Source: an uncultured Chloroflexota bacterium
GTDB taxonomy: Bacteria; Chloroflexota; Anaerolineae; Anaerolineales; Anaerolineaceae
Assembly (NCBI GenBank): GCA_902774215.1
Contig: CACYHU010000054.1
Location: 1 to 64,000 of the forward strand
Reading direction: 5' to 3'
Length of the DNA stretch: 64,000 nucleotides
A program made the translations under genes and the position numbers. The notes under the pieces were generated by a model. That model was not told where the DNA came from and ran no database searches. It saw only the letters and a list, made by a program, of their open reading frames with translations. How positions within the stretch are numbered: position 1 is the first letter of the stretch; each line of letters opens with the position of its first letter. Below are positions 1 to 64,000 of this stretch, one piece after another.

Positions 1-1448
1 GGTAAGGTAATGCTCTGAAGATTCATCGAGCCGGTGAAGGCATCCGCGCCTAATGATTCCAGTTCTGAAGGGAGATCAATCTCCTCCAATGAGTCCATAT
101 ATGAAAATGCCCAGTCGCCAATGGTTTTCACTGTATTCGGTATCGTGACGGTGCGTGCTGTAGAATTATTCTGGAATGCGGCTGTGTTGATCCTGTTTAC
201 CGGAAGTCCATCAATTTCAGATGGAATATCAACATCATAGAGCTTGCCGATATACAGCAGGATCTGAATTCCGTCATCATTGCGGCTGTACATAAAGTCC
301 TGAGTCTGCTGAATGTAGTATGTGTAATTCATTTCATGTTCCTGCGCAAACTGTTCGCCAAGTGAATCATAAGTCACATGCAGCCGGACATAAGGAGAAT
401 TACTGAAAGCCATTTCATGAATCGTTCCCACTGAGGTGGGAATGACGACATCAGTCAGTGACTTACAGTCCGCAAGCACATAAGAATTTATCGTTTCGAC
501 CTTCGGAGGAAAAATAAATTCGGCAAGTTTCTCACACCCGCGAAATGCCGATCCGTTTATATACTGAACTGAATCAGGAATATGAATTGAGCGCAGACTT
601 CTGCAGTTTAGGAAAGAAGAACCATCAATTCTCGTAACAGAATCGGGAATCACAATATTTTTGAGGTTTACCGCCCCGCTGAAGGCATATGCACCGAGCC
701 GGTTGACAGAGTTAGGAATATTGACAGTTTCAACAAATGAATTATCCTCAAACGCATCAACAACCATTGTCACACCGTATGGGATATCCGCGACAGATGA
801 ATAACCGTTCCATTTCAGCAGGACCGAATTTCCAATGATCACGTATTCGTCTGTAAACGAAGAAAGCCACGGTGTATCACGAAAAGCTTTGCCGCCAAGG
901 TAATTAAGATTCTTCGACATCTTTACATCTGTCAGGTCAGCACATGCATCAAAGGCATATTCACCGATTGAAGTAACGGTGTCAGGAATGTCAACCGAAG
1001 ACAGGTTGATACATCCGGCAAACGCATAGGAGGAGATCACATTCAGCGAATCCGGAAGTGTTATGCGTGTTAACGACGTGCAATAGCGGAATGTATTTGT
1101 TTCAATACGCGTCAACCCTTTAGGAAGGGAAACATCAGCAAGGGAGGTACATCCATGAAAAGCATAGCCTCCTATGGAGGTTACCGTATCGGGAATCACG
1201 ACGGACTGGATCGTAATATTGCTTTTGAACAGATTTTCATCCAAAGCAGTCACGTTAATACCGTAAATATTCTCAGGGATCTCAATATTTTTCCCGTTTC
1301 CGCGATAAGCAGTGATGGTCAAACCGGTTCCGTTCGTTATATATTCCCAATCACCGAACTCGTGAACATCACGCAAAGCGCTCTGTCCGTAAACAGGCAC
1401 TGTACACAAAATCAACAACACAACGATTGCAAAAGCTAACCTATTCAT
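1..1448 (-). CDS. BspA-like leucine-rich-repeat surface protein (3' end beyond window)
   Basis: The minus strand is open from an ATG at 1448-1446 to the window edge (482 codons), so the protein is partial at its C-terminus. It begins with a signal peptide (MNRLAFAIVVLLILCTVPVYG) and continues with about 14 repeats of roughly 23 residues of the LRR_5/BspA type, recognised by recurring phrases such as IPDTVTSIG, YAFAGC and LTRITLPDSL. Proteins of this family are usually exported and bind host or matrix molecules; that role is inferred here. There is no Shine-Dalgarno before the ATG, and a TATAAT box lies 9 nt upstream, so the mRNA is probably leaderless. No anchoring signal can be judged because the end is missing. 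Confidence 0.85.
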   Translation of the reverse strand, partial: MNRLAFAIVVLLILCTVPVYGQSALRDVHEFGDWEYITNGTGLTITAYRGNGKNIEIPENIYGINVTALDENLFKSNITIQSVVIPDTVTSIGGYAFHGCTSLADVSLPKGLTRIETNTFRYCTSLTRITLPDSLNVISSYAFAGCINLSSVDIPDTVTSIGEYAFDACADLTDVKMSKNLNYLGGKAFRDTPWLSSFTDEYVIIGNSVLLKWNGYSSVADIPYGVTMVVDAFEDNSFVETVNIPNSVNRLGAYAFSGAVNLKNIVIPDSVTRIDGSSFLNCRSLRSIHIPDSVQYINGSAFRGCEKLAEFIFPPKVETINSYVLADCKSLTDVVIPTSVGTIHEMAFSNSPYVRLHVTYDSLGEQFAQEHEMNYTYYIQQTQDFMYSRNDDGIQILLYIGKLYDVDIPSEIDGLPVNRINTAAFQNNSTARTVTIPNTVKTIGDWAFSYMDSLEEIDLPSELESLGADAFTGSMNLQSITL

Positions 1449-1457
1449 AACGGTACA

Positions 1458-1463
1458 ATTATA
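1458..1463 (-). promoter_or_regulatory. -10 box of leaderless LRR gene
   Basis: The minus strand reads TATAAT, then 9 nt, then ATG. A transcript starting about 7 nt after the -10 box would begin at or beside the start codon, and no purine-rich SD fits between. No convincing -35 was seen. Confidence 0.5.
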
Positions 1464-1672
1464 ACCTAATTAATTATTCTTACCCGGTAAATCTTACTGT
1501 TTATCTGTTCACTCAGCAGAACTCGGCAGAAACAAGAATATCTGAATATTCCAATAAATATTATTAGCATATTATAAAGACGTAACAGAAAAACAAAATG
1601 AATAACAGAAACGATGTGAAAATCTGCTAAAATGAGCGCATTGCAGGTTAAAACTGAATTACTGGAGAATCT

Positions 1673-3604
1673 ATGAGCAGACTGGATGCCATTACACAAT
1701 ACGAAAACGCATTGAAGGCAGGAAAAAAATACTATAACAACGCACTCAGCAAGGGAGAAGACCCTTATCCGGATGTTTTGGATGAAAAAGTAAACCTTGC
1801 AAATGTCAGCTCCGTCAATGTCGGAATTGTTGACATACCCATTGACCGCATCATCGGCACATATACCGGCGGACGGAAAAATGCATTTGCGGGAAATTAC
1901 ATGCCGCTGATGGATCCGAAATCCGAGTTCGGCCAAAAATGGATCAATCTTTGTCTTTATCAGATGGATGAAGGTATAACAGACCCTATCCTTTGCTACG
2001 AATATCTTGGCAATTTTTACATACAGGAAGGGAACAAACGCGTCAGTGTTTTGAAAAGTCTCGGCGCCACTGATATTACCGGAAATGTAATTCGGCTGGT
2101 ACCTCAAAAGTCTGAAGACCCGCAAATCAAACTCTATTTTGAGTTTTTGAATTTCTATAAGCTCTCCAGACTTTATACGATCATTTTCACACAAGCCGGT
2201 TCCTATCAAAAGCTGCAGGCAGCAGTCGGGCTGGAACCGGATCAGGAATGGTCGGAAGAGATAAGACGGTCATTTAATTCCAGATTTACAAGTTTTTCAT
2301 CCGCCTATGAGCAGCTCAACAGCGAAAAACTGCCACTTACAGCCGGCGACGCGCTGTTAGCCTATCTGAAGGTGCACCCGTATTCCGAACTGCAGGAGCA
2401 GACCGACGACGAAATCAAACGCGACCTTGAAAAAATATGGCCGGATATCCGTCTGCTGGCACGCGGAGAGCCCATATCTGTCAGCACAGAACCGGAGGAA
2501 AAGGGAAAAAGCCTGATCAACATCATTTTGGGAACCCCCCGACTGGAAATCGCTTTTATTTATGATTTCGATCCTCAAAAATCCGCATGGGCAGCAGCAC
2601 ATTACCGTGGACAGAAATATCTGGAGGAACGATTCGGCAATTCAGTCGGCATCAAATCATATCTATGCGAAGGAAATGTAGATGAGGTCATGAGCTCGGC
2701 GGTGAAAAAAGGATCCAATGTCCTGTTTGCGGCAACGCCTACACTTATTGATAACTGCCGCCGTATCGCTGCTGAATATAAAAATATTGCCGTATTCAAC
2801 TGCTCACTCTCAATGCCCTACACCGGTGTCCGCAGCTATTACTGCCGTATTTATGAAGCAAAATTCATTGCCGGTGCCATTGCCGGAGCGATGGCAGATA
2901 AAAACAAAATCGGATACATCGCCAATTATCCCATCATGGGCAGCACTTCAGCGATCAACGCATTCGCCCTCGGCGCTCAGCTCACCAATCCCAGAGCAAA
3001 AATCATTCTGAAATGGACATGCCTGCCGGGAGATCCGATATTGGATTTGAGAGCGGAAGGGATCAATATTTTCTCAAACCGCGACACAGACGCAGCCAGC
3101 GATTTGCTGCGATGGGGATCCGGAATTTACATTGAGATTCCGGATGGGACTTTCCAACCGCTTGCCGCACCGCAATGGAACTGGGGCACTTATTATGAAA
3201 AGACTGTCCAGAGCCTCATCAACGGCGGCATTGACGCACTGCGTGACCGGAATAATGCCGTCAATGACTGGTGGGGGATGAATACCGGCGTCGTCGACCT
3301 CGTGATAGACAAAGATCTGCCCGAAGGCCTGAAACGACTTTCAGATTACCTGAAAAAAGGACTTATTGATGGTACAATAGACCCATTCCTGACCAGTATC
3401 ACAGATCAAAAAGGGAAGGAAATCAGTAACGGGGCACAGCCGCTCCCTGTGGAGGAATTAATACAAATGGACTGGTTATGCAGCAATGTTGAAGGTTCCA
3501 TTCCTCAATTTGACCAGCTCCTGCCGCAGTCACGCAATCTGGTCCGTTTGCTTGGGATATACCGGGAAAGCATCCCTCCGGAAATTGAGGAAGCTGTCAA
3601 ATGA
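1673..3604 (+). CDS. Soluble ParB-like / BMP (PnrA-like) substrate-binding fusion protein
   Basis: 643 residues with no signal peptide or lipobox, so it should be cytoplasmic. The N-terminal part (about 50-145) resembles the ParB/sulfiredoxin fold: a PIDRIIG segment followed by the EGNKRVSVLKSLGA phrase typical of ParB-like nucleotide-binding domains. From about residue 290 (LEIAFIYDFDPQKSAWAA) to about 550 it resembles the BMP/PnrA family, which normally are lipoproteins binding nucleosides for ABC uptake. Here no export signal and no permease are present, so a sensing role is more likely than transport (inference). SD TGGAG precedes the ATG, and a TAAAAT box at 1628-1633 could be the -10. 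The stop overlaps the next start (ATGA), implying translational coupling to the phosphoesterase. Confidence 0.8.
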   Translation: MSRLDAITQYENALKAGKKYYNNALSKGEDPYPDVLDEKVNLANVSSVNVGIVDIPIDRIIGTYTGGRKNAFAGNYMPLMDPKSEFGQKWINLCLYQMDEGITDPILCYEYLGNFYIQEGNKRVSVLKSLGATDITGNVIRLVPQKSEDPQIKLYFEFLNFYKLSRLYTIIFTQAGSYQKLQAAVGLEPDQEWSEEIRRSFNSRFTSFSSAYEQLNSEKLPLTAGDALLAYLKVHPYSELQEQTDDEIKRDLEKIWPDIRLLARGEPISVSTEPEEKGKSLINIILGTPRLEIAFIYDFDPQKSAWAAAHYRGQKYLEERFGNSVGIKSYLCEGNVDEVMSSAVKKGSNVLFAATPTLIDNCRRIAAEYKNIAVFNCSLSMPYTGVRSYYCRIYEAKFIAGAIAGAMADKNKIGYIANYPIMGSTSAINAFALGAQLTNPRAKIILKWTCLPGDPILDLRAEGINIFSNRDTDAASDLLRWGSGIYIEIPDGTFQPLAAPQWNWGTYYEKTVQSLINGGIDALRDRNNAVNDWWGMNTGVVDLVIDKDLPEGLKRLSDYLKKGLIDGTIDPFLTSITDQKGKEISNGAQPLPVEELIQMDWLCSNVEGSIPQFDQLLPQSRNLVRLLGIYRESIPPEIEEAVK

Positions 3605-4242
3605 AATTACTTGTGGTTGCCGACGAGGAGAGCCCTTACCTCTGGGATTATTATCAGCCGGGGCGTTTGAAAGGGATCGACATGATCATCTCCTGCGGAG
3701 ACCTTGACCGCCACTATCTGGAATTTCTGGTCACCATGGCTAATGTTCCGCTGCTGTATGTTCCCGGCAACCACGACAAAAGTTATTTATACCGTCCCCC
3801 TGAAGGCTGTGAATGCGTCGATGACAGACTGGTCAAATGCAAGGGTCTGCGTATTCTCGGTCTCGGGGGATGTGTCCGTTATAATTACGGTGCATATCAA
3901 TACACAGACAAAGAAATGGCCCGGCGGATCAACAAACTTGTACCAAAAATCATCATGGCCGGCGGCGTTGATATCGTCATCGCACATGCTCCGGCAAGGG
4001 GGTACGGGGATCAGGAAGACTTCGCACATCACGGTTTTGAGGCTTTCCTGCCGCTGATGGATAAGTACCATCCGCAGTTCCTGTTCCACGGGCATGTCCA
4101 TCCGCGTTACGGGTTTCAAATACCGCGTTCCGTGATGTATAAGAATACGGTCGTTTACAATTCTGTCGGCTGGCACATTGTGGACATAGAACCGCCTGCC
4201 AACCCGGGTCTGCGCTCCCGGCTCATGAGGGAGATTTTTTAA
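3601..4242 (+). CDS. Calcineurin-like metallophosphoesterase
   Basis: 213 residues. Visible metal-binding motifs of the family are GDLD (33-36), GNHD (56-59), a histidine at HAPAR (129) and GHVH (164-167). The usual first motif D-x-H reads ADEES (7-11), so the first metal ligand set is altered. Members hydrolyse phosphomonoesters or phosphodiesters including cyclic nucleotides; the substrate here is unknown. Its ATG overlaps the stop of the BMP-like gene by 4 nt, so the two are probably made in a fixed ratio and work on the same ligand pathway (inference). Confidence 0.85.
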   Translation: MKLLVVADEESPYLWDYYQPGRLKGIDMIISCGDLDRHYLEFLVTMANVPLLYVPGNHDKSYLYRPPEGCECVDDRLVKCKGLRILGLGGCVRYNYGAYQYTDKEMARRINKLVPKIIMAGGVDIVIAHAPARGYGDQEDFAHHGFEAFLPLMDKYHPQFLFHGHVHPRYGFQIPRSVMYKNTVVYNSVGWHIVDIEPPANPGLRSRLMREIF

Positions 4243-4268
4243 AAAAGGGAGCACCTGAGGATATCTTT

Positions 4269-4291
4269 CTCCGTTTCTGTACCAAACGGAG
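4269..4291 (+). promoter_or_regulatory. Hairpin before the DUF6198-type gene
   Basis: CTCCGTTT and AAACGGAG form a perfect 8-bp stem around a 7-nt loop, ending about 8 nt before the SD (GGAGG) of the next gene. No T-run follows, so it is more likely an mRNA stability or initiation element than a terminator. Confidence 0.35.
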
Positions 4292-4313
4292 GCAAACTTC
4301 GGAGGTACATCAT

Positions 4314-5003
4314 ATGAAAACGAAAAAAGTCTTTCCAAGTGAACTTGCATATCTGATTGGCATTATCGTACTTGCATTCGGCGCTGCTTTTATGGAAAAA
4401 GCTGATTTCGGCATGTCCATGGTCGTTGCACCCGCTTACCTGCTCCATCTGAAAATATCCGAATATCTGCCTTTCTATTCTTTCGGGATGTCCGAATATG
4501 TTCTGCAGTTTTTTGTGCTGATCCTGCTGTGCATTGTCATGGGAAAATTTAAAAAGGGATACCTGTTTTCCTTTGTGACTGCTGTTTTTTATGGCTTTAT
4601 CCTTGACTTTGCCATGAAACTGATCAGTTTTCTGCCTCTGCCGGGCATACCGGGACGCGTATTTTTTTATCTCATCGGGATCACATTTTGTGCTGTCGGG
4701 ATATCGCTGATCTTTCACACCTACATTCCTCCCGAAGCATATGATCTGTTTGTCAAAGAGGTGGCAGCAAAAACAGGAAAGGATATAAACAAGGTCAAAA
4801 CTGTTTACGACATCTGCAGCTGTGCTGTCGGAGTGATCCTATCTTTTATTTTCTATGGATTCGGCCATTTTGTCGGTGTGAAAGGCGGGACAATTATCTG
4901 CGCCCTGATCAACGGATACCTGATCAGCCTCTGCAGCAGGTTTTTTGAATCCATTTTTGTCTTCGAAGACAAACTGCCCTGGCGAAAATTCTTCAGCGAA
5001 TAA
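4314..5003 (+). CDS. YczE/YitT-like (DUF6198) multi-pass membrane protein
   Basis: 229 residues with about five to six hydrophobic segments (starting at roughly 12, 55, 82, 115, 160 and 185). The opening (ELAYLIGIIVLAFGAAFMEKADFGMS) and the ...FVGVKGGTIICALING... stretch match the YczE/DUF6198 group of integral membrane proteins, whose function is not established. SD GGAGG lies 8 nt before the ATG. It is 71 bp after the phosphoesterase on the same strand and may be the third gene of that operon, although a hairpin intervenes. Confidence 0.75.
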   Translation: MKTKKVFPSELAYLIGIIVLAFGAAFMEKADFGMSMVVAPAYLLHLKISEYLPFYSFGMSEYVLQFFVLILLCIVMGKFKKGYLFSFVTAVFYGFILDFAMKLISFLPLPGIPGRVFFYLIGITFCAVGISLIFHTYIPPEAYDLFVKEVAAKTGKDINKVKTVYDICSCAVGVILSFIFYGFGHFVGVKGGTIICALINGYLISLCSRFFESIFVFEDKLPWRKFFSE

Positions 5004-5086
5004 ATATAAATTCATGTCCGTAAGCCGAAGCAACTGATGGTACAATTGATTAAACTAACTGAAAGGAAACAAGTGGAGGACAAAAG

Positions 5087-5893
5087 ATGAAATTATTCGG
5101 TTATCCGGAATTTGATGAAAACGGAGTACGTACGCTCTGCACTTATGACAATGAATACAGCCATATGCTGATGGATGTCCGGATCTATCGCATCCCGGCC
5201 GGTGAGAAACGCAGCTTCTGCCGCGAGGGCGAGGAAATTGCCGCACTGCTTCAGAAGGGAAGAATCGTTCTCAGCGCAGGTGAACTCTCCATGGAAGCAT
5301 CCCGCAAAGACGTCTTCACTGAACTGCCGTATGCCGCACATGTCTGCACAGGAGACACCATCACCATCGAAGCCATTGAGGACGCAGAGGTACTGATCCA
5401 ATGCACCCATAATGACAAGACCTTCCCTGCAAAATTATATGGACCCAAAGATATCCCGTGGATCTATTCCGGAGCCAAAGGAAAATTCGGCAACACCGCC
5501 AACCGTCAGGTCAACACAGTATTCGACTACGAACACGAGCCCTGGTCCAACATGGTTCTCGGCGAAGTCATGAACGACCGCGGCAACTGGTCCGGTTATC
5601 TGCCTCACAGCCATCCGCAGCCGGAATGCTATTACTTCCTGTTCGACCGTCCTGAAGGTTTCGGCGCCAGTTTCGTCGGCGACCAGGTTTTCAAGAGCGT
5701 TGACGGAAGCTTCTCAGCCATTCCGGGCGGTGAACTGCATCCGCAATCCGCGGCTCCCGGTTTTCTGATGTATACCTGCTGGATGATCCGCCACCTGGAC
5801 GGCAAGCCCTGGCTGCAGACGGACCGCTGCGAAGATGAACGGTATACCTGGCTCCACGATGCCAAAATCGTCAACCAGCCTGAATTTCATTAA
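5087..5893 (+). CDS. iolB: 5-deoxy-glucuronate isomerase (IolB family)
   Basis: 268 residues, the normal IolB length, with two cupin halves. Recognisable features are the N-terminal YDNEYSHMLMDV/IYRIPAGE region and the C-terminal SHPQPECYYFLFDRPEGFG segment with the metal-ligand His and Glu, followed by HPQSAAPGFLMYTCWMIRHL near the end. IolB isomerises 5-deoxy-D-glucuronate to 5-dehydro-2-deoxy-D-gluconate in myo-inositol catabolism. No other iol gene is in the window, so it either completes a pathway encoded elsewhere or acts on another uronate. A TACAAT box about 45 nt upstream and SD GGAGG suggest its own promoter. Confidence 0.88.
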   Translation: MKLFGYPEFDENGVRTLCTYDNEYSHMLMDVRIYRIPAGEKRSFCREGEEIAALLQKGRIVLSAGELSMEASRKDVFTELPYAAHVCTGDTITIEAIEDAEVLIQCTHNDKTFPAKLYGPKDIPWIYSGAKGKFGNTANRQVNTVFDYEHEPWSNMVLGEVMNDRGNWSGYLPHSHPQPECYYFLFDRPEGFGASFVGDQVFKSVDGSFSAIPGGELHPQSAAPGFLMYTCWMIRHLDGKPWLQTDRCEDERYTWLHDAKIVNQPEFH

Positions 5894-5997
5894 TACTCAT
5901 AACAGCTGCCGGCAAAATTGTGAAGGCAGACAAAACGAAAAAAAGGAGCTGCCGCAAATTCTAATTTTGAAAAGCCATCGGGAGGGAGTGCTTCGCA

Positions 5998-6046
5998 GGG
6001 ACGCGGAATAAACGTCAGCTGGGAGCGAAAGTGATTCCCGCGTTCC
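5998..6046 (+). ncRNA. Stem-loop H1 in structured intergenic region
   Basis: GGGACGCGG (5998-6006) pairs with CCGCGTTCC (6038-6046): 9 bp including one G-U, with a 31-nt loop. It is followed 12 nt later by the stronger H2. Confidence 0.35.
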
Positions 6047-6057
6047 GGTTAATTCAG

Positions 6058-6098
6058 TCGGGGGACACGCGCTGAGCAAGCTCACGCGTGTCCCCCGA
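6058..6098 (+). ncRNA. Very stable stem-loop H2 in structured intergenic region
   Basis: TCGGGGGACACGCG (6058-6071) pairs perfectly with CGCGTGTCCCCCGA (6085-6098). After a one-base bulge the helix continues with TGAG/CTCA around a 4-nt loop. No T-run follows on either strand, so it does not look like an ordinary terminator. Confidence 0.45.
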
Positions 6099-6252
6099 CA
6101 CCCATTTATAAGCTGCTGAATCACTCCGTTGATGTTACGATTATTCAGATGATTCCCCAAAACAAAAGATGAGCCATTTTGCGTTATTTAAAGGCACCAA
6201 AGCTGGCGGGTGACTGAAGGTCAGCCCGACCGGTCCCGGCAATATCTCCATG

Positions 6253-6293
6253 GGGCGGGAAGTTCTCCCTCCAGCAAGACCTGCTGCCCGCCC
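6253..6293 (+). ncRNA. Two-tier stem-loop H4 in structured intergenic region
   Basis: GGGCGGG (6253-6259) pairs with CCCGCCC (6287-6293), enclosing an inner hairpin CAGCA-agacc-TGCTG (6272-6286) stacked directly on the 3' arm. A smaller hairpin (6208-6227, TGAC/GTCA extended by GGG/CCC) lies just upstream. Confidence 0.4.
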
Positions 6294-6334
6294 ACCATTG
6301 TGAAGCATTTGCTTTTGATGGTATTTCTGAATAA

Positions 6335-6366
6335 GGCTGTCGTACACCATATCAGATGCGACAGCC
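6335..6366 (-). terminator. Hairpin after the ATP-grasp gene
   Basis: GGCTGTCG (6335-6342) and CGACAGCC (6359-6366) form an 8-bp perfect stem starting 12 nt beyond the stop of the minus-strand ATP-grasp gene. The following T-run is weak, so termination efficiency is doubtful. Confidence 0.4.
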
Positions 6367-6378
6367 CCATTTTGTATT

Positions 6379-7560
6379 TCAGTCAAGGACGAAAGCAAAA
6401 AATTCTTCCATTTCCGTCTTTTGCTTAAATCTTGCCATATACACATAACGTCCCATGGAAGGCCAGTCAATCGGTGGCATTTCTTCCTGCAGAACGATGT
6501 CATTACGGTAACGCTCCATGATTTTCTCATGGCTGTGAGAAAAGACGTGCCCATCCTTCCGGGCTGCATAAGCACAGAGATAATGATCGTCGGAATCGGG
6601 AGAGATTCTCCGGCCATAAGTGACCATCTCAGCATAAATACGATAAACATCAACCGACTGGGCATAGTTCATCATGTCCGGATCATGACCGCCGGCAGGA
6701 CGCATATTTACTTCCATCAGAGCATAATCACCGGCTTTCCCGATCCCTTCATAATCCTTTGTGATATTTATAAATTCAAAATGGACGAAACGGCAGTCCG
6801 CACCAAAGGCGATCACAGCTTTTCTGCCCAATTCACGCAGCCGCTGAGGAACCTCCGCTGTCGTATAAAAATGGACATCCTCATCATTCTGTACCGAATC
6901 CAATACAGAGGGATATGTGCACATCGATTCAAAAAGCGGTTCACAGTTCAAACCTATGACAGCGTCGTATGTGCAGATATCTCCGGACAAAAATTCTTCC
7001 ATGACATAGGGGACTGCCGGGAGATCAGCATAGAAAGAAATCAATTCAGCCTCATTATTCAATTTTCCGGCGCCATTGGCTCCGACACCGATATCAGGTT
7101 TTACAATAACCGGATAGCCCACTTCTTCAGCAAACGCTTTTCCTGATTCAAGATCAGACACGATATGCTGACGTGCTGTGGGTATCCCGGCTTCAAAAAA
7201 CACCCGCTTCATGCCGGATTTTCTTATAAGGTCACCGATTTCATTATCCCGTGTACCTACGCTGATGTTGAAATCCGTACGCAGACGGGCATCTACAGGC
7301 AGCCAATATTCATTCATTGATTCCAGCCAATCGATTCTGCCGTATTTATGGATGAAAAAAGCAGCCGCCCGGTAGACCTGATCATAATCCTCAAGTGTAT
7401 TCACATAATAATACTCAGTCAGCGCTTTTTTCAGCTGATCATTCAGATTATCGAAAGGAACATCACCGATAGCGAGTACATTTACACCAAGCTGACTCAA
7501 ACGATCACAGAAAAAAGTGATGCTGAGAGGATATGCAGGGGAGATAATCACATAATTCAT
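6379..7560 (-). CDS. ATP-grasp domain ligase
   Basis: 393 residues. The middle shows the ATP-grasp signature: VIVKPDIGVGANGAGKL (151-167) is the nucleotide-binding lysine and glycine-rich loop, followed by the VMEEF hinge (186-190). MEVNMRPAGGH near 280 supplies the Mg-binding Glu and Asn and an Arg. Such enzymes join a carboxylate, activated as acylphosphate, to an amine or thiol; the substrates here cannot be told. The start codon overlaps the stop of the upstream esterase gene by 4 nt, so the two are translationally coupled and probably act on the same metabolite. Confidence 0.85.
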   Translation of the reverse strand: MNYVIISPAYPLSITFFCDRLSQLGVNVLAIGDVPFDNLNDQLKKALTEYYYVNTLEDYDQVYRAAAFFIHKYGRIDWLESMNEYWLPVDARLRTDFNISVGTRDNEIGDLIRKSGMKRVFFEAGIPTARQHIVSDLESGKAFAEEVGYPVIVKPDIGVGANGAGKLNNEAELISFYADLPAVPYVMEEFLSGDICTYDAVIGLNCEPLFESMCTYPSVLDSVQNDEDVHFYTTAEVPQRLRELGRKAVIAFGADCRFVHFEFINITKDYEGIGKAGDYALMEVNMRPAGGHDPDMMNYAQSVDVYRIYAEMVTYGRRISPDSDDHYLCAYAARKDGHVFSHSHEKIMERYRNDIVLQEEMPPIDWPSMGRYVYMARFKQKTEMEEFFAFVLD

Positions 7561-8327
7561 TGGCAGGCCTCTTCATACAAAAGATAATTCATAAAAAGGG
7601 GGATACGCTTTTCCCAGGCAGCTTCACAGTGACAGGCTCCGGGAACCACACGGGCAGCCACATCAGCGCCCGAACAGGTGAGCTCTGCCGCTGATTCAAA
7701 TAATTCAGCGATCTGCCCCCGTTCGTCCGGATCAAACTCACATGTGCCAGTATCCATATAGATCCGGGTCGGTTCCTGAAGCGGAGTATCGGAAAACAAT
7801 TGATGCAGATGTTCCCCTCCGAAGCAGAAACTCGGCGAAAGAGCAGCAGCGCGGGAGAAAACATCATTATAAGCAGTCACAGCATAGAGAGACATCAGGC
7901 CGCCCATGGAACTTCCGGCAATCAGCGTATTATCCCGGTCCGGAAGTGTACGATAGGTGCTGTCGATGTATTGTTTAAGCGGTCCTGTGATCCAATCCAT
8001 CGTCAATTTGCCCTGGCCTTCCATGCTGCCAAGCTCCGAATCATCATAATCCCATGGCGCATATTCATTCATCCGGCGCTCACCCTCATGATTGCACTCG
8101 ATGGCGGCGATTATCAAAGGCAGCCGCGACCGGTTCAGATACTCCTTCATTCCCCAGCTCTTCCCATAGGAAGCGTGGCTGTCATAGAACACGTTATGTC
8201 CGTCAAACATATATAACACCGGATAATACTGCTCAGATTTAAAATATTTTTGCGGCAGCCAGATATATAAGCGTCTTGGCTTTTTCACAGGCAGCTCAGG
8301 AATCTGAACTTTTTTGATGCGGACCAT
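7557..8327 (-). CDS. Alpha/beta-hydrolase (esterase D / enterochelin esterase type)
   Basis: 256 residues with no signal peptide. The nucleophile elbow is GSSMGG (138-143, Ser140); PVLYMFDGHNVF (36-47) is the typical oxyanion-side strand of the putative-esterase family; an acid in the FDPDERG region (about 197-203) and a histidine in GACHCEAAWEKR near the C-terminus complete a plausible triad. It is the first gene of a two-gene minus-strand unit with the ATP-grasp ligase. A hydrolase plus ligase pair suggests making or remodelling an ester- or amide-linked small molecule or peptide tag (inference). Confidence 0.82.
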   Translation of the reverse strand: MVRIKKVQIPELPVKKPRRLYIWLPQKYFKSEQYYPVLYMFDGHNVFYDSHASYGKSWGMKEYLNRSRLPLIIAAIECNHEGERRMNEYAPWDYDDSELGSMEGQGKLTMDWITGPLKQYIDSTYRTLPDRDNTLIAGSSMGGLMSLYAVTAYNDVFSRAAALSPSFCFGGEHLHQLFSDTPLQEPTRIYMDTGTCEFDPDERGQIAELFESAAELTCSGADVAARVVPGACHCEAAWEKRIPLFMNYLLYEEACQ

Positions 8328-8450
8328 AGAGTTTCTCCCTTGTTTTGTTTCACGTAATATGAAAATATTACCATCACCATCACGATCAGAAGGAAAATTC
8401 CCGCATATCAGATTACAGATAAAAAGTACAGGTATCAGAAACCGGACTGA

Positions 8451-8492
8451 AAAAACATCCCCGGTAGGAAAAACCTCCCGGGGATGTTTTTA
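8451..8492 (-). terminator. Terminator of the opp operon
   Basis: AAAACATCCCCGG (8452-8464) pairs with CCGGGGATGTTTT (8478-8490), and an inner AGG/CCT continues the stem. On the minus strand it follows the oppA stop by about 35 nt and is trailed by a T-run. Confidence 0.8.
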
Positions 8493-8524
8493 TTCTTTAG
8501 TGCTTATACTGCGTTTCAGAAAAC

Positions 8525-10123
8525 TCAGTCTTCAACATATGCCGTCTTCAGCAGCAGGGCATTGGACGGGGTAACGAAATAACCGTCAATGTTGTCATGC
8601 ATCAGCATGGTATTGGCCTTGTAGTACAGCGGCAGCACCGGATATTCGGCAGCAGCGATAGCTTCGGCTTCACGCATCACCTCAAAGGCTTCTTCAGCAT
8701 CGGTCATGTTCGCAGCCTGCTTCACCAGGGCATCATATTCCGCGTTGGAATAGAAAACGTTGTTATTGGCATCACCGGTAGTGAAGATCTGCAGGAAGGT
8801 CATCGGGTGAACATAGTCACCGGACCAGCCCATGGCGCCGATGTCATAATTACCGGCAACGTGTTCATCGTAGTAAACAGCCCAGTCGGCATTGCTGATC
8901 TTGATGGAAATATTCAGCGCATCCTGCAGCTGGCGGGCGAGGGCTTCAACGACCTTGCCGACGGTTTCATTGGAGTAATAGCTGAGTGTGATTTCCGGGA
9001 AGCCTTCACCGTTCGGATAACCGGCTTCAGCAAGAGCTGCCTGAGCACCTTCGATATCAGCTTCATCGGAAATATCATTATCACTGGCGGTATCCATCAG
9101 ATCCTCACCGTCGATAACATATCCCGGAGCCATGAAGGAAAAAGCAGGGTCGGCTTCAGTCTGGACAACATCCTCGATGATAGCGGTACGGTCAACAGCC
9201 ATGCTGAAAGCTTTGCGGACCAGGACATTATCGAACGGAGCTTTAGCGCAGTTGAAATCATACCAGACGGTCCCGTAGGAAGGAGTCATGACTACGCCGG
9301 CATCTTCAGCCTTCAGACGAGGCATATCTGCTGAAGGGATGTTTGACATACCATCAATGTTGCCGTTTTCATAAGCCATCAGGCTGGTACCCAAATCAGG
9401 AATGAAGCGGAAGGTGACCTTTTCAAGATTGACCTCTTCGGCATCATAATAATACGGATTCTTAACCAGGACAAAGCTTTCACCGAGATTGATCTCAGAC
9501 ATCTTGAATGGGCCATTGGTAACATAAGCATCAGCGGATGCGGTCCAACGGTCGCCGTTGGCAGCAACGGTGGCTTCCTGAACCGGGCTGAAGGTCCACA
9601 TGGTGAGAATATCAAGCCAGTAAGGTGCCGGAGCGATCAGTGTCATTTCAAGAGTCCGGTCATCCAGAGCTTTGACGCCGACAGTATCAAACCCGATGGA
9701 ATTATCTTCATAATATTCTGCCGCGCCGGCGACATAGCCCAGCAGGAAGTCAACATAGCGGGCACCGGTATTCGGGTCCAGGATACGCTGCATCGCATAA
9801 ACATAATCCTTAGCAGTGTGGTCGCTGCCGTCAGACCATTTCAGGCCCTCACGGAGGGTGAAGGTATAAACGGTACCGTCATCGGAGATGGTCCAGTCCT
9901 CAGCTTCTCCGGGGATCAGGGAACCGTCTTCAGTCGAGTAGGTAACCAGACCTTCAAAGACATTGTTAAGGATCGGGGAAGCGAAGGAATTGTTCGTGAT
10001 TCCCGGATCGATGCCATCCGGTTCATTAGCCAGAGCGTAAGTGATTTCCTGCACAGCGGCAGCAGCCGGAAGAACAGCGGCGGCCATCATCAGGCACAAC
10101 ATCAATAATAAAAATTTCTTCAT
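8525..10123 (-). CDS. oppA: Oligopeptide ABC transporter, substrate-binding protein (OppA/SBP_bac_5)
   Basis: 532 residues from the ATG at 10123, which has a GGAGG SD 5 nt upstream; an in-frame start 15 codons earlier lacks the signal-peptide context and an SD. The N-terminus is a signal peptide (MKKFLLLMLCLMMAAAVLPAAAA) without a lipobox Cys. The mature part follows the SBP family 5 pattern: ALANEPDGIDPGITNNS, FTLREGLKWSDG, GPFKMSEI, RKAFSMAVDR and a closing LPLYYKANTML. It captures peptides outside the membrane and delivers them to OppBC. It is the last gene of the operon, separated from oppF by a small hairpin that may let it be expressed at a different level. Confidence 0.92.
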   Translation of the reverse strand: MKKFLLLMLCLMMAAAVLPAAAAVQEITYALANEPDGIDPGITNNSFASPILNNVFEGLVTYSTEDGSLIPGEAEDWTISDDGTVYTFTLREGLKWSDGSDHTAKDYVYAMQRILDPNTGARYVDFLLGYVAGAAEYYEDNSIGFDTVGVKALDDRTLEMTLIAPAPYWLDILTMWTFSPVQEATVAANGDRWTASADAYVTNGPFKMSEINLGESFVLVKNPYYYDAEEVNLEKVTFRFIPDLGTSLMAYENGNIDGMSNIPSADMPRLKAEDAGVVMTPSYGTVWYDFNCAKAPFDNVLVRKAFSMAVDRTAIIEDVVQTEADPAFSFMAPGYVIDGEDLMDTASDNDISDEADIEGAQAALAEAGYPNGEGFPEITLSYYSNETVGKVVEALARQLQDALNISIKISNADWAVYYDEHVAGNYDIGAMGWSGDYVHPMTFLQIFTTGDANNNVFYSNAEYDALVKQAANMTDAEEAFEVMREAEAIAAAEYPVLPLYYKANTMLMHDNIDGYFVTPSNALLLKTAYVED

Positions 10124-10141
10124 TTTTCCTCCAAAAAATTT

Positions 10142-10161
10142 AAAACGGAAATCTCCGTTTT
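10142..10161 (-). promoter_or_regulatory. Hairpin between oppF and oppA
   Basis: AAAACGGA-aatc-TCCGTTTT is an 8-bp perfect stem with a 4-nt loop in the 66-bp oppF-oppA gap; on the minus strand a T-rich run follows directly before the oppA SD. It resembles an attenuating terminator or a processing stabiliser for the oppA message. Confidence 0.5.
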
Positions 10162-10189
10162 TATACAATAAACACCATCCAAAATTCTG

Positions 10190-11161
10190 CTAATGGCTGA
10201 CCTTATGGCACGCCACAAAATGGTCCGGAGAAACCTCACTGAATTCAGGGACTTCACTCCGGCAGCGCTCCTCCGCATAAGGACAACGCGTATGGAAACG
10301 ACAGCCTTCAGGCGGAGCAATCGGGCTGGGGATGTCACCGGCGATCCCGGCATTTTCCTTCTTCCGTGCCAGTTCCGGATCCGGGATCGGTACCGAAGAA
10401 AGCAGCCCCTGCGTATAAGGATGCAGCGGATGGGCATAGATCTCATCCGTCCCGCATTTTTCAACCAGCTTGCCGAGGTACATCACCCCGACATCATCAG
10501 AGACGTAGCGAACCATGGAAAGGTCATGTGCAATAAACAGATAAGTCAGCCACTGCTCTTCCTGAAAAGCCCGAAGCATATTAACTACCTGCGCCTGGAT
10601 GGAGACATCCAGTGCCGAAATCGGCTCATCGCAAATCACCAGCCGGGGATGAAGGATCAGTGCCCTCGCAATACCGACACGCTGACGCTGCCCGCCGGAA
10701 AATTCATGCGCATACCGGCTGGCGTGTTCCTGATTTAACCCGACCTGATGAAGCATATCCGCCACCAATTCACGCTCTTCCGCCTTGTTCTTACAAATAT
10801 GGTGAGCACGAAGCGGCTCCGCGATGATATCCTGTACTGTCATGCGGGCATTCAGCGAAGCATAGGGATCCTGAAAAATCATCTGCATTTTCCGCCGGTG
10901 AGGAAGCATTTCCTTCTGGGAAAGGTTCGTAATATCCGTCCCGTCCAGGATGATTTTCCCGCGGGTCGGGTCATAGATACGGATCACTGTCCGCGCACAG
11001 CTGCTTTTTCCGCAGCCGCTTTCTCCGACCAATCCCAGTGTTTTTCCCTTTTCGATCGAAAAACTGACATCATCAACAGCATGAACGACCTTATTCCCGG
11101 AAACCGGGAAATGTTTGGTCAGATTTTCGACACGAAGAAGGACTGATGATTCATCATTCAT
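10190..11161 (-). CDS. oppF: Oligopeptide ABC transporter ATP-binding protein (OppF)
   Basis: 323 residues from the ATG at 11161; the longer open frame upstream reads through the end of oppD and is not protein-like. Walker A GESGCGKSS, the Q-loop FQDPYASLN, signature FSGGQRQR, Walker B VICDEPISALD and the H-loop IAHDLSMV are all intact. The C-terminus has the oligopeptide-type zinc/cluster-like cysteine pattern (GCRFHTRCPYAEERC). It powers peptide uptake with OppD. The SD is weak and the gene lies 28 bp after oppD. Confidence 0.92.
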   Translation of the reverse strand: MNDESSVLLRVENLTKHFPVSGNKVVHAVDDVSFSIEKGKTLGLVGESGCGKSSCARTVIRIYDPTRGKIILDGTDITNLSQKEMLPHRRKMQMIFQDPYASLNARMTVQDIIAEPLRAHHICKNKAEERELVADMLHQVGLNQEHASRYAHEFSGGQRQRVGIARALILHPRLVICDEPISALDVSIQAQVVNMLRAFQEEQWLTYLFIAHDLSMVRYVSDDVGVMYLGKLVEKCGTDEIYAHPLHPYTQGLLSSVPIPDPELARKKENAGIAGDIPSPIAPPEGCRFHTRCPYAEERCRSEVPEFSEVSPDHFVACHKVSH

Positions 11162-11189
11162 AATTCTTATATTCTCGATTAATTTTTGA

Positions 11190-12191
11190 TTACCGGAAGG
11201 GATTTCCTTCCGCAGGAGCCTCCGGGTCCAGCAGCCAGCACATACTGCGGCTGTTATCACCGGTCTGCACATAGGGCGGCATCTCATCAGCACATATACG
11301 CATAGCATATCGGCACCGCGGAGCGAAAGGACATCCTTTCGGCGGGCGGATCATATCCGGCGGAGAGCCGGGGATCGGCACCAGCCGTTTGCTTTTGTCC
11401 TGGTTCATATCCGGAATAGAGGCCAGCAGTCCCATGGTATAAGGATGTTTCGGACTTTTGAAAATGCTGTAAATATCAGCTTCTTCCATGATCAGCCCGC
11501 CATACATCACCGCGACCCGGTCCGCCAGTTCCGCCACTACACCGAGGTCATGTGTGATGAACATGATGCTCATCCCCATTTCCTGCTGCAATGACCGCAT
11601 CAGCTTGAGTATCTGGTCCTGTATAGAAACATCCAATGCTGTTGTCGGTTCATCCGCGATCAGCAGCTCCGGACGGCAGGCAAGCGCCATGGCGATCATC
11701 ACCCGCTGCCGCATACCTCCGGAAAATTCATGAGGATAAGATTTCAGCCGCTTTTCAGGCTCCGGAATGCGCACCATACGGAACAGTTCAATGACTTTCC
11801 TGTCCCGTTCATTTTTCGATAATTCTTTCTTATGCTCCCAGAGCATTTCACCAACCTGATCTCCCAAAGGAATCAGCGGATTCAGACTGGTCATGGGGTC
11901 CTGGAAAATCATTGCGATCCTTCCGCCGCGGATCGAACGCATTTCTTTCCTGCTTTTTGACGAAAGTTCTTCACCATCCAGCTTGATCGATCCGGCGCTG
12001 ATCTTGCCGGTCGGACCCAACAGCTTCAGAATCGAAAGGCTCGTCACGGATTTTCCGCTGCCGCTCTCTCCGACAATACCAAGCGTTTTTCCCTTTTCCA
12101 CATCAAAAGAGACACCACGCACCGCCTGCACCTCCCCATTGGAAGTCAGGAATGATGTGTGAAGATCGCGGACTTGTAATATTTTTTCCAT
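11190..12191 (-). CDS. oppD: Oligopeptide ABC transporter ATP-binding protein (OppD)
   Basis: 333 residues with Walker [11 protein letters not shown]-loop [10 protein letters not shown], signature FSGGMRQR, Walker [13 protein letters not shown] and H-loop ITHDLGVV. The C-terminal oligopeptide-type extension has [15 protein letters not shown]. Forms the ATPase heterodimer with OppF under the OppBC channel. Third gene of oppB-C-D-F-A, 46 bp after oppC. Confidence 0.93.
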
Positions 12192-12237
12192 AATTATTCA
12201 GTATACTGAGGGCAGCTCTGATCCTATAACCTGATCT

Positions 12238-13395
12238 CTATTTCTTCAGTTTCGGATCCAGAGCGTCCCGCAGGCCATCACCTACAAAGTTGAACGCAAA
12301 CATGATCAGACAAATCACCAGCGCCGGCAGAAACAGCTGATACGGATTTGTCCTCAGCGCTTCCGTGGCGTCATTACACATCGTACCCAATGAAGCCAAT
12401 GGCGGAGCAATGCCAATACCGATAAAACTCATGAAGGCTTCCATAAAAATGGCACTCGGGATAAGCATCGTCACAGTCACCAGAATCGGCCCCATGGCAT
12501 TGGGAATCAGGTGATTGGTCAGAATGGAAAGCGTGGATGAGCCGATCGTTCTGGCAGCCATCACGAATTCCTGATTCTTCAGACTCAGCACCTGACCGCG
12601 GACTACGCGAGCCATATCGACCCAGTAGACACTGGAAAGGGCGATAACGATGGATAAAAACCCGTCATCAAGACAGACCTTGATCAGAATCACATAAAGC
12701 GTCAGCGGAATGGTTGAAATGATGTCAACGATACGCATCATGACCGCATCTGTCTGTCCACCCAGATAACCGGAGATACCGCCATAGAAAATACCGATAA
12801 CCATGTTGACCATCGCGGCAATAAAAGCAACCAGAAGGGAGATACGCGTACCATACATCAGCCGGCTCAGGATGTCACGGCCAAGATGATCCGTCCCCAA
12901 CAGGTAGGTCTGGTTCCACATGGTTTTGCCCTTTTCAATACGGTTTCCGTTTTCATCCCTTATCGTCGCCGGCATAACGGTATAATCCAGCGTTACAGTC
13001 ATATCATCTTTATAGGGAAAGACTGTAATTTTTTCTTTCGAGTTATCCTTACCCTTTTTGAGCTGTCCGAGCAAATGCCCGTCTTTATCTACCTCAATGA
13101 GCTTCAAAGCCTTGGTGATATAAAGATAATTCCCATCCGGAGCCGGATAGACCTGCATTACAGGAGGAATATTTGCAAGCTTCGTATTCTGGTCATCATA
13201 GCCATAAGGCGTAAGATAGGGTCCTGCGATCGCAAAAAGAAGCAGCAGGACGATGATGACCAGTCCCAGCAAAGCAGTCGGTTTATGGCTGAAACGGAAC
13301 CACACATCCTCAGCAAAGGTACGGGGCTTGGAGTAAAGCCGATCCGCTTCCCCGCTCAGTTCGATCCGTTCCCATTTATTTCCGGTCTGTGTCAT
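12238..13395 (-). CDS. oppC: Oligopeptide ABC transporter permease (OppC) with enlarged loop
   Basis: 385 residues from the ATG at 13395 (SD GAAGGGTGAG); an in-frame TTG six codons earlier is a less likely start. The family N-terminus and first TM (TALLGLVIIVLLLLFAIAGPYL) are followed by an unusually long extracytoplasmic insert of about 70-80 residues, including DGNYLYITKALKLIEVDKDG, before the usual LLGTDHLGRDILSRLMYG. The permease EAA-type loop (ARTIGSSTLSILTNHLIPNA) and closing FNFVGDGLRDALDPKLKK are normal. Typical OppC/DppC proteins are near 300 residues, so the insert probably contacts OppA. Confidence 0.9.
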   Translation of the reverse strand: MTQTGNKWERIELSGEADRLYSKPRTFAEDVWFRFSHKPTALLGLVIIVLLLLFAIAGPYLTPYGYDDQNTKLANIPPVMQVYPAPDGNYLYITKALKLIEVDKDGHLLGQLKKGKDNSKEKITVFPYKDDMTVTLDYTVMPATIRDENGNRIEKGKTMWNQTYLLGTDHLGRDILSRLMYGTRISLLVAFIAAMVNMVIGIFYGGISGYLGGQTDAVMMRIVDIISTIPLTLYVILIKVCLDDGFLSIVIALSSVYWVDMARVVRGQVLSLKNQEFVMAARTIGSSTLSILTNHLIPNAMGPILVTVTMLIPSAIFMEAFMSFIGIGIAPPLASLGTMCNDATEALRTNPYQLFLPALVICLIMFAFNFVGDGLRDALDPKLKK

Positions 13396-13429
13396 CTCTG
13401 TCTCACCCTTCAAAGCTCACACTCCCGCT

Positions 13430-14347
13430 CTAATCATACTTGATCCGTGGATCGATCAGACAGTAGAAAAGGTCGACAATAAAGACCATCGCAATCAGAA
13501 ACGCCGCATAAAAAACCGTCATTCCCATGATCGTCGTGTAATCCCGCTGGGTCACACTGTTCACAAAGTACCCGCCCATTCCCGGGATCGCGAAGATCTT
13601 TTCAATAACAAAAGAGCCGGTGAGCAGGTTGGCGACCGTCGGGCCAAGCACAGTGACGACGGGGATCAGCGCATTGCGCAGAGCATGTTTGACGATAACA
13701 CGTGTTTCACTGATACCCTTTGCCCGGGCTGTACGGATATAATCCTGTCCCATAACGTCTAATAATGATGAACGCATCAAACGTGCAAGGAAAGAAACGG
13801 AATAACCGCCCATAGCGATGACCGGCAGTATGTAGCCCTGCCAGGTATCCACGCCATAAACCGGTGTCCAACCGAGTTTGAATGAAAATACATAAATCAA
13901 AGCAGTCGCGACCACAAAAGACGGGATCGTCACCCCGACTGTTGCGAGTGCCATCAGCAGCATATCCTGCCATTTCCCGTTTTTCAGGGCGGAAACGATC
14001 CCCATGGGAATGCTGGCGATCAGCACAAAGACCAGTGTAATGGAGCCGAGCTTCGCCGAATAAGGCAGCCCGTTTTCAATAAAATCATTGACCGTTTTTC
14101 CCTGATATTTGAAGGAGGGCCCCAAATCAAAACGCAGCAGGCCACCGACATAATCAAAAAACTGCTTCCACAGCGGGTCATTCAGTTTATATTTCTCATT
14201 CAGCGCATCCATCACTGCTTTGGAAACCTGCTTTTCACCTGTAAAAGGACCGCCGGGAACCGCGTGCATCAGGATAAAAGTCAGCAGCGTGATCATAAAC
14301 AGCGTGAGGAGCATCATCGCCATGCGTTTCAACAAAAATTTCGCCAT
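13430..14347 (-). CDS. oppB: Oligopeptide ABC transporter permease (OppB)
   Basis: 305 residues from the ATG at 14347, preceded by GGAGAAG; a longer in-frame start (14389) adds a charged tail that does not fit the family. The first TM begins immediately (KFLLKRMAMMLLTLFMI), followed by the VPGGPF motif and later the ARAKGISETRVIVKHALRNA permease loop and FVIEKIFAIPGMGGYF. First gene of the operon; 34 bp separate it from oppC. Forms the peptide channel with OppC. Confidence 0.93.
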   Translation of the reverse strand: MAKFLLKRMAMMLLTLFMITLLTFILMHAVPGGPFTGEKQVSKAVMDALNEKYKLNDPLWKQFFDYVGGLLRFDLGPSFKYQGKTVNDFIENGLPYSAKLGSITLVFVLIASIPMGIVSALKNGKWQDMLLMALATVGVTIPSFVVATALIYVFSFKLGWTPVYGVDTWQGYILPVIAMGGYSVSFLARLMRSSLLDVMGQDYIRTARAKGISETRVIVKHALRNALIPVVTVLGPTVANLLTGSFVIEKIFAIPGMGGYFVNSVTQRDYTTIMGMTVFYAAFLIAMVFIVDLFYCLIDPRIKYD

Positions 14348-14420
14348 GAATCGTTCTTCTCCTTTCCGCTTTTTCGTATGCTGCCGCAATTGTTCTCCGT
14401 CACCTTTTTACTCATCACTT

Positions 14421-14448
14421 TATTATGATAAAGCAGGCAAGTGAACAA
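14421..14448 (-). promoter_or_regulatory. Possible opp operon promoter
   Basis: On the minus strand TTGTTC (14448-14443) and ATAATA (14426-14421) are separated by 16 bp, about 75 nt before the oppB start. The match is moderate. Confidence 0.35.
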
Positions 14449-14567
14449 TATCCACCAATTATATCTTTCCCTTGGCAAAGCCGCAAGGCAGAATCAAAAA
14501 AAGGTTATATTCACAAATCTAATAAAACATATATAAAACACAGATGAAAAACCGGTTTGAAATACGG

Positions 14568-14573
14568 TATAAT
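14568..14573 (+). promoter_or_regulatory. -10 box of leaderless AI-2E family gene
   Basis: TATAAT is followed after 8 nt by the ATG at 14582, with no SD between. Transcription would start within a few bases of the start codon. No clear -35 at 17 bp. Confidence 0.5.
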
Positions 14574-14581
14574 ATTTTCCT

Positions 14582-15082
14582 ATGTTAGGTAAACGAATTC
14601 TCAACGTCTGGAAAAATTATATTTCCAGCCAGTTTCTGGTGACTTTATTCATCTTCTTCCTCACCTGGGCGGCGGGGGGATTTACCGGCCTGCGTTTTGC
14701 TTTTCTGAACGCACTGGCAGCCGGGGTCTGTGAGGCCATTCCCAACTTTGGCCCGATCATCTCCGGTGCAATATCCGTGATTCTCGCGCTGGTCTTCGGT
14801 TCATCCAAACTGGATCTGGCAAACTGGCAGTTTGCGCTGGTGATCGCCGGCTGCTGCATTCTGATTCAGCTGCTGCAGAACTGGCTCATCAGTCCCCTGA
14901 TCATCGGCAAAAAAATGGATCTGAATCCGATCATTATATTTATCGGAATGCTTGTGTTTTCCGCACTCTTCGGGTTCTGGGGCATGATCCTGGCTGTTCC
15001 CATCATGGCATCCTGCAAAGAAGCCATGAAATACTCTGAGGAGAAAAAAGCCGCCGAAAACCCGGATATACTGCAAAAATAG
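14582..15082 (+). CDS. AI-2E family (PerM-like) transporter, C-terminal half only
   Basis: 166 residues with about four hydrophobic segments. CEAIPNFGPIISGAISVIL, LISPLIIGKKMDLNPIIIF and FGFWGMILAVPIMASCKE match the C-terminal half of the AI-2E/PerM membrane family, normally about 350 residues. The N-terminal half is absent, and no coding remnant of it was found in the 230 bp upstream. Since a good TATAAT box sits immediately before the ATG, the short form may be a genuine expressed gene rather than debris. Function as an exporter cannot be assumed for the half-size form. Confidence 0.7.
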   Translation: MLGKRILNVWKNYISSQFLVTLFIFFLTWAAGGFTGLRFAFLNALAAGVCEAIPNFGPIISGAISVILALVFGSSKLDLANWQFALVIAGCCILIQLLQNWLISPLIIGKKMDLNPIIIFIGMLVFSALFGFWGMILAVPIMASCKEAMKYSEEKKAAENPDILQK

Positions 15083-15109
15083 CATACGTCAGTTATCATT
15101 ATTAAAAAA

Positions 15110-15146
15110 AGCGGCCGGGAAACGGTAAAACCGAAATCCGGCCGCT
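15110..15146 (-). terminator. Shared terminator between AI-2E gene and thrC
   Basis: AGCGGCCGG (15110-15118) pairs with CCGGCCGCT (15138-15146). On the minus strand it is followed by a run of seven T, so it terminates thrC well; it may also serve the convergent plus-strand gene. Confidence 0.8.
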
Positions 15147-15165
15147 AAAATGTATTCTGTCTAAT

Positions 15166-16647
15166 TTACCTGAGGAAGTCCGACACAACGGTTTCCATCT
15201 GCTCTTTTTCCACTGACTCGGAAAAGCGCACTTTGGCATTTCTGAGCGCAGCCAGAGGAGCCGGAGCAGAAACACCGGTTAAAGCTTCCAGTTCAGCAAT
15301 TTCAGAGAGGCCATCTCCGGTACCGGGATGGCTAAGGCCTTCAAGCACCGCACCGCAGAATTTGAAGGGGCTGGCTGTCGAAACAACAACGACCTGTTCC
15401 TGTGAGACTTCCTCCCTGCGGTATTGTTCAAGGACATTATGCGCAACTGCGGTATGCGTATCCATCAGGTATTGATGATCCGCCCAGACACTGCCGATCT
15501 GCGCTTTTGTATTGTTTTCATCACAGCAGCCCGCCCGGAACAATTTATCCAGCTTTTCTTTTACCTCCGGTGTTACGGAATAACAGCCATCGTTTTTCAG
15601 AGCCGTCATCAGCGAAGTGATATACCCGGCATCCTTTCCGGAAACTTCAAAGAGCAGCCGTTCCAGATTGGATGAAATCAGAATATCCATTGAAGGGGAG
15701 ACCGTGGTGAAAAACGGACGGTTCCGGTTATAGGTTCCGGTATGGAAAAATTCCGTCAGGACATCATTGGAATTCGAAGCACAAATCAGCCGTTTTACAG
15801 GCAGACCCATCTGTTTTGCATAGAAGCCGGCGAGGATATCGCCGAAATTCCCGGTCGGGACACAGAAGCTGATCTCCTCTCCGTTGTGAATCTTGCCTTC
15901 ATTCAACAGGTCACAATAAGCCGATATATAATAAACGATCTGCGGAAGGAGTCGTCCCCAATTAATGGAATTTGCGGAAGAGAGGAACCAGCCCCTGGCC
16001 GCAAGCTCAGATGCAAAAACCGGATCGGAAAATATCTGTTTGACGCCTGTCTGTGCATCGTCAAAATTACCTTCCACACCGCAGACACTCACATTATTAC
16101 CCTGCTGCGACTGCATCTGCAGTTTCTGTACATCAGAAACACCGTCACGCGGATAGAAAACAAGAATCGCGGTATCTTCAACATCCCTGAACCCTTCCAG
16201 AGCGGCCTTGCCTGTGTCACCGGAAGTAGCGACAAGAATACAAACCTTTTTTGATTCATTGGTTTTCCGCAAAGAGGCGGTCAGCAAATAGGGCAGGATC
16301 TGCAGGGCGATATCTTTAAAAGCACAGGTCGGCCCATGCCACAGCTCCATAAAAGAGGTTTTTTCATCAAGCCGGTGCAGTGGAGCGGCACTTTCCGTGC
16401 TGAAATTAGCATATGCGGCTTTGGTATACTCTAACAATTCATCAGCAGTAAAATCCGAAAGATATAATTTCATCACAGCGGCAGACCTTTCGGCGTAATT
16501 CATGGCTGACAGCTGTGTCAGAAAATTTGCATCGATCTGCGGAACAGATTCCGGAACAAACAAACCACCTTCACGGGAAAGCCCCCTGGCGATCGTTTCC
16601 GCGGCAGTCAAAGACAAGCTTGTATCACGAGTGCTTCGATAATTCAT
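15166..16647 (-). CDS. thrC: Threonine synthase
   Basis: 493 residues from the ATG at 16647 (SD AGGAG); the longer TTG start lacks an SD. The N-terminal MNYRSTR, the PLP-lysine region GPTCAFKDIALQILP (about 107-121), the phosphate-binding VATSGDTGKAALEGF and VPTGNFGDILAGFYA segments identify the class of ThrC found in enterobacteria and clostridia. It converts O-phosphohomoserine to threonine in the cytoplasm. It stands alone here, downstream of pfkA but separated from it by a terminator; a TATAAT box near 16680 on the minus strand is the likely promoter. Confidence 0.93.
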   Translation of the reverse strand: MNYRSTRDTSLSLTAAETIARGLSREGGLFVPESVPQIDANFLTQLSAMNYAERSAAVMKLYLSDFTADELLEYTKAAYANFSTESAAPLHRLDEKTSFMELWHGPTCAFKDIALQILPYLLTASLRKTNESKKVCILVATSGDTGKAALEGFRDVEDTAILVFYPRDGVSDVQKLQMQSQQGNNVSVCGVEGNFDDAQTGVKQIFSDPVFASELAARGWFLSSANSINWGRLLPQIVYYISAYCDLLNEGKIHNGEEISFCVPTGNFGDILAGFYAKQMGLPVKRLICASNSNDVLTEFFHTGTYNRNRPFFTTVSPSMDILISSNLERLLFEVSGKDAGYITSLMTALKNDGCYSVTPEVKEKLDKLFRAGCCDENNTKAQIGSVWADHQYLMDTHTAVAHNVLEQYRREEVSQEQVVVVSTASPFKFCGAVLEGLSHPGTGDGLSEIAELEALTGVSAPAPLAALRNAKVRFSESVEKEQMETVVSDFLR

Positions 16648-16763
16648 AACTATTCTCCTGAAATCAAAGGACAATTATATCCAAACTTTGTCATAACATC
16701 AGTATCAATCAGAAAAATGAGGATTACAGTAATAAAATGTCTGAAACTGAAGACATAAATAAA

Positions 16764-16794
16764 CAGAGGCCGGAATAGTGTATTTCGGCCTCTG
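16764..16794 (-). terminator. Terminator after pfkA
   Basis: CAGAGGCCGGAAT (16764-16776) pairs with ATTTCGGCCTCTG (16782-16794): 13 bp with one G-U and a 5-nt loop, 21 nt beyond the pfkA stop. The T-run is interrupted. Confidence 0.7.
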
Positions 16795-16814
16795 AATTCT
16801 TCGCAAACAATTTC

Positions 16815-17804
16815 TCAGCGGGAAAGAACGTTGGAAATTTCCATATAATGCTGGTTCAGCTGGCGGTGTTTACCGATAACATCCTTGAGCGGGATCGGGG
16901 TGATCTTATCCGCCTGCAGTGCGGTCATCACACCAAACTGGTTATTGGTTACCCAATCGACCGCGGTAAACGCCATGCGGGAAGCCAGGATACGGTCAAA
17001 AGCAGAGGGAGAACCGCCGCGCTGGACATAACTGAGGTTGATGCCGCGGGCAGTAAAGCCAAGATCCATTGCATCCAGCTGCTTGACAACTTCATCCAAT
17101 GAAAGCGGATAACCTTCCGCCATCAAAATAATGCAGTGCTTCTTTCCGCGTTTATAAGCATTTTCAATCGTATTCGCAACTTCTTCGATCGAAATCGGAT
17201 TTTCAGGAATCAGTACACATTCACCGCCGGAAACAATGGCTGACTGAACAGCAAGATAACCGCAGTCGCGGCCCATCGTCTCAATGATGAATGCGCGGCT
17301 GTGTGAGGCTGCAGTATCGCGGATCTTGTCGATTGCTTCAGTGATCGTATTCAGAGCAGTATCAACACCTACGCAGGTAGAAGTGCCCCAGACATCATTG
17401 TCGATCGTTCCCGGGATGCCAACAACAGGAAATCCCATTTCAGAAAGAGCGTTCCCGCCTGTCATTGTACCGTCACCGCCGCAAACGATCAGGGCATCGA
17501 TTCCCATATTGTTCATACTGCGGATCGCTTCCCTCTGTCCCTTCGGAGTTTTCATCTCCGGGCTGCGGTCCGATCCGAGAAAAGTACCGCCACGATGGAG
17601 AATATTTGAAACATCACGTTTGCCGAGCAGTTCAAACTCCCCGTTGATCAAACCGGTGTAACCATTCTTAACGCCATATACTTTCAGACCCTTTGCCGAG
17701 CCTGCACGCACCACACCACGGACAACTGCATTCATGCCGGGAGCATCACCGCCAGAAGTCAATACACCAATCGACCGGATAATAATATTTTGCTGCTGAT
17801 CCAT
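16815..17804 (-). CDS. pfkA: ATP-dependent 6-phosphofructokinase
   Basis: 329 residues, close to bacterial PfkA. The N-terminal GVLTSGGDAPGMNAVVRG, CGGDGTMTGG and PGTIDNDVWGTSTCVGVDTA segments are diagnostic. Gly in GGDGT and Gly in PGTIDND (rather than Asp and Lys) indicate ATP rather than pyrophosphate as donor. Catalytic Asp lies in TIDND; MGRDCGYLA and the MAEG segment bind fructose 6-phosphate. SD AAGGAG precedes the ATG and a TATAAT box (minus strand, 17856-17851) gives a leader of about 40 nt. Commits hexose phosphate to glycolysis. Confidence 0.95.
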   Translation of the reverse strand: MDQQQNIIIRSIGVLTSGGDAPGMNAVVRGVVRAGSAKGLKVYGVKNGYTGLINGEFELLGKRDVSNILHRGGTFLGSDRSPEMKTPKGQREAIRSMNNMGIDALIVCGGDGTMTGGNALSEMGFPVVGIPGTIDNDVWGTSTCVGVDTALNTITEAIDKIRDTAASHSRAFIIETMGRDCGYLAVQSAIVSGGECVLIPENPISIEEVANTIENAYKRGKKHCIILMAEGYPLSLDEVVKQLDAMDLGFTARGINLSYVQRGGSPSAFDRILASRMAFTAVDWVTNNQFGVMTALQADKITPIPLKDVIGKHRQLNQHYMEISNVLSR

Positions 17805-18037
17805 ATCCGTAACTCCTTACACAATATATGAGAATCTCAAATCTTTTGCAATTATAACATGTAAAAATCAAAAAAGCAAAAACATTTTTTTTCATTTTGT
17901 CACTGTCACAGATTTTTTGCACATACCAATCCGCATGTATTGTGCGATTTTATGAATTTCTTTAAGAATAGGACGATTTTTTTAAGATTCATGGTACAAT
18001 AAGAATCGAGAGAGTTTTTAATTGTAGGGGGACCATA

Positions 18038-18367
18038 ATGAAAAAGTTTTCCTTGGTATTTTTTGTTTTAATTATCAGCATGTTCTTTTCCGCTGCGGCA
18101 AATGCCGCGCCGGAGGATGTCACTCTGATACCATTGACCCGATATTATTCCAATAAGCAATGCTACGGATTTTATGATATGTGCGGAGAAAGCTCCTGGC
18201 TGGGGATGGTGTTCCATAACAATGGCACCGCGTCCGCATCGATCACATTTCCAGGATCAACGGAACAAGACATCCGATCGACAACCTTCGCTGCAGGGAA
18301 GTTCCTCAAAATATCACCAATTTCATCGGAATCCCGCTGGAAGGAACCGCTTTCAGCACTACTCTGA
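18038..18367 (+). CDS. Segment 1 of giant protein: signal peptide and N-terminus
   Basis: 109 codons in the first frame. A clear Sec signal peptide is followed by about 65 residues; the last 20 or so residues, after the GGGAAG run near 18300, are out of frame. The next segment's frame gives the better continuation (VPQNITNFIGIPLEGTAF). Confidence 0.6.
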   Translation: MKKFSLVFFVLIISMFFSAAANAAPEDVTLIPLTRYYSNKQCYGFYDMCGESSWLGMVFHNNGTASASITFPGSTEQDIRSTTFAAGKFLKISPISSESRWKEPLSALL

Positions 18368-18369
18368 AT

Positions 18370-19479
18370 TTGCCATCGAATAAAACCTACGCGGTTTTCT
18401 TTGATATTCACAACATCGAACAGTATGCAGCACAGTGGAATACGGATGTATACTTTTCCGTTATGATCACATCCGCCGGAATCTCTGCTGAAAAAAGCAT
18501 CAACGGCCCGATTTCGCAGCGGGGAAACAGCAGCTGTTCGCCGGATCAGGTTTGTAAAGCCACTATCCTGGGAGGCAGCTACACTGCTGACGGAAACGGT
18601 ACCGTAACGGTCAACGTCAAAAACGACATGCCAATGACCACACAGGTTGAAGGGAAAGGTGACGTTTTCGTCGCATGGACAGATCCATCAGGGGCAGAAC
18701 AAACCAAAAATCTGGAAAATGCTGTAACATGGAACCAAAATCCCGGCTGGATGGTAAGCGGAGATAATAAGACCGTGACCGGCACTTTCAGGCTTCCGGC
18801 AGAAATAACGTCCGGCAACAACGCACTGACCCTGGCCTTTCATTTCTGTCATCCCTCAAGTTTGTCTTTCGGAGATTTTTACGCACAGGGAAAACTTTTC
18901 TCAACCAGCGGGCTGCATGGTACGGTAAGCGGTAACTATGATACAAACGGCAGAAACGGCGTATTCAAAGCAGTCATATACAATTCTCAGAGCAAAGCTG
19001 TTTCAATTACATTGCCGCAGGAAGGAAAAGTCATTGATGCATCCGGAAAATCATCTGCAGTCACACTGACATGGAAGAATGCAGGACCGGTGAGTATTAC
19101 TGCACAGGGGAGTGCTACTCTGGATGGTACATTCATTTTCAATGACACGGGGTTGATCCACAACAACAGCTCTCTGATCCTCTCGGTCAATCTGACAGCG
19201 GAAGACAGTACCGGAACCGCTGCAGGAACCGTCACACGGAACCCCGATCCTAATCCAACACTCAAAGCAACAGGTGATTTCTGCAGAGATTATACTGCAG
19301 GCAGCAGTGAGATGAGCTTCAGCTATTCAAAAGTGAAGCGAACATCGATCTGCAGGTTGAACTCGCCACAACACTGCATATCAGCGGACAGACAGCAAAT
19401 CCCAAAATCACTTATACCGGCTGTCAAAACGGAGGCGTTTCCTGCATCAATAAAATCACCAAAGGCATCTATACGATAG
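18370..19479 (+). CDS. Segment 2 of giant protein
   Basis: 369 codons from an apparent TTG that is really internal; protein-like sequence already begins near 18300 in this frame. It holds beta-rich domains with CxxxC-type pairs (SSCSPDQVC) and the start of the first 120-residue repeat (DFCRDYTAG). It leaves frame at the A-run at about 19330; the last ~50 residues are spurious. Confidence 0.55.
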   Translation: MPSNKTYAVFFDIHNIEQYAAQWNTDVYFSVMITSAGISAEKSINGPISQRGNSSCSPDQVCKATILGGSYTADGNGTVTVNVKNDMPMTTQVEGKGDVFVAWTDPSGAEQTKNLENAVTWNQNPGWMVSGDNKTVTGTFRLPAEITSGNNALTLAFHFCHPSSLSFGDFYAQGKLFSTSGLHGTVSGNYDTNGRNGVFKAVIYNSQSKAVSITLPQEGKVIDASGKSSAVTLTWKNAGPVSITAQGSATLDGTFIFNDTGLIHNNSSLILSVNLTAEDSTGTAAGTVTRNPDPNPTLKATGDFCRDYTAGSSEMSFSYSKVKRTSICRLNSPQHCISADRQQIPKSLIPAVKTEAFPASIKSPKASIR

Positions 19480-22050
19480 GACCGGGTGAAACTGCGACCT
19501 TCTCCGGCAAGGTAAGTCTTGTAAATCCTTATCCGGCAGCAGACGCATTTGCCGAAACCTCACTGCGTTATTTCGCTGACAGCGAAAGCAGGGTGGTTTA
19601 CATCGGAAAAACCACAAACAGCTGTTCTGTCCAGCCATCCCCGGCAACACCGGAACCGCCGAAAATCGAGCTGACATCTGATGGTTTATGTAAAATCTAT
19701 ACCAAAGGCAGCAATAAAATCGGATTCCAGTACACACTGACGAATGAAAGCGGCAATACGATCCCGGTTGAGCTCGCCGGCACGCTTGGGGTTGAAGGCC
19801 AGTCAGACACAGTTGTGATCACATATACCGCCTGTAAAGCAGGAGCAGAATCCTGTATGGATCGGATCAAAAACGGGAAAGAATTCGAATTGAAAGCCGG
19901 TGAAACCGCCACGTTTACCGGAGAATCTACAATGAAGGCAATCCCGGCCGGTGAGGATTTCAGCATCCGTACATCACTCCTCTATTTCCCGAACGGAGAA
20001 AGAAAAGCACTTTTCGTCGGTGAAAGCAGTAAATCCTGCGCCGGAACACCGGTAGATCCGGATCCTGTTACCCCGGATCTCACTACAGTTCAGTTCTGCC
20101 GCAGTTACAATGGAGGCAATAAACTTGATTTCCGTTATACATTGCAGAACAATACCAAAACTGATATTGTTTTACAGCTTGCCAGGACAATGGCAGTAGA
20201 GGGACAAACTGAAAACGCATCCATCAAATATACCGGATGTACCATTGCCGGAGAAAACTGTGCCATTACCGGTGAAAAATTTACGATTCAGGCAGGCAAG
20301 ACAGTTGTATTCAGCGGCAATGCTGTCCTAAAGGAAGCGCCTTCCAAAACGGACTTCTATGTATATACATCCCTTATTTACACTATTAACGGGACATCGA
20401 AGGTTTACAGTATCGGCCGGTCAGTTTCAAGTGATGGCTGCGCAGCTGTTCCTGTTGACCCCGTACCGACAGATCTCACTATCACTTCCAACAGTTTCTA
20501 CCGCACCTATGATGCAGCAAACGGAAAGGTGATTTTCACCTACACACTGGTTAATAACAATGATGTCGCGATCCCGGTCGATCTGGCCAGAACAATTGCA
20601 GTTGACGGACAGGACAGGACACTGCCGGTAAAATACACTGCATGCATTGATGACTACGGCTATGATTGTATAGAAAGGATCCATGATTTTGCTTTCACAC
20701 TCAGTGCAAAAGATACCGCTGAGTTTACCGGTGAGATCAGTCTTGCCAAAGCACCGGTCAACACTGATTTCTGGATCTATACATCCCTGGTCTACACACC
20801 GAACGGAATCCAGAAGATACTTGATTTAGGCAAAACACAAACAGATATTCCAGGCGGTGAGGATGAACCTGAACCGCCCGTGATTGACCTTACAGCTTCC
20901 GGTCTTTGCCGTGATTATACAAAAGGCAGCAGGAATATTCTGGTCCGGTATACACTTAAAAATGACTCGGAATCCGAGATCCCGGTAGAACTGGCCACCA
21001 CTCTTGCCGTGGAGGGACAGACATCAAACAGCAGGATCACCTATACCGACTGTAAGATCGGAGTAAATTCCTGCTATAACCGCATTACAAATCAAAATGA
21101 AATCACACTTGCTCCGGGAGAAGAAGCTGTTTTCACGGGGAAAGCTGTTTTGAATACGATCCCTCAAAATACAGAATTCAAAGTTCACACCTCCCTTATC
21201 TATTATGCAGATAAAGTACGGAAAGCTCTTTTCATAGGTGAAAGCAAAGCCGTATGCACTGCTGTACAGCCCGGCGATGAAACTGCAAAAGCTGATCTTA
21301 TCAGAGTCAGTTTCTGCCGCACTGACATGGGGAACGGGAAGATCGCAATCCAATACGGTCTGCAGAACAATACAGGATCAGACATCATTTTACAGCTCGC
21401 AAAAACTTTGGCAGTAAAAGGTCTCCAGGGTACCTGGCCGATTCGATATATAAGCTGCACCGCAGCTTCAAACAGGACCTGCAGCATCACAGGAGAAAAC
21501 TTCACACTCAAAGCAGGTGAAACTATCCACTTTAACGGTGAAGCTTCTGTATCGGGCAAACTTCCGTCAGCAGATTTTATTGTAAGCACATCTCTGGTTT
21601 ATACCATTGACGGTACAACAAAATCATACTATATCGGTGAAACGGGCTCCAAATGTGGATCGATTCCTGTTGTTCCGGTCCCGACTGATCTGGTCATCAC
21701 CTCAGAGGGGTTCTGCCGTGATCTCAGCGCAGACAAATCCAAAGTGACATTTACCTATACGCTCAAAAATGAGACCGGCATTAACATTCCTGTTGAGCTG
21801 GCCAAAACTTTGGCAGCCGACGGCCAGAGCAGAACACTGCCCATTACTTATACCAAATGTGTAAGCAATAACGCCGGCATCTGCACCGGCCGCATCAATG
21901 GATACAACATCATATTGCAGGCGGGTGAAACAGCAGCATTCAGCGGTGAAGCCATTCTCGAAAAAGCGGTCATCAATGATGATTTTAAGGTTTACACATC
22001 GCTGATTTACACGCCGAACAGTATCCGCAAGATTTTGGATCTGGGGCTCT
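19265..22050 (+). repeat. Tandem 120-residue protein repeats (seven copies)
   Basis: Seven homologous units of about 360-375 bp, starting near 19265, 19662, 20080, 20470, 20883, 21291 and 21690. Units 2-3-4 correspond one to one with units 5-6-7 (for example RKALFVGES/RKALFIGES, CAITGEKF/CSITGENF, IQKILDLG/IRKILDLG), so a three-domain block of about 1.2 kb has been duplicated. Confidence 0.75.
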
Positions 22051-22097
22051 GCAAATCAGCCGCAAAATCCTGTCGACCAGTCACAGGCTGCAGCTAA
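19593..22097 (+). CDS. Segment 3 of giant protein: 120-residue repeats
   Basis: 834 codons from an internal GTG; true coding in this frame begins near 19335. It contains repeats 2-7 in full, each with the pattern FCRxY...YTLxN...IPVELAxTLAVEGQ...ITYTxC...C...AGETAxFTG...TSLIYxxNGxRKxLxxG. The last ~17 residues after the G-run at 22044 are out of frame. Confidence 0.65.
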   Translation: MVYIGKTTNSCSVQPSPATPEPPKIELTSDGLCKIYTKGSNKIGFQYTLTNESGNTIPVELAGTLGVEGQSDTVVITYTACKAGAESCMDRIKNGKEFELKAGETATFTGESTMKAIPAGEDFSIRTSLLYFPNGERKALFVGESSKSCAGTPVDPDPVTPDLTTVQFCRSYNGGNKLDFRYTLQNNTKTDIVLQLARTMAVEGQTENASIKYTGCTIAGENCAITGEKFTIQAGKTVVFSGNAVLKEAPSKTDFYVYTSLIYTINGTSKVYSIGRSVSSDGCAAVPVDPVPTDLTITSNSFYRTYDAANGKVIFTYTLVNNNDVAIPVDLARTIAVDGQDRTLPVKYTACIDDYGYDCIERIHDFAFTLSAKDTAEFTGEISLAKAPVNTDFWIYTSLVYTPNGIQKILDLGKTQTDIPGGEDEPEPPVIDLTASGLCRDYTKGSRNILVRYTLKNDSESEIPVELATTLAVEGQTSNSRITYTDCKIGVNSCYNRITNQNEITLAPGEEAVFTGKAVLNTIPQNTEFKVHTSLIYYADKVRKALFIGESKAVCTAVQPGDETAKADLIRVSFCRTDMGNGKIAIQYGLQNNTGSDIILQLAKTLAVKGLQGTWPIRYISCTAASNRTCSITGENFTLKAGETIHFNGEASVSGKLPSADFIVSTSLVYTIDGTTKSYYIGETGSKCGSIPVVPVPTDLVITSEGFCRDLSADKSKVTFTYTLKNETGINIPVELAKTLAADGQSRTLPITYTKCVSNNAGICTGRINGYNIILQAGETAAFSGEAILEKAVINDDFKVYTSLIYTPNSIRKILDLGLCKSAAKSCRPVTGCS

Positions 22098-22164
22098 TCT
22101 GGAGCTTTCCACACCTTCCGGTTATTACAGCATCTGCGGCAGTGACAACGCGCTTCATTTCACG

Positions 22165-23508
22165 ATGAAGATCCGAAACAGCGGGACGAAGACCGGCTAT
22201 GCAGATCTCTCTTCAATGAGTTTCGCTCTGAATGGAAATGACATTCCGGCAAGTTCAATCAGCTTCGACAGCTGTGCGGAATCCTCTGTGAGCGGAACCA
22301 ATGCAATGCGCTGCACAAAGGAACTTCCCACGGGCAGAATTTCGATCGATCCCGATGTTACGATGAGCATTAACATCTCTTATCCTTATCGGCCGGCTCA
22401 AATAATAAGTGGAAATTCCGTGAATGTCAGCGTCCGGGCAGCCGGAATGACACCTTCGTCAACAAGCTTCACTGCTTCTGCCGCCGGATCTGCCTGTTCA
22501 GCCGCCTGTTCAGCCCGTGTGGAAGCAGTTACTGACAATAACGGAGAAGCGGTCCACACCAATGTATCCGCGTTGAAAAACGTTGTTACCCTGACCATGC
22601 AATTTGTGAATACAGGTAATGAAGATGCCGTTATCACACCGGCATCGATCAATCTGCATCAGAAAGTAATCGAAAACTATGAAGGGACACTGGATATATC
22701 GCCGATCAGCGGACAAACATCGGGAAAGGATCTGATGGTACTGGCAAACGGAACATCGTTCACACTTCCGGCCCTGTCTTCTGCTACGCTCAGTGTCAGC
22801 CTGAATGTGGATATGTCAGAAGCATTTACCAATAAGGCCATGATAAGCTGGACAATAAAAATTGATAATTCCACGAAAAACTATACAGGAACTGTTAATT
22901 TTGCCCAGAGTAGCCCGGCTCCGGAAATCAATCCAATCGTTCCGTCAGGTAATGATCGTCTGAGTTTCTTTGCTCTGGGAGAACCGCAGCTGCCTGAAAA
23001 ACTGCCTGCAACCGGATTCCCGACACATGGACAGCATAAACCCTCATCCATTCAGCCTGCGCATCTGGCTTATGAAGAGCTCAACGGGCTGCACATGGAG
23101 ATCCCTGTCCTGAATAAAGGTATGGATCTTGTACGCATCCCTCTGGATGACAACAATGAATGGGCGGTTGAATGGCTCAATGATAAAGCCGGCATTTTGA
23201 GCTACAGTAAAGTTCCGGGAGAGGGGACATCGATCATCGCGGGACATAACCATCTTGACGAAATGAATGTCGGGCCGTTCCTGATGCTCTGGCAGCTGGA
23301 AAACAACGACCGCATCTTTATCACTGATGACGATGGAGAGTTCCTGATGTACTCTGTTTATGCGAATGAGCTTATCAATCCGACAGACAGTGCACTGATC
23401 TATCAGAAAGCGATCCCGGGATCTCTCGTCCTGCTGACCTGTGAGAATGAAATGCCGGAAGGCGGTTACGCGTATCGGCGCGCAGTATTTGCCGAACCGC
23501 TTCAGTAA
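22165..23508 (+). CDS. Segment 4 of giant protein: LPATGF motif and sortase domain
   Basis: 447 codons from an internal ATG; coding in this frame starts at about 22045 (GSANQPQNPVDQS). After a divergent beta domain comes a Pro-rich linker, LPATGF and a sortase domain of about 150 residues: EIPVLNKGMDLVRIP, GTSIIAGHNHLDEMNVGPF (His), LVLLTCENE (Cys) and YRRAVF (Arg). There is no TM segment or charged tail after the sortase domain, unlike a standard LPxTG sorting signal. Confidence 0.75.
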   Translation: MKIRNSGTKTGYADLSSMSFALNGNDIPASSISFDSCAESSVSGTNAMRCTKELPTGRISIDPDVTMSINISYPYRPAQIISGNSVNVSVRAAGMTPSSTSFTASAAGSACSAACSARVEAVTDNNGEAVHTNVSALKNVVTLTMQFVNTGNEDAVITPASINLHQKVIENYEGTLDISPISGQTSGKDLMVLANGTSFTLPALSSATLSVSLNVDMSEAFTNKAMISWTIKIDNSTKNYTGTVNFAQSSPAPEINPIVPSGNDRLSFFALGEPQLPEKLPATGFPTHGQHKPSSIQPAHLAYEELNGLHMEIPVLNKGMDLVRIPLDDNNEWAVEWLNDKAGILSYSKVPGEGTSIIAGHNHLDEMNVGPFLMLWQLENNDRIFITDDDGEFLMYSVYANELINPTDSALIYQKAIPGSLVLLTCENEMPEGGYAYRRAVFAEPLQ

Positions 23509-23535
23509 TTTATCAATTCACTTAAGTAAACTAAT

Positions 23536-23573
23536 TTACCCCGAAGTGTCCTTTTTTTGGAATTTCGGGGTAA
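23536..23573 (+). terminator. Terminator of the giant protein gene
   Basis: TTACCCCGAA (23536-23545) pairs with TTCGGGGTAA (23564-23573), 10 bp perfect, 28 nt after the stop. The loop includes TCC/GGA that may extend the helix. A weak T-rich tail follows. Confidence 0.6.
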
Positions 23574-23687
23574 TATTATTATGACAGGAGATAATGAGAA
23601 ACCGGAAGTTCCGATTTCCCGGATGCTTTTTCCCGGTTTTCCTCACATATCCCCTCTCAAAAAAAATATATCGAAAGAGAGACGATT

Positions 23688-23975
23688 ATGGCTGCCAAGA
23701 GTTTGCGAAACGAAAAAACAGATGCATTGTTTGATGTAATACTTTCCCTTGAGACCAGAGAAGAATGCTATGAGTTTTTTGAAGATCTCTGCACGGTCAA
23801 AGAACTCAGCGCCATGGTCCAGCGTTATGAAGTTGCGTGCCTTCTGGATCAGGGAAAAACATTTTCTGTAATTTCTGAGGAAACAGGAGCCTCAACAGCT
23901 ACCATCGCCCGGGTCAATAAATGCCTGCAATACGGCGATGGTTATGCAAAGGCGATCCAGAGAAATAAAAACTGA
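23688..23975 (+). CDS. YerC/YecD family TrpR-like DNA-binding protein
   Basis: 95 residues. FDVILSLETREECYEFFEDLCTV followed by LSAMVQRYEVACLLDQGKTF and a helix-turn-helix ISEETGASTATIARVNKCLQYG is the pattern of the YerC/YecD branch of the Trp-repressor superfamily. Members are small all-helical dimeric regulators, often of unknown ligand. SD-like GAAAGAGAG precedes the ATG. It is flanked by terminators on both sides, so it is a single-gene unit. Confidence 0.88.
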   Translation: MAAKSLRNEKTDALFDVILSLETREECYEFFEDLCTVKELSAMVQRYEVACLLDQGKTFSVISEETGASTATIARVNKCLQYGDGYAKAIQRNKN

Positions 23976-23998
23976 CAGCTGCCGGCGGGCAATACATT

Positions 23999-24067
23999 GT
24001 CAGGAACCGGATGATTGAAACCGGATCATTGAAAGTCCGGCTGCAATCTTCCGGTTCCTGACTTTTT
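23999..24067 (+). terminator. Terminator after the YerC-like gene
   Basis: GTCAGGAACCGG (23999-24010) and CCGGTTCCTGAC (24051-24062) form a 12-bp perfect stem followed by TTTTT. The 40-nt loop holds two near copies of CCGGATSATTGAAA and can fold further. Confidence 0.75.
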
Positions 24068-24129
24068 ATTGTATAATTAGTTTTATATAATTTTTGTTGG
24101 CATTAAACGATGCAGAAAGGATTTTAATC

Positions 24130-24918
24130 TTGGATCTTAAATTACAAAACAAAGTCGTCCTCGTCACCGGAGGTACCGGTGGTATTGGCACTGCCATCGT
24201 CAAAGGTTTCCTGGCTGAAGGAGCCAAAGTCGCTTTTTCATCCACCAGCCAGTCAAAAATTGATGCTCTGATTCCCACTCTCGGTGCAGCAGAAGGCCAG
24301 GTTGCCGGATTCGTTGCCGACATGAACAAAGAAGAAGACATCAGGAATTTCGTTGAAAATGCCAAAGCTCATTTTGGAACCATTGATGTAGTTGTCCCGA
24401 ATGCAGGCTATGAAGGAAAAGCCCATCCGGTTCAGGATATGACACTGGAACTCTTCGAACAGACCTACATGCTGAATGTTTTCGCAGTCATGCTCACCAT
24501 GAAGTATGCAGCCCCGACACTGCTCGAAAAGAAATCCGGTTCTGTCGTCGTTGTCGCATCTGCTGCCGCTTATGAACCGACTGCCGGCAACAGCGCCTAT
24601 GTTTCCTCAAAATATGCCGTTGCAGGCCTGACAAAATGCATCGCTCTGGAACTCGGTCCTGCCGGCATCCATGTGAACTATGTATGCCCGGGTCCTGTCG
24701 ACACCCCGATGATGCTCCGCATCGAAAAAGATTTCTTCGGCGATACGATGACTCACGAAGAAGCCATGGCCATGCTGGCAGGCACCTATGCCATGGATAA
24801 GCGCTACGCAAAACCGGAAGAGGTTGCCAACGCAGTTCTATACCTAGCATCAGAAGTTTCTTCCCACACCGCCGGTATGGGTATGCATGTCGACTCCAAG
24901 GTTTCTGCCGCAAGCTAA
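24130..24918 (+). CDS. SDR family NAD(P)-dependent oxidoreductase
   Basis: 262 residues from a TTG at 24130, preceded at 10 nt by GAAAGG; the frame is open 12 codons further but without SD. Rossmann motif TGGTGGIG lies near residue 12-19, NAG near 92, and the catalytic Ser (VASAAAYEP region) and YVSSK Tyr-Lys pair near 155-160; PGPVDTPM follows the usual cofactor-side loop. Classical SDR enzymes interconvert alcohols and ketones; the substrate is not evident. Two overlapping TATAAT boxes (24072-24077, 24086-24091) lie just upstream. Confidence 0.9.
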   Translation: MDLKLQNKVVLVTGGTGGIGTAIVKGFLAEGAKVAFSSTSQSKIDALIPTLGAAEGQVAGFVADMNKEEDIRNFVENAKAHFGTIDVVVPNAGYEGKAHPVQDMTLELFEQTYMLNVFAVMLTMKYAAPTLLEKKSGSVVVVASAAAYEPTAGNSAYVSSKYAVAGLTKCIALELGPAGIHVNYVCPGPVDTPMMLRIEKDFFGDTMTHEEAMAMLAGTYAMDKRYAKPEEVANAVLYLASEVSSHTAGMGMHVDSKVSAAS

Positions 24919-24939
24919 AACCATAGTGAAAAATTCGAA

Positions 24940-24987
24940 CAAAGAGCTGTCACACATATCACGTTGGTGTAACTGCTCTTTGTTTTT
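24940..24987 (+). terminator. Terminator after the SDR gene
   Basis: CAAAGAGC (24940-24947) pairs with GCTCTTTG (24975-24982), followed by TTTTT. Lies 21 nt after the stop. Confidence 0.7.
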
Positions 24988-25111
24988 ACATAAAGAACTA
25001 TCAATCCCGCAAATATAATTCCACAAAACTTCCACTGATCCTCCATATTCTCTCCACCTTCATGCTCTATACTAAGAACAACAATAAAACATGAAAGGAG
25101 TTTTCAAAATC

Positions 25112-25864
25112 ATGAAAACAAACAAAATCACAAAATCAATCATTGTCCTGCTGACAGTCCTTATCCTCGGCTCCCTGTCAGTCAGTGCCTATGCCAAAAC
25201 AAATTCTGATAATGCGGCAGAAACGCTTGCCTTCAAACGCGGAGAAAGAAAGCATCATCAGAATGAGCATAAGAAAGATCGGTTTGAAGACTGGTTCGAA
25301 CACCGCATCGAATCCCGTGAAAAAACTGTTGACTTCAGTCAGCTGCCTGATAATCCGACCGATGAAGAAATGTTTGAATTCTTCAAAAACAATTTCATGG
25401 GGAAAAATGAGTCACAGACCGGCAGCGGCAGGCCAAACCGCTCAAAGAAAGATCACAGAAAAGCCGACTCCTTCGAAGACTGGTTTGAAGACCGCATCGA
25501 TGCCAGAGAACACAGAGTCGACTTCAGCGAACTCCCGGAAGATCCGACTGATGAAGAGATCGTGGAATTTTTCAGAAAGAATTTCTTGGGAAAAGACAAC
25601 ACCGGGAATCTGAAAGATCAAAAGAATGATTACAGCGGAAAGCCTTCATGCGGACACAAAAACAGACCGCCGCGCCCTGCAAAACCTGTGACCGATGACG
25701 CTGCGGAAACCGGAACTGTTTCTGAAAAACCTGTGGTCCCGGTGACCGACGAAAACCCGGCTGTCGAACAGCCCGTCGAAGAAGCTCCGGCAGAAGAAAA
25801 GCCTGTCGAAGAGGCTCCTGATAAAAATCAGCCAACAGAGGAAAACGTCAAGGATAAGGCATAA
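25112..25864 (+). CDS. Secreted charged protein with two 45-residue repeats
   Basis: 250 residues from the ATG at 25112, chosen because AAAGGAG lies 11 nt upstream and a signal peptide (KSIIVLLTVLILGSLSVSAYA) follows; an ATG seven codons earlier overlaps that SD. Mature protein: His/Lys-rich stretch, then two copies of a 45-residue unit (FEDWFEHRIESRE...FFKNNFMGK and FEDWFEDRIDARE...FFRKNFLGK), then a basic/Pro linker and an acidic Pro-Val-Glu tail. The repeats look helical and are not a family I recognise. No anchor is visible, so it may be free or cell-wall associated. Stands alone between two terminators. Confidence 0.75.
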   Translation: MKTNKITKSIIVLLTVLILGSLSVSAYAKTNSDNAAETLAFKRGERKHHQNEHKKDRFEDWFEHRIESREKTVDFSQLPDNPTDEEMFEFFKNNFMGKNESQTGSGRPNRSKKDHRKADSFEDWFEDRIDAREHRVDFSELPEDPTDEEIVEFFRKNFLGKDNTGNLKDQKNDYSGKPSCGHKNRPPRPAKPVTDDAAETGTVSEKPVVPVTDENPAVEQPVEEAPAEEKPVEEAPDKNQPTEENVKDKA

Positions 25865-25893
25865 AAGCTATCGCCCGTTCCACATCCTTTCCT

Positions 25894-25940
25894 AAGAAGA
25901 TCAACCCCGCCGGATGGATGCCGGCGGGGTTGATCTTCTT
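25894..25940. terminator. 20-bp perfect inverted repeat
   Basis: AAGAAGATCAACCCCGCCGG (25894-25913) and its exact complement (25921-25940) enclose a 7-nt loop, 30 nt after the stop of the secreted protein. There is no long T-run, but AAGAAG/CTTCTT ends allow bidirectional termination. Confidence 0.65.
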
Positions 25941-26006
25941 ATACATAAGACAGCTGCTCAGGATCAGACCGCTCACCACAGATGCCGGGTTCTTAAGTGC
26001 CGGATC

Positions 26007-26031
26007 CCGTATGCTCCGTTCTGAACAGATA
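26007..26031 (+). repeat. Dispersed 25-bp element, copy A
   Basis: CCGTATGCTCCGTTCTGAAC followed by AGATA; 23 of 25 bases match copy B at 47773-47797, and shorter similarity (AAGTG, CAGCTG-TCAGG) extends upstream in both. Both copies are in intergenic DNA before plus-strand genes. Confidence 0.4.
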
Positions 26032-26130
26032 ACAAAGTGATGACCGGATGACGGCTTCACAGAAGAAAAGAAACCGTTCACCGTCAGGTATATATAGTTA
26101 TAATTATGACATCGCTAAAACAGATTTTGG

Positions 26131-26136
26131 TATAAT
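26131..26136 (+). promoter_or_regulatory. -10 box of TetR-like gene
   Basis: TATAAT 28 nt before the ATG at 26164, with SD GAAGG between: an ordinary short leader, in contrast to the leaderless genes. Confidence 0.45.
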
Positions 26137-26163
26137 TACCGAAAACGGAAGAAGGTAAACAAA

Positions 26164-26709
26164 ATGGCCAACCACACTGAAAGGATCATAATGGAAACGT
26201 TCCGGCAGATGCTGGAAGAAATGCCATTTTATAAAATCAGTGTTTCCGCCCTTGTCAAACGCTGCAACATCAGCCCGAACACGTTTTATTATCATTATGA
26301 AGATATTTACGACCTGCTGGAAAAATGGCTTGCAAAATGGCTGGACCAGTTCAGTCCGCACGAGGACTGGCACAAAAACGCGAAAGAAGTCTTATATGCC
26401 TGCCAGGAAAATGAAAAACTGGTTGAAAATGTAGTGAACTATCTCTCCAGGGAACAAATCGAGCAGACATTATTTCCTACAGATGACGATGATCTTTTTT
26501 ATAACTTTGTAAAAAAATCAGCAGGCGATCTCCAGATACCCGAAGAAAAAAAGCGGAATATCGCCGATTTCTGCCGCTATGCCGTGATCGGTTTTTTTCT
26601 GCGTTTTATCTGGAACCACTCCACCGGAGATGTGGATTCCTTCATTGATGATCTGGACAGTTATATCCGCTGTTTTGTCAAAGCAGCCCTGGAAAAAGAG
26701 TCAAAATAA
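26164..26709 (+). CDS. TetR/AcrR family transcriptional regulator
   Basis: 181 residues. The N-terminal helix-turn-helix (RIIMETFRQMLEEMPFYKIS... ALVKRCNISPNTFYYHYEDIYDLLEKW, about 7-52) is typical of TetR proteins, closest in style to the DhaS/TetR_C_8-like group with an all-helical ligand domain. Its effector and targets are unknown; the adjacent DegV gene, 124 bp downstream past a terminator, is a possible target but not certain. Confidence 0.87.
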   Translation: MANHTERIIMETFRQMLEEMPFYKISVSALVKRCNISPNTFYYHYEDIYDLLEKWLAKWLDQFSPHEDWHKNAKEVLYACQENEKLVENVVNYLSREQIEQTLFPTDDDDLFYNFVKKSAGDLQIPEEKKRNIADFCRYAVIGFFLRFIWNHSTGDVDSFIDDLDSYIRCFVKAALEKESK

Positions 26710-26727
26710 TTTTTTTGCGCAATTTTG

Positions 26728-26755
26728 AAAAACTCTCCTAAATCGGAGAGTTTTT
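26728..26755 (+). terminator. Terminator after TetR-like gene
   Basis: AAAAACTCTCC (26728-26738) pairs with GGAGAGTTTTT (26745-26755), 11 bp with a 6-nt loop, ending in T-rich sequence. Confidence 0.85.
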
Positions 26756-26833
26756 ATATTTTAACAGGTGACTTTTTTGAAAAATAAATCTATCATTATA
26801 ATGAAGAAGAATAAAATAAACTGAGGTGCTCCT

Positions 26834-27661
26834 TTGGCAGTAAAAATAATATCCGACAGTACCTGTGATCTTTCTGAAGAACTGCTGAAAAAATATGATA
26901 TCGCTATCGCCCCGCTGACTGTGACACTTGGTGACCGCAGCGGTCATGACGGCATTGAAATCACGCCCGATGATATTTATAAATATGTGGAATCGTCCGG
27001 TGAATTACCCAAAACCAGTGCCGGCAGTGTTGGAGAGTATGCAAAAATTTTCAAAACCTGGCGGGATCAGGGATATGAAATTGTTCATTTTAACCTCAGC
27101 TCGAAATTTTCTGTTTCCTGGCAGAATGCCTGTACAGCTGCTGAAGAAATCGGCGGTATCCATGTAGTCGACTCAGAGAATCTGTCAACAGGACAGGGCC
27201 TTCTGGTATTGCAGGGTGCTGAAATGGCACAGCAGGGATCATCCGCTGCACAAATTGCTGAAAAATGCAGGAAACTCGCAAAACAGGCAGAGGCGAGCTT
27301 TGTGCTCAATACAACCGATTATCTTTACAAGGGCGGCCGATGCTCAGCCATCGCAAATCTCAGTGCCAATCTTCTTCGCATCAAACCCTGCATCGAGGTT
27401 AAGAACGGGAGTATGCATCCCGGGAAAAAATATCACTTTGCCATAGCCCACGCTATTCATTCCTATGTAGAGGACAGGCTGAAAGACCGGCAGGATATTG
27501 ACATGAAACGGATATTCATCACACATACCCGCATTGACGAACAAATCGTTGAAGATGTAAAGAATATGATCAGAGAGCATTGTCCGGATATGGGGGCCAC
27601 GATCACGACCCATTGCGGTCCGAACACACTGGGAATATTGTTTATGCGAAAGGGAAACTAA
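26834..27661 (+). CDS. DegV family fatty-acid-binding protein
   Basis: 275 residues, starting at TTG with GAGGTG SD; the protein starts AVKIISDSTCDLSEELLKKY, the signature DegV opening. Other family landmarks are PKTSAGSVGEY, SSKFSVSWQNA and VLNTTDYLYKGGRCS before the second domain and HCGPNTLGILF at the end. DegV/FakB proteins bind a fatty acid and present it to the FakA kinase for phospholipid synthesis; no fakA is in the window. A TATAAT box lies at 26797-26802. Confidence 0.9.
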   Translation: MAVKIISDSTCDLSEELLKKYDIAIAPLTVTLGDRSGHDGIEITPDDIYKYVESSGELPKTSAGSVGEYAKIFKTWRDQGYEIVHFNLSSKFSVSWQNACTAAEEIGGIHVVDSENLSTGQGLLVLQGAEMAQQGSSAAQIAEKCRKLAKQAEASFVLNTTDYLYKGGRCSAIANLSANLLRIKPCIEVKNGSMHPGKKYHFAIAHAIHSYVEDRLKDRQDIDMKRIFITHTRIDEQIVEDVKNMIREHCPDMGATITTHCGPNTLGILFMRKGN

Positions 27662-27703
27662 ACGTCTGAAAGACATTTTCTACACATCAGCAGTATATCA
27701 AAA

Positions 27704-27730
27704 AAAGGAGCCCCGAAAAAGGGCTCTTTT
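27704..27730 (+). terminator. Terminator after degV
   Basis: AAAGGAGCCC (27704-27713) pairs with GGGCTCTTTT (27721-27730), one G-U, 7-nt loop, T-run included. Confidence 0.8.
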
Positions 27731-27800
27731 CACAGATATTGTATTGTGCCGGCTTCGTTTTCCATATGAGTCAATGCAAACCTGAACAACAGCACCCGAT

Positions 27801-28184
27801 CTATTTCATACGCTCCCGTGCTTTGCGAAGGAGCTCTTCAGCCGCATCCAGTTTTGCTGCCTGGTCTTCATCAGACAATTCAACGTCTGTCTCTGCACCA
27901 TTTTTCTCAGGCTCCTGATCGGCCTCAGCGGCGCCATTTCCATTCACTTCCGCCCGGGCGCGCTCCATCAGACGATTCGCTTTTTCTGCTTTCGCTGATA
28001 TGGCCTCGGTGTCCACATTTTTTGCTCTCTTTTCATCAAGGATGTCGAGAAGATATCCAAGTGCCAGTCCGGCGACCATCCCGATTGAAAGTGTTGTGGA
28101 ACGGGGAACTTTCAGAACCATCGGGGCAAGATATCCCAATACGATCCCCGCAATACAGCACCATACCAGTTTTTTACTACCCAT
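27801..28184 (-). CDS. Small membrane protein with charged coiled-coil tail
   Basis: 127 residues. Two short hydrophobic segments (KLVWCCIAGIVLGYLAPMVL and STTLSIGMVAGLALGYLLDI) form a hairpin, followed by a highly charged, probably helical cytoplasmic tail rich in Glu, Lys and Ala (KAEKANRLMERARAEV and AAEELLRKARERMK). SD GAGGTG precedes the ATG. No family recognised. It is divergent from the GT-C cluster, with only 92 bp between the two starts. Confidence 0.7.
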   Translation of the reverse strand: MGSKKLVWCCIAGIVLGYLAPMVLKVPRSTTLSIGMVAGLALGYLLDILDEKRAKNVDTEAISAKAEKANRLMERARAEVNGNGAAEADQEPEKNGAETDVELSDEDQAAKLDAAEELLRKARERMK

Positions 28185-28261
28185 TGTTCACCTCGAAAAC
28201 TTTTTTCTACCATTGTACCCCTTCCCCTGATAAGCAGAAAGGTTTACATGTAATAGTGATG

Positions 28262-28267
28262 TATAAT
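28262..28267 (+). promoter_or_regulatory. -10 box of leaderless GT-C gene
   Basis: TATAAT then 9 nt then the ATG at 28277, no SD. TTTACA at 28243-28248 is a possible -35, but the spacing of 13 bp is short. Confidence 0.45.
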
Positions 28268-28276
28268 AACTTTGTG

Positions 28277-30211
28277 ATGAAAAAACGCATTGTCTATCCG
28301 ATTTTTACACTGATTCTGTTTCTGGCTGCAGGTTTACTCGCTATTAAAGATTACGGTCCTTCGGCTGATGAACATATTCAAATTGATTCCGGACATGTTA
28401 TCTGGCGATATCTCTGTCTTAAATTCAATCAGAAGGTTCCCGAGCCATTAATTGATGTACCGGGTCTTCATGGTTTCAAAAACAGTTACTACGGACAGGC
28501 GGCTACCTTTCCCACAGTTCTTCTTGAAGCTTTCACCGGCTTCACCATGGACAGCAGCACGATCATCCGTATCCGCCATTACTGGAATTTCTTCTGCTAT
28601 TTTGCCGGACTGACCTGTTTATCAATAGCGATAGCCCACATGACCGGAGATCCCCGTTGGAGCGCCCTCTGGCTGCTGCTGCAGATCCTGCTGCCGCGGA
28701 TATTCGGAGACATCTTCTACAATGACCGCGATATCATGCTTATATCATGGATGATGATCTTCCTTGCCTCCTTCTATCTTTTCGCCAGACGACCGGGGTG
28801 GCTGACGATCCTTCTGAGTTCTGCAGCATTCGGCATGACGGTCAACACCCGGATATTCGGTCTCTCACTGCTGATTTTCCCGTTTCTTTATTTCATATTC
28901 TCTGACAAACGAAAGTATATCCTGCTGTTCATTCCCGCGGCAGCCATATTCTGGTTCATTCTTTCCCCAATCGCCTGGGATGACCCGCTGCATACGCTTC
29001 CGAATGCCTTCAGACATTTTGCCACACAGCAGCGATATATTGATACAGGGAATGAAGCAGAGCTGCTGTTTTTCGGAAAGCATATCAATGAAACACGTCT
29101 TCCCTGGTACTACATTCCATTATATATCATCGTAACAACACCGCTCATGACCCTGGTCCTGGCTTTATCCGGAATTATTTCCGCTGCAAAAGATTGTTCC
29201 ACCCGAAAAATAAACATGCGGACAATATTCTGCGTCGGTATGCTCATCATCCTTATCGTTGTACCGCTTGCCGGAATTGTCTTTCATTTGACGTTCTACA
29301 ACGGATGGCGGCATTTTTATTTTTTATTTCTGCCTGTTACGTGGCTTGGTCTTGAAGGTTTTCAATTCATCTGGAATACCCGAAAAAAAATACTCAGGGG
29401 AGCTGCTGTTTTGCTTCTCTGTATCTCCTTTGTCCTGAGCGCCTCCTGGATCATTAAGGCCCATCCATACCAGATCATCTACCTCAGTCCGGTATTCAGA
29501 GAAAAATGGATCGGAAAATTTGACCGTGATTATTGGATTCTCTCGACGACCGAATGCATGAAGTATCTTTTGGATAATATGCAGGAAAGATCACTCAATG
29601 TGATCGACAAACAGGCACTTATGGAATACGTTATCATCGGTCTGAAGCCGGCAGAAAGGGAACGTTTTCACACAATGTACCATGGGCAGCAGCCGATCCC
29701 ATATGAATTTCTCATTGCAAACTACAACGGCAGGCTCGGAAATGAAGCGCATTTTGACTATTATGTTCCCATCTATGCAGTCGAACGCGACGGGATAAAA
29801 CTGGCTGAAGTTTTCCGCCGCAGCCATAATAATGAACTGGCTGCAGCCGATATTGTCGAATCTGCAGAGGCAACAGCAAACCCCGAAACTGCATCAGCTA
29901 TTGCGGACAGTGATTATCAGACAGCCTGGTACGGGAATGGTTCAAGTGAAATCATATTCCGCCTGAATGGAGAATATATACTGAACAGTCTGGAAATTTT
30001 TCCTGCGGTAAATGCCTCAGGCTTTCCGGATGCAAAGCTTTTTATTTCCCGGGACGGGGTCAGCTGGATCGAACTTCCGACCGAAAAAATCGGATCAAAC
30101 GGGATCGTTTTTCCCTCATCGCAGACTTCCTGGCTAAAACTTTCAAGCGATTCCGAATATCAGGGTATCAGAGACATCCTGTTTTACGGATCGTCAGCAA
30201 ACAGGGACTGA
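28277..30211 (+). CDS. GT-C (GT39/PMT-like) membrane glycosyltransferase with C-terminal F5/8C-like domain
   Basis: 644 residues from the ATG at 28277; the much longer open frame upstream overlaps the divergent gene and is not protein-like. An N-terminal TM is followed by the acidic motif SADEHIQIDSG, the GT-C catalytic-loop position, then about ten more TM segments to about residue 430. The last ~125 residues (STAWYGNGSSEII-like segment to FYGSS) are soluble and resemble a discoidin/F5/8C carbohydrate-binding fold. GT-C enzymes move sugars from polyprenyl-phosphate donors to exported acceptors. First of four consecutive GT-C-like genes; probably leaderless. Confidence 0.78.
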   Translation: MKKRIVYPIFTLILFLAAGLLAIKDYGPSADEHIQIDSGHVIWRYLCLKFNQKVPEPLIDVPGLHGFKNSYYGQAATFPTVLLEAFTGFTMDSSTIIRIRHYWNFFCYFAGLTCLSIAIAHMTGDPRWSALWLLLQILLPRIFGDIFYNDRDIMLISWMMIFLASFYLFARRPGWLTILLSSAAFGMTVNTRIFGLSLLIFPFLYFIFSDKRKYILLFIPAAAIFWFILSPIAWDDPLHTLPNAFRHFATQQRYIDTGNEAELLFFGKHINETRLPWYYIPLYIIVTTPLMTLVLALSGIISAAKDCSTRKINMRTIFCVGMLIILIVVPLAGIVFHLTFYNGWRHFYFLFLPVTWLGLEGFQFIWNTRKKILRGAAVLLLCISFVLSASWIIKAHPYQIIYLSPVFREKWIGKFDRDYWILSTTECMKYLLDNMQERSLNVIDKQALMEYVIIGLKPAERERFHTMYHGQQPIPYEFLIANYNGRLGNEAHFDYYVPIYAVERDGIKLAEVFRRSHNNELAAADIVESAEATANPETASAIADSDYQTAWYGNGSSEIIFRLNGEYILNSLEIFPAVNASGFPDAKLFISRDGVSWIELPTEKIGSNGIVFPSSQTSWLKLSSDSEYQGIRDILFYGSSANRD

Positions 30212-30218
30212 ACGGATA

Positions 30219-32075
30219 ATGATGAACTGTATAAAAAAGGGATTGATCATTGCCTTAGCGGAAATACCTCCGTTCCTGCTGTTTCTGCCAAAAAACAAGA
30301 TCGGTATCATGGCTGAAGTTTGTTTTTTCATCCTTTTCGGTATCATACTTTACCGAAAAATGAATACAGGATCCGTCAAAATTTCGTTTGATATTATCCC
30401 ATGGGTCATTCTCGCAAGTGTTTCGGCTGGGATCGCATTTTACATACGTTGGCAGAACACCGGAAGAATCAAAACAATAGCAGCGATGCTCAACTTTCCG
30501 GCAAAACAATTTTGCGCGGTGTGCGCTTTGCTTCTCAGTCTCGGATTCAGTTTTTCACTGTGCTTATTTCTGCGTATACTAATATCTGAGTTCAGTTCAG
30601 AAAAGCGGAATATTCATTGGAACGTTCTCTACATATTCCTTCTGGCTGCGGTCTCCATTACACTGCTGTCTAAGAATTCACCGTTTTACCCTTTTAACGA
30701 CTGGGTCGATCCCAACACCATGTTCAGCGTCGGGAAAGGCATGCTGAAAGGGCTGGTGCCTTACAGAGATCTTTACGAACAGAAAGGTCCGCTCCTTTTA
30801 GCGCTCCACGCCCTTGAAGCAGTGATTTCCTTTGATACCCTGAAAGGTATCTGGATCATTGAAATCGCAGCCTGCTTTTTCACGCTTTTGTTCCTGTATA
30901 AAATACTTTTTCCATGGACAGGCAGAAAAACGCTGATTGCACTGCCAATACTGTCCGCGGTAATATATGTCTCAAGAGCTTTCGTGGCGGGTGATTCCGC
31001 TGAAGAAATGAGCCTGCCGCTCCTGACGTATGGACTATACGCTGGGATCAATGCCATTCGCGGCAGCACCCTGCCATCCAAAAGGGAAAGCTTCCTGGTG
31101 GGACTGACCTCCGGATGTATTTTGTGGATCAAGTTTTCCCACCTGGGATTTTACGCCGGCTGGTTTCTGTTTTTTCTGGTCACAGCTTTTCAAAAAAAAC
31201 AAGCTCGTCAATTGATCCAAATGCTCATTTTTATCATATGCGGTGTGATCACGGCATCTCTGCCGGTTTTCCTTTATTTTGGAATAAACCGTTCCATCGG
31301 GATCTTCCTGGAATGCTACTTCCTTAACAACATACGTTATTATCCTGCCTTTGGCGCTGCATCAGGACCATTCAGACACCTCATCAATCTATGGCGGGGT
31401 TTTCTGCGATTTACAGAGGCGAATCCCGCGCTGCTCATTTTTACCTTTGCCGGATTGCTCTGGTGTTATTTACACAATGAAAAAAGGATTGGAAGCTTTT
31501 TGCTGCTGTGCATGGCCACGGGTTTTCTGGTGATGTTTATCAGCGGAGTCAGTTTTCCGTATTATGTATTTATTTACGGAAGCTTTTCAGCAGCAGGGGT
31601 TTTATGGATCAACGATATCCATCCCGGCGGCAGATCCGGTTTAAGCACAGCGGGAATAATGTCTTTTTACTTCTGTATGCTGTGCTGCCTGCTGTTTTCC
31701 TCAAACATATATCTGCTGGCGTATAACAGGGAAGATTTCCCGCAATTCAGGGTCAAAGAAATTATTGAAAATTCGGGCATTGAAGACCCGACGATCCTGC
31801 ATTACGGGCTGCTGGATGCCGGGTTCAACCTTCCATCGGGATTGGTTCCCAAACAGCGCTTCTGGTGTTCGTTTAATTTACTCCTGCCAGAGATGGAGAC
31901 CGCACAAAATCAATATATTGAACAGGCTGAAACCGATTTCGTGATCACTTGTCACGAACCACTATATAACACGAAAAATTATCAGCTGATCGGTACTTTT
32001 CCCGGTGATTTTTCCATTGAAGGAAATTCCAGCCTGTTCTTTTTATACCAGAAATCAGAAACTTCCGGTTCATAA
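30219..32075 (+). CDS. GT-C-type multi-pass glycosyltransferase-like protein
   Basis: 618 residues, starting 7 nt after the previous stop (likely co-transcribed). About 12-14 TM segments. The loop NDWVDPNTMFSVGKGMLKG followed by VPYRDLYEQKGPLL corresponds to the first extracytoplasmic acidic loop of GT39-like membrane transferases. The soluble C-terminal ~120 residues (from KEIIENSGIEDPTILHYG) are typical for this type. Acceptor and donor unknown; the neighbours suggest cell-surface glycan or glycoprotein assembly. Confidence 0.72.
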   Translation: MMNCIKKGLIIALAEIPPFLLFLPKNKIGIMAEVCFFILFGIILYRKMNTGSVKISFDIIPWVILASVSAGIAFYIRWQNTGRIKTIAAMLNFPAKQFCAVCALLLSLGFSFSLCLFLRILISEFSSEKRNIHWNVLYIFLLAAVSITLLSKNSPFYPFNDWVDPNTMFSVGKGMLKGLVPYRDLYEQKGPLLLALHALEAVISFDTLKGIWIIEIAACFFTLLFLYKILFPWTGRKTLIALPILSAVIYVSRAFVAGDSAEEMSLPLLTYGLYAGINAIRGSTLPSKRESFLVGLTSGCILWIKFSHLGFYAGWFLFFLVTAFQKKQARQLIQMLIFIICGVITASLPVFLYFGINRSIGIFLECYFLNNIRYYPAFGAASGPFRHLINLWRGFLRFTEANPALLIFTFAGLLWCYLHNEKRIGSFLLLCMATGFLVMFISGVSFPYYVFIYGSFSAAGVLWINDIHPGGRSGLSTAGIMSFYFCMLCCLLFSSNIYLLAYNREDFPQFRVKEIIENSGIEDPTILHYGLLDAGFNLPSGLVPKQRFWCSFNLLLPEMETAQNQYIEQAETDFVITCHEPLYNTKNYQLIGTFPGDFSIEGNSSLFFLYQKSETSGS

Positions 32076-32132
32076 AGTCCGGATGAGCCTTCCGATTTGA
32101 TATAATTTTTGCTGAATCGAGTTGAGGTAAGA

Positions 32133-34352
32133 ATGAAAAAAAACAAAGCACTTATCCTGATCCTGCTGACAGCTGCTCTTGTTTTGAGTTTGCTGCTGGT
32201 CAACAAAGATCTGCTCCATTATGAATACACTTTCCCTTTCAGCAGAATATTTACACCTGAAGAAAATGTCAAAAGGAAATATCTTATAACAGAAGCAATT
32301 CCTCTAAAAAAGGGGACATATGAGATCAATTTTGCGGGGTCCGCTGAAGGCACCGGAAGCGGATGCTACATTGTGGACGCAGCAGATGAAACTATTTTTT
32401 CCGCAGATATCCCTGTCGGTGAAATCTCAAAACCATTTACCATCGAATTGCCATCAAATACATCGATCCGCATCGGGATCAGTTATGATCCCGATAGCGG
32501 AATACTTGAGATCCGGCGGATAAAACTGGAATGCAGCAACGTTCTTTATACGCAATCCATTCTGCGCCATGCGATCTTTTCGATCCTGATCTGCGGCATT
32601 TTTATCTACATCGGTTTCAGACTTTTGAAAAATGACTTTGCAGAAAATATAAAATCCAGAACAGGAATTGATCTTCCCTCGTGTGAAAAAGTACTTTTGT
32701 TCCTGTTGGTGTTAACACTGCTGTCTTCATGGCCGTTTTTAAATCCGGAACGCTTTACCGAAGGGGATGATTTTTACTTTCATGTTTCCCGCATAGAAGG
32801 AATGGCGCAATCTCTGAAAGCCGGTTATTTTCCGCCGCGGATACTCCTGGGATGGATGGAAAACTATGGTGTCGGCAGCGGCTTTTATTATCCCGATCTT
32901 TTCATGTTCATCCCTGTTATACTGGTTCTGCTCGGGATCACAACGGCAAATGCACTCCGGATTTTTCTGATCCTCTGCACTTTTTTCTCCCTGCTGACAG
33001 TATATCTTGCAGCGAAAAACCTTGGTAACGGGTGCCGGATATGCGGCATGGCAGCGGCATCATTATATGCCTTCGCTGCCTACAGGCTGATCTGTGTGTT
33101 TTACCGCAATGCAGTCGGCGAAGTACAGGCATTTATCTTTTATCCGCTGATCGTATGGGGATTGGCTGAGATTCTTCGCGGCAACGTGCAAAAATGGAAG
33201 ATTTTTGCGCTCGGCTTTTTCGGTCTGCTGATGTCTCACATGATCAGTCTGGCCATTTCAGGCGTTTTATGTGCATTCTTCCTGCTGTTTTATATCCCGC
33301 GCCTTATCCGGAATAAAGGAATTCTGATAGCTCTGATAAAAGCGGCTGTAACGACCATCCTCCTTGGAGCATTCTTCCTTCTTCCCATGGCAGAACAGGC
33401 ATTACGGAATGAGCTGGAGATCAATGTTGTGATGTTCAAACCTATCGAGATCATGGGATACAATCTGACAAAATTCTACAGCATCTTTCTGCCTTTTGAC
33501 CCGTGGGAATTTGATGACGCTACGATGATCCATCCTTACCCGGGCTACGCTTTATTGATGGTTCCGTTTCTGAGGTTATACCTGTTCTTCAGAAAAACGG
33601 AAGACGAAAGGCTGAAAACTGCAGACCGGATCCTGATTTACGGTTTATTCCTGCTGATCGTTTCAACAGACCTGTTTCCATGGGTTCTCTTCAAATCATT
33701 TCTTGCGAAGATCCAGTTTTCCTGGCGTTTTCTGGGACCGGCCTCGGTCCTGCTGTGCATTGCAGGCGGGATCTATTCAGATATGATCCTTTCGTCTGTT
33801 ACAAGAAAGAAGCTTTTTGCGGCTGTATTGCTGGCCGCAGCTGTTCTTTCCGGAATGCCTGTATTAATTCACACTTTCAATACAAAAATGTACCCGCTGG
33901 AACGCCTTGTCCTGAGCAACAAGATCGTCAGCGGAGCAGAATATCTGCCTCCGGATTTCGACTTCTTTTTTATTGAAAGCAACAAGAACAACATCATCTG
34001 CGATGAAACACAGGTATCGCTGAGCGGAAGCAGAAGACAAAAACTCGGATTTGTTTTTTCCTTTGAGAAAGAAGAGCAGGGAGAGCCTTTGGATTATTCC
34101 ATCCCCCTGATCTATTATTACGGTTACACAGCAAATCTGACAGACGAAGCCGGAATAACAGCATCGATCCCGGTAAGAAAAGACGGCATCGGCCTGGTCC
34201 GGGTCAGTGATGAGGGACTGCGTTCAGGGACGATCCGTGTTGCCTACGAAAAGACCATGATCCAGAAAATCAGTGAAATGATTTCCCTTACGACTCTTAT
34301 CATCCTCCTGTTCACAGGTCTCCGAAGGAAAAACAGGCAGAAGGAATCCTGA
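32133..34352 (+). CDS. PTPS-related GT-C membrane protein, copy 1
   Basis: 739 residues from the ATG at 32133 with SD GAGG; TATAAT at 32101-32106 gives a separate promoter. A TM anchor, then a beta-rich extracytoplasmic domain (about 30-145), then about 12 TM segments. FTEGDDFYFHVSRIEGMA and GYFPPRILLGWMENYGVG are the GT-C acidic loop and the segment characteristic of the membrane family called 6-pyruvoyl-tetrahydropterin-synthase-related (PF10131-like), which is not a pterin enzyme. C-terminal soluble region and a last TM. The next gene is a tandem duplicate of identical length. Confidence 0.75.
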   Translation: MKKNKALILILLTAALVLSLLLVNKDLLHYEYTFPFSRIFTPEENVKRKYLITEAIPLKKGTYEINFAGSAEGTGSGCYIVDAADETIFSADIPVGEISKPFTIELPSNTSIRIGISYDPDSGILEIRRIKLECSNVLYTQSILRHAIFSILICGIFIYIGFRLLKNDFAENIKSRTGIDLPSCEKVLLFLLVLTLLSSWPFLNPERFTEGDDFYFHVSRIEGMAQSLKAGYFPPRILLGWMENYGVGSGFYYPDLFMFIPVILVLLGITTANALRIFLILCTFFSLLTVYLAAKNLGNGCRICGMAAASLYAFAAYRLICVFYRNAVGEVQAFIFYPLIVWGLAEILRGNVQKWKIFALGFFGLLMSHMISLAISGVLCAFFLLFYIPRLIRNKGILIALIKAAVTTILLGAFFLLPMAEQALRNELEINVVMFKPIEIMGYNLTKFYSIFLPFDPWEFDDATMIHPYPGYALLMVPFLRLYLFFRKTEDERLKTADRILIYGLFLLIVSTDLFPWVLFKSFLAKIQFSWRFLGPASVLLCIAGGIYSDMILSSVTRKKLFAAVLLAAAVLSGMPVLIHTFNTKMYPLERLVLSNKIVSGAEYLPPDFDFFFIESNKNNIICDETQVSLSGSRRQKLGFVFSFEKEEQGEPLDYSIPLIYYYGYTANLTDEAGITASIPVRKDGIGLVRVSDEGLRSGTIRVAYEKTMIQKISEMISLTTLIILLFTGLRRKNRQKES

Positions 34353-34383
34353 ATCTTATTTCATACAGCAGGCGCAGCGTAAA

Positions 34384-36603
34384 ATGCAAAAAAACAAAGT
34401 TCTACCGGCAATTCTTTTGCTGACCGCTTTCATTGGCAGTCTTTTCCTGATCAACAGAGACCTGTTTCATTATTCATATACATTTCCTTTCAGCCGCAGC
34501 TTTACACCTGAAGAAAACACAAAAGGGACCTACCCGGTTACTGAGGCATTTCCATTGAAGCGTGGAACGTATCAAATGAATTTATCGGGATTTTCAGAAG
34601 GGATCGGAAACGGTTGTTATGTATTGGATGCAAAAGATGAAATCGTTTATTCCGCAGACATACCTGCCGGAGAAATAAGCGATCCCTATTATTTTGAGCT
34701 TTCCTCGAATAACTCAGTCCGTATTGGTTTTGCCTATGATCCGGAATACGGAAGTCTTGAAATTGACCGGATTTTACTGCAAAGTGACCATATCCTTTAT
34801 AAAGAATCGCTGATCCGACACCTTATTTTTTCATTTCTGACTGCCATTGTTTTTATTTACCTCGGACTGCGAATTCTAAAGCCGGATTTTACGCAAACAG
34901 TCAAAAACAAAACAGGAATCGATTTGCCCGCACGTGAAAAGGTTTTCATTTTTCTTATATTCCTTACATTGCTGGCAACCTGGCCATGTTTCGACATAAC
35001 ACGGTTTACGGAAGGGGATGACTTCTTTTTCCATCTGTCGCGGATCGAAGGAATGGCCGCCTCATTAAAAGCCGGTTATTTTCCTCCCCGCATTCTGCTC
35101 GGGTGGATGGAAAATTACGGTGTCGGCAGCGGTTTTTATTATCCGGATCTTTTTATGCTCATCCCCGCCGGTCTTCATGCAGTCGGTATTTCTTCGATAG
35201 ACTCAATGCGGATCTTTCTGATCCTCTGCACCTTTTTTTCATTGCTGACCGTTTACCTTGCCGCAAAAAATATCTGCGGGGGCACTTGTATAGCAGGAAT
35301 TATTGCTGCAGCGCTCTATGCCTTTGCCGCATACCGTCTGACATGCGTTTTTTATCGGAATGCTTTGGGGGAAGTCCAGTCATTTATATTCTACCCGCTG
35401 ATTTTATGGGGGCTGATCGAGATCCTGCGTGGAAATGTTCAGAAATGGTATTTATTCGCAATGGGATTTTTCGGTCTGCTTATGTCACACCTGATCAGTC
35501 TGGCAATTTCCGGCGTTTTATGTGCAGTTTGCTTATTATTTTATATACCAAGGATCATAAAAAACGTGGAGATCCTGACAGCACTGCTGAAAGCGGCTGT
35601 TGTTACTATTCTTTTAGGAGCATTCTTTCTGCTGCCTATGGCCGAACAGGCCGCAAAAAATGAACTGGAGATCAATGTTTTTCTGAAACAGCCTTTTGAG
35701 ATCACGATCATAAACCTGATGACTCATGAAAGCATCATTTACCCGTTTTCGCCATGGGATCACATCAACAACATCGCCAATATCTATCCCGGATATGCTC
35801 TTTTGTTTATCCCGGTCATGCGTCTGGTTTTCCTGAGAGGAAAGGGAAAGGATCATCAGATAAAAACTGCTGATCAGATCATGATATCAGGCTTGCTTTT
35901 ACTGATCGCCGGGACAGATTTGTTTCCATGGCAATTACCCTTTTTCAAGTGGTTCCTTGGGAAAATCCAGTTCAGCTGGCGTTTATACGGCGCAGCCACA
36001 GTACTCCTGTGCACTGCAGGAGGAATATATTTTGAAAAGATTTATATCACTTCCATCCACAAAAAAGGCGCTGTTATTCTAATGCTCGGGCTGGCAATAC
36101 TTTCCGGTTTTCCGATATTGGTCCACACCTGGAACACCAAGCTCTATCCGGTCGAACAATTAAGACTGTCTGATAAAATTATTAACGGTGTTGAATATGT
36201 GCCGCATGACTTTTTCTATCCTTTCCAGATCAGCACCAGAAACCGGGTAATTACTGATGAATCACAGGTAACAATAACCGATGGCAGAAGGCAGAAGCTT
36301 GGTTATTTCTTCTCATTTATTCGGAAATCTGAAGGGAAACCGCAGGATTATTCCCTCCCGCTGATCTATTATTATGGATACCGGGGCACACTGACAGACG
36401 AAAACGGTTCTGTAAAAAGCATTCCGGTCTTCAGAGATGAAAGCGGATTGGTGCAAGTCAGTGATGAAGGAATTTCGAAAGGAACGATCAACGTCTTCTA
36501 CGCAAAAACAACGGTACAAAAACTCAGCGAAGGGATATCGCTTTCAACGCTGCTGCTGATCCTGTTCCTAACGATCAGGAAAAAACATCCGGATGTAAAA
36601 TAA
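34384..36603 (+). CDS. PTPS-related GT-C membrane protein, copy 2
   Basis: 739 residues, same length and architecture as the gene before it, with long near-identical stretches (RILLGWMENYGVGSGFYYPD; FRIFLILCTFFSLLTVYLAAKN-like region) and divergence concentrated in the extracytoplasmic N-terminal domain and the loop near residues 440-490. It starts 31 bp after copy 1 with a poor SD, so translation may depend on copy 1. Likely modifies the same polymer with a different sugar or acceptor specificity (inference). Confidence 0.75.
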   Translation: MQKNKVLPAILLLTAFIGSLFLINRDLFHYSYTFPFSRSFTPEENTKGTYPVTEAFPLKRGTYQMNLSGFSEGIGNGCYVLDAKDEIVYSADIPAGEISDPYYFELSSNNSVRIGFAYDPEYGSLEIDRILLQSDHILYKESLIRHLIFSFLTAIVFIYLGLRILKPDFTQTVKNKTGIDLPAREKVFIFLIFLTLLATWPCFDITRFTEGDDFFFHLSRIEGMAASLKAGYFPPRILLGWMENYGVGSGFYYPDLFMLIPAGLHAVGISSIDSMRIFLILCTFFSLLTVYLAAKNICGGTCIAGIIAAALYAFAAYRLTCVFYRNALGEVQSFIFYPLILWGLIEILRGNVQKWYLFAMGFFGLLMSHLISLAISGVLCAVCLLFYIPRIIKNVEILTALLKAAVVTILLGAFFLLPMAEQAAKNELEINVFLKQPFEITIINLMTHESIIYPFSPWDHINNIANIYPGYALLFIPVMRLVFLRGKGKDHQIKTADQIMISGLLLLIAGTDLFPWQLPFFKWFLGKIQFSWRLYGAATVLLCTAGGIYFEKIYITSIHKKGAVILMLGLAILSGFPILVHTWNTKLYPVEQLRLSDKIINGVEYVPHDFFYPFQISTRNRVITDESQVTITDGRRQKLGYFFSFIRKSEGKPQDYSLPLIYYYGYRGTLTDENGSVKSIPVFRDESGLVQVSDEGISKGTINVFYAKTTVQKLSEGISLSTLLLILFLTIRKKHPDVK

Positions 36604-36680
36604 AAAATACCTGAGTGAACAGGTTCAGATGGAGATAAGGCGCTGATTGATGTAAAGGAGAGACACCGCCCATGAATGCA

Positions 36681-36715
36681 GCAAAAAAATGAGGAAGATT
36701 TCCTCATTTTTTTGC
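36681..36715. terminator. Bidirectional terminator between GT-C cluster and argS
   Basis: GCAAAAAAATGAGGA (36681-36695) and TCCTCATTTTTTTGC (36701-36715) form a 15-bp perfect stem with A- and T-runs in its base, suited to stop transcripts from both sides. Confidence 0.88.
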
Positions 36716-36737
36716 ATTGTAACAGAAAGGATAGAAA

Positions 36738-38498
36738 CTACATCATCTCCGGCGTATCGATTCCCAGCAGAGCTAAGCAGACGATGATTGCCTGACGGGC
36801 TGCGGCGGAAAGGCGCAGACGGTAGTTCATTACATTTTCGTTTTCCTGGATCACCGGACAGTTACGGTAAAAATTGTTATAAACCTGAGCCAAGTCATAA
36901 GCCAGATTTGCCAGGTACAACGTTTTCAATTCCTTCGCGGATCGCTGAATTTCCTTCGGCACCCGGGCGATCAGATCGATCAGCTGTACTTCGCTGTCTG
37001 TCAGTTCATATTCAGGAGCCAGAGATCCGGGCAGCACACCACCGGCTTTACGCAGAATGGAATTTGCCCGGACTGCCGCATACTGGATATAGGGAGCAGC
37101 CTGTCCATTGAAATCCAATGCAGCTTCCCAGTCGAAGGTGACGATCTTGGTATTATCCCGGGAAAGCATTGAATATTTTAATGCACCGATTGCCACTGTG
37201 TGAGCGATTTCCTTCTTGGTTTCTTCAGGCAGTTCCGGATTCTTTTCGTTTACGATGGCAAGCGCGCGGGCAGTTGCTTCAACCAACAGATCCTGCAGGA
37301 AAACCACCGTACCGTCACGGGAAGACATGGTCACATTGCCGGGCAGATTAACGATCTCATAAGCCAGATGGATCAGGTTCTTTGTCCACGGATAACCCAT
37401 CAGCTCCATGGTTTTGAATATCTGCTGCATATAAAGCGACTGACGGACATCAATAACATAAATTGACTTCGTCAGGTCAAACTGCTCAAATTTTTTGATG
37501 GCAAGGGAAAGATCCTTTGTAGCGTAAAGAGATGTCCCATCGGAACGCAGCACAACCAGCACACGGTATTTATCTTTCGTCCCGCACAAATCGTCAAGCT
37601 TGACAACAACAGCTCCTTCCGGCCGTTCATCGGTTGCCAGGCCTTTTTCAATAAGCTCATCAACAATCACCTTACCGGAATCTTCCACTTCACTCTCGAA
37701 GTAAAGATGGTCAAATTTCACACCCAGTTCATCATAAATATCATCAAAGCCATCCAAGCTCCACTGCCGGGTCTCTTTCCATAGAGCAACGATATCCTGA
37801 TCCCGGCGGTCCCAACGGGCAAAAAGGGCACGGATCTCAGCGTCCGCATCCGGTTCATCATGATGGCGGCGGTCGGCTTCCGCATAAATATCGCCCATCC
37901 AGCGGGTAATATCCTCTGCCGGTTTTTCACCGTTATGATATTTCAGGTAACACCACATCCATTTGATCACGTGCAGACCAATGTCACCAAGGTAATTGGC
38001 ACGCACCACTTCATCACCGGATTTTTCCAGAATGTTACAGACAGAATTACCGAGGATCACATTGCGAAGATGGCCTACATGGAAAGCCTTATGCGTATTA
38101 GGCTGGGAGAATTCCACCATCACACGTTCGCCGGTCGGTGCACCCTTGCCGTAATCATTGCCTTCGCTGAGCACTGTATCTATGACGCGCCGCGAATAGT
38201 CTTTTGTGGAAAAATAGAGATTCAGGTATCCGCGTACCGCTTCAGCCCGTTCAAAACCATCCGGCAGCTGAATGATATCTGCAATACCCTGTGCGATCTC
38301 CTGTGCGTGGGCGCCCACATTCATCTTCACGCCCTTTGCTTTCGCATCCTGCGCAGCCAGCTGGAAGAAAGAAGTCGCCATTCCCCAGTTTCCGCTGAAT
38401 GGGATCCAGGTCCACTGGATAGCTGCTTCCGGCAATCCGTTTTCTTTAAGGTAAGCATTTATCTGCTTTTCGATCAATTTTTGTTCATTTTCAAACAT
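36738..38498 (-). CDS. argS: Arginyl-tRNA synthetase
   Basis: 586 residues. Class I signature FSQPNTHKAFHVGHLRN (HIGH equivalent HVGH), the MSSRDGT loop in place of KMSKS as usual for ArgRS, RSDGTSLYATKDL, and the C-terminal anticodon-binding DALRE-type domain ending in GIDTPEMM are all present. Charges tRNA-Arg in the cytoplasm. SD AAGGA lies before the ATG. Single gene convergent with the GT-C cluster. Confidence 0.95.
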   Translation of the reverse strand: MFENEQKLIEKQINAYLKENGLPEAAIQWTWIPFSGNWGMATSFFQLAAQDAKAKGVKMNVGAHAQEIAQGIADIIQLPDGFERAEAVRGYLNLYFSTKDYSRRVIDTVLSEGNDYGKGAPTGERVMVEFSQPNTHKAFHVGHLRNVILGNSVCNILEKSGDEVVRANYLGDIGLHVIKWMWCYLKYHNGEKPAEDITRWMGDIYAEADRRHHDEPDADAEIRALFARWDRRDQDIVALWKETRQWSLDGFDDIYDELGVKFDHLYFESEVEDSGKVIVDELIEKGLATDERPEGAVVVKLDDLCGTKDKYRVLVVLRSDGTSLYATKDLSLAIKKFEQFDLTKSIYVIDVRQSLYMQQIFKTMELMGYPWTKNLIHLAYEIVNLPGNVTMSSRDGTVVFLQDLLVEATARALAIVNEKNPELPEETKKEIAHTVAIGALKYSMLSRDNTKIVTFDWEAALDFNGQAAPYIQYAAVRANSILRKAGGVLPGSLAPEYELTDSEVQLIDLIARVPKEIQRSAKELKTLYLANLAYDLAQVYNNFYRNCPVIQENENVMNYRLRLSAAARQAIIVCLALLGIDTPEMM

Positions 38499-38683
38499 GG
38501 TCTTTATCCTTCAGTTATTATTCACATGGTAATTATAAATAAAACACAGCTGTAATTCCATAATTCAGGACACAAGATTAAACGCATTATCAATTCAACC
38601 AGATGATAGACCGGTTCTGACATCATGTAATTCTCCAATCACATCTGCATGTTACAAAATTCATATTTTTGGTATGACTCATA

Positions 38684-38731
38684 ATGTCTTACAAATTTCC
38701 TATTGTCAGACAATTAATAATTGCCTGACAA
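38684..38731. promoter_or_regulatory. Three phased FadR/GntR-type operator-like sites before ygeY
   Basis: TTGTCAGACAA (38703-38713) is a perfect 11-bp palindrome fitting the GntR/FadR consensus TNGTNNNACNA; TTGCCTGACAA (38721-38731) and ATGTCTTACAA (38684-38694) fit with one deviation each. Centres are 18-19 bp apart, and the first two sites together make a 13+13-bp imperfect inverted repeat. A CATAAT box at 38680-38685 would put them over the promoter start. Confidence 0.5.
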
Positions 38732-38792
38732 ATTTTCACGCATCGTATTGCCGCAAGGCAGGGTTTTTTAACAAAAAACGGGAGGTTTTGAC

Positions 38793-40160
38793 ATGGATTT
38801 TGATGCAATCAAAAAGGCAGCCCAGGATTATGGTCCGGCTATGACCGCGTTTCTGCGGGATATGATCGCTATTCCCTCTGAAAGCTCTGAGGAAAAAGGC
38901 GTCATCCACCGCATCGCGGAAGAAATGAAAAAATTAGGTTATGACAAGGTCGAGATCGACCCGCAAGGCAATGTCTTAGGCTGGATGGGCGAAGGAGATC
39001 GCATCATTGCCATTGACAGCCACATCGATACCGTCGGTATCGGCAACATCAACAACTGGAAATTCGATCCGTACGAGGGTTACGAAAACGAAACCGAAAT
39101 CGGCGGACGCGGCGGCTCCGACCAGGAAGGCGGCATGGCATCAGCGGTTTATGGTGCGAAAATTATGAAAGACCTGAACCTGATCCCCGAAGGAACAAAA
39201 ATCCTCATCGTCGGTTCCGTTCAGGAAGAAGACTGTGACGGCCTGTGCTGGCAGTATATTCATAATGAAGATGGCATCACACCGGAATTCGTCATCTCCA
39301 CCGAACCGACAGACGGCGGTATCTACCGCGGTCACCGCGGCCGCATGGAGATCCGCGTGGATGTTAAGGGTATCTCATGCCACGGTTCCGCTCCTGAGCG
39401 CGGTGACAATGCGATCTACAAGATGGCAGAAATCATCGAAAACGTCCGTGACCTGAACCAGAATGATGCGGAGGAAGGCACCGAGATCAAAGGTCTGATC
39501 AAGATGCTCGATCCGAAGTACAACCCGGAACACTGGGAAGATGCCCGCTTCCTCGGCCGTGGTACCTGCACCGTCTCCCAGATATTCTATACATCCCCGT
39601 CCCGCTGTGCGGTTGCCGACTCCTGCGCGATCTCTATTGACCGCCGCATGACCGCCGGTGAAACATGGGATTCCTGTCTGGAGGAGATCCGTGACCTGCC
39701 GGCCTGCAGGAAATACGGCGATGATGTAAAAGTTTCCATGTATATGTACGACCGCCCCGCATGGACCGGCCTGGTTTATGAGACCGAATGTTACTTCCCG
39801 ACCTGGATCAACAAGGAAACCGCACCGCATGTTCAGGCTCTGGTTGATTCCTATCATGCCATGTTCGGTGAAGAGCGCATCGGTGCCGAAGGCGCCATGC
39901 ACCTGCGCCATCGTCCGCTGGTCGACAAATGGACCTTCTCCACGAACGGTGTTTCCATCCAGGGTCGTTACGGCATTCCCTGTGTAGGTTTTGGCCCCGG
40001 TGCTGAATCCCAGGCGCATGCCCCGAATGAAATCACCTGGAAACAGGACCTGGTCACCTGCGCAGCTGTTTATGCCGCTGTCCCGATGCTCTACAAAGGC
40101 AAAGGTGATGAGGATGTAACCGTTTACCGCGGTGGAAAAACAAACAACAATATTAAATAA
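38793..40160 (+). CDS. ygeY: YgeY family M20 amidohydrolase (selenium-linked)
   Basis: 455 residues of the M20 metallopeptidase fold: SHIDTVGIG (metal His and catalytic Asp, about 76-80), [12 protein letters not shown] (bridging Asp), VQEEDCDG (catalytic and metal Glu), [16 protein letters not shown], and a late QAHAPNE metal His. The long insert and overall sequence match the YgeY/SsnA-neighbourhood hydrolases that remove carbamoyl or acyl groups from diaminopropionate or dipeptide-like substrates in purine-degrading anaerobes. SD GGGAGG before ATG. It is followed by ygeW, its usual partner. Confidence 0.9.
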
Positions 40161-40174
40161 AGTGGCCGGTGCTC

Positions 40175-40293
40175 AGGTTTCAGGTGACAGGTATCAGTTT
40201 CTACTGTTCCCGCCGTCTGGAACCCAACCTGTAATAATAAACAAGTCAGGTTCAGAAAGAAATCGTATTGAAGACATCTGATACCTGAAACCT
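40175..40293 (+). promoter_or_regulatory. Long-range inverted repeat before ygeW
   Basis: CTGATACCTGAAACCT (40278-40293) is complementary to AGGTTTCAGG...TATCAG (40175-40197), the left arm carrying a 7-nt internal duplication. The right arm ends 4 nt before the ygeW SD AAGGAG, so pairing could affect translation or reflect an intergenic repeat element. Confidence 0.4.
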
Positions 40294-40308
40294 CTATAAG
40301 GAGTAAAA

Positions 40309-41499
40309 ATGTCTAAAGCTTACGAACTTGCAAATCATCTTGAAAAACTGAACATCAACAACATGTACAATAATGACTTTTATTGGACATGGGACAAGAC
40401 CGATGATGAAATCGACGCCATCTTCACCGTTGCCGATGCCCTGCGCGACCTGCGCGAACGGAACAAGAGCTGCCGCGTCTGGGATTCAGGACTGGCGATT
40501 TCCGTTTTCCGTGACAACTCTACACGCACCCGCTTTTCTTTCGCTTCCGCCTGTAACCTGTTGGGGCTGACCGTCAACGATCTAGATGAGAAAAAATCCC
40601 AGATCGCCCATGGTGAAACAGTACGTGAAACAGCCAACATGGTTTCCTTCATGGCAGACGTGATCGGTATCCGCGATGATATGTTCATCGGTGAAGGCCA
40701 TAAATATCAGAAGACCTTCATGGACGCAGTTGATGAAGGCTTCCACGATGGTGTTCTTGAACAGCGCCCGACCCTGGTCAACCTGCAGTGCGATGTTGAC
40801 CACCCGACTCAGTCCATGTCCGACTTCGACCACATCATCCACCATTTCGGCGGAGTGGAAAACCTGAAGGGCAAGAAGATCGTCATGTCCTGGGCATATT
40901 CTCCGTCTTATGGCAAACCGCTTTCAGTCCCACAGGGCGTTGTCGGTCTGTTTACCCGCTTCGGTATGGATGTTGTCCTTGCCCATCCGGAAGGCTATGA
41001 AATCATGTCCGATGTGGAAGAAATCGCAAAGAACAATGTCGCCAAAGGCGGCGGTACTTTCACCAAAACCAATAACATGGCAGAAGCCTTTGAAGGCGCC
41101 GATATCGTCTATCCGAAATCCTGGGCTCCTTTCGCTGCCATGGAAAAACGCACAAAGCTCTACCAGGCCGGCGATGTCGACGGCATCAACGCTTTGGAAA
41201 AGGAACTGCTCAAACAGAATGCCGAACACAAAGACTGGGCTTGCACTGAAGAACTGATGAAGAGGACCAAAGACGGCAAGGCACTTTATATGCACTGCCT
41301 CCCGGCCGATATCACCGGTCTTTCCTGCAAGGAAGGCGAAGTGGACCGCAGCGTCTTCGAACGCTACATCGACCCGCTTTATCTCGAAGCCTCCTACAAA
41401 CCGTATATCATCGCGGCTATGATCCTCACCTCCAAGGTCAAGGATCCCGCCAACTGCCTGCGCAAGCTGGATGCCGGCGGTGCCCGCAAATTATTCTGA
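40309..41499 (+). CDS. ygeW: YgeW-type knotted carbamoyltransferase
   Basis: 396 residues. FRDNSTRTRFSFASA carries the carbamoyl-phosphate STRTR motif; CDVDHPTQSMSD and MHCLPADITG are the other substrate loops of the aspartate/ornithine transcarbamylase superfamily. The extended linker and the knot-forming C-terminal half match YgeW rather than ArgF or PyrB. Thought to transfer a carbamoyl group in a fermentative carbamoyl-phosphate-yielding route; YgeY would supply or use the free amine. SD AAGGAG; 148 bp after ygeY. Confidence 0.92.
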   Translation: MSKAYELANHLEKLNINNMYNNDFYWTWDKTDDEIDAIFTVADALRDLRERNKSCRVWDSGLAISVFRDNSTRTRFSFASACNLLGLTVNDLDEKKSQIAHGETVRETANMVSFMADVIGIRDDMFIGEGHKYQKTFMDAVDEGFHDGVLEQRPTLVNLQCDVDHPTQSMSDFDHIIHHFGGVENLKGKKIVMSWAYSPSYGKPLSVPQGVVGLFTRFGMDVVLAHPEGYEIMSDVEEIAKNNVAKGGGTFTKTNNMAEAFEGADIVYPKSWAPFAAMEKRTKLYQAGDVDGINALEKELLKQNAEHKDWACTEELMKRTKDGKALYMHCLPADITGLSCKEGEVDRSVFERYIDPLYLEASYKPYIIAAMILTSKVKDPANCLRKLDAGGARKLF

Positions 41500-41521
41500 T
41501 CACTTCCGACTTTTTACAAAG

Positions 41522-41550
41522 CAGCCGGCGGAAAATACGCCGGCTGTTTT
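41522..41550 (+). terminator. Terminator after ygeW
   Basis: CAGCCGGCG (41522-41530) pairs with CGCCGGCTG (41538-41546) around a 7-nt loop, followed by TTTTTATTT. Confidence 0.88.
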
Positions 41551-41685
41551 TATTTCTCATTCCGGCTGATTAACAACATTTGATATGTCTGTTTATATAT
41601 TGCTGTACTGCCCTGGTTTCTTACGAAATCATTCATGATATACTTTTTAGCTGCAGAAAAAAGATTACGACAAGGATGGAAAATC

Positions 41686-44600
41686 ATGGCTGATAAAAAA
41701 ACAATAAATCCGCAAACCGGCCGCTATATATCAATGAAAGACTGGAACAGTCTTTTCTCTGAAGAAATGCTGCGGAATGGAAAACTGTTATACATGAAAA
41801 ATGCGGTCCGGCAGTTTTCTGATACTGAGACATCAGCCCATTCGGAAGTAATTGACGGGACCAAGGTTTATTCCGTAAATATTACCGGGGCACCCGGCAG
41901 CTATTCAACAAAATGGGATGTCAATTCTTTTTCCTGCAATTGCCGGACAAAAAGACACAGGGGAGTCTGGGATTACAAATCAGGCCAATATTATTACACA
42001 TGTGAACATGAAGCAGCAGTTTTATATTACTGGGAAGCGAAACATGGACCGTGGATATTTGAAGAATCCGATAATGAGTTCAATGCGAGAAAATATCAGG
42101 AAGAACTTAAGCGCAAAAAAGATCAGTTGAAAGCCCAAAAAGAGCTCGAGTCAAAAATGATTATTCCGGCAAAAGAATATTTCTCCACACTGCCTGCAGG
42201 CGGCTACTTTGATGTAAAACGGGCTGCGGAAAACCTGAGGACGACCCAATACGCAGTCAACCGGGCGGCTCAGATTCTGGAAACCGGACAGATTTTGATT
42301 ATTGATAAAAATGTTTCCTACGGAACAACCGGAGAGCAGGTTCTGCAGGTCAGCGGAAAAATCGGCGATGAGCTGGGTAAACACGAAACGTATATTTCTC
42401 TCAGCTTTAACGAAATTGAAAAAAGACGATGCAGCTGCGGACTTTATTACTATACAGTGCCGCCAAGCGAACCACTATGCGAACACGAACTGATCCTCCT
42501 GAAAGAAATGCAGACAATTGCCGGACAGTCCAACCTTGGTGATGCCACAGACCTGACAGCTGCGCGTTTTTTCTCAGCCATGGCAGTCCCATCGTCTCAA
42601 CAGGGGAATGACCAGCAGGAAAAGCAGGAAAAACAAAAAACACTGGTGCTTTCTCCCCGGATCATTATTAACGGCGGAAATGTGTCACTGACATTCAAAT
42701 TAGGGCGGAGCGCAGGGAATGATACATCTACAGCCGGAAGAAAGACAAAATCGCCAAATGCCTCATCTGCGAAAAGCAATGTTGTCAAAAACCTGAAAAC
42801 ACTTGTTCAGGCATTCTCGGAAGAATCGGAATTTGAACTGACAAAAAACCAAATTCTCGATTTCTCAAAAGAAGATTTCACCGATGAAAGCCTGTCCTGG
42901 CTCACCTTTGTACAGCGCAGAGTCAGCGAATCTCTGGAAGTGAATAACCGTCTGCAATCCAGGGTTTATTACGGTTATAATCCATCACTTAAAATGCAGG
43001 ATTCTTTGACCGGCGCCATGCTTGACCAGTTTTATGAGATCGCGGAAGGAAACTCTTTTGAGAGTATCAACCGCACAAACAACAACGAGACAGGAATGCT
43101 GAAAGTTGGACACGCGGATATGCGTGTCTACCTGAAATCGGAAAAGATAACAGATTCCAAAGGTACATTTTACGGTGTTCTCGTGACAGGAACCATGCCG
43201 GTGATCCTGCACGGAAGCTCAGACAGCTACATTTTAAGCGATTCCAACCTCAGCAAAATCAGCAGAGAAGAGGAAAACGTTCTGAAACCTTTCCTGTCTG
43301 CTGCTGAAAAAGACGGAAATATCCGCTTCCGTGTCGGGCTGGACAGCCTTCCGGAGTTTTATTACCGGGTCGTACCAACCTTCCTGCAATCCCGATATAT
43401 CGATTTTCAGGATAATTGCTATGAAGAAGCGGAACGGATGCTTCCGCCCGAACCGGAATTTCTCTTTCAGATGGATCTTGATCAGGATGCCTGTTTCTGC
43501 CAGGCTTATGTATCCTATGACAAGGAGAGGTTCTATTTATATGATGAAAACAGCAGCGGGGATACTTATCGGGACCGGGTTCAGGAAGACCGCATCAAGT
43601 CGATCCTTGTAAATTATTTTGAATATATTGACCCGGAACAGCAGATGGTGTGGAATTATTTATCTGATGATTATTTATATACGCTGCTGACTGAAACCAT
43701 ACCGGAACTTTCCAGATATGGTGAGGTACAGGGAAGTGAAGCTTTCAACAGGCTGAAAATACGCACTGCGCCATCTATTCAGGTGGGCGTTGGCATCGAG
43801 AGCGGCCTGATGGATATCTCCGTTATATCAAAAGATGTTTCCCCGGAAGAATTGCTGGACATACTCAACAGTTATCGGGCGAAAAAGAAATATCACCGGC
43901 TCAGAAGCGGTGATTACGTACGTCTGACACAGGATGACCGGCTGGAATCTCTTAATACGATGTTAGACGAGATCCACATGAAAGCAGAGGACATTATCGG
44001 GAAAGAGGCTCATTTGCCGATGTATCGGGCCTTGTACCTCGATTCCATGCTCAAAAAACATGAGGAACTCGCTGCAAACCGGGACCGTACCTACAAGGCG
44101 CTTGTAAAGAATTTTTCGACCATCCGTGATGCCGACTTTGAACCACCGAAGGTGCAGTCAGAGATTCTCCGCCCCTATCAAACATATGGATTCAAATGGC
44201 TCCGGACACTGACCGCTGCCGGATTCGGCGGCATTCTGGCCGATGAGATGGGACTCGGGAAAACCATCCAGGCTATCACACTTCTGCAGTCACTGAAAGA
44301 CGATGGGGATACAGGTACCAGCCTGATCGTTTGCCCGGCTTCTCTTGTCTATAACTGGCAGGAAGAGTTCAGACGATTCGCACCGGATCTTTCAGTGAAG
44401 CTGATCGTCGGATCTGCCGGGCAGCGAAAGACGATCCTCTCTGAACTTTCCCTTCCGAACAGCAAAGAAAAAGCTGACGTTCTCGTCACCAGTTATGACC
44501 TTTTCAAAAAGGACATCAGCCTGTATCACGGCATACAGTTTACGGTCATGTTCCTCGATGAAGCCCAGTATATCAAAAACCAAAAAGCGGCTGTCACCAA

Positions 44601-45564
44601 ATCTGTGAAAGCGGCATCTGCGCGGTACCGATTTGCTCTCACAGGAACACCGGTCGAAAACCGTCTTGCGGAACTGTGGAGCATCTTTGATTTCCTGATG
44701 CCCGGATTTTTATACAGCTATCAGGAATTCTCGAGCCGGTTTGAAACACCGATCGTCAAAAATAAAGATGAAGCCATCTCTGCCCGGCTGCGTCAGATGG
44801 TCTCGCCTTTTATACTCCGCAGGCTGAAAACGGATGTACTGAAGGACCTGCCGGAAAAGCTGGAAGAAGTCCGGTATACCCGGTTCGAAGAAGATCAGCG
44901 CAAGGTTTATGACGGGCAGGTCGTACATATGAAGCAGATGCTTTCCGGGCTCGGAAACTCCGGGGAAGACAAGCTTAAAGTCCTGACAGAGCTGATGCGT
45001 ATCCGTCAAATCTGCTGTGACCCATCCCTCTTGTTTGAAGATTATCACGGCGGAAGTGCCAAACGGGAAGCCTGCATTGAACTGATCCAGAGTGCTATCG
45101 GCGGAGGCCACCGGATGCTGGTCTTTTCACAGTTTACTTCCATGCTGGCATTACTGGAGGAAGACCTGCAAAAAGAGGAGATTCCCTATCTGAAACTGAC
45201 CGGAGCCACATCCAAAGAGCAGCGTATCCGCATGGTTCGTGAATTCAACGAAGGGGACACACCTGTCTTTCTGATCTCACTCAAAGCGGGCGGTACCGGA
45301 CTGAACCTGACCGGAGCGGATGTCGTGATCCACTATGACCCCTGGTGGAATATCGCCGCACAAAACCAGGCAACAGACCGGGCACACCGTATCGGTCAGA
45401 CGAACACGGTCACTGTTTACCGGCTGATCGTCAAAGATTCAATCGAAGAAAAGATACTCGCACTGCAGGAAGCCAAACAGGACCTGGCTGATTCTGTTTT
45501 GTCCGGTGAAACCAGTGCTATCTCATCACTTTCGACAGATGAATTGATGGCATTGCTCGGATAA
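41686..45564 (+). CDS. SWIM zinc finger SNF2-family helicase
   Basis: 1292 residues from the ATG at 41686 (SD AAGGA); earlier in-frame start lacks an SD and overlaps the TATACT box. Two SWIM-like zinc motifs lie in the N-terminal third (CNCRTKRHRG...CEH near 85-125 and CSCGLYY...CEH near 250-275). The SNF2 core is complete: DEMGLGKTIQ (Walker A), VTSYDLF, FLDEAQYIKN (DEAQ), LTGTPVENR, SLKAGGTGLNLT and DRAHRIGQ. ATP-driven DNA translocase; chromosomally encoded bacterial members have no settled role. No methylase or nuclease partner is adjacent, so a defence-system reading is not supported. Confidence 0.9.
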   Translation: MADKKTINPQTGRYISMKDWNSLFSEEMLRNGKLLYMKNAVRQFSDTETSAHSEVIDGTKVYSVNITGAPGSYSTKWDVNSFSCNCRTKRHRGVWDYKSGQYYYTCEHEAAVLYYWEAKHGPWIFEESDNEFNARKYQEELKRKKDQLKAQKELESKMIIPAKEYFSTLPAGGYFDVKRAAENLRTTQYAVNRAAQILETGQILIIDKNVSYGTTGEQVLQVSGKIGDELGKHETYISLSFNEIEKRRCSCGLYYYTVPPSEPLCEHELILLKEMQTIAGQSNLGDATDLTAARFFSAMAVPSSQQGNDQQEKQEKQKTLVLSPRIIINGGNVSLTFKLGRSAGNDTSTAGRKTKSPNASSAKSNVVKNLKTLVQAFSEESEFELTKNQILDFSKEDFTDESLSWLTFVQRRVSESLEVNNRLQSRVYYGYNPSLKMQDSLTGAMLDQFYEIAEGNSFESINRTNNNETGMLKVGHADMRVYLKSEKITDSKGTFYGVLVTGTMPVILHGSSDSYILSDSNLSKISREEENVLKPFLSAAEKDGNIRFRVGLDSLPEFYYRVVPTFLQSRYIDFQDNCYEEAERMLPPEPEFLFQMDLDQDACFCQAYVSYDKERFYLYDENSSGDTYRDRVQEDRIKSILVNYFEYIDPEQQMVWNYLSDDYLYTLLTETIPELSRYGEVQGSEAFNRLKIRTAPSIQVGVGIESGLMDISVISKDVSPEELLDILNSYRAKKKYHRLRSGDYVRLTQDDRLESLNTMLDEIHMKAEDIIGKEAHLPMYRALYLDSMLKKHEELAANRDRTYKALVKNFSTIRDADFEPPKVQSEILRPYQTYGFKWLRTLTAAGFGGILADEMGLGKTIQAITLLQSLKDDGDTGTSLIVCPASLVYNWQEEFRRFAPDLSVKLIVGSAGQRKTILSELSLPNSKEKADVLVTSYDLFKKDISLYHGIQFTVMFLDEAQYIKNQKAAVTKSVKAASARYRFALTGTPVENRLAELWSIFDFLMPGFLYSYQEFSSRFETPIVKNKDEAISARLRQMVSPFILRRLKTDVLKDLPEKLEEVRYTRFEEDQRKVYDGQVVHMKQMLSGLGNSGEDKLKVLTELMRIRQICCDPSLLFEDYHGGSAKREACIELIQSAIGGGHRMLVFSQFTSMLALLEEDLQKEEIPYLKLTGATSKEQRIRMVREFNEGDTPVFLISLKAGGTGLNLTGADVVIHYDPWWNIAAQNQATDRAHRIGQTNTVTVYRLIVKDSIEEKILALQEAKQDLADSVLSGETSAISSLSTDELMALLG

Positions 45565-45716
45565 GCCAGCAGTTCATTATGAGGAGTATCACAACAGAGC
45601 CTTAAAATTCAAATTGAGTCAGCAGAACAGGCTGCATTGACTCAGGCGATGGAAACCTTAAAAAAAACAGTCCCAGGCATTTGTATCACTGAGGCTGTTG
45701 ATAATCCTGTTTCGGA

Positions 45717-47213
45717 TCACTTAAGTATCAGCCAATATCCGCCCCTCGCGGCGCCCTTCCGCAGCAGATAGCCATCCTCACGAAGCTGCCTGATGTTTTT
45801 CTCAACTGCCCGTGAAGTGAGAGATAATTTTTCCGCGATTGCGGCAGCTGATATGCTGTTATCCGAACGAATCAGGTTCAGTATATTTCTTTTTGTCCTG
45901 CTAAGTAAAGAATATTCCGAACTTTTCTCCGAACTTTTTACCGAATTTCTATCATAAGGAATAACCGAATCGTACTCCAAGGCATCCTCCCTGATCACAG
46001 AACCTTCCGGAACAAAGGAGGCATACTGCCCGCTGTATATTGATTGACGATACAGGTTAATTCTGAAAGCACCTGCACTTTCAACAAATTCAGGGGCAGG
46101 AAGATTGTATTCTTTCGCTTCCCGTTTGATTTTTCGTAAACCGGTTCCCCATGATTCAATCAATCCCATCTGATAAAACACCTCCGCGATAACTCTGTTG
46201 CGCTGTTTTGAATGACCTTCCAGAGCTTCTTCCAGCGTCAATCCAAAATAAAGCCCCCCCGGGGATGTGACTTCAAGCCGATCTTCGAAAATTGCCACCT
46301 GAACACAGGCAGGTTCAAGGAAGTTCCGATGGCAATGGGCATTGATGATCATTTCACGAATTGAATCCGGAGGCAATTCATATTTTTCTCTCCGAACCAA
46401 TCCTTCAACTTTTGCCTGAATACGAATATTTCGAAGCACAAAATCATAAGCATCTTCAATCTGTTCGTAAAGCGGACCGGAGAAATCCCGCTTATCGATA
46501 AAAATACCTCGTTCGGTTCCTGCGAATACGGCACATTGGGTTTTGGAAAAGCGGAAATAAGAGCCTGTTAATAACGCAAAGGCATTGGAAGCCAAGCATA
46601 TTTCATGATCATATTTGATCAATCCCCAATCTTCGAGCTGTGTTTTTGTCACTTTTGGCAGCTTTTTGCCCGAACTGCGGATACCCGGTATGTCTTTTCG
46701 ATAGCGATTTATATCACGGCATAGTTTGTTAATCGCACTGTCAGTTACTGTATATCCTATGCATTTTAGTTCGTCCCATGAAATTCTCGCGCCTTCAAAT
46801 TCCAACTCTTTTATTTTGTCGGGATCAGCTTGTCTGGAAGTCCCGCCTACACGGATATAGGTACCATATTCTTTCCCTTTTGATTTGAAATAATACGGTC
46901 TGTTTGCTCCCGGAGAAACAGATACCGTTATTACCGTTTTTCCTTCAAGTGTCTGGAAAGTAATGTTCGGTATTATTTGCGGTGTGCAGGATGCTGAAAC
47001 GGCATTCGCGACCTGATCCATTATTTTAAATACTTCCGCGTCATCCACACCCACAACTGTTCGTGTTTTGTCTGCGACACCGATTATTAATTGTCCGCCT
47101 TGTGTATTGGCAAAGGCGATAATGGTTTTCACATATTTTTCGGAGTCTTTTGGCAGGGATTCTTTGAATTCAATGTTCTTTGATTCACCGTGCATTATTT
47201 CTTCTATGGTCAT
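45717..47213 (-). CDS. AlbA_2/Schlafen-type ATP-binding transcriptional regulator
   Basis: 498 residues. N-terminal AlbA_2 domain (ESKNIEFKESL, GGQLIIGVAD), a middle GHKL-like HATPase_c_4 region (REMIINAHCHRNF, EVTSPGGLYFGLTLEEAL, GTGLRKIKREA) and a C-terminal winged helix (SAAAIAEKLSLTSRAVEKNIRQLREDGYL). Such proteins are common accessory-genome regulators. SD AAGGAGG is perfect. The AT-rich promoter carries helically phased CCGAACTTT repeats, suggesting autoregulation. A linker near the HTH is encoded by three 12-bp repeats of the same word. Confidence 0.85.
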   Translation of the reverse strand: MTIEEIMHGESKNIEFKESLPKDSEKYVKTIIAFANTQGGQLIIGVADKTRTVVGVDDAEVFKIMDQVANAVSASCTPQIIPNITFQTLEGKTVITVSVSPGANRPYYFKSKGKEYGTYIRVGGTSRQADPDKIKELEFEGARISWDELKCIGYTVTDSAINKLCRDINRYRKDIPGIRSSGKKLPKVTKTQLEDWGLIKYDHEICLASNAFALLTGSYFRFSKTQCAVFAGTERGIFIDKRDFSGPLYEQIEDAYDFVLRNIRIQAKVEGLVRREKYELPPDSIREMIINAHCHRNFLEPACVQVAIFEDRLEVTSPGGLYFGLTLEEALEGHSKQRNRVIAEVFYQMGLIESWGTGLRKIKREAKEYNLPAPEFVESAGAFRINLYRQSIYSGQYASFVPEGSVIREDALEYDSVIPYDRNSVKSSEKSSEYSLLSRTKRNILNLIRSDNSISAAAIAEKLSLTSRAVEKNIRQLREDGYLLRKGAARGGYWLILK

Positions 47214-47228
47214 GGTGTCCTCCTTTTT

Positions 47229-47354
47229 CCGAACTTTCCTGCTTAGGCTATTTTATTTTACCATATTTCCGAATTTTTACCGAACTTTCTCCGTATTTTC
47301 ATGCATATTATTTTTGCTTTTTTATGAGTAATCACTTTTTATTATCCGAACTTT
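47229..47354. promoter_or_regulatory. CCGAACTTT repeat array in regulator promoter
   Basis: CCGAACTTT occurs at 47229, 47280 and 47346, with variants CCGAATTTT (47269) and CCGTATTTT (47291). The three copies at 47269, 47280 and 47291 are exactly 11 bp apart, one helical turn, and overlap the likely promoter region of the AlbA-type regulator. Confidence 0.55.
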
Positions 47355-47402
47355 TTATAAATTTGTATTTTTTTCCATATTTATAATCCAAATCGGGATT
47401 CA

Positions 47403-47636
47403 TCAATGCGTTGTGAAAAAGAACAGCTTGATATACTCTTCATCACTAATGAACCCCGGATCAGCGTTTTTCCCGTACAATCCCCCCAGTTCATGATCAT
47501 CTGTTTTGCTCAGCGGCTTCCCGGCCGCTTTGCAGTATTCCAACTCCTTCCGGGTATGGTCTGACATGGCCGTGAATGAATTGAAGCAGGTATCCTCATC
47601 AAACACATTGCCCCTGTCATCGATCCATTCCCTGAT
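47403..47636 (-). pseudogene. Gene remnant, possibly DUF4406/nucleoside deoxyribosyltransferase-like
   Basis: A 77-codon open stretch closed upstream by a TAA with no usable start codon in a good context. The segment SDHTRKELEYCKAAGKPL resembles the helix that follows the active site in DUF4406-like nucleoside 2-deoxyribosyltransferase relatives, and REWIDDRGNVFDEDTCF precedes it. Probably the tail of a lost gene in this AT-rich, recombined-looking stretch. A start at an internal GTG or ATG giving a short peptide cannot be excluded. Confidence 0.3.
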
Positions 47637-47772
47637 TTACGGTAAAAAGACAAAAACATCCTGAGAAAAAGTTATAATTCAGGAATAATTTCTCGCAGCT
47701 GTTCAGGGCCGGGTGATGTATCACAGGTGAGAGGTCATTCATGCGGATTTCACCGCAGTAAAGTGTCAGTCT

Positions 47773-47797
47773 CCGTATGCTCCGGTCTGAATAGATA
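47773..47797 (+). repeat. Dispersed 25-bp element, copy B
   Basis: CCGTATGCTCCGGTCTGAAT followed by AGATA, 23/25 identical to copy A at 26007-26031. It ends 20 nt before the TlpA-like lipoprotein start. Confidence 0.4.
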
Positions 47798-47817
47798 CGA
47801 TAAAAAAGGATCAAAAT

Positions 47818-48219
47818 ATGAAAAAACTTTATATACTGATAATGATCATTGCCGTTGCCGCAGCCCTTTGCGCCTGCAGCCCAAAAACGCAGCCTGCACC
47901 GACTGCCTCTCCGACGGAAGTACCTGCCCAGCCAACAGAGGCTCCAACAGAAGTACCTGCCGAACCAACCGCAGTACCGACAGAAGCTCCGACTGAAGCT
48001 CCGGCTGAAGAAAAGCCGGCAGAGGAAGCTCCGGCTGAAGTTCCAGCTGAAGAAAAGACAGCAGAAGAAACTCCGGCCGATGAACCGGAAGCAGATGCGT
48101 CAAAATCTTCTGATGACATCGATGTGCAGGCCGTTTTTGATGATTTGAAGACCCGCGGGCTTTTCACTGCTGAACACTGCCGGGAAAAAGGTCTGGACAG
48201 CACCTCTTGTCGGTATTGA
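47818..48219 (+). CDS. Segment 1 of TlpA-like lipoprotein
   Basis: 133 codons: signal peptide with lipobox, low-complexity Pro/Glu/Ala tether and the start of the middle domain (VQAVFDDLKTRGLF). The last ~10 residues after the A-run are out of frame. Confidence 0.6.
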   Translation: MKKLYILIMIIAVAAALCACSPKTQPAPTASPTEVPAQPTEAPTEVPAEPTAVPTEAPTEAPAEEKPAEEAPAEVPAEEKTAEETPADEPEADASKSSDDIDVQAVFDDLKTRGLFTAEHCREKGLDSTSCRY

Positions 48220-48355
48220 CGAATTCCAGGTTCCCGAATCTTTCCTGAACGCAAAAGGCGGCATTCGTGCTTCCGGCGGTCTGGAAGAAGGGAAAGGAAT
48301 CGTTACCTTACAGGTCATCTATATCACCAGCACTGAAGAAGACTATAATAAATAT

Positions 48356-49222
48356 GTGTCAGATATGTCAGCCATTATCGAAGATCTCAATAGTTCCGGA
48401 GCAACGGATGAAAAGAAACAGCAATATTTTGACCTTCTCGATGAACATTCATCCAAAGTGACGACGCTGTTTACCGTTGTCGGTATTCCAAACGGTACAA
48501 CCGAAGCGGAGGACAAGGCAGCTTTTCAAAAGTTCCTTGACGATAATGCCGAATGGTACGATTTAAGCGAGGAAGAATGGAAAGACTACTTTGACCATAT
48601 GGTTTTCATTCCTGCCGGCAATGCGGAAGAATACAATTTCTACCTCGTGCAGGGGAACATGCCCGATGACAACAACATTGAAAATGCGGATGAAGAATAC
48701 AAGACCGAGTACAAGGCCCTGTATGACAGCATCGCTGATTATGTACCGCTCTTCAAGTTCTCAAAACCGATCGGACTTGAGGAAGTAATCGAAAGCGGAA
48801 CCGGTCTCTCTTTCGAGACCACTGATATTTATGGCAATCCGGTCAAAAGCTCCGACCTCTTCAGCGGGCATAAAGTGACCATGTTCAACATCTGGGAAAC
48901 CACCTGCGGCGCCTGCATTTCCGAATTTCCGAACCTGCTCCTTCTCAATCAGGAGATAGAACCCAAAGGGGCACAGATCGTCGGACTTGTGTATGACGCG
49001 ACATCAGAAGACCTGATCGCGGAAGCCAAAGACATCGTTGATGATCTCGGCATCACCTATACCATTATTGTTCCTACAGATGAATTGATCGAATTCTTCA
49101 AAGTTCAGGCCTTCCCGACTACTTATTTCGTCAATGAAAAGGGTGAGATCGCGGGCGAACCGGTTTCAGGCGCAAACTTCAAGCTCTACCGCCAACAGAT
49201 CGAAAATTTGCTTGGTGAATAA
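48356..49222 (+). CDS. Segment 2 of TlpA-like lipoprotein: thioredoxin domain
   Basis: 288 codons from an internal start; protein-like sequence in this frame already begins near 48190 (VWTAPLVGIDEFQVPES). The thioredoxin fold runs from about FETTDIYGNPVKSSDL to the end, with CGAC as the active-site pair and a cis-Pro in AFPTTYF. Confidence 0.7.
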   Translation: MSDMSAIIEDLNSSGATDEKKQQYFDLLDEHSSKVTTLFTVVGIPNGTTEAEDKAAFQKFLDDNAEWYDLSEEEWKDYFDHMVFIPAGNAEEYNFYLVQGNMPDDNNIENADEEYKTEYKALYDSIADYVPLFKFSKPIGLEEVIESGTGLSFETTDIYGNPVKSSDLFSGHKVTMFNIWETTCGACISEFPNLLLLNQEIEPKGAQIVGLVYDATSEDLIAEAKDIVDDLGITYTIIVPTDELIEFFKVQAFPTTYFVNEKGEIAGEPVSGANFKLYRQQIENLLGE

Positions 49223-49267
49223 AACTGTATCCGCCATGATCCGATTCAGCGAAGCTGAATAAAATGC

Positions 49268-49305
49268 AAAAGGTGAGATGTGAAAAATCATCTCGCCTTT
49301 TTTAT
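49268..49305 (+). terminator. Terminator after the TlpA-like gene
   Basis: AAAAGGTGAGATG (49268-49280) pairs with CATCTCGCCTTTT (49289-49301), one G-U, 8-nt loop, followed by TTTT. Confidence 0.85.
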
Positions 49306-49404
49306 ATCTTTCCGCCTGACGGCTTTACGCCGCTCCGTACCCGGAGTAAAGGGCTTATTCATATTATTATGGTAAAATAGAAATAATATGAAGGTTTTGC
49401 CGCA

Positions 49405-49872
49405 ATGAAAAACATCGATATCATATTCGAAAAGAATCCTGATCTGAACAACATCATCATCACCGTTTCAGCGTCACAGATGGATGAGCAGATCAGTCTT
49501 TTGATAGATCTCATCAAAAAATCCGGCGGCAATGACCTTTTTGTTCAGGACAGCAGCGGCAGGATACACCGCATCACCGAAGATCGCATTATCCGCATTC
49601 AGGCTGACAACAAAAGTCTTTTGGTTTCAACGATGGATGGGGACTTCAGGCTTCGTAAAAGCATGCAGGAAGCTGAAAATATGCTCAAAAGCAGCATGTT
49701 CCTGAAAATATCCCGTTTCGAGATCGTCAATCTTCAGAAAGTGAAAAACTTTGACTTCACCATCAGCGGGACGCTCCGTATCGAATTTGAAGACGGCAGC
49801 TTCACCTGGGCATCCCGGCGTTTTATACCCATCATCAAACAGCGATTGTCAGAAAGGAATGAGAAGCGATGA
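49405..49872 (+). CDS. LytTR-domain DNA-binding regulator
   Basis: 155 residues. The C-terminal ~95 residues are a LytTR domain (ITEDRIIRIQADNKSLLV, FLKISRFEIVNLQKV, ASRRFIPIIKQRL); no receiver domain is present. Such stand-alone regulators commonly pair with a DUF3021 membrane protein that controls them, as here: the stop overlaps the next start by 4 nt. A TAAAAT box and SD GAAGG precede the start. Confidence 0.88.
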   Translation: MKNIDIIFEKNPDLNNIIITVSASQMDEQISLLIDLIKKSGGNDLFVQDSSGRIHRITEDRIIRIQADNKSLLVSTMDGDFRLRKSMQEAENMLKSSMFLKISRFEIVNLQKVKNFDFTISGTLRIEFEDGSFTWASRRFIPIIKQRLSERNEKR

Positions 49873-50330
49873 AGAAAAAGGTCTTCAAACTCGCTCTGAT
49901 TGGTTTTTTCCTCGGAATGCTGATCGGGAATCTTATATCTTATCTCTCCTGTGACAAAAGCGCACAGCCTCCGGTAATTGTTTCTCCTGTGCTGGTCGAA
50001 AGGACCGGCTCTGTCAGGGCGGCAATGATCGTCAACACCCTGCTTTCGGGACTGTTGGGTGCGGCAGCCTGGGCAGGGGTTATCTTCCATGACCCGGAAG
50101 TGTTTGACTGGGGGCTGACCAAGGCGGCAGTATTCCATTTCCTGCTGATCATGGTTTTCAACATTCCGATCGCGCTTTACTGCGGCTGGTGCCCGCCGGA
50201 TCCTGTAAGCATTCTGATCTGGACCGGGATCATGACCTTGAGCTATTTTATTGTCTGGCTCATCATGTTCCTTATCTACCGGAAAAAAACCGCGGAATTG
50301 AACGAACTGATGAAGAATAACAAGGAATAA
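49869..50330 (+). CDS. DUF3021 membrane protein (LytTR partner)
   Basis: 153 residues with four TM segments (starting near 8, 52, 82 and 118), the DUF3021 topology. Translationally coupled to the LytTR regulator (ATGA overlap). In related loci the membrane partner restrains the regulator until a membrane stress or peptide signal arrives; the signal here is unknown. Confidence 0.85.
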   Translation: MKKKVFKLALIGFFLGMLIGNLISYLSCDKSAQPPVIVSPVLVERTGSVRAAMIVNTLLSGLLGAAAWAGVIFHDPEVFDWGLTKAAVFHFLLIMVFNIPIALYCGWCPPDPVSILIWTGIMTLSYFIVWLIMFLIYRKKTAELNELMKNNKE

Positions 50331-50460
50331 GAAGTTTTTTCACTATTTCACTGACCACCATTCAGGCGTAATTTTTTACCATTCGGCGTTCTTAGAAATC
50401 CTATAAATTCCCATTTCAGATAAAATGGCATCACTTATCACACAAAAAAGGTGGTGCGGT

Positions 50461-52035
50461 ATGAAAAAATGGATATTGTTGATTCTGGTCATATTGCTGT
50501 TCCCAGCTGCGGTTTTCGCAGAGGAAAGCGAAGACGATCTGGTTTTGGTTCAAAAAGAAGGAATTCTGAGATTAGGAGTCTCTCCGGAATACATTCCCTT
50601 TGTTTTTTACGAAGAAGATACGCTTACCGGATTAGATGTGGCTCTGATGGAGGAAATCGGTCGCCGGATGGGGGTCAAAACAGAACCTGTTGATTTTGCC
50701 TTCGATGGTCTGATCGACTCATTGAATGTCAGACAGATCGATGTGATCGGAGGCGGCTTTTCTATCACGGAAGAACGGGAGCAGCTGCTGGATCTGACGC
50801 ACTTTTATTATACAGGTGACGCGGAATTCATCGCACTGGCCTCGATGATAAAGCCGGCGTCAATTGAACTATCAACCTTCACGAATCTGAAGATCGGCGT
50901 GGAAAAAGGAACGGTCTTTGAGGAATGGATAAAGACCAATCTCGTAAAAACCGGATATGTCAGCTCGCGAAATATTTTCACTTATTCCGACCTTTCCTCA
51001 GCAATGAAAGCCTTAAACAGAAAAGTCGTAGATCTGGTGCTGACGGATAGGGACGCTTATGATCTCAAATATCAGCCGACAGGAAAATATCAGGTTTTTT
51101 ACAGTGGTTTTTCACAGGAAAGATACGCTTTCGGACTCAGAAAGCACTCAACCCTGACTCCGGTTATCAATCAACACCTGCTGGATATGATCTATGACGG
51201 AACCGCACAGAGAATCGCGAACGTGTTCTTTTCAAAAAACTACAGTGAAAATGGGATCACGCGTCCTGACCAGATCATGACACCGACCGTACCTGTCATC
51301 GTTGTTCCGACAAAATCATCTGTCACAACCTGTTCCAACGCGATGGCCTATGTTTCCGATGTGACCATTCCGGATAATCAAAGGATGAGCCCGGGAGAAC
51401 ACTTCCGGAAGACATGGCGTATCCGAAATTCCGGCACCTGTGCCTGGACCCAAAATTACAGTCTCGTCTTTGTCTCCGGAAACCAGATGAACGGGAAAAC
51501 AGTCAGCATTCCCGCCTATATCGCCCCGGGTGAGTCACTGGATATTTCAGTTGATTTGGTCGCGCCTTACGCAGACGGTACGTATCAGGGATTCTGGCAG
51601 ATGCTCAATCCACAGGGATCGAATTTCGGACAGTCGGTCTGGGTCAAGATCCGCGTCGGAAATGACTGGAATCCGACACCGCTGCCTCCGGATCCGAATC
51701 CATGGTACCCGACAGAGCTTCCTCCGGATCCCAATCCCTGGTACCCGACTGAAGTACCGTCAAATGTGGAAATCCTGAGTTTTTATCCGGACTTCTTTGA
51801 AGGAGTTGGAGGCACCTGTGTCTCGGTTCACTGGAGCACAAACGGAGCGTCTTCCGTTGATATCAATGTTGACGGGCAGGTTCAATACAGCGGCGGTCCG
51901 GCGAACGGCAGCACTCAGATCTGCGGTCCCATACAGGAAATCGGCACTCATAATGTACAGCTCTACGCGTATAACGATTTTAACTACGCCAGAGCAGACT
52001 TCTCCTTCCTGACTGAAGATTTTCTGGTATTCTAA
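50461..52035 (+). CDS. Secreted SBP_bac_3 / NBR1-Ig fusion protein 1
   Basis: 524 residues from the ATG at 50461 (SD AGGTGG; signal peptide KKWILLILVILLFPAAVFA). Residues ~30-260 are an amino-acid-type periplasmic-binding domain (SBP family 3: LRLGVSPEYIPFVF, IGRRMGVKTEPVDFAFDGLIDSL-type region, QIDVIGGGF). Residues ~300-405 are an NBR1-type Ig domain (FRKTWRIRNSGTCAW, PGESLDISVDL, GQSVWVKIRV). A Pro-rich linker with a repeated PPDPNPWYPTE unit leads to a last beta domain. No lipobox, permease or ATPase nearby, so a surface receptor or scavenger is more likely than classical uptake. Paralogue of the protein at 59957-61984. Confidence 0.85.
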   Translation: MKKWILLILVILLFPAAVFAEESEDDLVLVQKEGILRLGVSPEYIPFVFYEEDTLTGLDVALMEEIGRRMGVKTEPVDFAFDGLIDSLNVRQIDVIGGGFSITEEREQLLDLTHFYYTGDAEFIALASMIKPASIELSTFTNLKIGVEKGTVFEEWIKTNLVKTGYVSSRNIFTYSDLSSAMKALNRKVVDLVLTDRDAYDLKYQPTGKYQVFYSGFSQERYAFGLRKHSTLTPVINQHLLDMIYDGTAQRIANVFFSKNYSENGITRPDQIMTPTVPVIVVPTKSSVTTCSNAMAYVSDVTIPDNQRMSPGEHFRKTWRIRNSGTCAWTQNYSLVFVSGNQMNGKTVSIPAYIAPGESLDISVDLVAPYADGTYQGFWQMLNPQGSNFGQSVWVKIRVGNDWNPTPLPPDPNPWYPTELPPDPNPWYPTEVPSNVEILSFYPDFFEGVGGTCVSVHWSTNGASSVDINVDGQVQYSGGPANGSTQICGPIQEIGTHNVQLYAYNDFNYARADFSFLTEDFLVF

Positions 52036-52057
52036 AGATGCACTGATTTATGCATAA

Positions 52058-52075
52058 TGCCTGACCTGTCAGGCA
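52058..52075 (+). terminator. Terminator of SBP-NBR1 gene 1
   Basis: TGCCTGA-cctg-TCAGGCA is a 7-bp perfect stem 23 nt after the stop, followed shortly by a run of seven T. Confidence 0.6.
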
Positions 52076-52107
52076 ACAACAGCGGCTTTTTTTAAAAAAC
52101 AGTATGA

Positions 52108-52141
52108 AAACAGCTCCCGTTCAATCTTGCGGGAGCTGTTT
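52108..52141 (-). terminator. Terminator of the secreted protein gene at 52173
   Basis: AAACAGCTCCCG-type arm (52109-52119) pairs with CGGGAGCTGTT (52130-52140), 32 nt beyond the stop on the minus strand, with T-rich sequence after it. Confidence 0.7.
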
Positions 52142-52172
52142 ATGTTTTAATAAGGCATTTTACAATCGGTTT

Positions 52173-53405
52173 TTACTTCGTCAGAGAGAAGATGATCCGA
52201 TCAGCCAGGTCTTCCGCGCCTTCGCCATCGAGCCAGAAGGCGATCTCAAGGAAATCATCACCCGCTTCAAAAATCCAGGTCACACAAGGGTAGGATTCGC
52301 CGTCATATTCTTCCGTGGAATAATATTTTGCGATATCGATCCCGTTGACCTGCCAATCTTCCACATCATCCGCCTTTACACCATACTCTGCCGCTTCGGT
52401 TCGGGCATAATCCATATAAGACTGACCTTCGGTCGGAAATTGATAAATGTCAAAATCCATCGCGTTGGAATCGCTGCGATAATAAGCGATCATATCATCA
52501 GCTTTATCTTTTTCAGTGAGTTCAACCTCGGCGTAGTCCTCGGGAATGCTGATGTGAAATCCGGTGCTGCCGATCTCAACATCTTTGCCGGATGCTGCTC
52601 CTTCGGACAACGCTTCGCCCAGCATATCCAGCAGGCTCGGACCGGTGGTCAGATTTTCTTCACGAACGAAGACCAGGTTTCCATCTGTCATGGATACGAC
52701 TACAGAATCGTCGGTGTGATACTGCATGGTAACAGTCTCGGATGATTCACCATCCGTGAAGACCACGGTAAGCGTGCCGTCTTTGATCTCATAACCGGCG
52801 TTATCCTGTCCATCCTTTTCTTCCGGGTCCATGGGATTGGTAAGGCTGAAGTCCAGGCTGTCCTCACGAACCACCAGTTTTGCCTGCAAGCCAATCATGG
52901 ACGCAGGAAGGGATACACCATCATTGATCACGGATTCAAGGAACCATTCGCCCTTGAAATCTTCATAAGCAGCATCGGATTTGGGTTCGGCAGTACCGAA
53001 GGGTTTGATTTCGTCCCGGATGAGGATCATGGATGAAGTTTCGTCACCCATGGAAAGCTTTCCATCTTCGGTGATGCTCATCGGCAGCCATGTGCATTCA
53101 CTCTCTTCAGCACCATTGCAGGCATAGGCAGTACCGTTTTCGGTGTACCAGGGCACAGCACCCTGTTCTTCACCGCCGAGGGCAACAGCCATGGTAGCGT
53201 CATTTTTGAAAACGACTGACATGCCGGACATACCGAGCAGAGAAGCATCCATACACTGACCCTGTCCGCAGAGTTCAGACATAAACCAGGTTCCAAGGAA
53301 TGGCTCGGCGACAGTCATATCCAGCGGAGCGCCAGCCTGAGCGAAAACAGTCCCAAAAGCTGCCAGAGCAGCTAAAAGGACAAACAAAATGGTGATTTTT
53401 TTCAT
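52173..53405 (-). CDS. Secreted protein with two lipocalin-like domains
   Basis: 410 residues with a signal peptide (KKITILFVLLAALAAFGTVFAQA). Two weakly similar halves each begin with a phrase like EPFLGTWFMSELCGQG and YEDFKGEWFLESVINDG, reminiscent of bacterial lipocalin-like (DUF4488-type) domains; the C-terminal ~140 residues (STGFHISIPEDYAEVELTEK...) resemble a PsbP/DUF1795-like fold. Very acidic. Function unknown. SD AAAGGAA precedes the ATG. Confidence 0.7.
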   Translation of the reverse strand: MKKITILFVLLAALAAFGTVFAQAGAPLDMTVAEPFLGTWFMSELCGQGQCMDASLLGMSGMSVVFKNDATMAVALGGEEQGAVPWYTENGTAYACNGAEESECTWLPMSITEDGKLSMGDETSSMILIRDEIKPFGTAEPKSDAAYEDFKGEWFLESVINDGVSLPASMIGLQAKLVVREDSLDFSLTNPMDPEEKDGQDNAGYEIKDGTLTVVFTDGESSETVTMQYHTDDSVVVSMTDGNLVFVREENLTTGPSLLDMLGEALSEGAASGKDVEIGSTGFHISIPEDYAEVELTEKDKADDMIAYYRSDSNAMDFDIYQFPTEGQSYMDYARTEAAEYGVKADDVEDWQVNGIDIAKYYSTEEYDGESYPCVTWIFEAGDDFLEIAFWLDGEGAEDLADRIIFSLTK

Positions 53406-53441
53406 AATAAATTCCTTTCAAAATTTACAAAGCCGAATCAC

Positions 53442-53490
53442 GGAGACGGAACCATTACAGAGGTGAAACCGGCCCAATGGCCGGGTCTCC
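53442..53490 (-). promoter_or_regulatory. Composite stem-loop in leader of secreted protein gene
   Basis: GGAGAC (53442-53447) pairs with GTCTCC (53485-53490), and CCGGCC/GGCCGG (53469-53484) forms an inner hairpin. It lies between the 56-residue gene and the secreted protein and may end one transcript or shape the next leader. Confidence 0.35.
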
Positions 53491-53513
53491 ATGTGTCTCT
53501 TGAAAATCAACAA

Positions 53514-53684
53514 TTACTCTTCTTTGTTTTTGGCTATCATTGAACAGATGACAATGGCGATACCGCCGGCAAAGACAGCCAGCCAGCCGGGAAAATTCGG
53601 AGCCGCATAGTTCAGGATGAACATCACCAATACGGAAACCATTGCGATAGCAGGGATAATGACTTTCAGGTTTTTCTTACTCAT
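53514..53684 (-). CDS. 56-residue small membrane protein
   Basis: ATG at 53684 with AAGGAG SD 8 nt upstream; 56 codons and a TAA. The sequence has a short basic start (MSKKNLK), a TM segment (VIIPAIAMVSVLVMFILNY), a turn (AAPNFPG) and a second TM (WLAVFAGGIAIVICSMIA), ending KNKEE. A typical small two-TM protein of no recognised family. Codon use and the strong SD favour a real gene. Confidence 0.75.
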   Translation of the reverse strand: MSKKNLKVIIPAIAMVSVLVMFILNYAAPNFPGWLAVFAGGIAIVICSMIAKNKEE

Positions 53685-53811
53685 AATTCAACTCCTTTAA
53701 TTATTTAAGGGGCATTGTGCACGGTTCAGGCAAATTTCGAAACCGCTGTAAAAATTAACACCGATCACCTGTAACCTGTTTCCTGCCCCTGACAACGTGA
53801 TACAATACAAA

Positions 53812-54969
53812 CTACCTTCTGCTTCTCTTTATGACAGTCGCCGCGAGCAGCAGGACAAAGAAGACGAACTCCACACCAAAACACACCCATACATCGCGCA
53901 TAGTTCCGATCCGGGCGCCGGATAGGATATCATTTGCCTTCACATACCAGTAAGCAGGCAGAAACTTCGCAACAGTCAAAACGCCATTGCCCATCATAGA
54001 CTGCGGCATAAAGCAGCCGCTGATAAATGCCATGCCCAGCCCGAAGATCTGCGAGATCATGCCGACAACAGTGGTACTGACGTTGAAGGAAACGATAAAA
54101 ATAGCAAACATCGCGGAGAACATCGCAAAAATGAAGGAATTCAAAACCGCCATCCAGCAGCTTGTTCCTTTATACATGCCGCCATAAAGCAGCATCCCGC
54201 CAAGCATAAACACGAGCCAGACAACCAGCGTCAGGATCGCGCTGCCTGCAAAGATCTGCCGGACATAAGAGGCGATACTCACACGGGAACATTCGATACG
54301 GTCACGCGGTTCCTTTCTGTTCAGCGTCAGCAGGATCGGGCTCAGCACGTTGACGATAACAGCAATCAGGACATAAGGCAGCATCTGGAAGAAGACAGCG
54401 AAATCCTGTGTGTAGTTCTCGTCCACAAAAGTCTTTTCATCGCTGACATAAAATTTCACCTCAACGCCCTGTTCCATGGCATTCTCAACTGCCGTAAGTG
54501 CATCGGAAAGGGGAAGTCCCTGTGCGATCTTCATACGGACGTTACGTACATATTCGTTCAGATCCAGATTCATCATCGCCACGGCGTAGCTGTCCCGCAT
54601 GTGGTAAGACCGGAACAGTTCTTGGCTCATCGCTTCATCATCAAGATGACTCAGACGGTATTCAAAACCTTCCGGGATCACCAGCGCGTAATCCACGATC
54701 TCATAATACATGGCGTCCATAATTTTCGTGTTGTCATTTTCCAGTTCCACGATCTCGTTCTTTTTCGCCAGTGTCCGGATCAGCCGTTCGCTCGCTTCGC
54801 TGTGATCCTCATCGCGGACATAAAGCGCAAGTGAGGTATCGGTAAAATCGAGCTTTTCCTGAGTCGACCGCACCATCGGGAAACAGATCGCCAGAAACAC
54901 AACAAGATACACAATTCCGATGAAAATCTTGGATCGGGCTATCTTGAAAAAGAGTTTAAAGACTTGCAT
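53812..54969 (-). CDS. ABC-2 type exporter permease 2
   Basis: 385 residues. One N-terminal TM (KIFIGIVYLVVFLAICFPMV), a large extracytoplasmic domain, then five TM segments near the C-terminus, the ABC-2 (PF12698-type) topology. Its start overlaps the end of the previous permease gene by 14 bp. Together with the partner permease and ATPase it should form a heterodimeric exporter; substrate unknown (peptide, lipid or antibiotic are usual). Confidence 0.85.
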   Translation of the reverse strand: MQVFKLFFKIARSKIFIGIVYLVVFLAICFPMVRSTQEKLDFTDTSLALYVRDEDHSEASERLIRTLAKKNEIVELENDNTKIMDAMYYEIVDYALVIPEGFEYRLSHLDDEAMSQELFRSYHMRDSYAVAMMNLDLNEYVRNVRMKIAQGLPLSDALTAVENAMEQGVEVKFYVSDEKTFVDENYTQDFAVFFQMLPYVLIAVIVNVLSPILLTLNRKEPRDRIECSRVSIASYVRQIFAGSAILTLVVWLVFMLGGMLLYGGMYKGTSCWMAVLNSFIFAMFSAMFAIFIVSFNVSTTVVGMISQIFGLGMAFISGCFMPQSMMGNGVLTVAKFLPAYWYVKANDILSGARIGTMRDVWVCFGVEFVFFVLLLAATVIKRSRR

Positions 54970-56308
54970 ATTTTGTCCTCCGTGTCATCAAAAATCCAAA
55001 CAGGACAAAAATCACCGTCAGGATACAGACAATCACCATCTTTCCCCAGAAACGGGTCAGATCCGCATCCACACTCAGGTAGTAGAAGGAATCGCTGATG
55101 ATCGCCACCGGGTTGATCTCATTGAGGATCGGAATATATTTGATGATCATGGCTTTGATCCCGGGAACCATCAGCCCGCTCATGAAGCACAGCGTCATGT
55201 TCAGGGCCATGATGATGCCGGTTTTAGCGCCGTAACTCATTTTTCCGACAGCACCGATAAAATACCCGAACGAGACACCCATGATCCCGCCCAGAATGCC
55301 GCCCAGATAGACCAGAGGGAGCCGTTCACCGAAATTCACCCCGAGTACCAGGGTAATGAAGGTAATGGTAATGATGACGCAGACGCTGTGGGAGATATAG
55401 TAAGCCAGCAGGTCTGCCAGAACCTGCTTACTCTTAGTCATGCCGGAACAGGAACGCCGGGCAGCCTGCGGAGAAAGGTTCGCCTGCAGATTCTGCGCGA
55501 TGGTCAGCCCCGACATAGACCCGAAGATCCCGACCATGGCAATCAGGTTGTACATATAGATCAGGAAGGAATCCGTATCACCTTTCGTCAGTTCAAGTTC
55601 CTTAATATAAGGGACATCGCTGCTCATGGCTTTCGAGATATCGCCGACATCTTCCCCATCCTCACTCATCGCTGCATTGGCTGCCAGCTCTCTGGAGGCT
55701 TCCTGCATACTCATATACATGTCGCTCATTCTTTTGATCATGCTCTGATCCGCGCCGTTGCTCTTGAACATCACAGACAGTTTGGTGTTGGAGATAAAAT
55801 TCCCGTCACCCATGTCACTCAGATAATAGCTGACGTAATTGTTGGACTCTTCATCCAGATACTGAGCAAGAGTGCCGTCTTCCGCCATCTGATTGATCAT
55901 ATCCATGATCTCAGCCATTTTCCGGTTCTGAGGATCCTCCTTCGTTTCTTCATCCGGCGGATCTATATAGATGATCCCTTTCACATCTCCGTGCTTCAGC
56001 ATCTCAATGGCATTCGCCGCATCGGTATAAGTGAGATCCATGAGCGGTTTCTTACCGCCTTCTGTTATATCGTTCTCTTCACTGAAAGAACCATTGTTCA
56101 TGGCATCCATGATCCAGTGAAACAGCTGATCCTTCTCATTTTCCACCACTGCCGCGGGCACGGTAGAGAAGAGATTGTCCTTTCCAAGATTTCCTAACGT
56201 AAATTTATAGAGTGTTCCCATAACGACAGGAAAGAGGATCATCCAGATGATCACTTCTTTTGTCCTGAAATTCCTGCGAATCTCATATTTCATCGTATTC
56301 CAAAACAT
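54956..56308 (-). CDS. ABC-2 type exporter permease 1
   Basis: 450 residues from the ATG at 56308 (SD GGAG, 6 nt); the in-frame TTG four codons earlier includes the SD itself. TM1 is VIIWMILFPVVMGTLYKF, followed by a large acidic extracytoplasmic domain and five or six C-terminal TM segments. Second gene of the operon, 118 bp after the ATPase gene; that gap holds only short ACCACT/GGTGGT-type words. Confidence 0.85.
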   Translation of the reverse strand: MFWNTMKYEIRRNFRTKEVIIWMILFPVVMGTLYKFTLGNLGKDNLFSTVPAAVVENEKDQLFHWIMDAMNNGSFSEENDITEGGKKPLMDLTYTDAANAIEMLKHGDVKGIIYIDPPDEETKEDPQNRKMAEIMDMINQMAEDGTLAQYLDEESNNYVSYYLSDMGDGNFISNTKLSVMFKSNGADQSMIKRMSDMYMSMQEASRELAANAAMSEDGEDVGDISKAMSSDVPYIKELELTKGDTDSFLIYMYNLIAMVGIFGSMSGLTIAQNLQANLSPQAARRSCSGMTKSKQVLADLLAYYISHSVCVIITITFITLVLGVNFGERLPLVYLGGILGGIMGVSFGYFIGAVGKMSYGAKTGIIMALNMTLCFMSGLMVPGIKAMIIKYIPILNEINPVAIISDSFYYLSVDADLTRFWGKMVIVCILTVIFVLFGFLMTRRTKYASL

Positions 56309-56426
56309 AGTTTTCTCCAATGTTCAGTGATCGGTGGTCAGTCAAAATATAAGTTTGTGCTGAACTGTTATTCTTATGCAATATCCTGCACATGACTGCC
56401 AAAAATCGGCCACTAACCACTATTAC

Positions 56427-57248
56427 CTAATCCCTCAATTCCTTCCCGGTAATCGTCAGGAAGACATCATTCAGTGTCGGAAGTTCGGACCAGACACGGC
56501 CGAATTCAACTTTTTCCGCCTGAAGGATCTCCATAATATCGATCAGGTTATGTCTGCCGCCGGCACAGGCAATGATGAGATTGCCCGCTTTCCAGTTCAC
56601 TTCGCTTACATTAGGCAGCGCCTTCATTTTACCGGTCAGGTCACTGCCGGGTTCTTCCATTTCAATAAAGATTGTCTCGGTATTTTTGATGGTGCGCTTC
56701 AGTTCGTCAATGATGCCTTCCAGGATCTTGTTGCGGCTCTGGGGATCGACCGCTACTGTCGGTTCATCGAAGATGATAAGCTTGGGTTTGTGCGCAATAC
56801 CGCAGGCAATATTCAGACGCCGTGCCAGACCTCCGGAAAGCTTTTTCGGGCGGAACTTGCGGAAATCGTTCAGTCCCACAAATTCAAGGGCTTCATCGAC
56901 GTATTGCTGCCGGGCAGCTTTGTCCGCGATGTACATGCCGCAGAAACAGTCCACATTTTCATAGACTGACAGTTCATCAAAGACAGCCATGTTTTGCGGA
57001 ACAATGCCGATCATTGACTTCAGGTCATAGCTGACCGGGGTCATTTCTTTCCCGAATACCTCAATTCTTCCCTCATCAAAGCTGAGCAGCGACAGAATAC
57101 AGCTGATGGTTGTGGTTTTCCCGCAGCCATTCGGTCCGAGAAGGCCAAAAATTTCACCTTCCCTGATTTCCAGATTCAGATGATCCACCGCTCTGAGCTC
57201 CTTATAATTCTTTACAAGGTTTTCAACCTTTACGACTGTGTTATCCAT
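56427..57248 (-). CDS. ABC-2 type exporter ATP-binding protein
   Basis: 273 residues with Walker A GPNGCGKTTT, Q-loop IGIVPQNMAVFDEL, signature LSGGLARR (a variant of LSGGQ), Walker B LIIFDEPTVAVD, and no clear canonical H-loop (IFIEMEEPGSD in its place). Length and domain order are those of drug/lipid/antibiotic exporter ATPases. SD GGAGGTG precedes the ATG, and a TACAAT box near 57289-57284 (minus strand) is a likely promoter. First gene of the operon. Confidence 0.9.
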   Translation of the reverse strand: MDNTVVKVENLVKNYKELRAVDHLNLEIREGEIFGLLGPNGCGKTTTISCILSLLSFDEGRIEVFGKEMTPVSYDLKSMIGIVPQNMAVFDELSVYENVDCFCGMYIADKAARQQYVDEALEFVGLNDFRKFRPKKLSGGLARRLNIACGIAHKPKLIIFDEPTVAVDPQSRNKILEGIIDELKRTIKNTETIFIEMEEPGSDLTGKMKALPNVSEVNWKAGNLIIACAGGRHNLIDIMEILQAEKVEFGRVWSELPTLNDVFLTITGKELRD

Positions 57249-57611
57249 AGATTATTCACCTCCGCAATCCTTTATGATTCCATTGTATCGAAAAGAAGCA
57301 AATCAGGACATTTCGGATTCCCGAACGGTCGATTTTTAATTCTGAACGGTAAAAAATGAGCCTCACAAAAATAGTCTGTCAAATACAGAAAACGATGTGC
57401 CATTTAGGTGTCCAATTTGACCGCTCAGGATTTTTTACTCCCGCAGCGGTTATTTTTATATACAATCGGAATAATGAATCAAAGTATTCTCTTTGGGGAC
57501 TATACCCATATTTTTTCAGGGTAATCGTGACATTTCCATAAAGGGACATTCATCAGAAACTCAGGATGGCAACAAAAGAGACTGATTTAGAAACGAACCG
57601 AAAGGAATTAT
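57249..57611. other. Intergenic region between divergent ABC operon and sortase-tailed gene
   Basis: 363 bp without a convincing gene. It contains the minus-strand promoter of the ABC operon, a repeated word GAACGGT (around 57325 and 57345) and AT-rich sequence with a TATACAAT box near 57458. No signal-peptide-encoding frame leads into the gene at 57612. Confidence 0.5.
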
Positions 57612-59831
57612 ATGAACAGAAGAATTGATATTACTTATGCCGCGGAGGATGTCAACGAAACAGTTGTCATCGAGGCAAATGCGATTAATGGAGATCAAAC
57701 CATAACTATTGGGAATGTAACCACGGATGAGTTTGGTGTTTATGTCGGATCCGAAGATGGATTCAGTGCTGATGTCAGTACGGAAAACGTGACAGTTATA
57801 AAACCGGAGTATGCGCAGGCAGCTTATGGCCTTGTGGTTGAATCCATTGGAGCCAAATCCGTCTCAACCGTCAGGACCGGGGACATCATGACCGGATTGG
57901 AATGGGGAAACCAGGGGCTGATCATCCGGGCCACAAACAACAGCCACGCTGACCTCATAACCGGGAACGTCACCGGCTGGACGGGAATCATTGCCGTATC
58001 TGATAATGCGTCATCGATTCATATGGAAACCGGTGATGTTACCGGAACACAATTGGGCAGTCAATTAAACAGTCTGAATGGCGGACAACTCGACGCAAAA
58101 ACCGGGACAATTACCACGGAAGCGGAAGCTCTCAGTGCCGGTGCCGAGAGTGGCGGCAGAATAGAGCTGACCACCACCGATATAACCTCAGAAAAATCCG
58201 GTGCGTTGTATGGTTCCTCAACAGGGCAGAATTCATCAGTCACTGTTAATGCCGGTAATCTCAGCGGAGCGTCAGGCGCGATCCGCATCATGGCTGCAGA
58301 CGGGGGTGAATATTATGTGCGGGCAAAAGGACTGACCATCAAAGATTCGGGGTGGGAATATTTGAACAGATATGGCATAGACAGCCTGACATCAGCGGGA
58401 ACATCTTCAATCGAATTGAGCGGAGGAATCTCGCTCACAGAAACAGGGGCTGAAGGAGAAGGGTCTCCGGCAGGGATTCGTATCCGGTCTGAAAAAAGCG
58501 GCAGCACGGGTATCTATGTGGCTGCCAATATTCATGTCAATTCAGAAAAAACAGAGGCAGCTGCTTACGGTATAACAGCGGAAAATGCCGGCGGAATAGT
58601 AATTGTTGTCGTGGAAGGAGATGTATCGGCTGCCTCCACGGGACCGGCGATCGGGGTGAATATAATCAACAATTCGAACGTGGCTAATGACAGCAGTTTT
58701 CAGACTTTCTACAGCCACGCCAATGAGGTTTTTCCGGAAAACTACAACTCGTATTCAGACAAAGCTGCTTCTGTGAACGCAGGCGCGATTGAAAGCGATA
58801 TTATCATCAAAGGCGACCTCAGCGGTACAACTTATGGATTATCAGTTCAGCCGGAAGGGGAGTCTTCAGCCGATGTTTTTATCGGCGGGACGCTCTCGGG
58901 CGGGACTGACGCTGTTCTGGTCAGCGAAGATGCTTCTCCGGAAAATTTTGTCCTGACCGCATGGAAGATCATACCGAATAATAACGGGCACATGGTTGTT
59001 AAAACGGATGGCAGTGCCGCGGAAAATATCGAAGGTGCGGTCAGATACATCATCAAGACCACACCCGGTTCACAGGAAAAACTGTTCCTGACCTATGAAA
59101 ACGGTGAAAAACTGCAAATCATCAACGCGTACCCTGTGGCAGCAGAGGGAGAGCGGGTTTATCTCCATCCGGCTGCCGGGTATTCCATCTCTGCGGCATA
59201 TAACAACGGCGAGCCTCTGGAACGTGACAGTGAGGGCAGATTTTATCTCTTAATCCCGAAGGCCGGCGGAGTGATGCTTTCCGCAGAAACGGGACAGGTT
59301 GTTGACTTCCATCGTTTTTTAAACAATGAAGGAAAACTGCCGGCTGCGGGTTTTTCTTCGCGTTCCATCTCTCCGATCCCGCTGCGCCCAAAGGGAATTG
59401 CCTGCGGCAGTACCGATCTGACGCTGCAGATTCCCTCCCTTGACGTGATGGAATCCGTTGTAGCGGTCCGGATGATGGATGGAGATTATCCTGTAGAATG
59501 TCTGGGAAGGAATATCGGTCTTTTGGAATCCTCCGCGCTGCCGGGGGAAGGTCTGAGCGTCATCGTCGGACACAATCATCTGAATACAGCTGAGGCGGGG
59601 CCTTTTCTATTCCTCGGCACACTGGTATCAGGAGATAAAATCCTGATCACAGACCGGTCAGAAAAGATACAGATTTTCCAGGTATACGCCAACGTTCTCA
59701 TCGATGCAGACGATTTTTCAGACATGCTGGAAATACTTACAGAAAATACGCTGGTTCTCCTCACCTGTGAGGATGAATCCCCGGACGGAGCATATCTTCA
59801 CCGCAGAGTTATCCTCGCGGAACGGAAATAA
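57612..59831 (+). CDS. Surface repeat protein with LPAAGF motif and C-terminal sortase domain
   Basis: 739 residues. The first ~560 residues are Gly/Ser/Thr-rich, beta-helix-like repeats (phrases such as ETGDVTGT, AGNLSGASGAI, IIKGDLSGTTYG). LPAAGF near residue 578 is followed by a sortase domain: LQIPSLDVMESVVAVR, LSVIVGHNHLN (His), LVLLTCEDE (Cys) and HRRVILAE (Arg), closely like the domain of the giant protein. SD AAAGGA before the ATG. Oddly there is no signal peptide, and a stop lies just upstream in frame, so the N-terminus may be lost or the start misread. Confidence 0.82.
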   Translation: MNRRIDITYAAEDVNETVVIEANAINGDQTITIGNVTTDEFGVYVGSEDGFSADVSTENVTVIKPEYAQAAYGLVVESIGAKSVSTVRTGDIMTGLEWGNQGLIIRATNNSHADLITGNVTGWTGIIAVSDNASSIHMETGDVTGTQLGSQLNSLNGGQLDAKTGTITTEAEALSAGAESGGRIELTTTDITSEKSGALYGSSTGQNSSVTVNAGNLSGASGAIRIMAADGGEYYVRAKGLTIKDSGWEYLNRYGIDSLTSAGTSSIELSGGISLTETGAEGEGSPAGIRIRSEKSGSTGIYVAANIHVNSEKTEAAAYGITAENAGGIVIVVVEGDVSAASTGPAIGVNIINNSNVANDSSFQTFYSHANEVFPENYNSYSDKAASVNAGAIESDIIIKGDLSGTTYGLSVQPEGESSADVFIGGTLSGGTDAVLVSEDASPENFVLTAWKIIPNNNGHMVVKTDGSAAENIEGAVRYIIKTTPGSQEKLFLTYENGEKLQIINAYPVAAEGERVYLHPAAGYSISAAYNNGEPLERDSEGRFYLLIPKAGGVMLSAETGQVVDFHRFLNNEGKLPAAGFSSRSISPIPLRPKGIACGSTDLTLQIPSLDVMESVVAVRMMDGDYPVECLGRNIGLLESSALPGEGLSVIVGHNHLNTAEAGPFLFLGTLVSGDKILITDRSEKIQIFQVYANVLIDADDFSDMLEILTENTLVLLTCEDESPDGAYLHRRVILAERK

Positions 59832-59956
59832 GTTAACCACCTGACACCACTTTGAATTTGTGAAACTTATGTATTGTTTTTATCGTTTTTATGACATATC
59901 GTTCAAAATTTGGTAAAATCCTATGTTAGGAGAAAATTTTTGAATAAGGAGAGAAA

Positions 59957-61984
59957 ATGAAAAAATTATTTCCGTTATTTGTCATTGTCGTATTGATGCT
60001 GATGGTTTCATCCGTATTTGCGGATGATCTGTCAGATGTAAAACAGGCCGGTGTTCTTCGTTTCGGCGCACCGCTGGAATTCGTACCGTTTGTTTTTGAA
60101 GACGACTCCGGAAACTCCACCGGGATCGACATCGCCCTGATGGAAGAGGTCTGTAAGCGCATGGGCGTTCGCCTGCAAAAGACCAGTTTTGCCAGAGACG
60201 GTATTCTTGATGCACTGGATCTTAGACAGATCGATGTGATCGGCGGCGGTTTATCCAAGACCGACTCACGCGCACAGCGGGTCGATTTCACCCGTACATA
60301 TTACAACGGCGAAGCACAGATCATTGCTCTTTCATCCCTGCCCAAACCGCAGGTTATCAATCTGGACAGTTTCCGCGGGATGAAATTCGGTGTAGTCAAA
60401 GGATCCAGTTTCCAGGAATGGGTTCAGGAAAATCTGGTCGATAAAGGCATTATTCCGCAGTCAAATGTTTATACCTATTCGGATATATCCGATGGTATGA
60501 AGGCGCTGGACCGCAAAGATGTGGATCTGGTCATCACCGACCAGGATGTTTATGAAGACCGCTATCGTGCTACCGGTAAATATCAGCTTTTCTACAGCGG
60601 GTTCCAGACAGAAAATTATGCGTTTGCTGTCCGCAAGGAATCCACGCTCAGGGATGAGATCAACAACCATCTGAATAATATGATAAAAGACGGAACAGCA
60701 CAAAGCATTGCGAACCGCTTTTTCTCAATGGATTTCAGCCAGAAATACCAGGACGCCATCAATCGTCCGGCTGCCACACTGGTTCCGGTCGTCAGTCAGG
60801 CACCTGCAGCTGCAAACTGTGTAAACGGGATGAGCTACGTTGCGGATGTCACGATCAAGGACGGCCAGGTATTCAATCCCGGATCCGGTTTCCGCAAGAC
60901 ATGGCGCATTTACAACAACGGGTCCTGCACCTGGGACTCCAATTATTATCTTGATTTCGCCGGCGGCGACCGCATGAACGGCAGCAGTGTCCGTGTTCCG
61001 GGAACCGTCAAACCCGGACAGACTGTCGATATTTCCGTAGATATGACTGCACCGAATAATGCAGGAAAATACAAAGGAAACTGGCAGATGCGCAGCCCTC
61101 AGGGTGCCGGTTTTGGCCAGACGATCTGGGTGAGCATTACTGTAAACGGGAACGCCCAGCCTGCGAAACCGACCGCGAAACCGCAGGATGGCCAGGTACG
61201 TACGATTCCTGTGATCAACTCCTTCTATGCTGATTCTAATTCCGGTTATTCCGGTGACGGAACAACGATTCACTGGTCTACCACAAAAGCCGGCGGTGTA
61301 ACGATTTATGTTGACGGATATATGATCACAAATGGTTCCGCGTCCGGTTCTTATCAGCTTCAGGCTCCGCTTCAGGGCGCCGGAACACATGAGATCAAGC
61401 TGGTTGCACATTCCGTAACTGATGACGCAACCTCTTCCATCTATTACACCATGAAAGACAGAAGCGGAAGCGGCGGAAACAGCAGCGGAAATGACGGACA
61501 GACTCAGGTCATTCCTCAAATCGATTATTTCTATGCTGATTCCTATTCAGGCTATTCCGGTGACGGCACCACAGTCTATTGGTCCACAACAAATGCCGGC
61601 GGTGTATCGCTCTCCGTGGATGGATATGACCTTGGGAACAATTCCGCATCAGGATCTTATCAGCTCCAGGCTCCGCTGCAGGGTACCGGTACGCACACCA
61701 TCACACTGACCGCACATTCCGTGACCGACAGTACCAGCTCTTCCATTACCTACACCATGTACGATCGCCAGGAACCGACACAGGTACCGGTATTGCAGCC
61801 GACACAGGAAATTATTGATTGGACCGACCAGCAATGGCAGCAATTCGAAAATACTGTTGATAACATGACGGAAGAAGACTGGAATAATGTTTTCGACAAT
61901 ATGACAGACGACGACTGGGATTATCTTTTCAATAACCTTACTGAAGAGGATTTACAGGCCCTTACCGATGAAGATATCTGGTAG
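59957..61984 (+). CDS. Secreted SBP_bac_3 / NBR1-Ig fusion protein 2
   Basis: 675 residues, paralogue of 50461-52035 but longer. Signal peptide (KKLFPLFVIVVLMLMVSSVFA), SBP family 3 domain (~30-270; LRFGAPLEFVPFVF, QIDVIGGGLS), NBR1-type Ig domain (~300-405; FRKTWRIYNNGSCTW, GQTIWVSI), then two near-identical ~85-residue beta domains (SFYADSNSGYSGDGTTIHWS; YFYADSYSGYSGDGTTVYWS) and an acidic tail of three EEDW-type repeats ending DEDIW. SD AAGGAG and a TAAAAT box precede it. Likely an extracellular binding protein. Confidence 0.87.
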   Translation: MKKLFPLFVIVVLMLMVSSVFADDLSDVKQAGVLRFGAPLEFVPFVFEDDSGNSTGIDIALMEEVCKRMGVRLQKTSFARDGILDALDLRQIDVIGGGLSKTDSRAQRVDFTRTYYNGEAQIIALSSLPKPQVINLDSFRGMKFGVVKGSSFQEWVQENLVDKGIIPQSNVYTYSDISDGMKALDRKDVDLVITDQDVYEDRYRATGKYQLFYSGFQTENYAFAVRKESTLRDEINNHLNNMIKDGTAQSIANRFFSMDFSQKYQDAINRPAATLVPVVSQAPAAANCVNGMSYVADVTIKDGQVFNPGSGFRKTWRIYNNGSCTWDSNYYLDFAGGDRMNGSSVRVPGTVKPGQTVDISVDMTAPNNAGKYKGNWQMRSPQGAGFGQTIWVSITVNGNAQPAKPTAKPQDGQVRTIPVINSFYADSNSGYSGDGTTIHWSTTKAGGVTIYVDGYMITNGSASGSYQLQAPLQGAGTHEIKLVAHSVTDDATSSIYYTMKDRSGSGGNSSGNDGQTQVIPQIDYFYADSYSGYSGDGTTVYWSTTNAGGVSLSVDGYDLGNNSASGSYQLQAPLQGTGTHTITLTAHSVTDSTSSSITYTMYDRQEPTQVPVLQPTQEIIDWTDQQWQQFENTVDNMTEEDWNNVFDNMTDDDWDYLFNNLTEEDLQALTDEDIW

Positions 61985-62067
61985 GAAATAATTAAACGGG
62001 TATAAGGGAACAGATAAATCCGCATTGATTTTCTGTTCCCCGCATTATCCCAAAGGAGTAAAAAATT

Positions 62068-62769
62068 ATGAATTATGAAATCAAATACGAACCATTTCCT
62101 GTTCTGGTTATGAACCTGAACAGCGGTGAAGAAGTTCAGTGTCAATCCGGTGCCATGTCCTGGATGAGCCCGAATATGGAGATGCAGACATCCACAGGCG
62201 GTGGACTCGGCAAGCTTTTCGGCCGTGTTTTTGCCGGCGAACATGCTTTCGTCAACAAATATATTGCACGCGGGAATGGCTTTATCGCTTTTTCCAGTGA
62301 CTTTGTCGGCAAGATCCTTGCTGTCGAGGTCAAACCGGGACAGGATTTTGTGGTCCAGAAAAGCGGATATCTTGCTTCCTTCGGGAACGTCGAACAGTCT
62401 GTCTTCTTCCAAAAGAAGTTTGGTGCTGCACTTTTCGGCGGTGAAGGCTTCGTTATGCAGCGCTTCTCCGGCAGCGGTATCGTCTTCTTCGAAATTGACG
62501 GCTACTGCGAAGAACGCCAGCTGGCTCCCGGCGAAAAACTGATCCTCAGCACCGGTTATCTGGCAGCTATGGATGCACAATGTTCAATGGATATCCAGAC
62601 AGTAAAGGGCGCCATGAATGTCCTCTTTGGATCCGAAAGCGTGTTTAACACTGTCGTCACCGGTCCGGGGAAAATTTATATTCAGACAAAACCGATTGCC
62701 CAGGTGGCAGCGGCACTGAAACCCTTCTTCCCGACCCCGACAACAACATCATCCTCATCGAGCAATTAA
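62068..62769 (+). CDS. AIM24/TIGR00266 family protein
   Basis: 233 residues. The opening YEIKYEPFPVLVMNLNSGE followed by SGAMSWMSPNMEMQT and GGGLGKLFGRVFAGE, and the LAPGEKLILSTGYLAAMDA and GPGKIYIQTKP stretches, are the AIM24/TIGR00266 beta-prism-like family. Its members are trimeric beta proteins of no settled function. It follows the second SBP-NBR1 gene at 84 bp. SD AAAGGAG. Confidence 0.9.
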   Translation: MNYEIKYEPFPVLVMNLNSGEEVQCQSGAMSWMSPNMEMQTSTGGGLGKLFGRVFAGEHAFVNKYIARGNGFIAFSSDFVGKILAVEVKPGQDFVVQKSGYLASFGNVEQSVFFQKKFGAALFGGEGFVMQRFSGSGIVFFEIDGYCEERQLAPGEKLILSTGYLAAMDAQCSMDIQTVKGAMNVLFGSESVFNTVVTGPGKIYIQTKPIAQVAAALKPFFPTPTTTSSSSSN

Positions 62770-62783
62770 TATATCTGATATCT

Positions 62784-62830
62784 GAAGAAATAAAAGACCG
62801 GGAAACTTTTTCCCGGTTTTTTATTTCTTC
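62784..62830 (+). terminator. Terminator after AIM24 family gene
   Basis: GAAGAAATAAAAGACCGGGA (62784-62803) pairs with the segment 62811-62830 over 20 bp with one mismatch; the core ACCGGGA/TCCCGGT is followed by a T-run. Confidence 0.85.
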
Positions 62831-63012
62831 AGCAGCTTCAGACATAATCCATCAGTGTAAATTCACAAATCTGTTCAAATCTGAGAATCAGCCCTCACGA
62901 AATATAAATCCAATAACAATTTATTTCAATTGATACTGCGGATAATCAGCGTATTTCATATTATAATGATTACAAATATGATGTAAAAATTTTAGAAAAT
63001 TTTAGAGGAAAT

Positions 63013-64000
63013 ATGTCAAAGGAAATCATCAGAAAGATATTATTTTTCGCCGTTCTCGCGGTATTTATGCTGGGTACCGGTTTCTCTTATGCGGAGGAAC
63101 AGGCAAACACCGGTCTCTCAAAAGATGGATATACCTTGGAGCAGGTGGTGGTGCTCAGCCGTCACAATATCCGTTCTCCATTGAGCGGGAAAGGTTCCAT
63201 TTTAGGAGAAATCACACCGCACGAATGGTTCAACTGGTCTTCCGCTCCCAGTGAGCTTTCCCTCCGCGGCGGTGTTCTGGAAACGGAAATGGGACAGTTT
63301 TTCCGGAAATGGCTGGAAGCGGAAAGTCTGATCCCGGAAAACTACCGTCCCGAAGAGAACGAAGTTCGCGTCTATGCGAATTCAAAACAACGGACCATCG
63401 CGACAGCTCATTATTTTACTGCGGGATTTTTGCCTGCGGCAAATCCGGATATTGAATATCATGTGGAATTTGATAAGATGGATCCGGTTTTTTCCCCGAA
63501 TCTGATTTTTGTCTCCGACGCCTACAATGAATATGCCGAAGCTGAGATCCGCGCACTGTTTTCCGATAAAGTCAGCAGCCTGGCCGATAATTACCAACTG
63601 CTTGCCGACGTGATCGGTTTTCAGGATTCGGATGCACTGAAGAACGGAACCTTTACCGAATTCAGGACCGATGATTTGGGAATCATCCTGAACCAGGATG
63701 CTGAACCTGCCATGACCGGCACGCTGAAAACCGGCTGCTCTGTCGCTGACGCCCTCGTACTGCAGTTTTACGAAGAACCGGACAAGGTGAAGGCTGCTTT
63801 CGGACATGAGATCTCCGAAGAACAATGGAAGGATATTACGGAAATCAAGGATCTTTACGTGGATGTTCTCTATACTTCCCCGCTGATCGCTGCAAATGTG
63901 GCTCACCCGCTGCTTCAGGAGATCCGTGCGGAAATGGATGCTGAAGGACGTCGTTTTACATTTTTATGCGGTCATGATTCCAATGTGGCCAGCGTGCTGG
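63013..64000 (+). CDS. Histidine acid phosphatase (phytase/AppA-like), 3' end beyond window
   Basis: 329 codons are visible from the ATG at 63013 (SD AGAGGAA) to the window edge. Signal peptide (IIRKILFFAVLAVFMLGTGF), then the branch-2 histidine phosphatase core: VVVLSRHNIRSPLSGKG (catalytic RHxxRxP, here RHNIRSP), VYANSKQRTIATA (second Arg), and FLCGHDSNV (HD proton donor) at the edge. Exported enzymes of this type release phosphate from sugar phosphates or phytate. The C-terminus is missing. Confidence 0.88.
   Translation, partial: MSKEIIRKILFFAVLAVFMLGTGFSYAEEQANTGLSKDGYTLEQVVVLSRHNIRSPLSGKGSILGEITPHEWFNWSSAPSELSLRGGVLETEMGQFFRKWLEAESLIPENYRPEENEVRVYANSKQRTIATAHYFTAGFLPAANPDIEYHVEFDKMDPVFSPNLIFVSDAYNEYAEAEIRALFSDKVSSLADNYQLLADVIGFQDSDALKNGTFTEFRTDDLGIILNQDAEPAMTGTLKTGCSVADALVLQFYEEPDKVKAAFGHEISEEQWKDITEIKDLYVDVLYTSPLIAANVAHPLLQEIRAEMDAEGRRFTFLCGHDSNVASVL

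Follow-up and report, generated by a model that had tools for sequence, protein, structure and literature searches.

Surface display by sortases is usually divided between two kinds of gene, one sortase serving many LPxTG substrates. The substrates described by the Pfam sorting signal PF00746 are exported surface proteins with LPxTG near the C-terminus, followed by a transmembrane segment (TM) and a positively charged tail, and the canonical membrane-anchored sortase carries its own N- or C-terminal TM beside the catalytic domain. The class C pilin sortases, among them C. diphtheriae SrtA and S. pneumoniae SrtC-1, share the sortase barrel and its His/Cys/Arg active site and bear an N-terminal lid, anchored by D81/W83 in the former and D58/W60 in the latter, which blocks the active site (PMC5640630, PMC9126251). 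Enzyme and motif have also been joined in one chain by engineering (Mao; BISOP, PMC2901362), and such sortase–LPxTG fusions self-cleave and thereby free their target (PMC2901362).

The locus described here resembles the engineered fusions in having both parts in one chain, but it occurs naturally and is conserved across an order, and its target is N-terminal where the man-made constructs place the sortase there. Within the window, that is, the whole 64,000-nucleotide stretch of DNA that was analysed, the ORF at 22165-23508 on the forward strand encodes an LPATGF motif and, in the same frame, a sortase domain (PF04203, residues 333-445, 54.6 bits against a Pfam cut-off of 26.6). The original prediction of a complete sortase, with its His, LLTCE Cys and RR, and with neither TM nor charged tail behind it, is borne out by the sequence and the Pfam match: the stop codon at 23506-23508 directly ends the sortase frame, no TM is found near or after the domain, and no charged tail follows it. 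In this the protein differs both from canonical sortases, which are anchored, and from PF00746 proteins, with which it shares LPxTG near the C-terminus and passenger types known from sortase substrates; here a sortase domain follows the motif, which lies about 165 residues from the end, and neither the window protein nor its genome has a PF00746 match. The features, including the upstream pieces placed with the help of two orthologues from related genomes (L089 and L088), are as follows.

18038..18253, forward strand: N-terminal piece in frame 2 with a Sec signal peptide, MKKFSLVFFVLIISMFFSAAANA, up to the first frameshift (tblastn, L089 residues 1-72, 78% identity)
18226..19350, forward strand: second piece, frame 1, N-terminal beta domains, up to the second frameshift (tblastn with L089, residues 74-443, and L088)
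19323..22046, forward strand: third piece, frame 3, tandem repeats of about 135 aa, up to the third frameshift (repeat spacing, repeat alignment, predicted all-beta domain)
22048..23508, forward strand: fourth piece, frame 1, with the last passenger domains, LPATGF, linker, sortase domain and stop (sequence, tblastn)
23002..23019, forward strand: LPATGF sorting motif, expected scissile bond Thr/Gly (sequence, pattern search, motif conservation)
23002..23016, forward strand: LPATG pentapeptide, an LPxTG of the PF00746 type
23161..23499, forward strand: sortase domain, PF04203 (Pfam match; AlphaFold pLDDT 93.1, pTM 0.90)
23245..23247, forward strand: catalytic His codon (GHNH), invariant in the alignments and in 162/162 motif-bearing sequences
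23440..23442, forward strand: catalytic Cys codon (LLTCE), invariant in 162/162
23476..23481, forward strand: catalytic Arg region (YRR), the first Arg being the conserved one, 159/162
57612..59831, forward strand: second fused gene, 739 aa, with motif LPAAGF at about 59337-59354 and sortase domain at 59424-59825

The upstream part of the gene is less orderly than had been supposed. A giant repeat protein running as one polypeptide from its signal peptide is not what the assembled sequence encodes; the pieces lie in different frames, and searches of L089 and L088 against the window by tblastn place three breaks near 18253, 19332-19350 and 22046. The repeats, put at about 120 residues, are in fact spaced at about 135 (405-411 nt and multiples); the unit is predicted to be all-beta (pLDDT 92), and nothing in the PDB matches it strongly (best E 5e-4). 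Both orthologues are intact single ORFs, of 1063 aa (L089) and 1307 aa (L088), and the downstream neighbours of L089 are those of the window gene, so that the window copy would be either a recent pseudogene or a carrier of assembly indels. Several other fused genes in the same genome have no recognisable N-terminus. Elsewhere in that genome lie tandem FemAB genes (contig C128, 7014-9024), one of them with an interrupting stop; the tandem hints that the peptidoglycan has an interpeptide bridge, and the stop hints at assembly indels. Together with the missing N-termini, this stop is compatible with assembly errors without proving them.

The arrangement is by no means confined to one gene, and the single-gene picture had missed, besides the three frameshifts, that this is one of some 41 such genes in the genome. 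A profile search finds 47 sortase domains there, of which about 41 form the C-terminal domain of a larger ORF with LPxTG[F/I] in front; in these fused proteins the motif again stands about 165 residues from the C-terminus. In a few fused copies the motif is missing because of a contig end or a truncated ORF, and one gene lies in two parts on different contigs. As stand-alone sortases the genome has L001, a near-identical pair (L003 and L004) and a weak class B-like match (L046). The pair (C163:955-1356 and C2:49508-49909) are sortase-like proteins of 191 aa with a signal peptide and without LPxTG. Another protein, of 1037 aa (L015, C23:50562-50879), is a fused sortase of a different type, whose upstream IPDTGL stands at another distance, and partial matches similar to it recur in other genomes of the genus.

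Conservation was assessed over 162 motif-bearing sequences taken from the source genome, from its genus and from further families of the order. In the motif, P and G are invariant (162/162 each), T is nearly so (160/162), L and F are frequent (143/161 and 146/162), and x is free. The LPAAGF of the second gene in the window, with Ala for Thr at the expected scissile position, is one of only two motifs with this exchange. All 162 keep the catalytic His and Cys, although part of the relatives were picked by a pattern that includes this Cys, so that this set is no independent evidence for its conservation, the own-genome and genome-search sets being unbiased there; in the Arg column three sequences depart, two by a gap and one by H. 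From the motif to the Thr-Cys of the active site there are mostly 141-144 residues, with a range of 133 to 149 across genus, family and order. Given these conserved residues and a nearly fixed spacing in more than 160 relatives, a chance motif is ruled out. Hydropathy peaks after the motif occur in 2 of 61 relatives and are marginal.

Separate substrates for these enzymes are conspicuous by their absence where they were sought. None of six genomes of the genus encodes a Gram_pos_anchor protein (PF00746, the LPXTG-TM-tail architecture), and in the order 7 of 301 genomes have PF00746 matches, all with marginal scores; controls were positive in both searches. Every in-frame LPxTGF[SPTA] site inspected in the source genome belongs to a fused gene. 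Candidate trans substrates among the remaining DNA matches were rejected as out of frame or otherwise implausible, within a pattern that passes over LPxTG sites lacking the following F and S/P/T/A.

The conserved motif, the nearly fixed spacing, the intact active site and the failure to find other substrates in the genus are best explained by a modular C-terminal self-sorting cassette that would cleave its own LPxT-Gly bond, a reading to which we assign a probability of roughly 0.6 on the grounds of sequence and structural modelling. The passenger would mostly be exported by the Sec route, and the sortase would fold after export. Its groove would then hold an LPxTG, either from the same chain or, just as well, from a neighbouring copy, at the place where the class C lid sits, and the Cys would attack the Thr-Gly bond to give a passenger-LPxT-enzyme acyl intermediate. 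An amine of the envelope would take over the passenger, and the sortase domain, now starting with Gly-Phe, would be set free. The acceptor is most plausibly a peptidoglycan cross-bridge amine, considering that the genome encodes PBP transpeptidases along with the tandem FemAB genes. As such, the self-sorting idea of the original prediction stands as the best-supported explanation, while we infer its cleavage step, its acceptor and its action in cis rather than on a neighbour.

Structure prediction gives the cassette a well-defined shape. AlphaFold, applied to 62 sequences, yields a sortase domain with pLDDT 93.1 and pTM 0.90, and sortases head both the Foldseek and the VIA-align results (Z up to 16.5). 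The earlier proposal had staked itself on a sortase barrel and on a motif kept in homologues of the fusion; the former is predicted with high confidence, and the latter holds across the 162 sequences. The LPATGFPTHG block is better ordered (pLDDT 86) than the ten residues before it (71). The alignment with lid-bearing class C sortases starts at model residue 1, whereas that with class A and E enzymes mostly starts only at residues 31-37. The alignments begin at residue 49 of S. pneumoniae SrtC-1 (2w1j) and residue 72 of C. diphtheriae SrtA (5k9a and 6bwe), which, if ungapped, would apparently bring the lid anchors onto model residues 10-12, where LPATG (11-15) begins; gaps could shift this correspondence. 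Thus the ordered motif apparently lies on the barrel where class C sortases have their active-site lid. An N-terminal segment may cover the active site in the manner of their lid; unlike those enzymes, the fusion would have LPxTGF in the place of the lid, lacks a TM, and makes the enzyme the C-terminal domain of its own presumed substrate. Assignment to a class by NCBIfam models was tried and rejected, as the class F, GN and C models all give weak matches far below cut-off (class C, 24.7 bits against 160; class F, 31.3 against 166).

This geometry lends itself to a different interpretation, in which LPxTGF is an uncleaved, substrate-mimicking lid comparable to the DPW/F lid of class C, over a sortase that acts on something else. 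An alignment that starts at residue 1, roughly where the lid lies, would suit it, and class C lids do block their active sites (PMC5640630, PMC9126251). We nonetheless regard it as unlikely: the pattern of conservation, with P and G invariant, T nearly so and x free, is that of a cleavable signal, the genus has yielded no other substrates, and the motif separates passenger from enzyme, exactly where cleavage would free the passenger.

The passengers themselves are diverse. They include papain-like and subtilisin-like proteases (subtilases), Big_2, Cna_B, FctA and cohesin domains, and one type that combines a metallo-beta-lactamase with BspA-type LRR; several of these domain types occur in known sortase substrates. 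By a simple hydropathy heuristic 43 of 61 ORFs have a signal peptide, and four ORFs have lipoprotein-type signals. A Pro-rich stretch often precedes LPxTGF, and a linker of about 25 residues leads to the sortase domain. The occurrence of pilin-type FctA and Cna_B domains in some passengers, the many copies per genome, and the fact that the best structural matches are pilin-polymerising class C sortases would all agree with sortases that work mainly between copies, cutting the LPxTG of a neighbour and joining it to a lysine of another copy to build polymers or cross-linked coats. Such a mode is improbable as the main one, however, since passengers that differ so widely, proteases included, are unlikely to share an acceptor lysine, and the near-fixed distance between motif and enzyme favours an intramolecular fit.

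That the stand-alone sortases (L001, L003/L004, L046) read LPxTGF and leave the fused domains auxiliary is very improbable: such enzymes do exist in the genome, and a strong stand-alone match recurs across the genus, but motif and fused domain coincide and all fused domains keep their catalytic residues, which would not be expected if these domains were dispensable, given dozens of paralogues per genome.

Returning to the self-sorting cassette, several points weigh against it. With the leaving group still tethered, religation would be favoured; the window copy is frameshifted as assembled; and a small lipoprotein subfamily without recognised passengers has no obvious need for self-sorting. This subfamily comprises fused sortases of about 340-420 aa with a lipobox from four genomes (L039 at C72:1800-2198, L148, L150 and L151), with LPxTG[I/F] and a motif-to-Cys spacing of 139 and without a recognised passenger domain; they are possibly membrane-anchored, trans-acting members.

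The cassette is widespread in the order. The named relatives are Flexilinea flocculi TC1 together with rumen, goat-gut and other MAGs, which makes the source of the window a Flexilinea-like genome of the Anaerolineaceae; within the genus, the number of sortase domains per genome ranges from 2 to 47. Within the family, matches occur in 80 of 147 genomes and in 34 of 40 genera; almost all of the matches listed start at the motif. In samples of the class and phylum, matches inside the order start at profile positions 3-9 and mostly belong to large ORFs, and those outside it mostly start at 26-36 and come from ORFs of 200-300 aa; the related sortases there are mostly stand-alone, and the stand-alone ones inspected are without the motif. 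Two of the genomes inspected outside the order, in f14 and f20, have the motif-bearing form. A few giant proteins with a C-terminal sortase and no LPxTG are also seen outside the order (L184-L190, families f49, f51 and f23), and these are probably separate fusion events. In a tree of 107 cores, whose root is arbitrary, nearly all motif-less rows fall in one group (support 87/94), the Flexilinea copies form one clade (100/100), and one motif-less f14 row stands among the fused ones. This grouping fits a history in which the motif-fused form arose once within the order and later expanded in Flexilinea.

A group of gut and sludge bacteria in the order Anaerolineales carries dozens of such secreted surface proteins, each of which probably cuts and anchors itself at the cell surface with no need of a separate enzyme. 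It is quite possible, and we put it forward tentatively, that in Anaerolineales the scheme of one sortase and many substrates has largely given way to a single-polypeptide, single-turnover cassette, in which each protein sheds its own sortase and LPxTG serves as both lid and substrate. The parts are known already; what is new is their fusion as an order-wide system. In public annotation the fused proteins presumably appear as 'sortase domain-containing' entries. The open literature that was searched holds no description of a natural sortase–substrate fusion. A recent survey confined its search for sorting motifs to the last 50 residues (PMC12617251), and surveys of this kind would miss a cassette whose motif lies about 165 residues from the C-terminus. 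If the self-sorting reading is true, it would represent a natural surface display system overlooked by routine LPXTG surveys, a testable answer to how proteins are held on the surface in members of a phylum whose cell envelope is under debate, and a compact module of natural origin for displaying proteins or building self-cleaving fusions. One further protein, from a goat-gut bacterium (L122:4204-6504), joins a cohesin domain and Big_2 repeats to the LPxTGF-sortase cassette, and is a possible surface-anchored cohesin scaffold.
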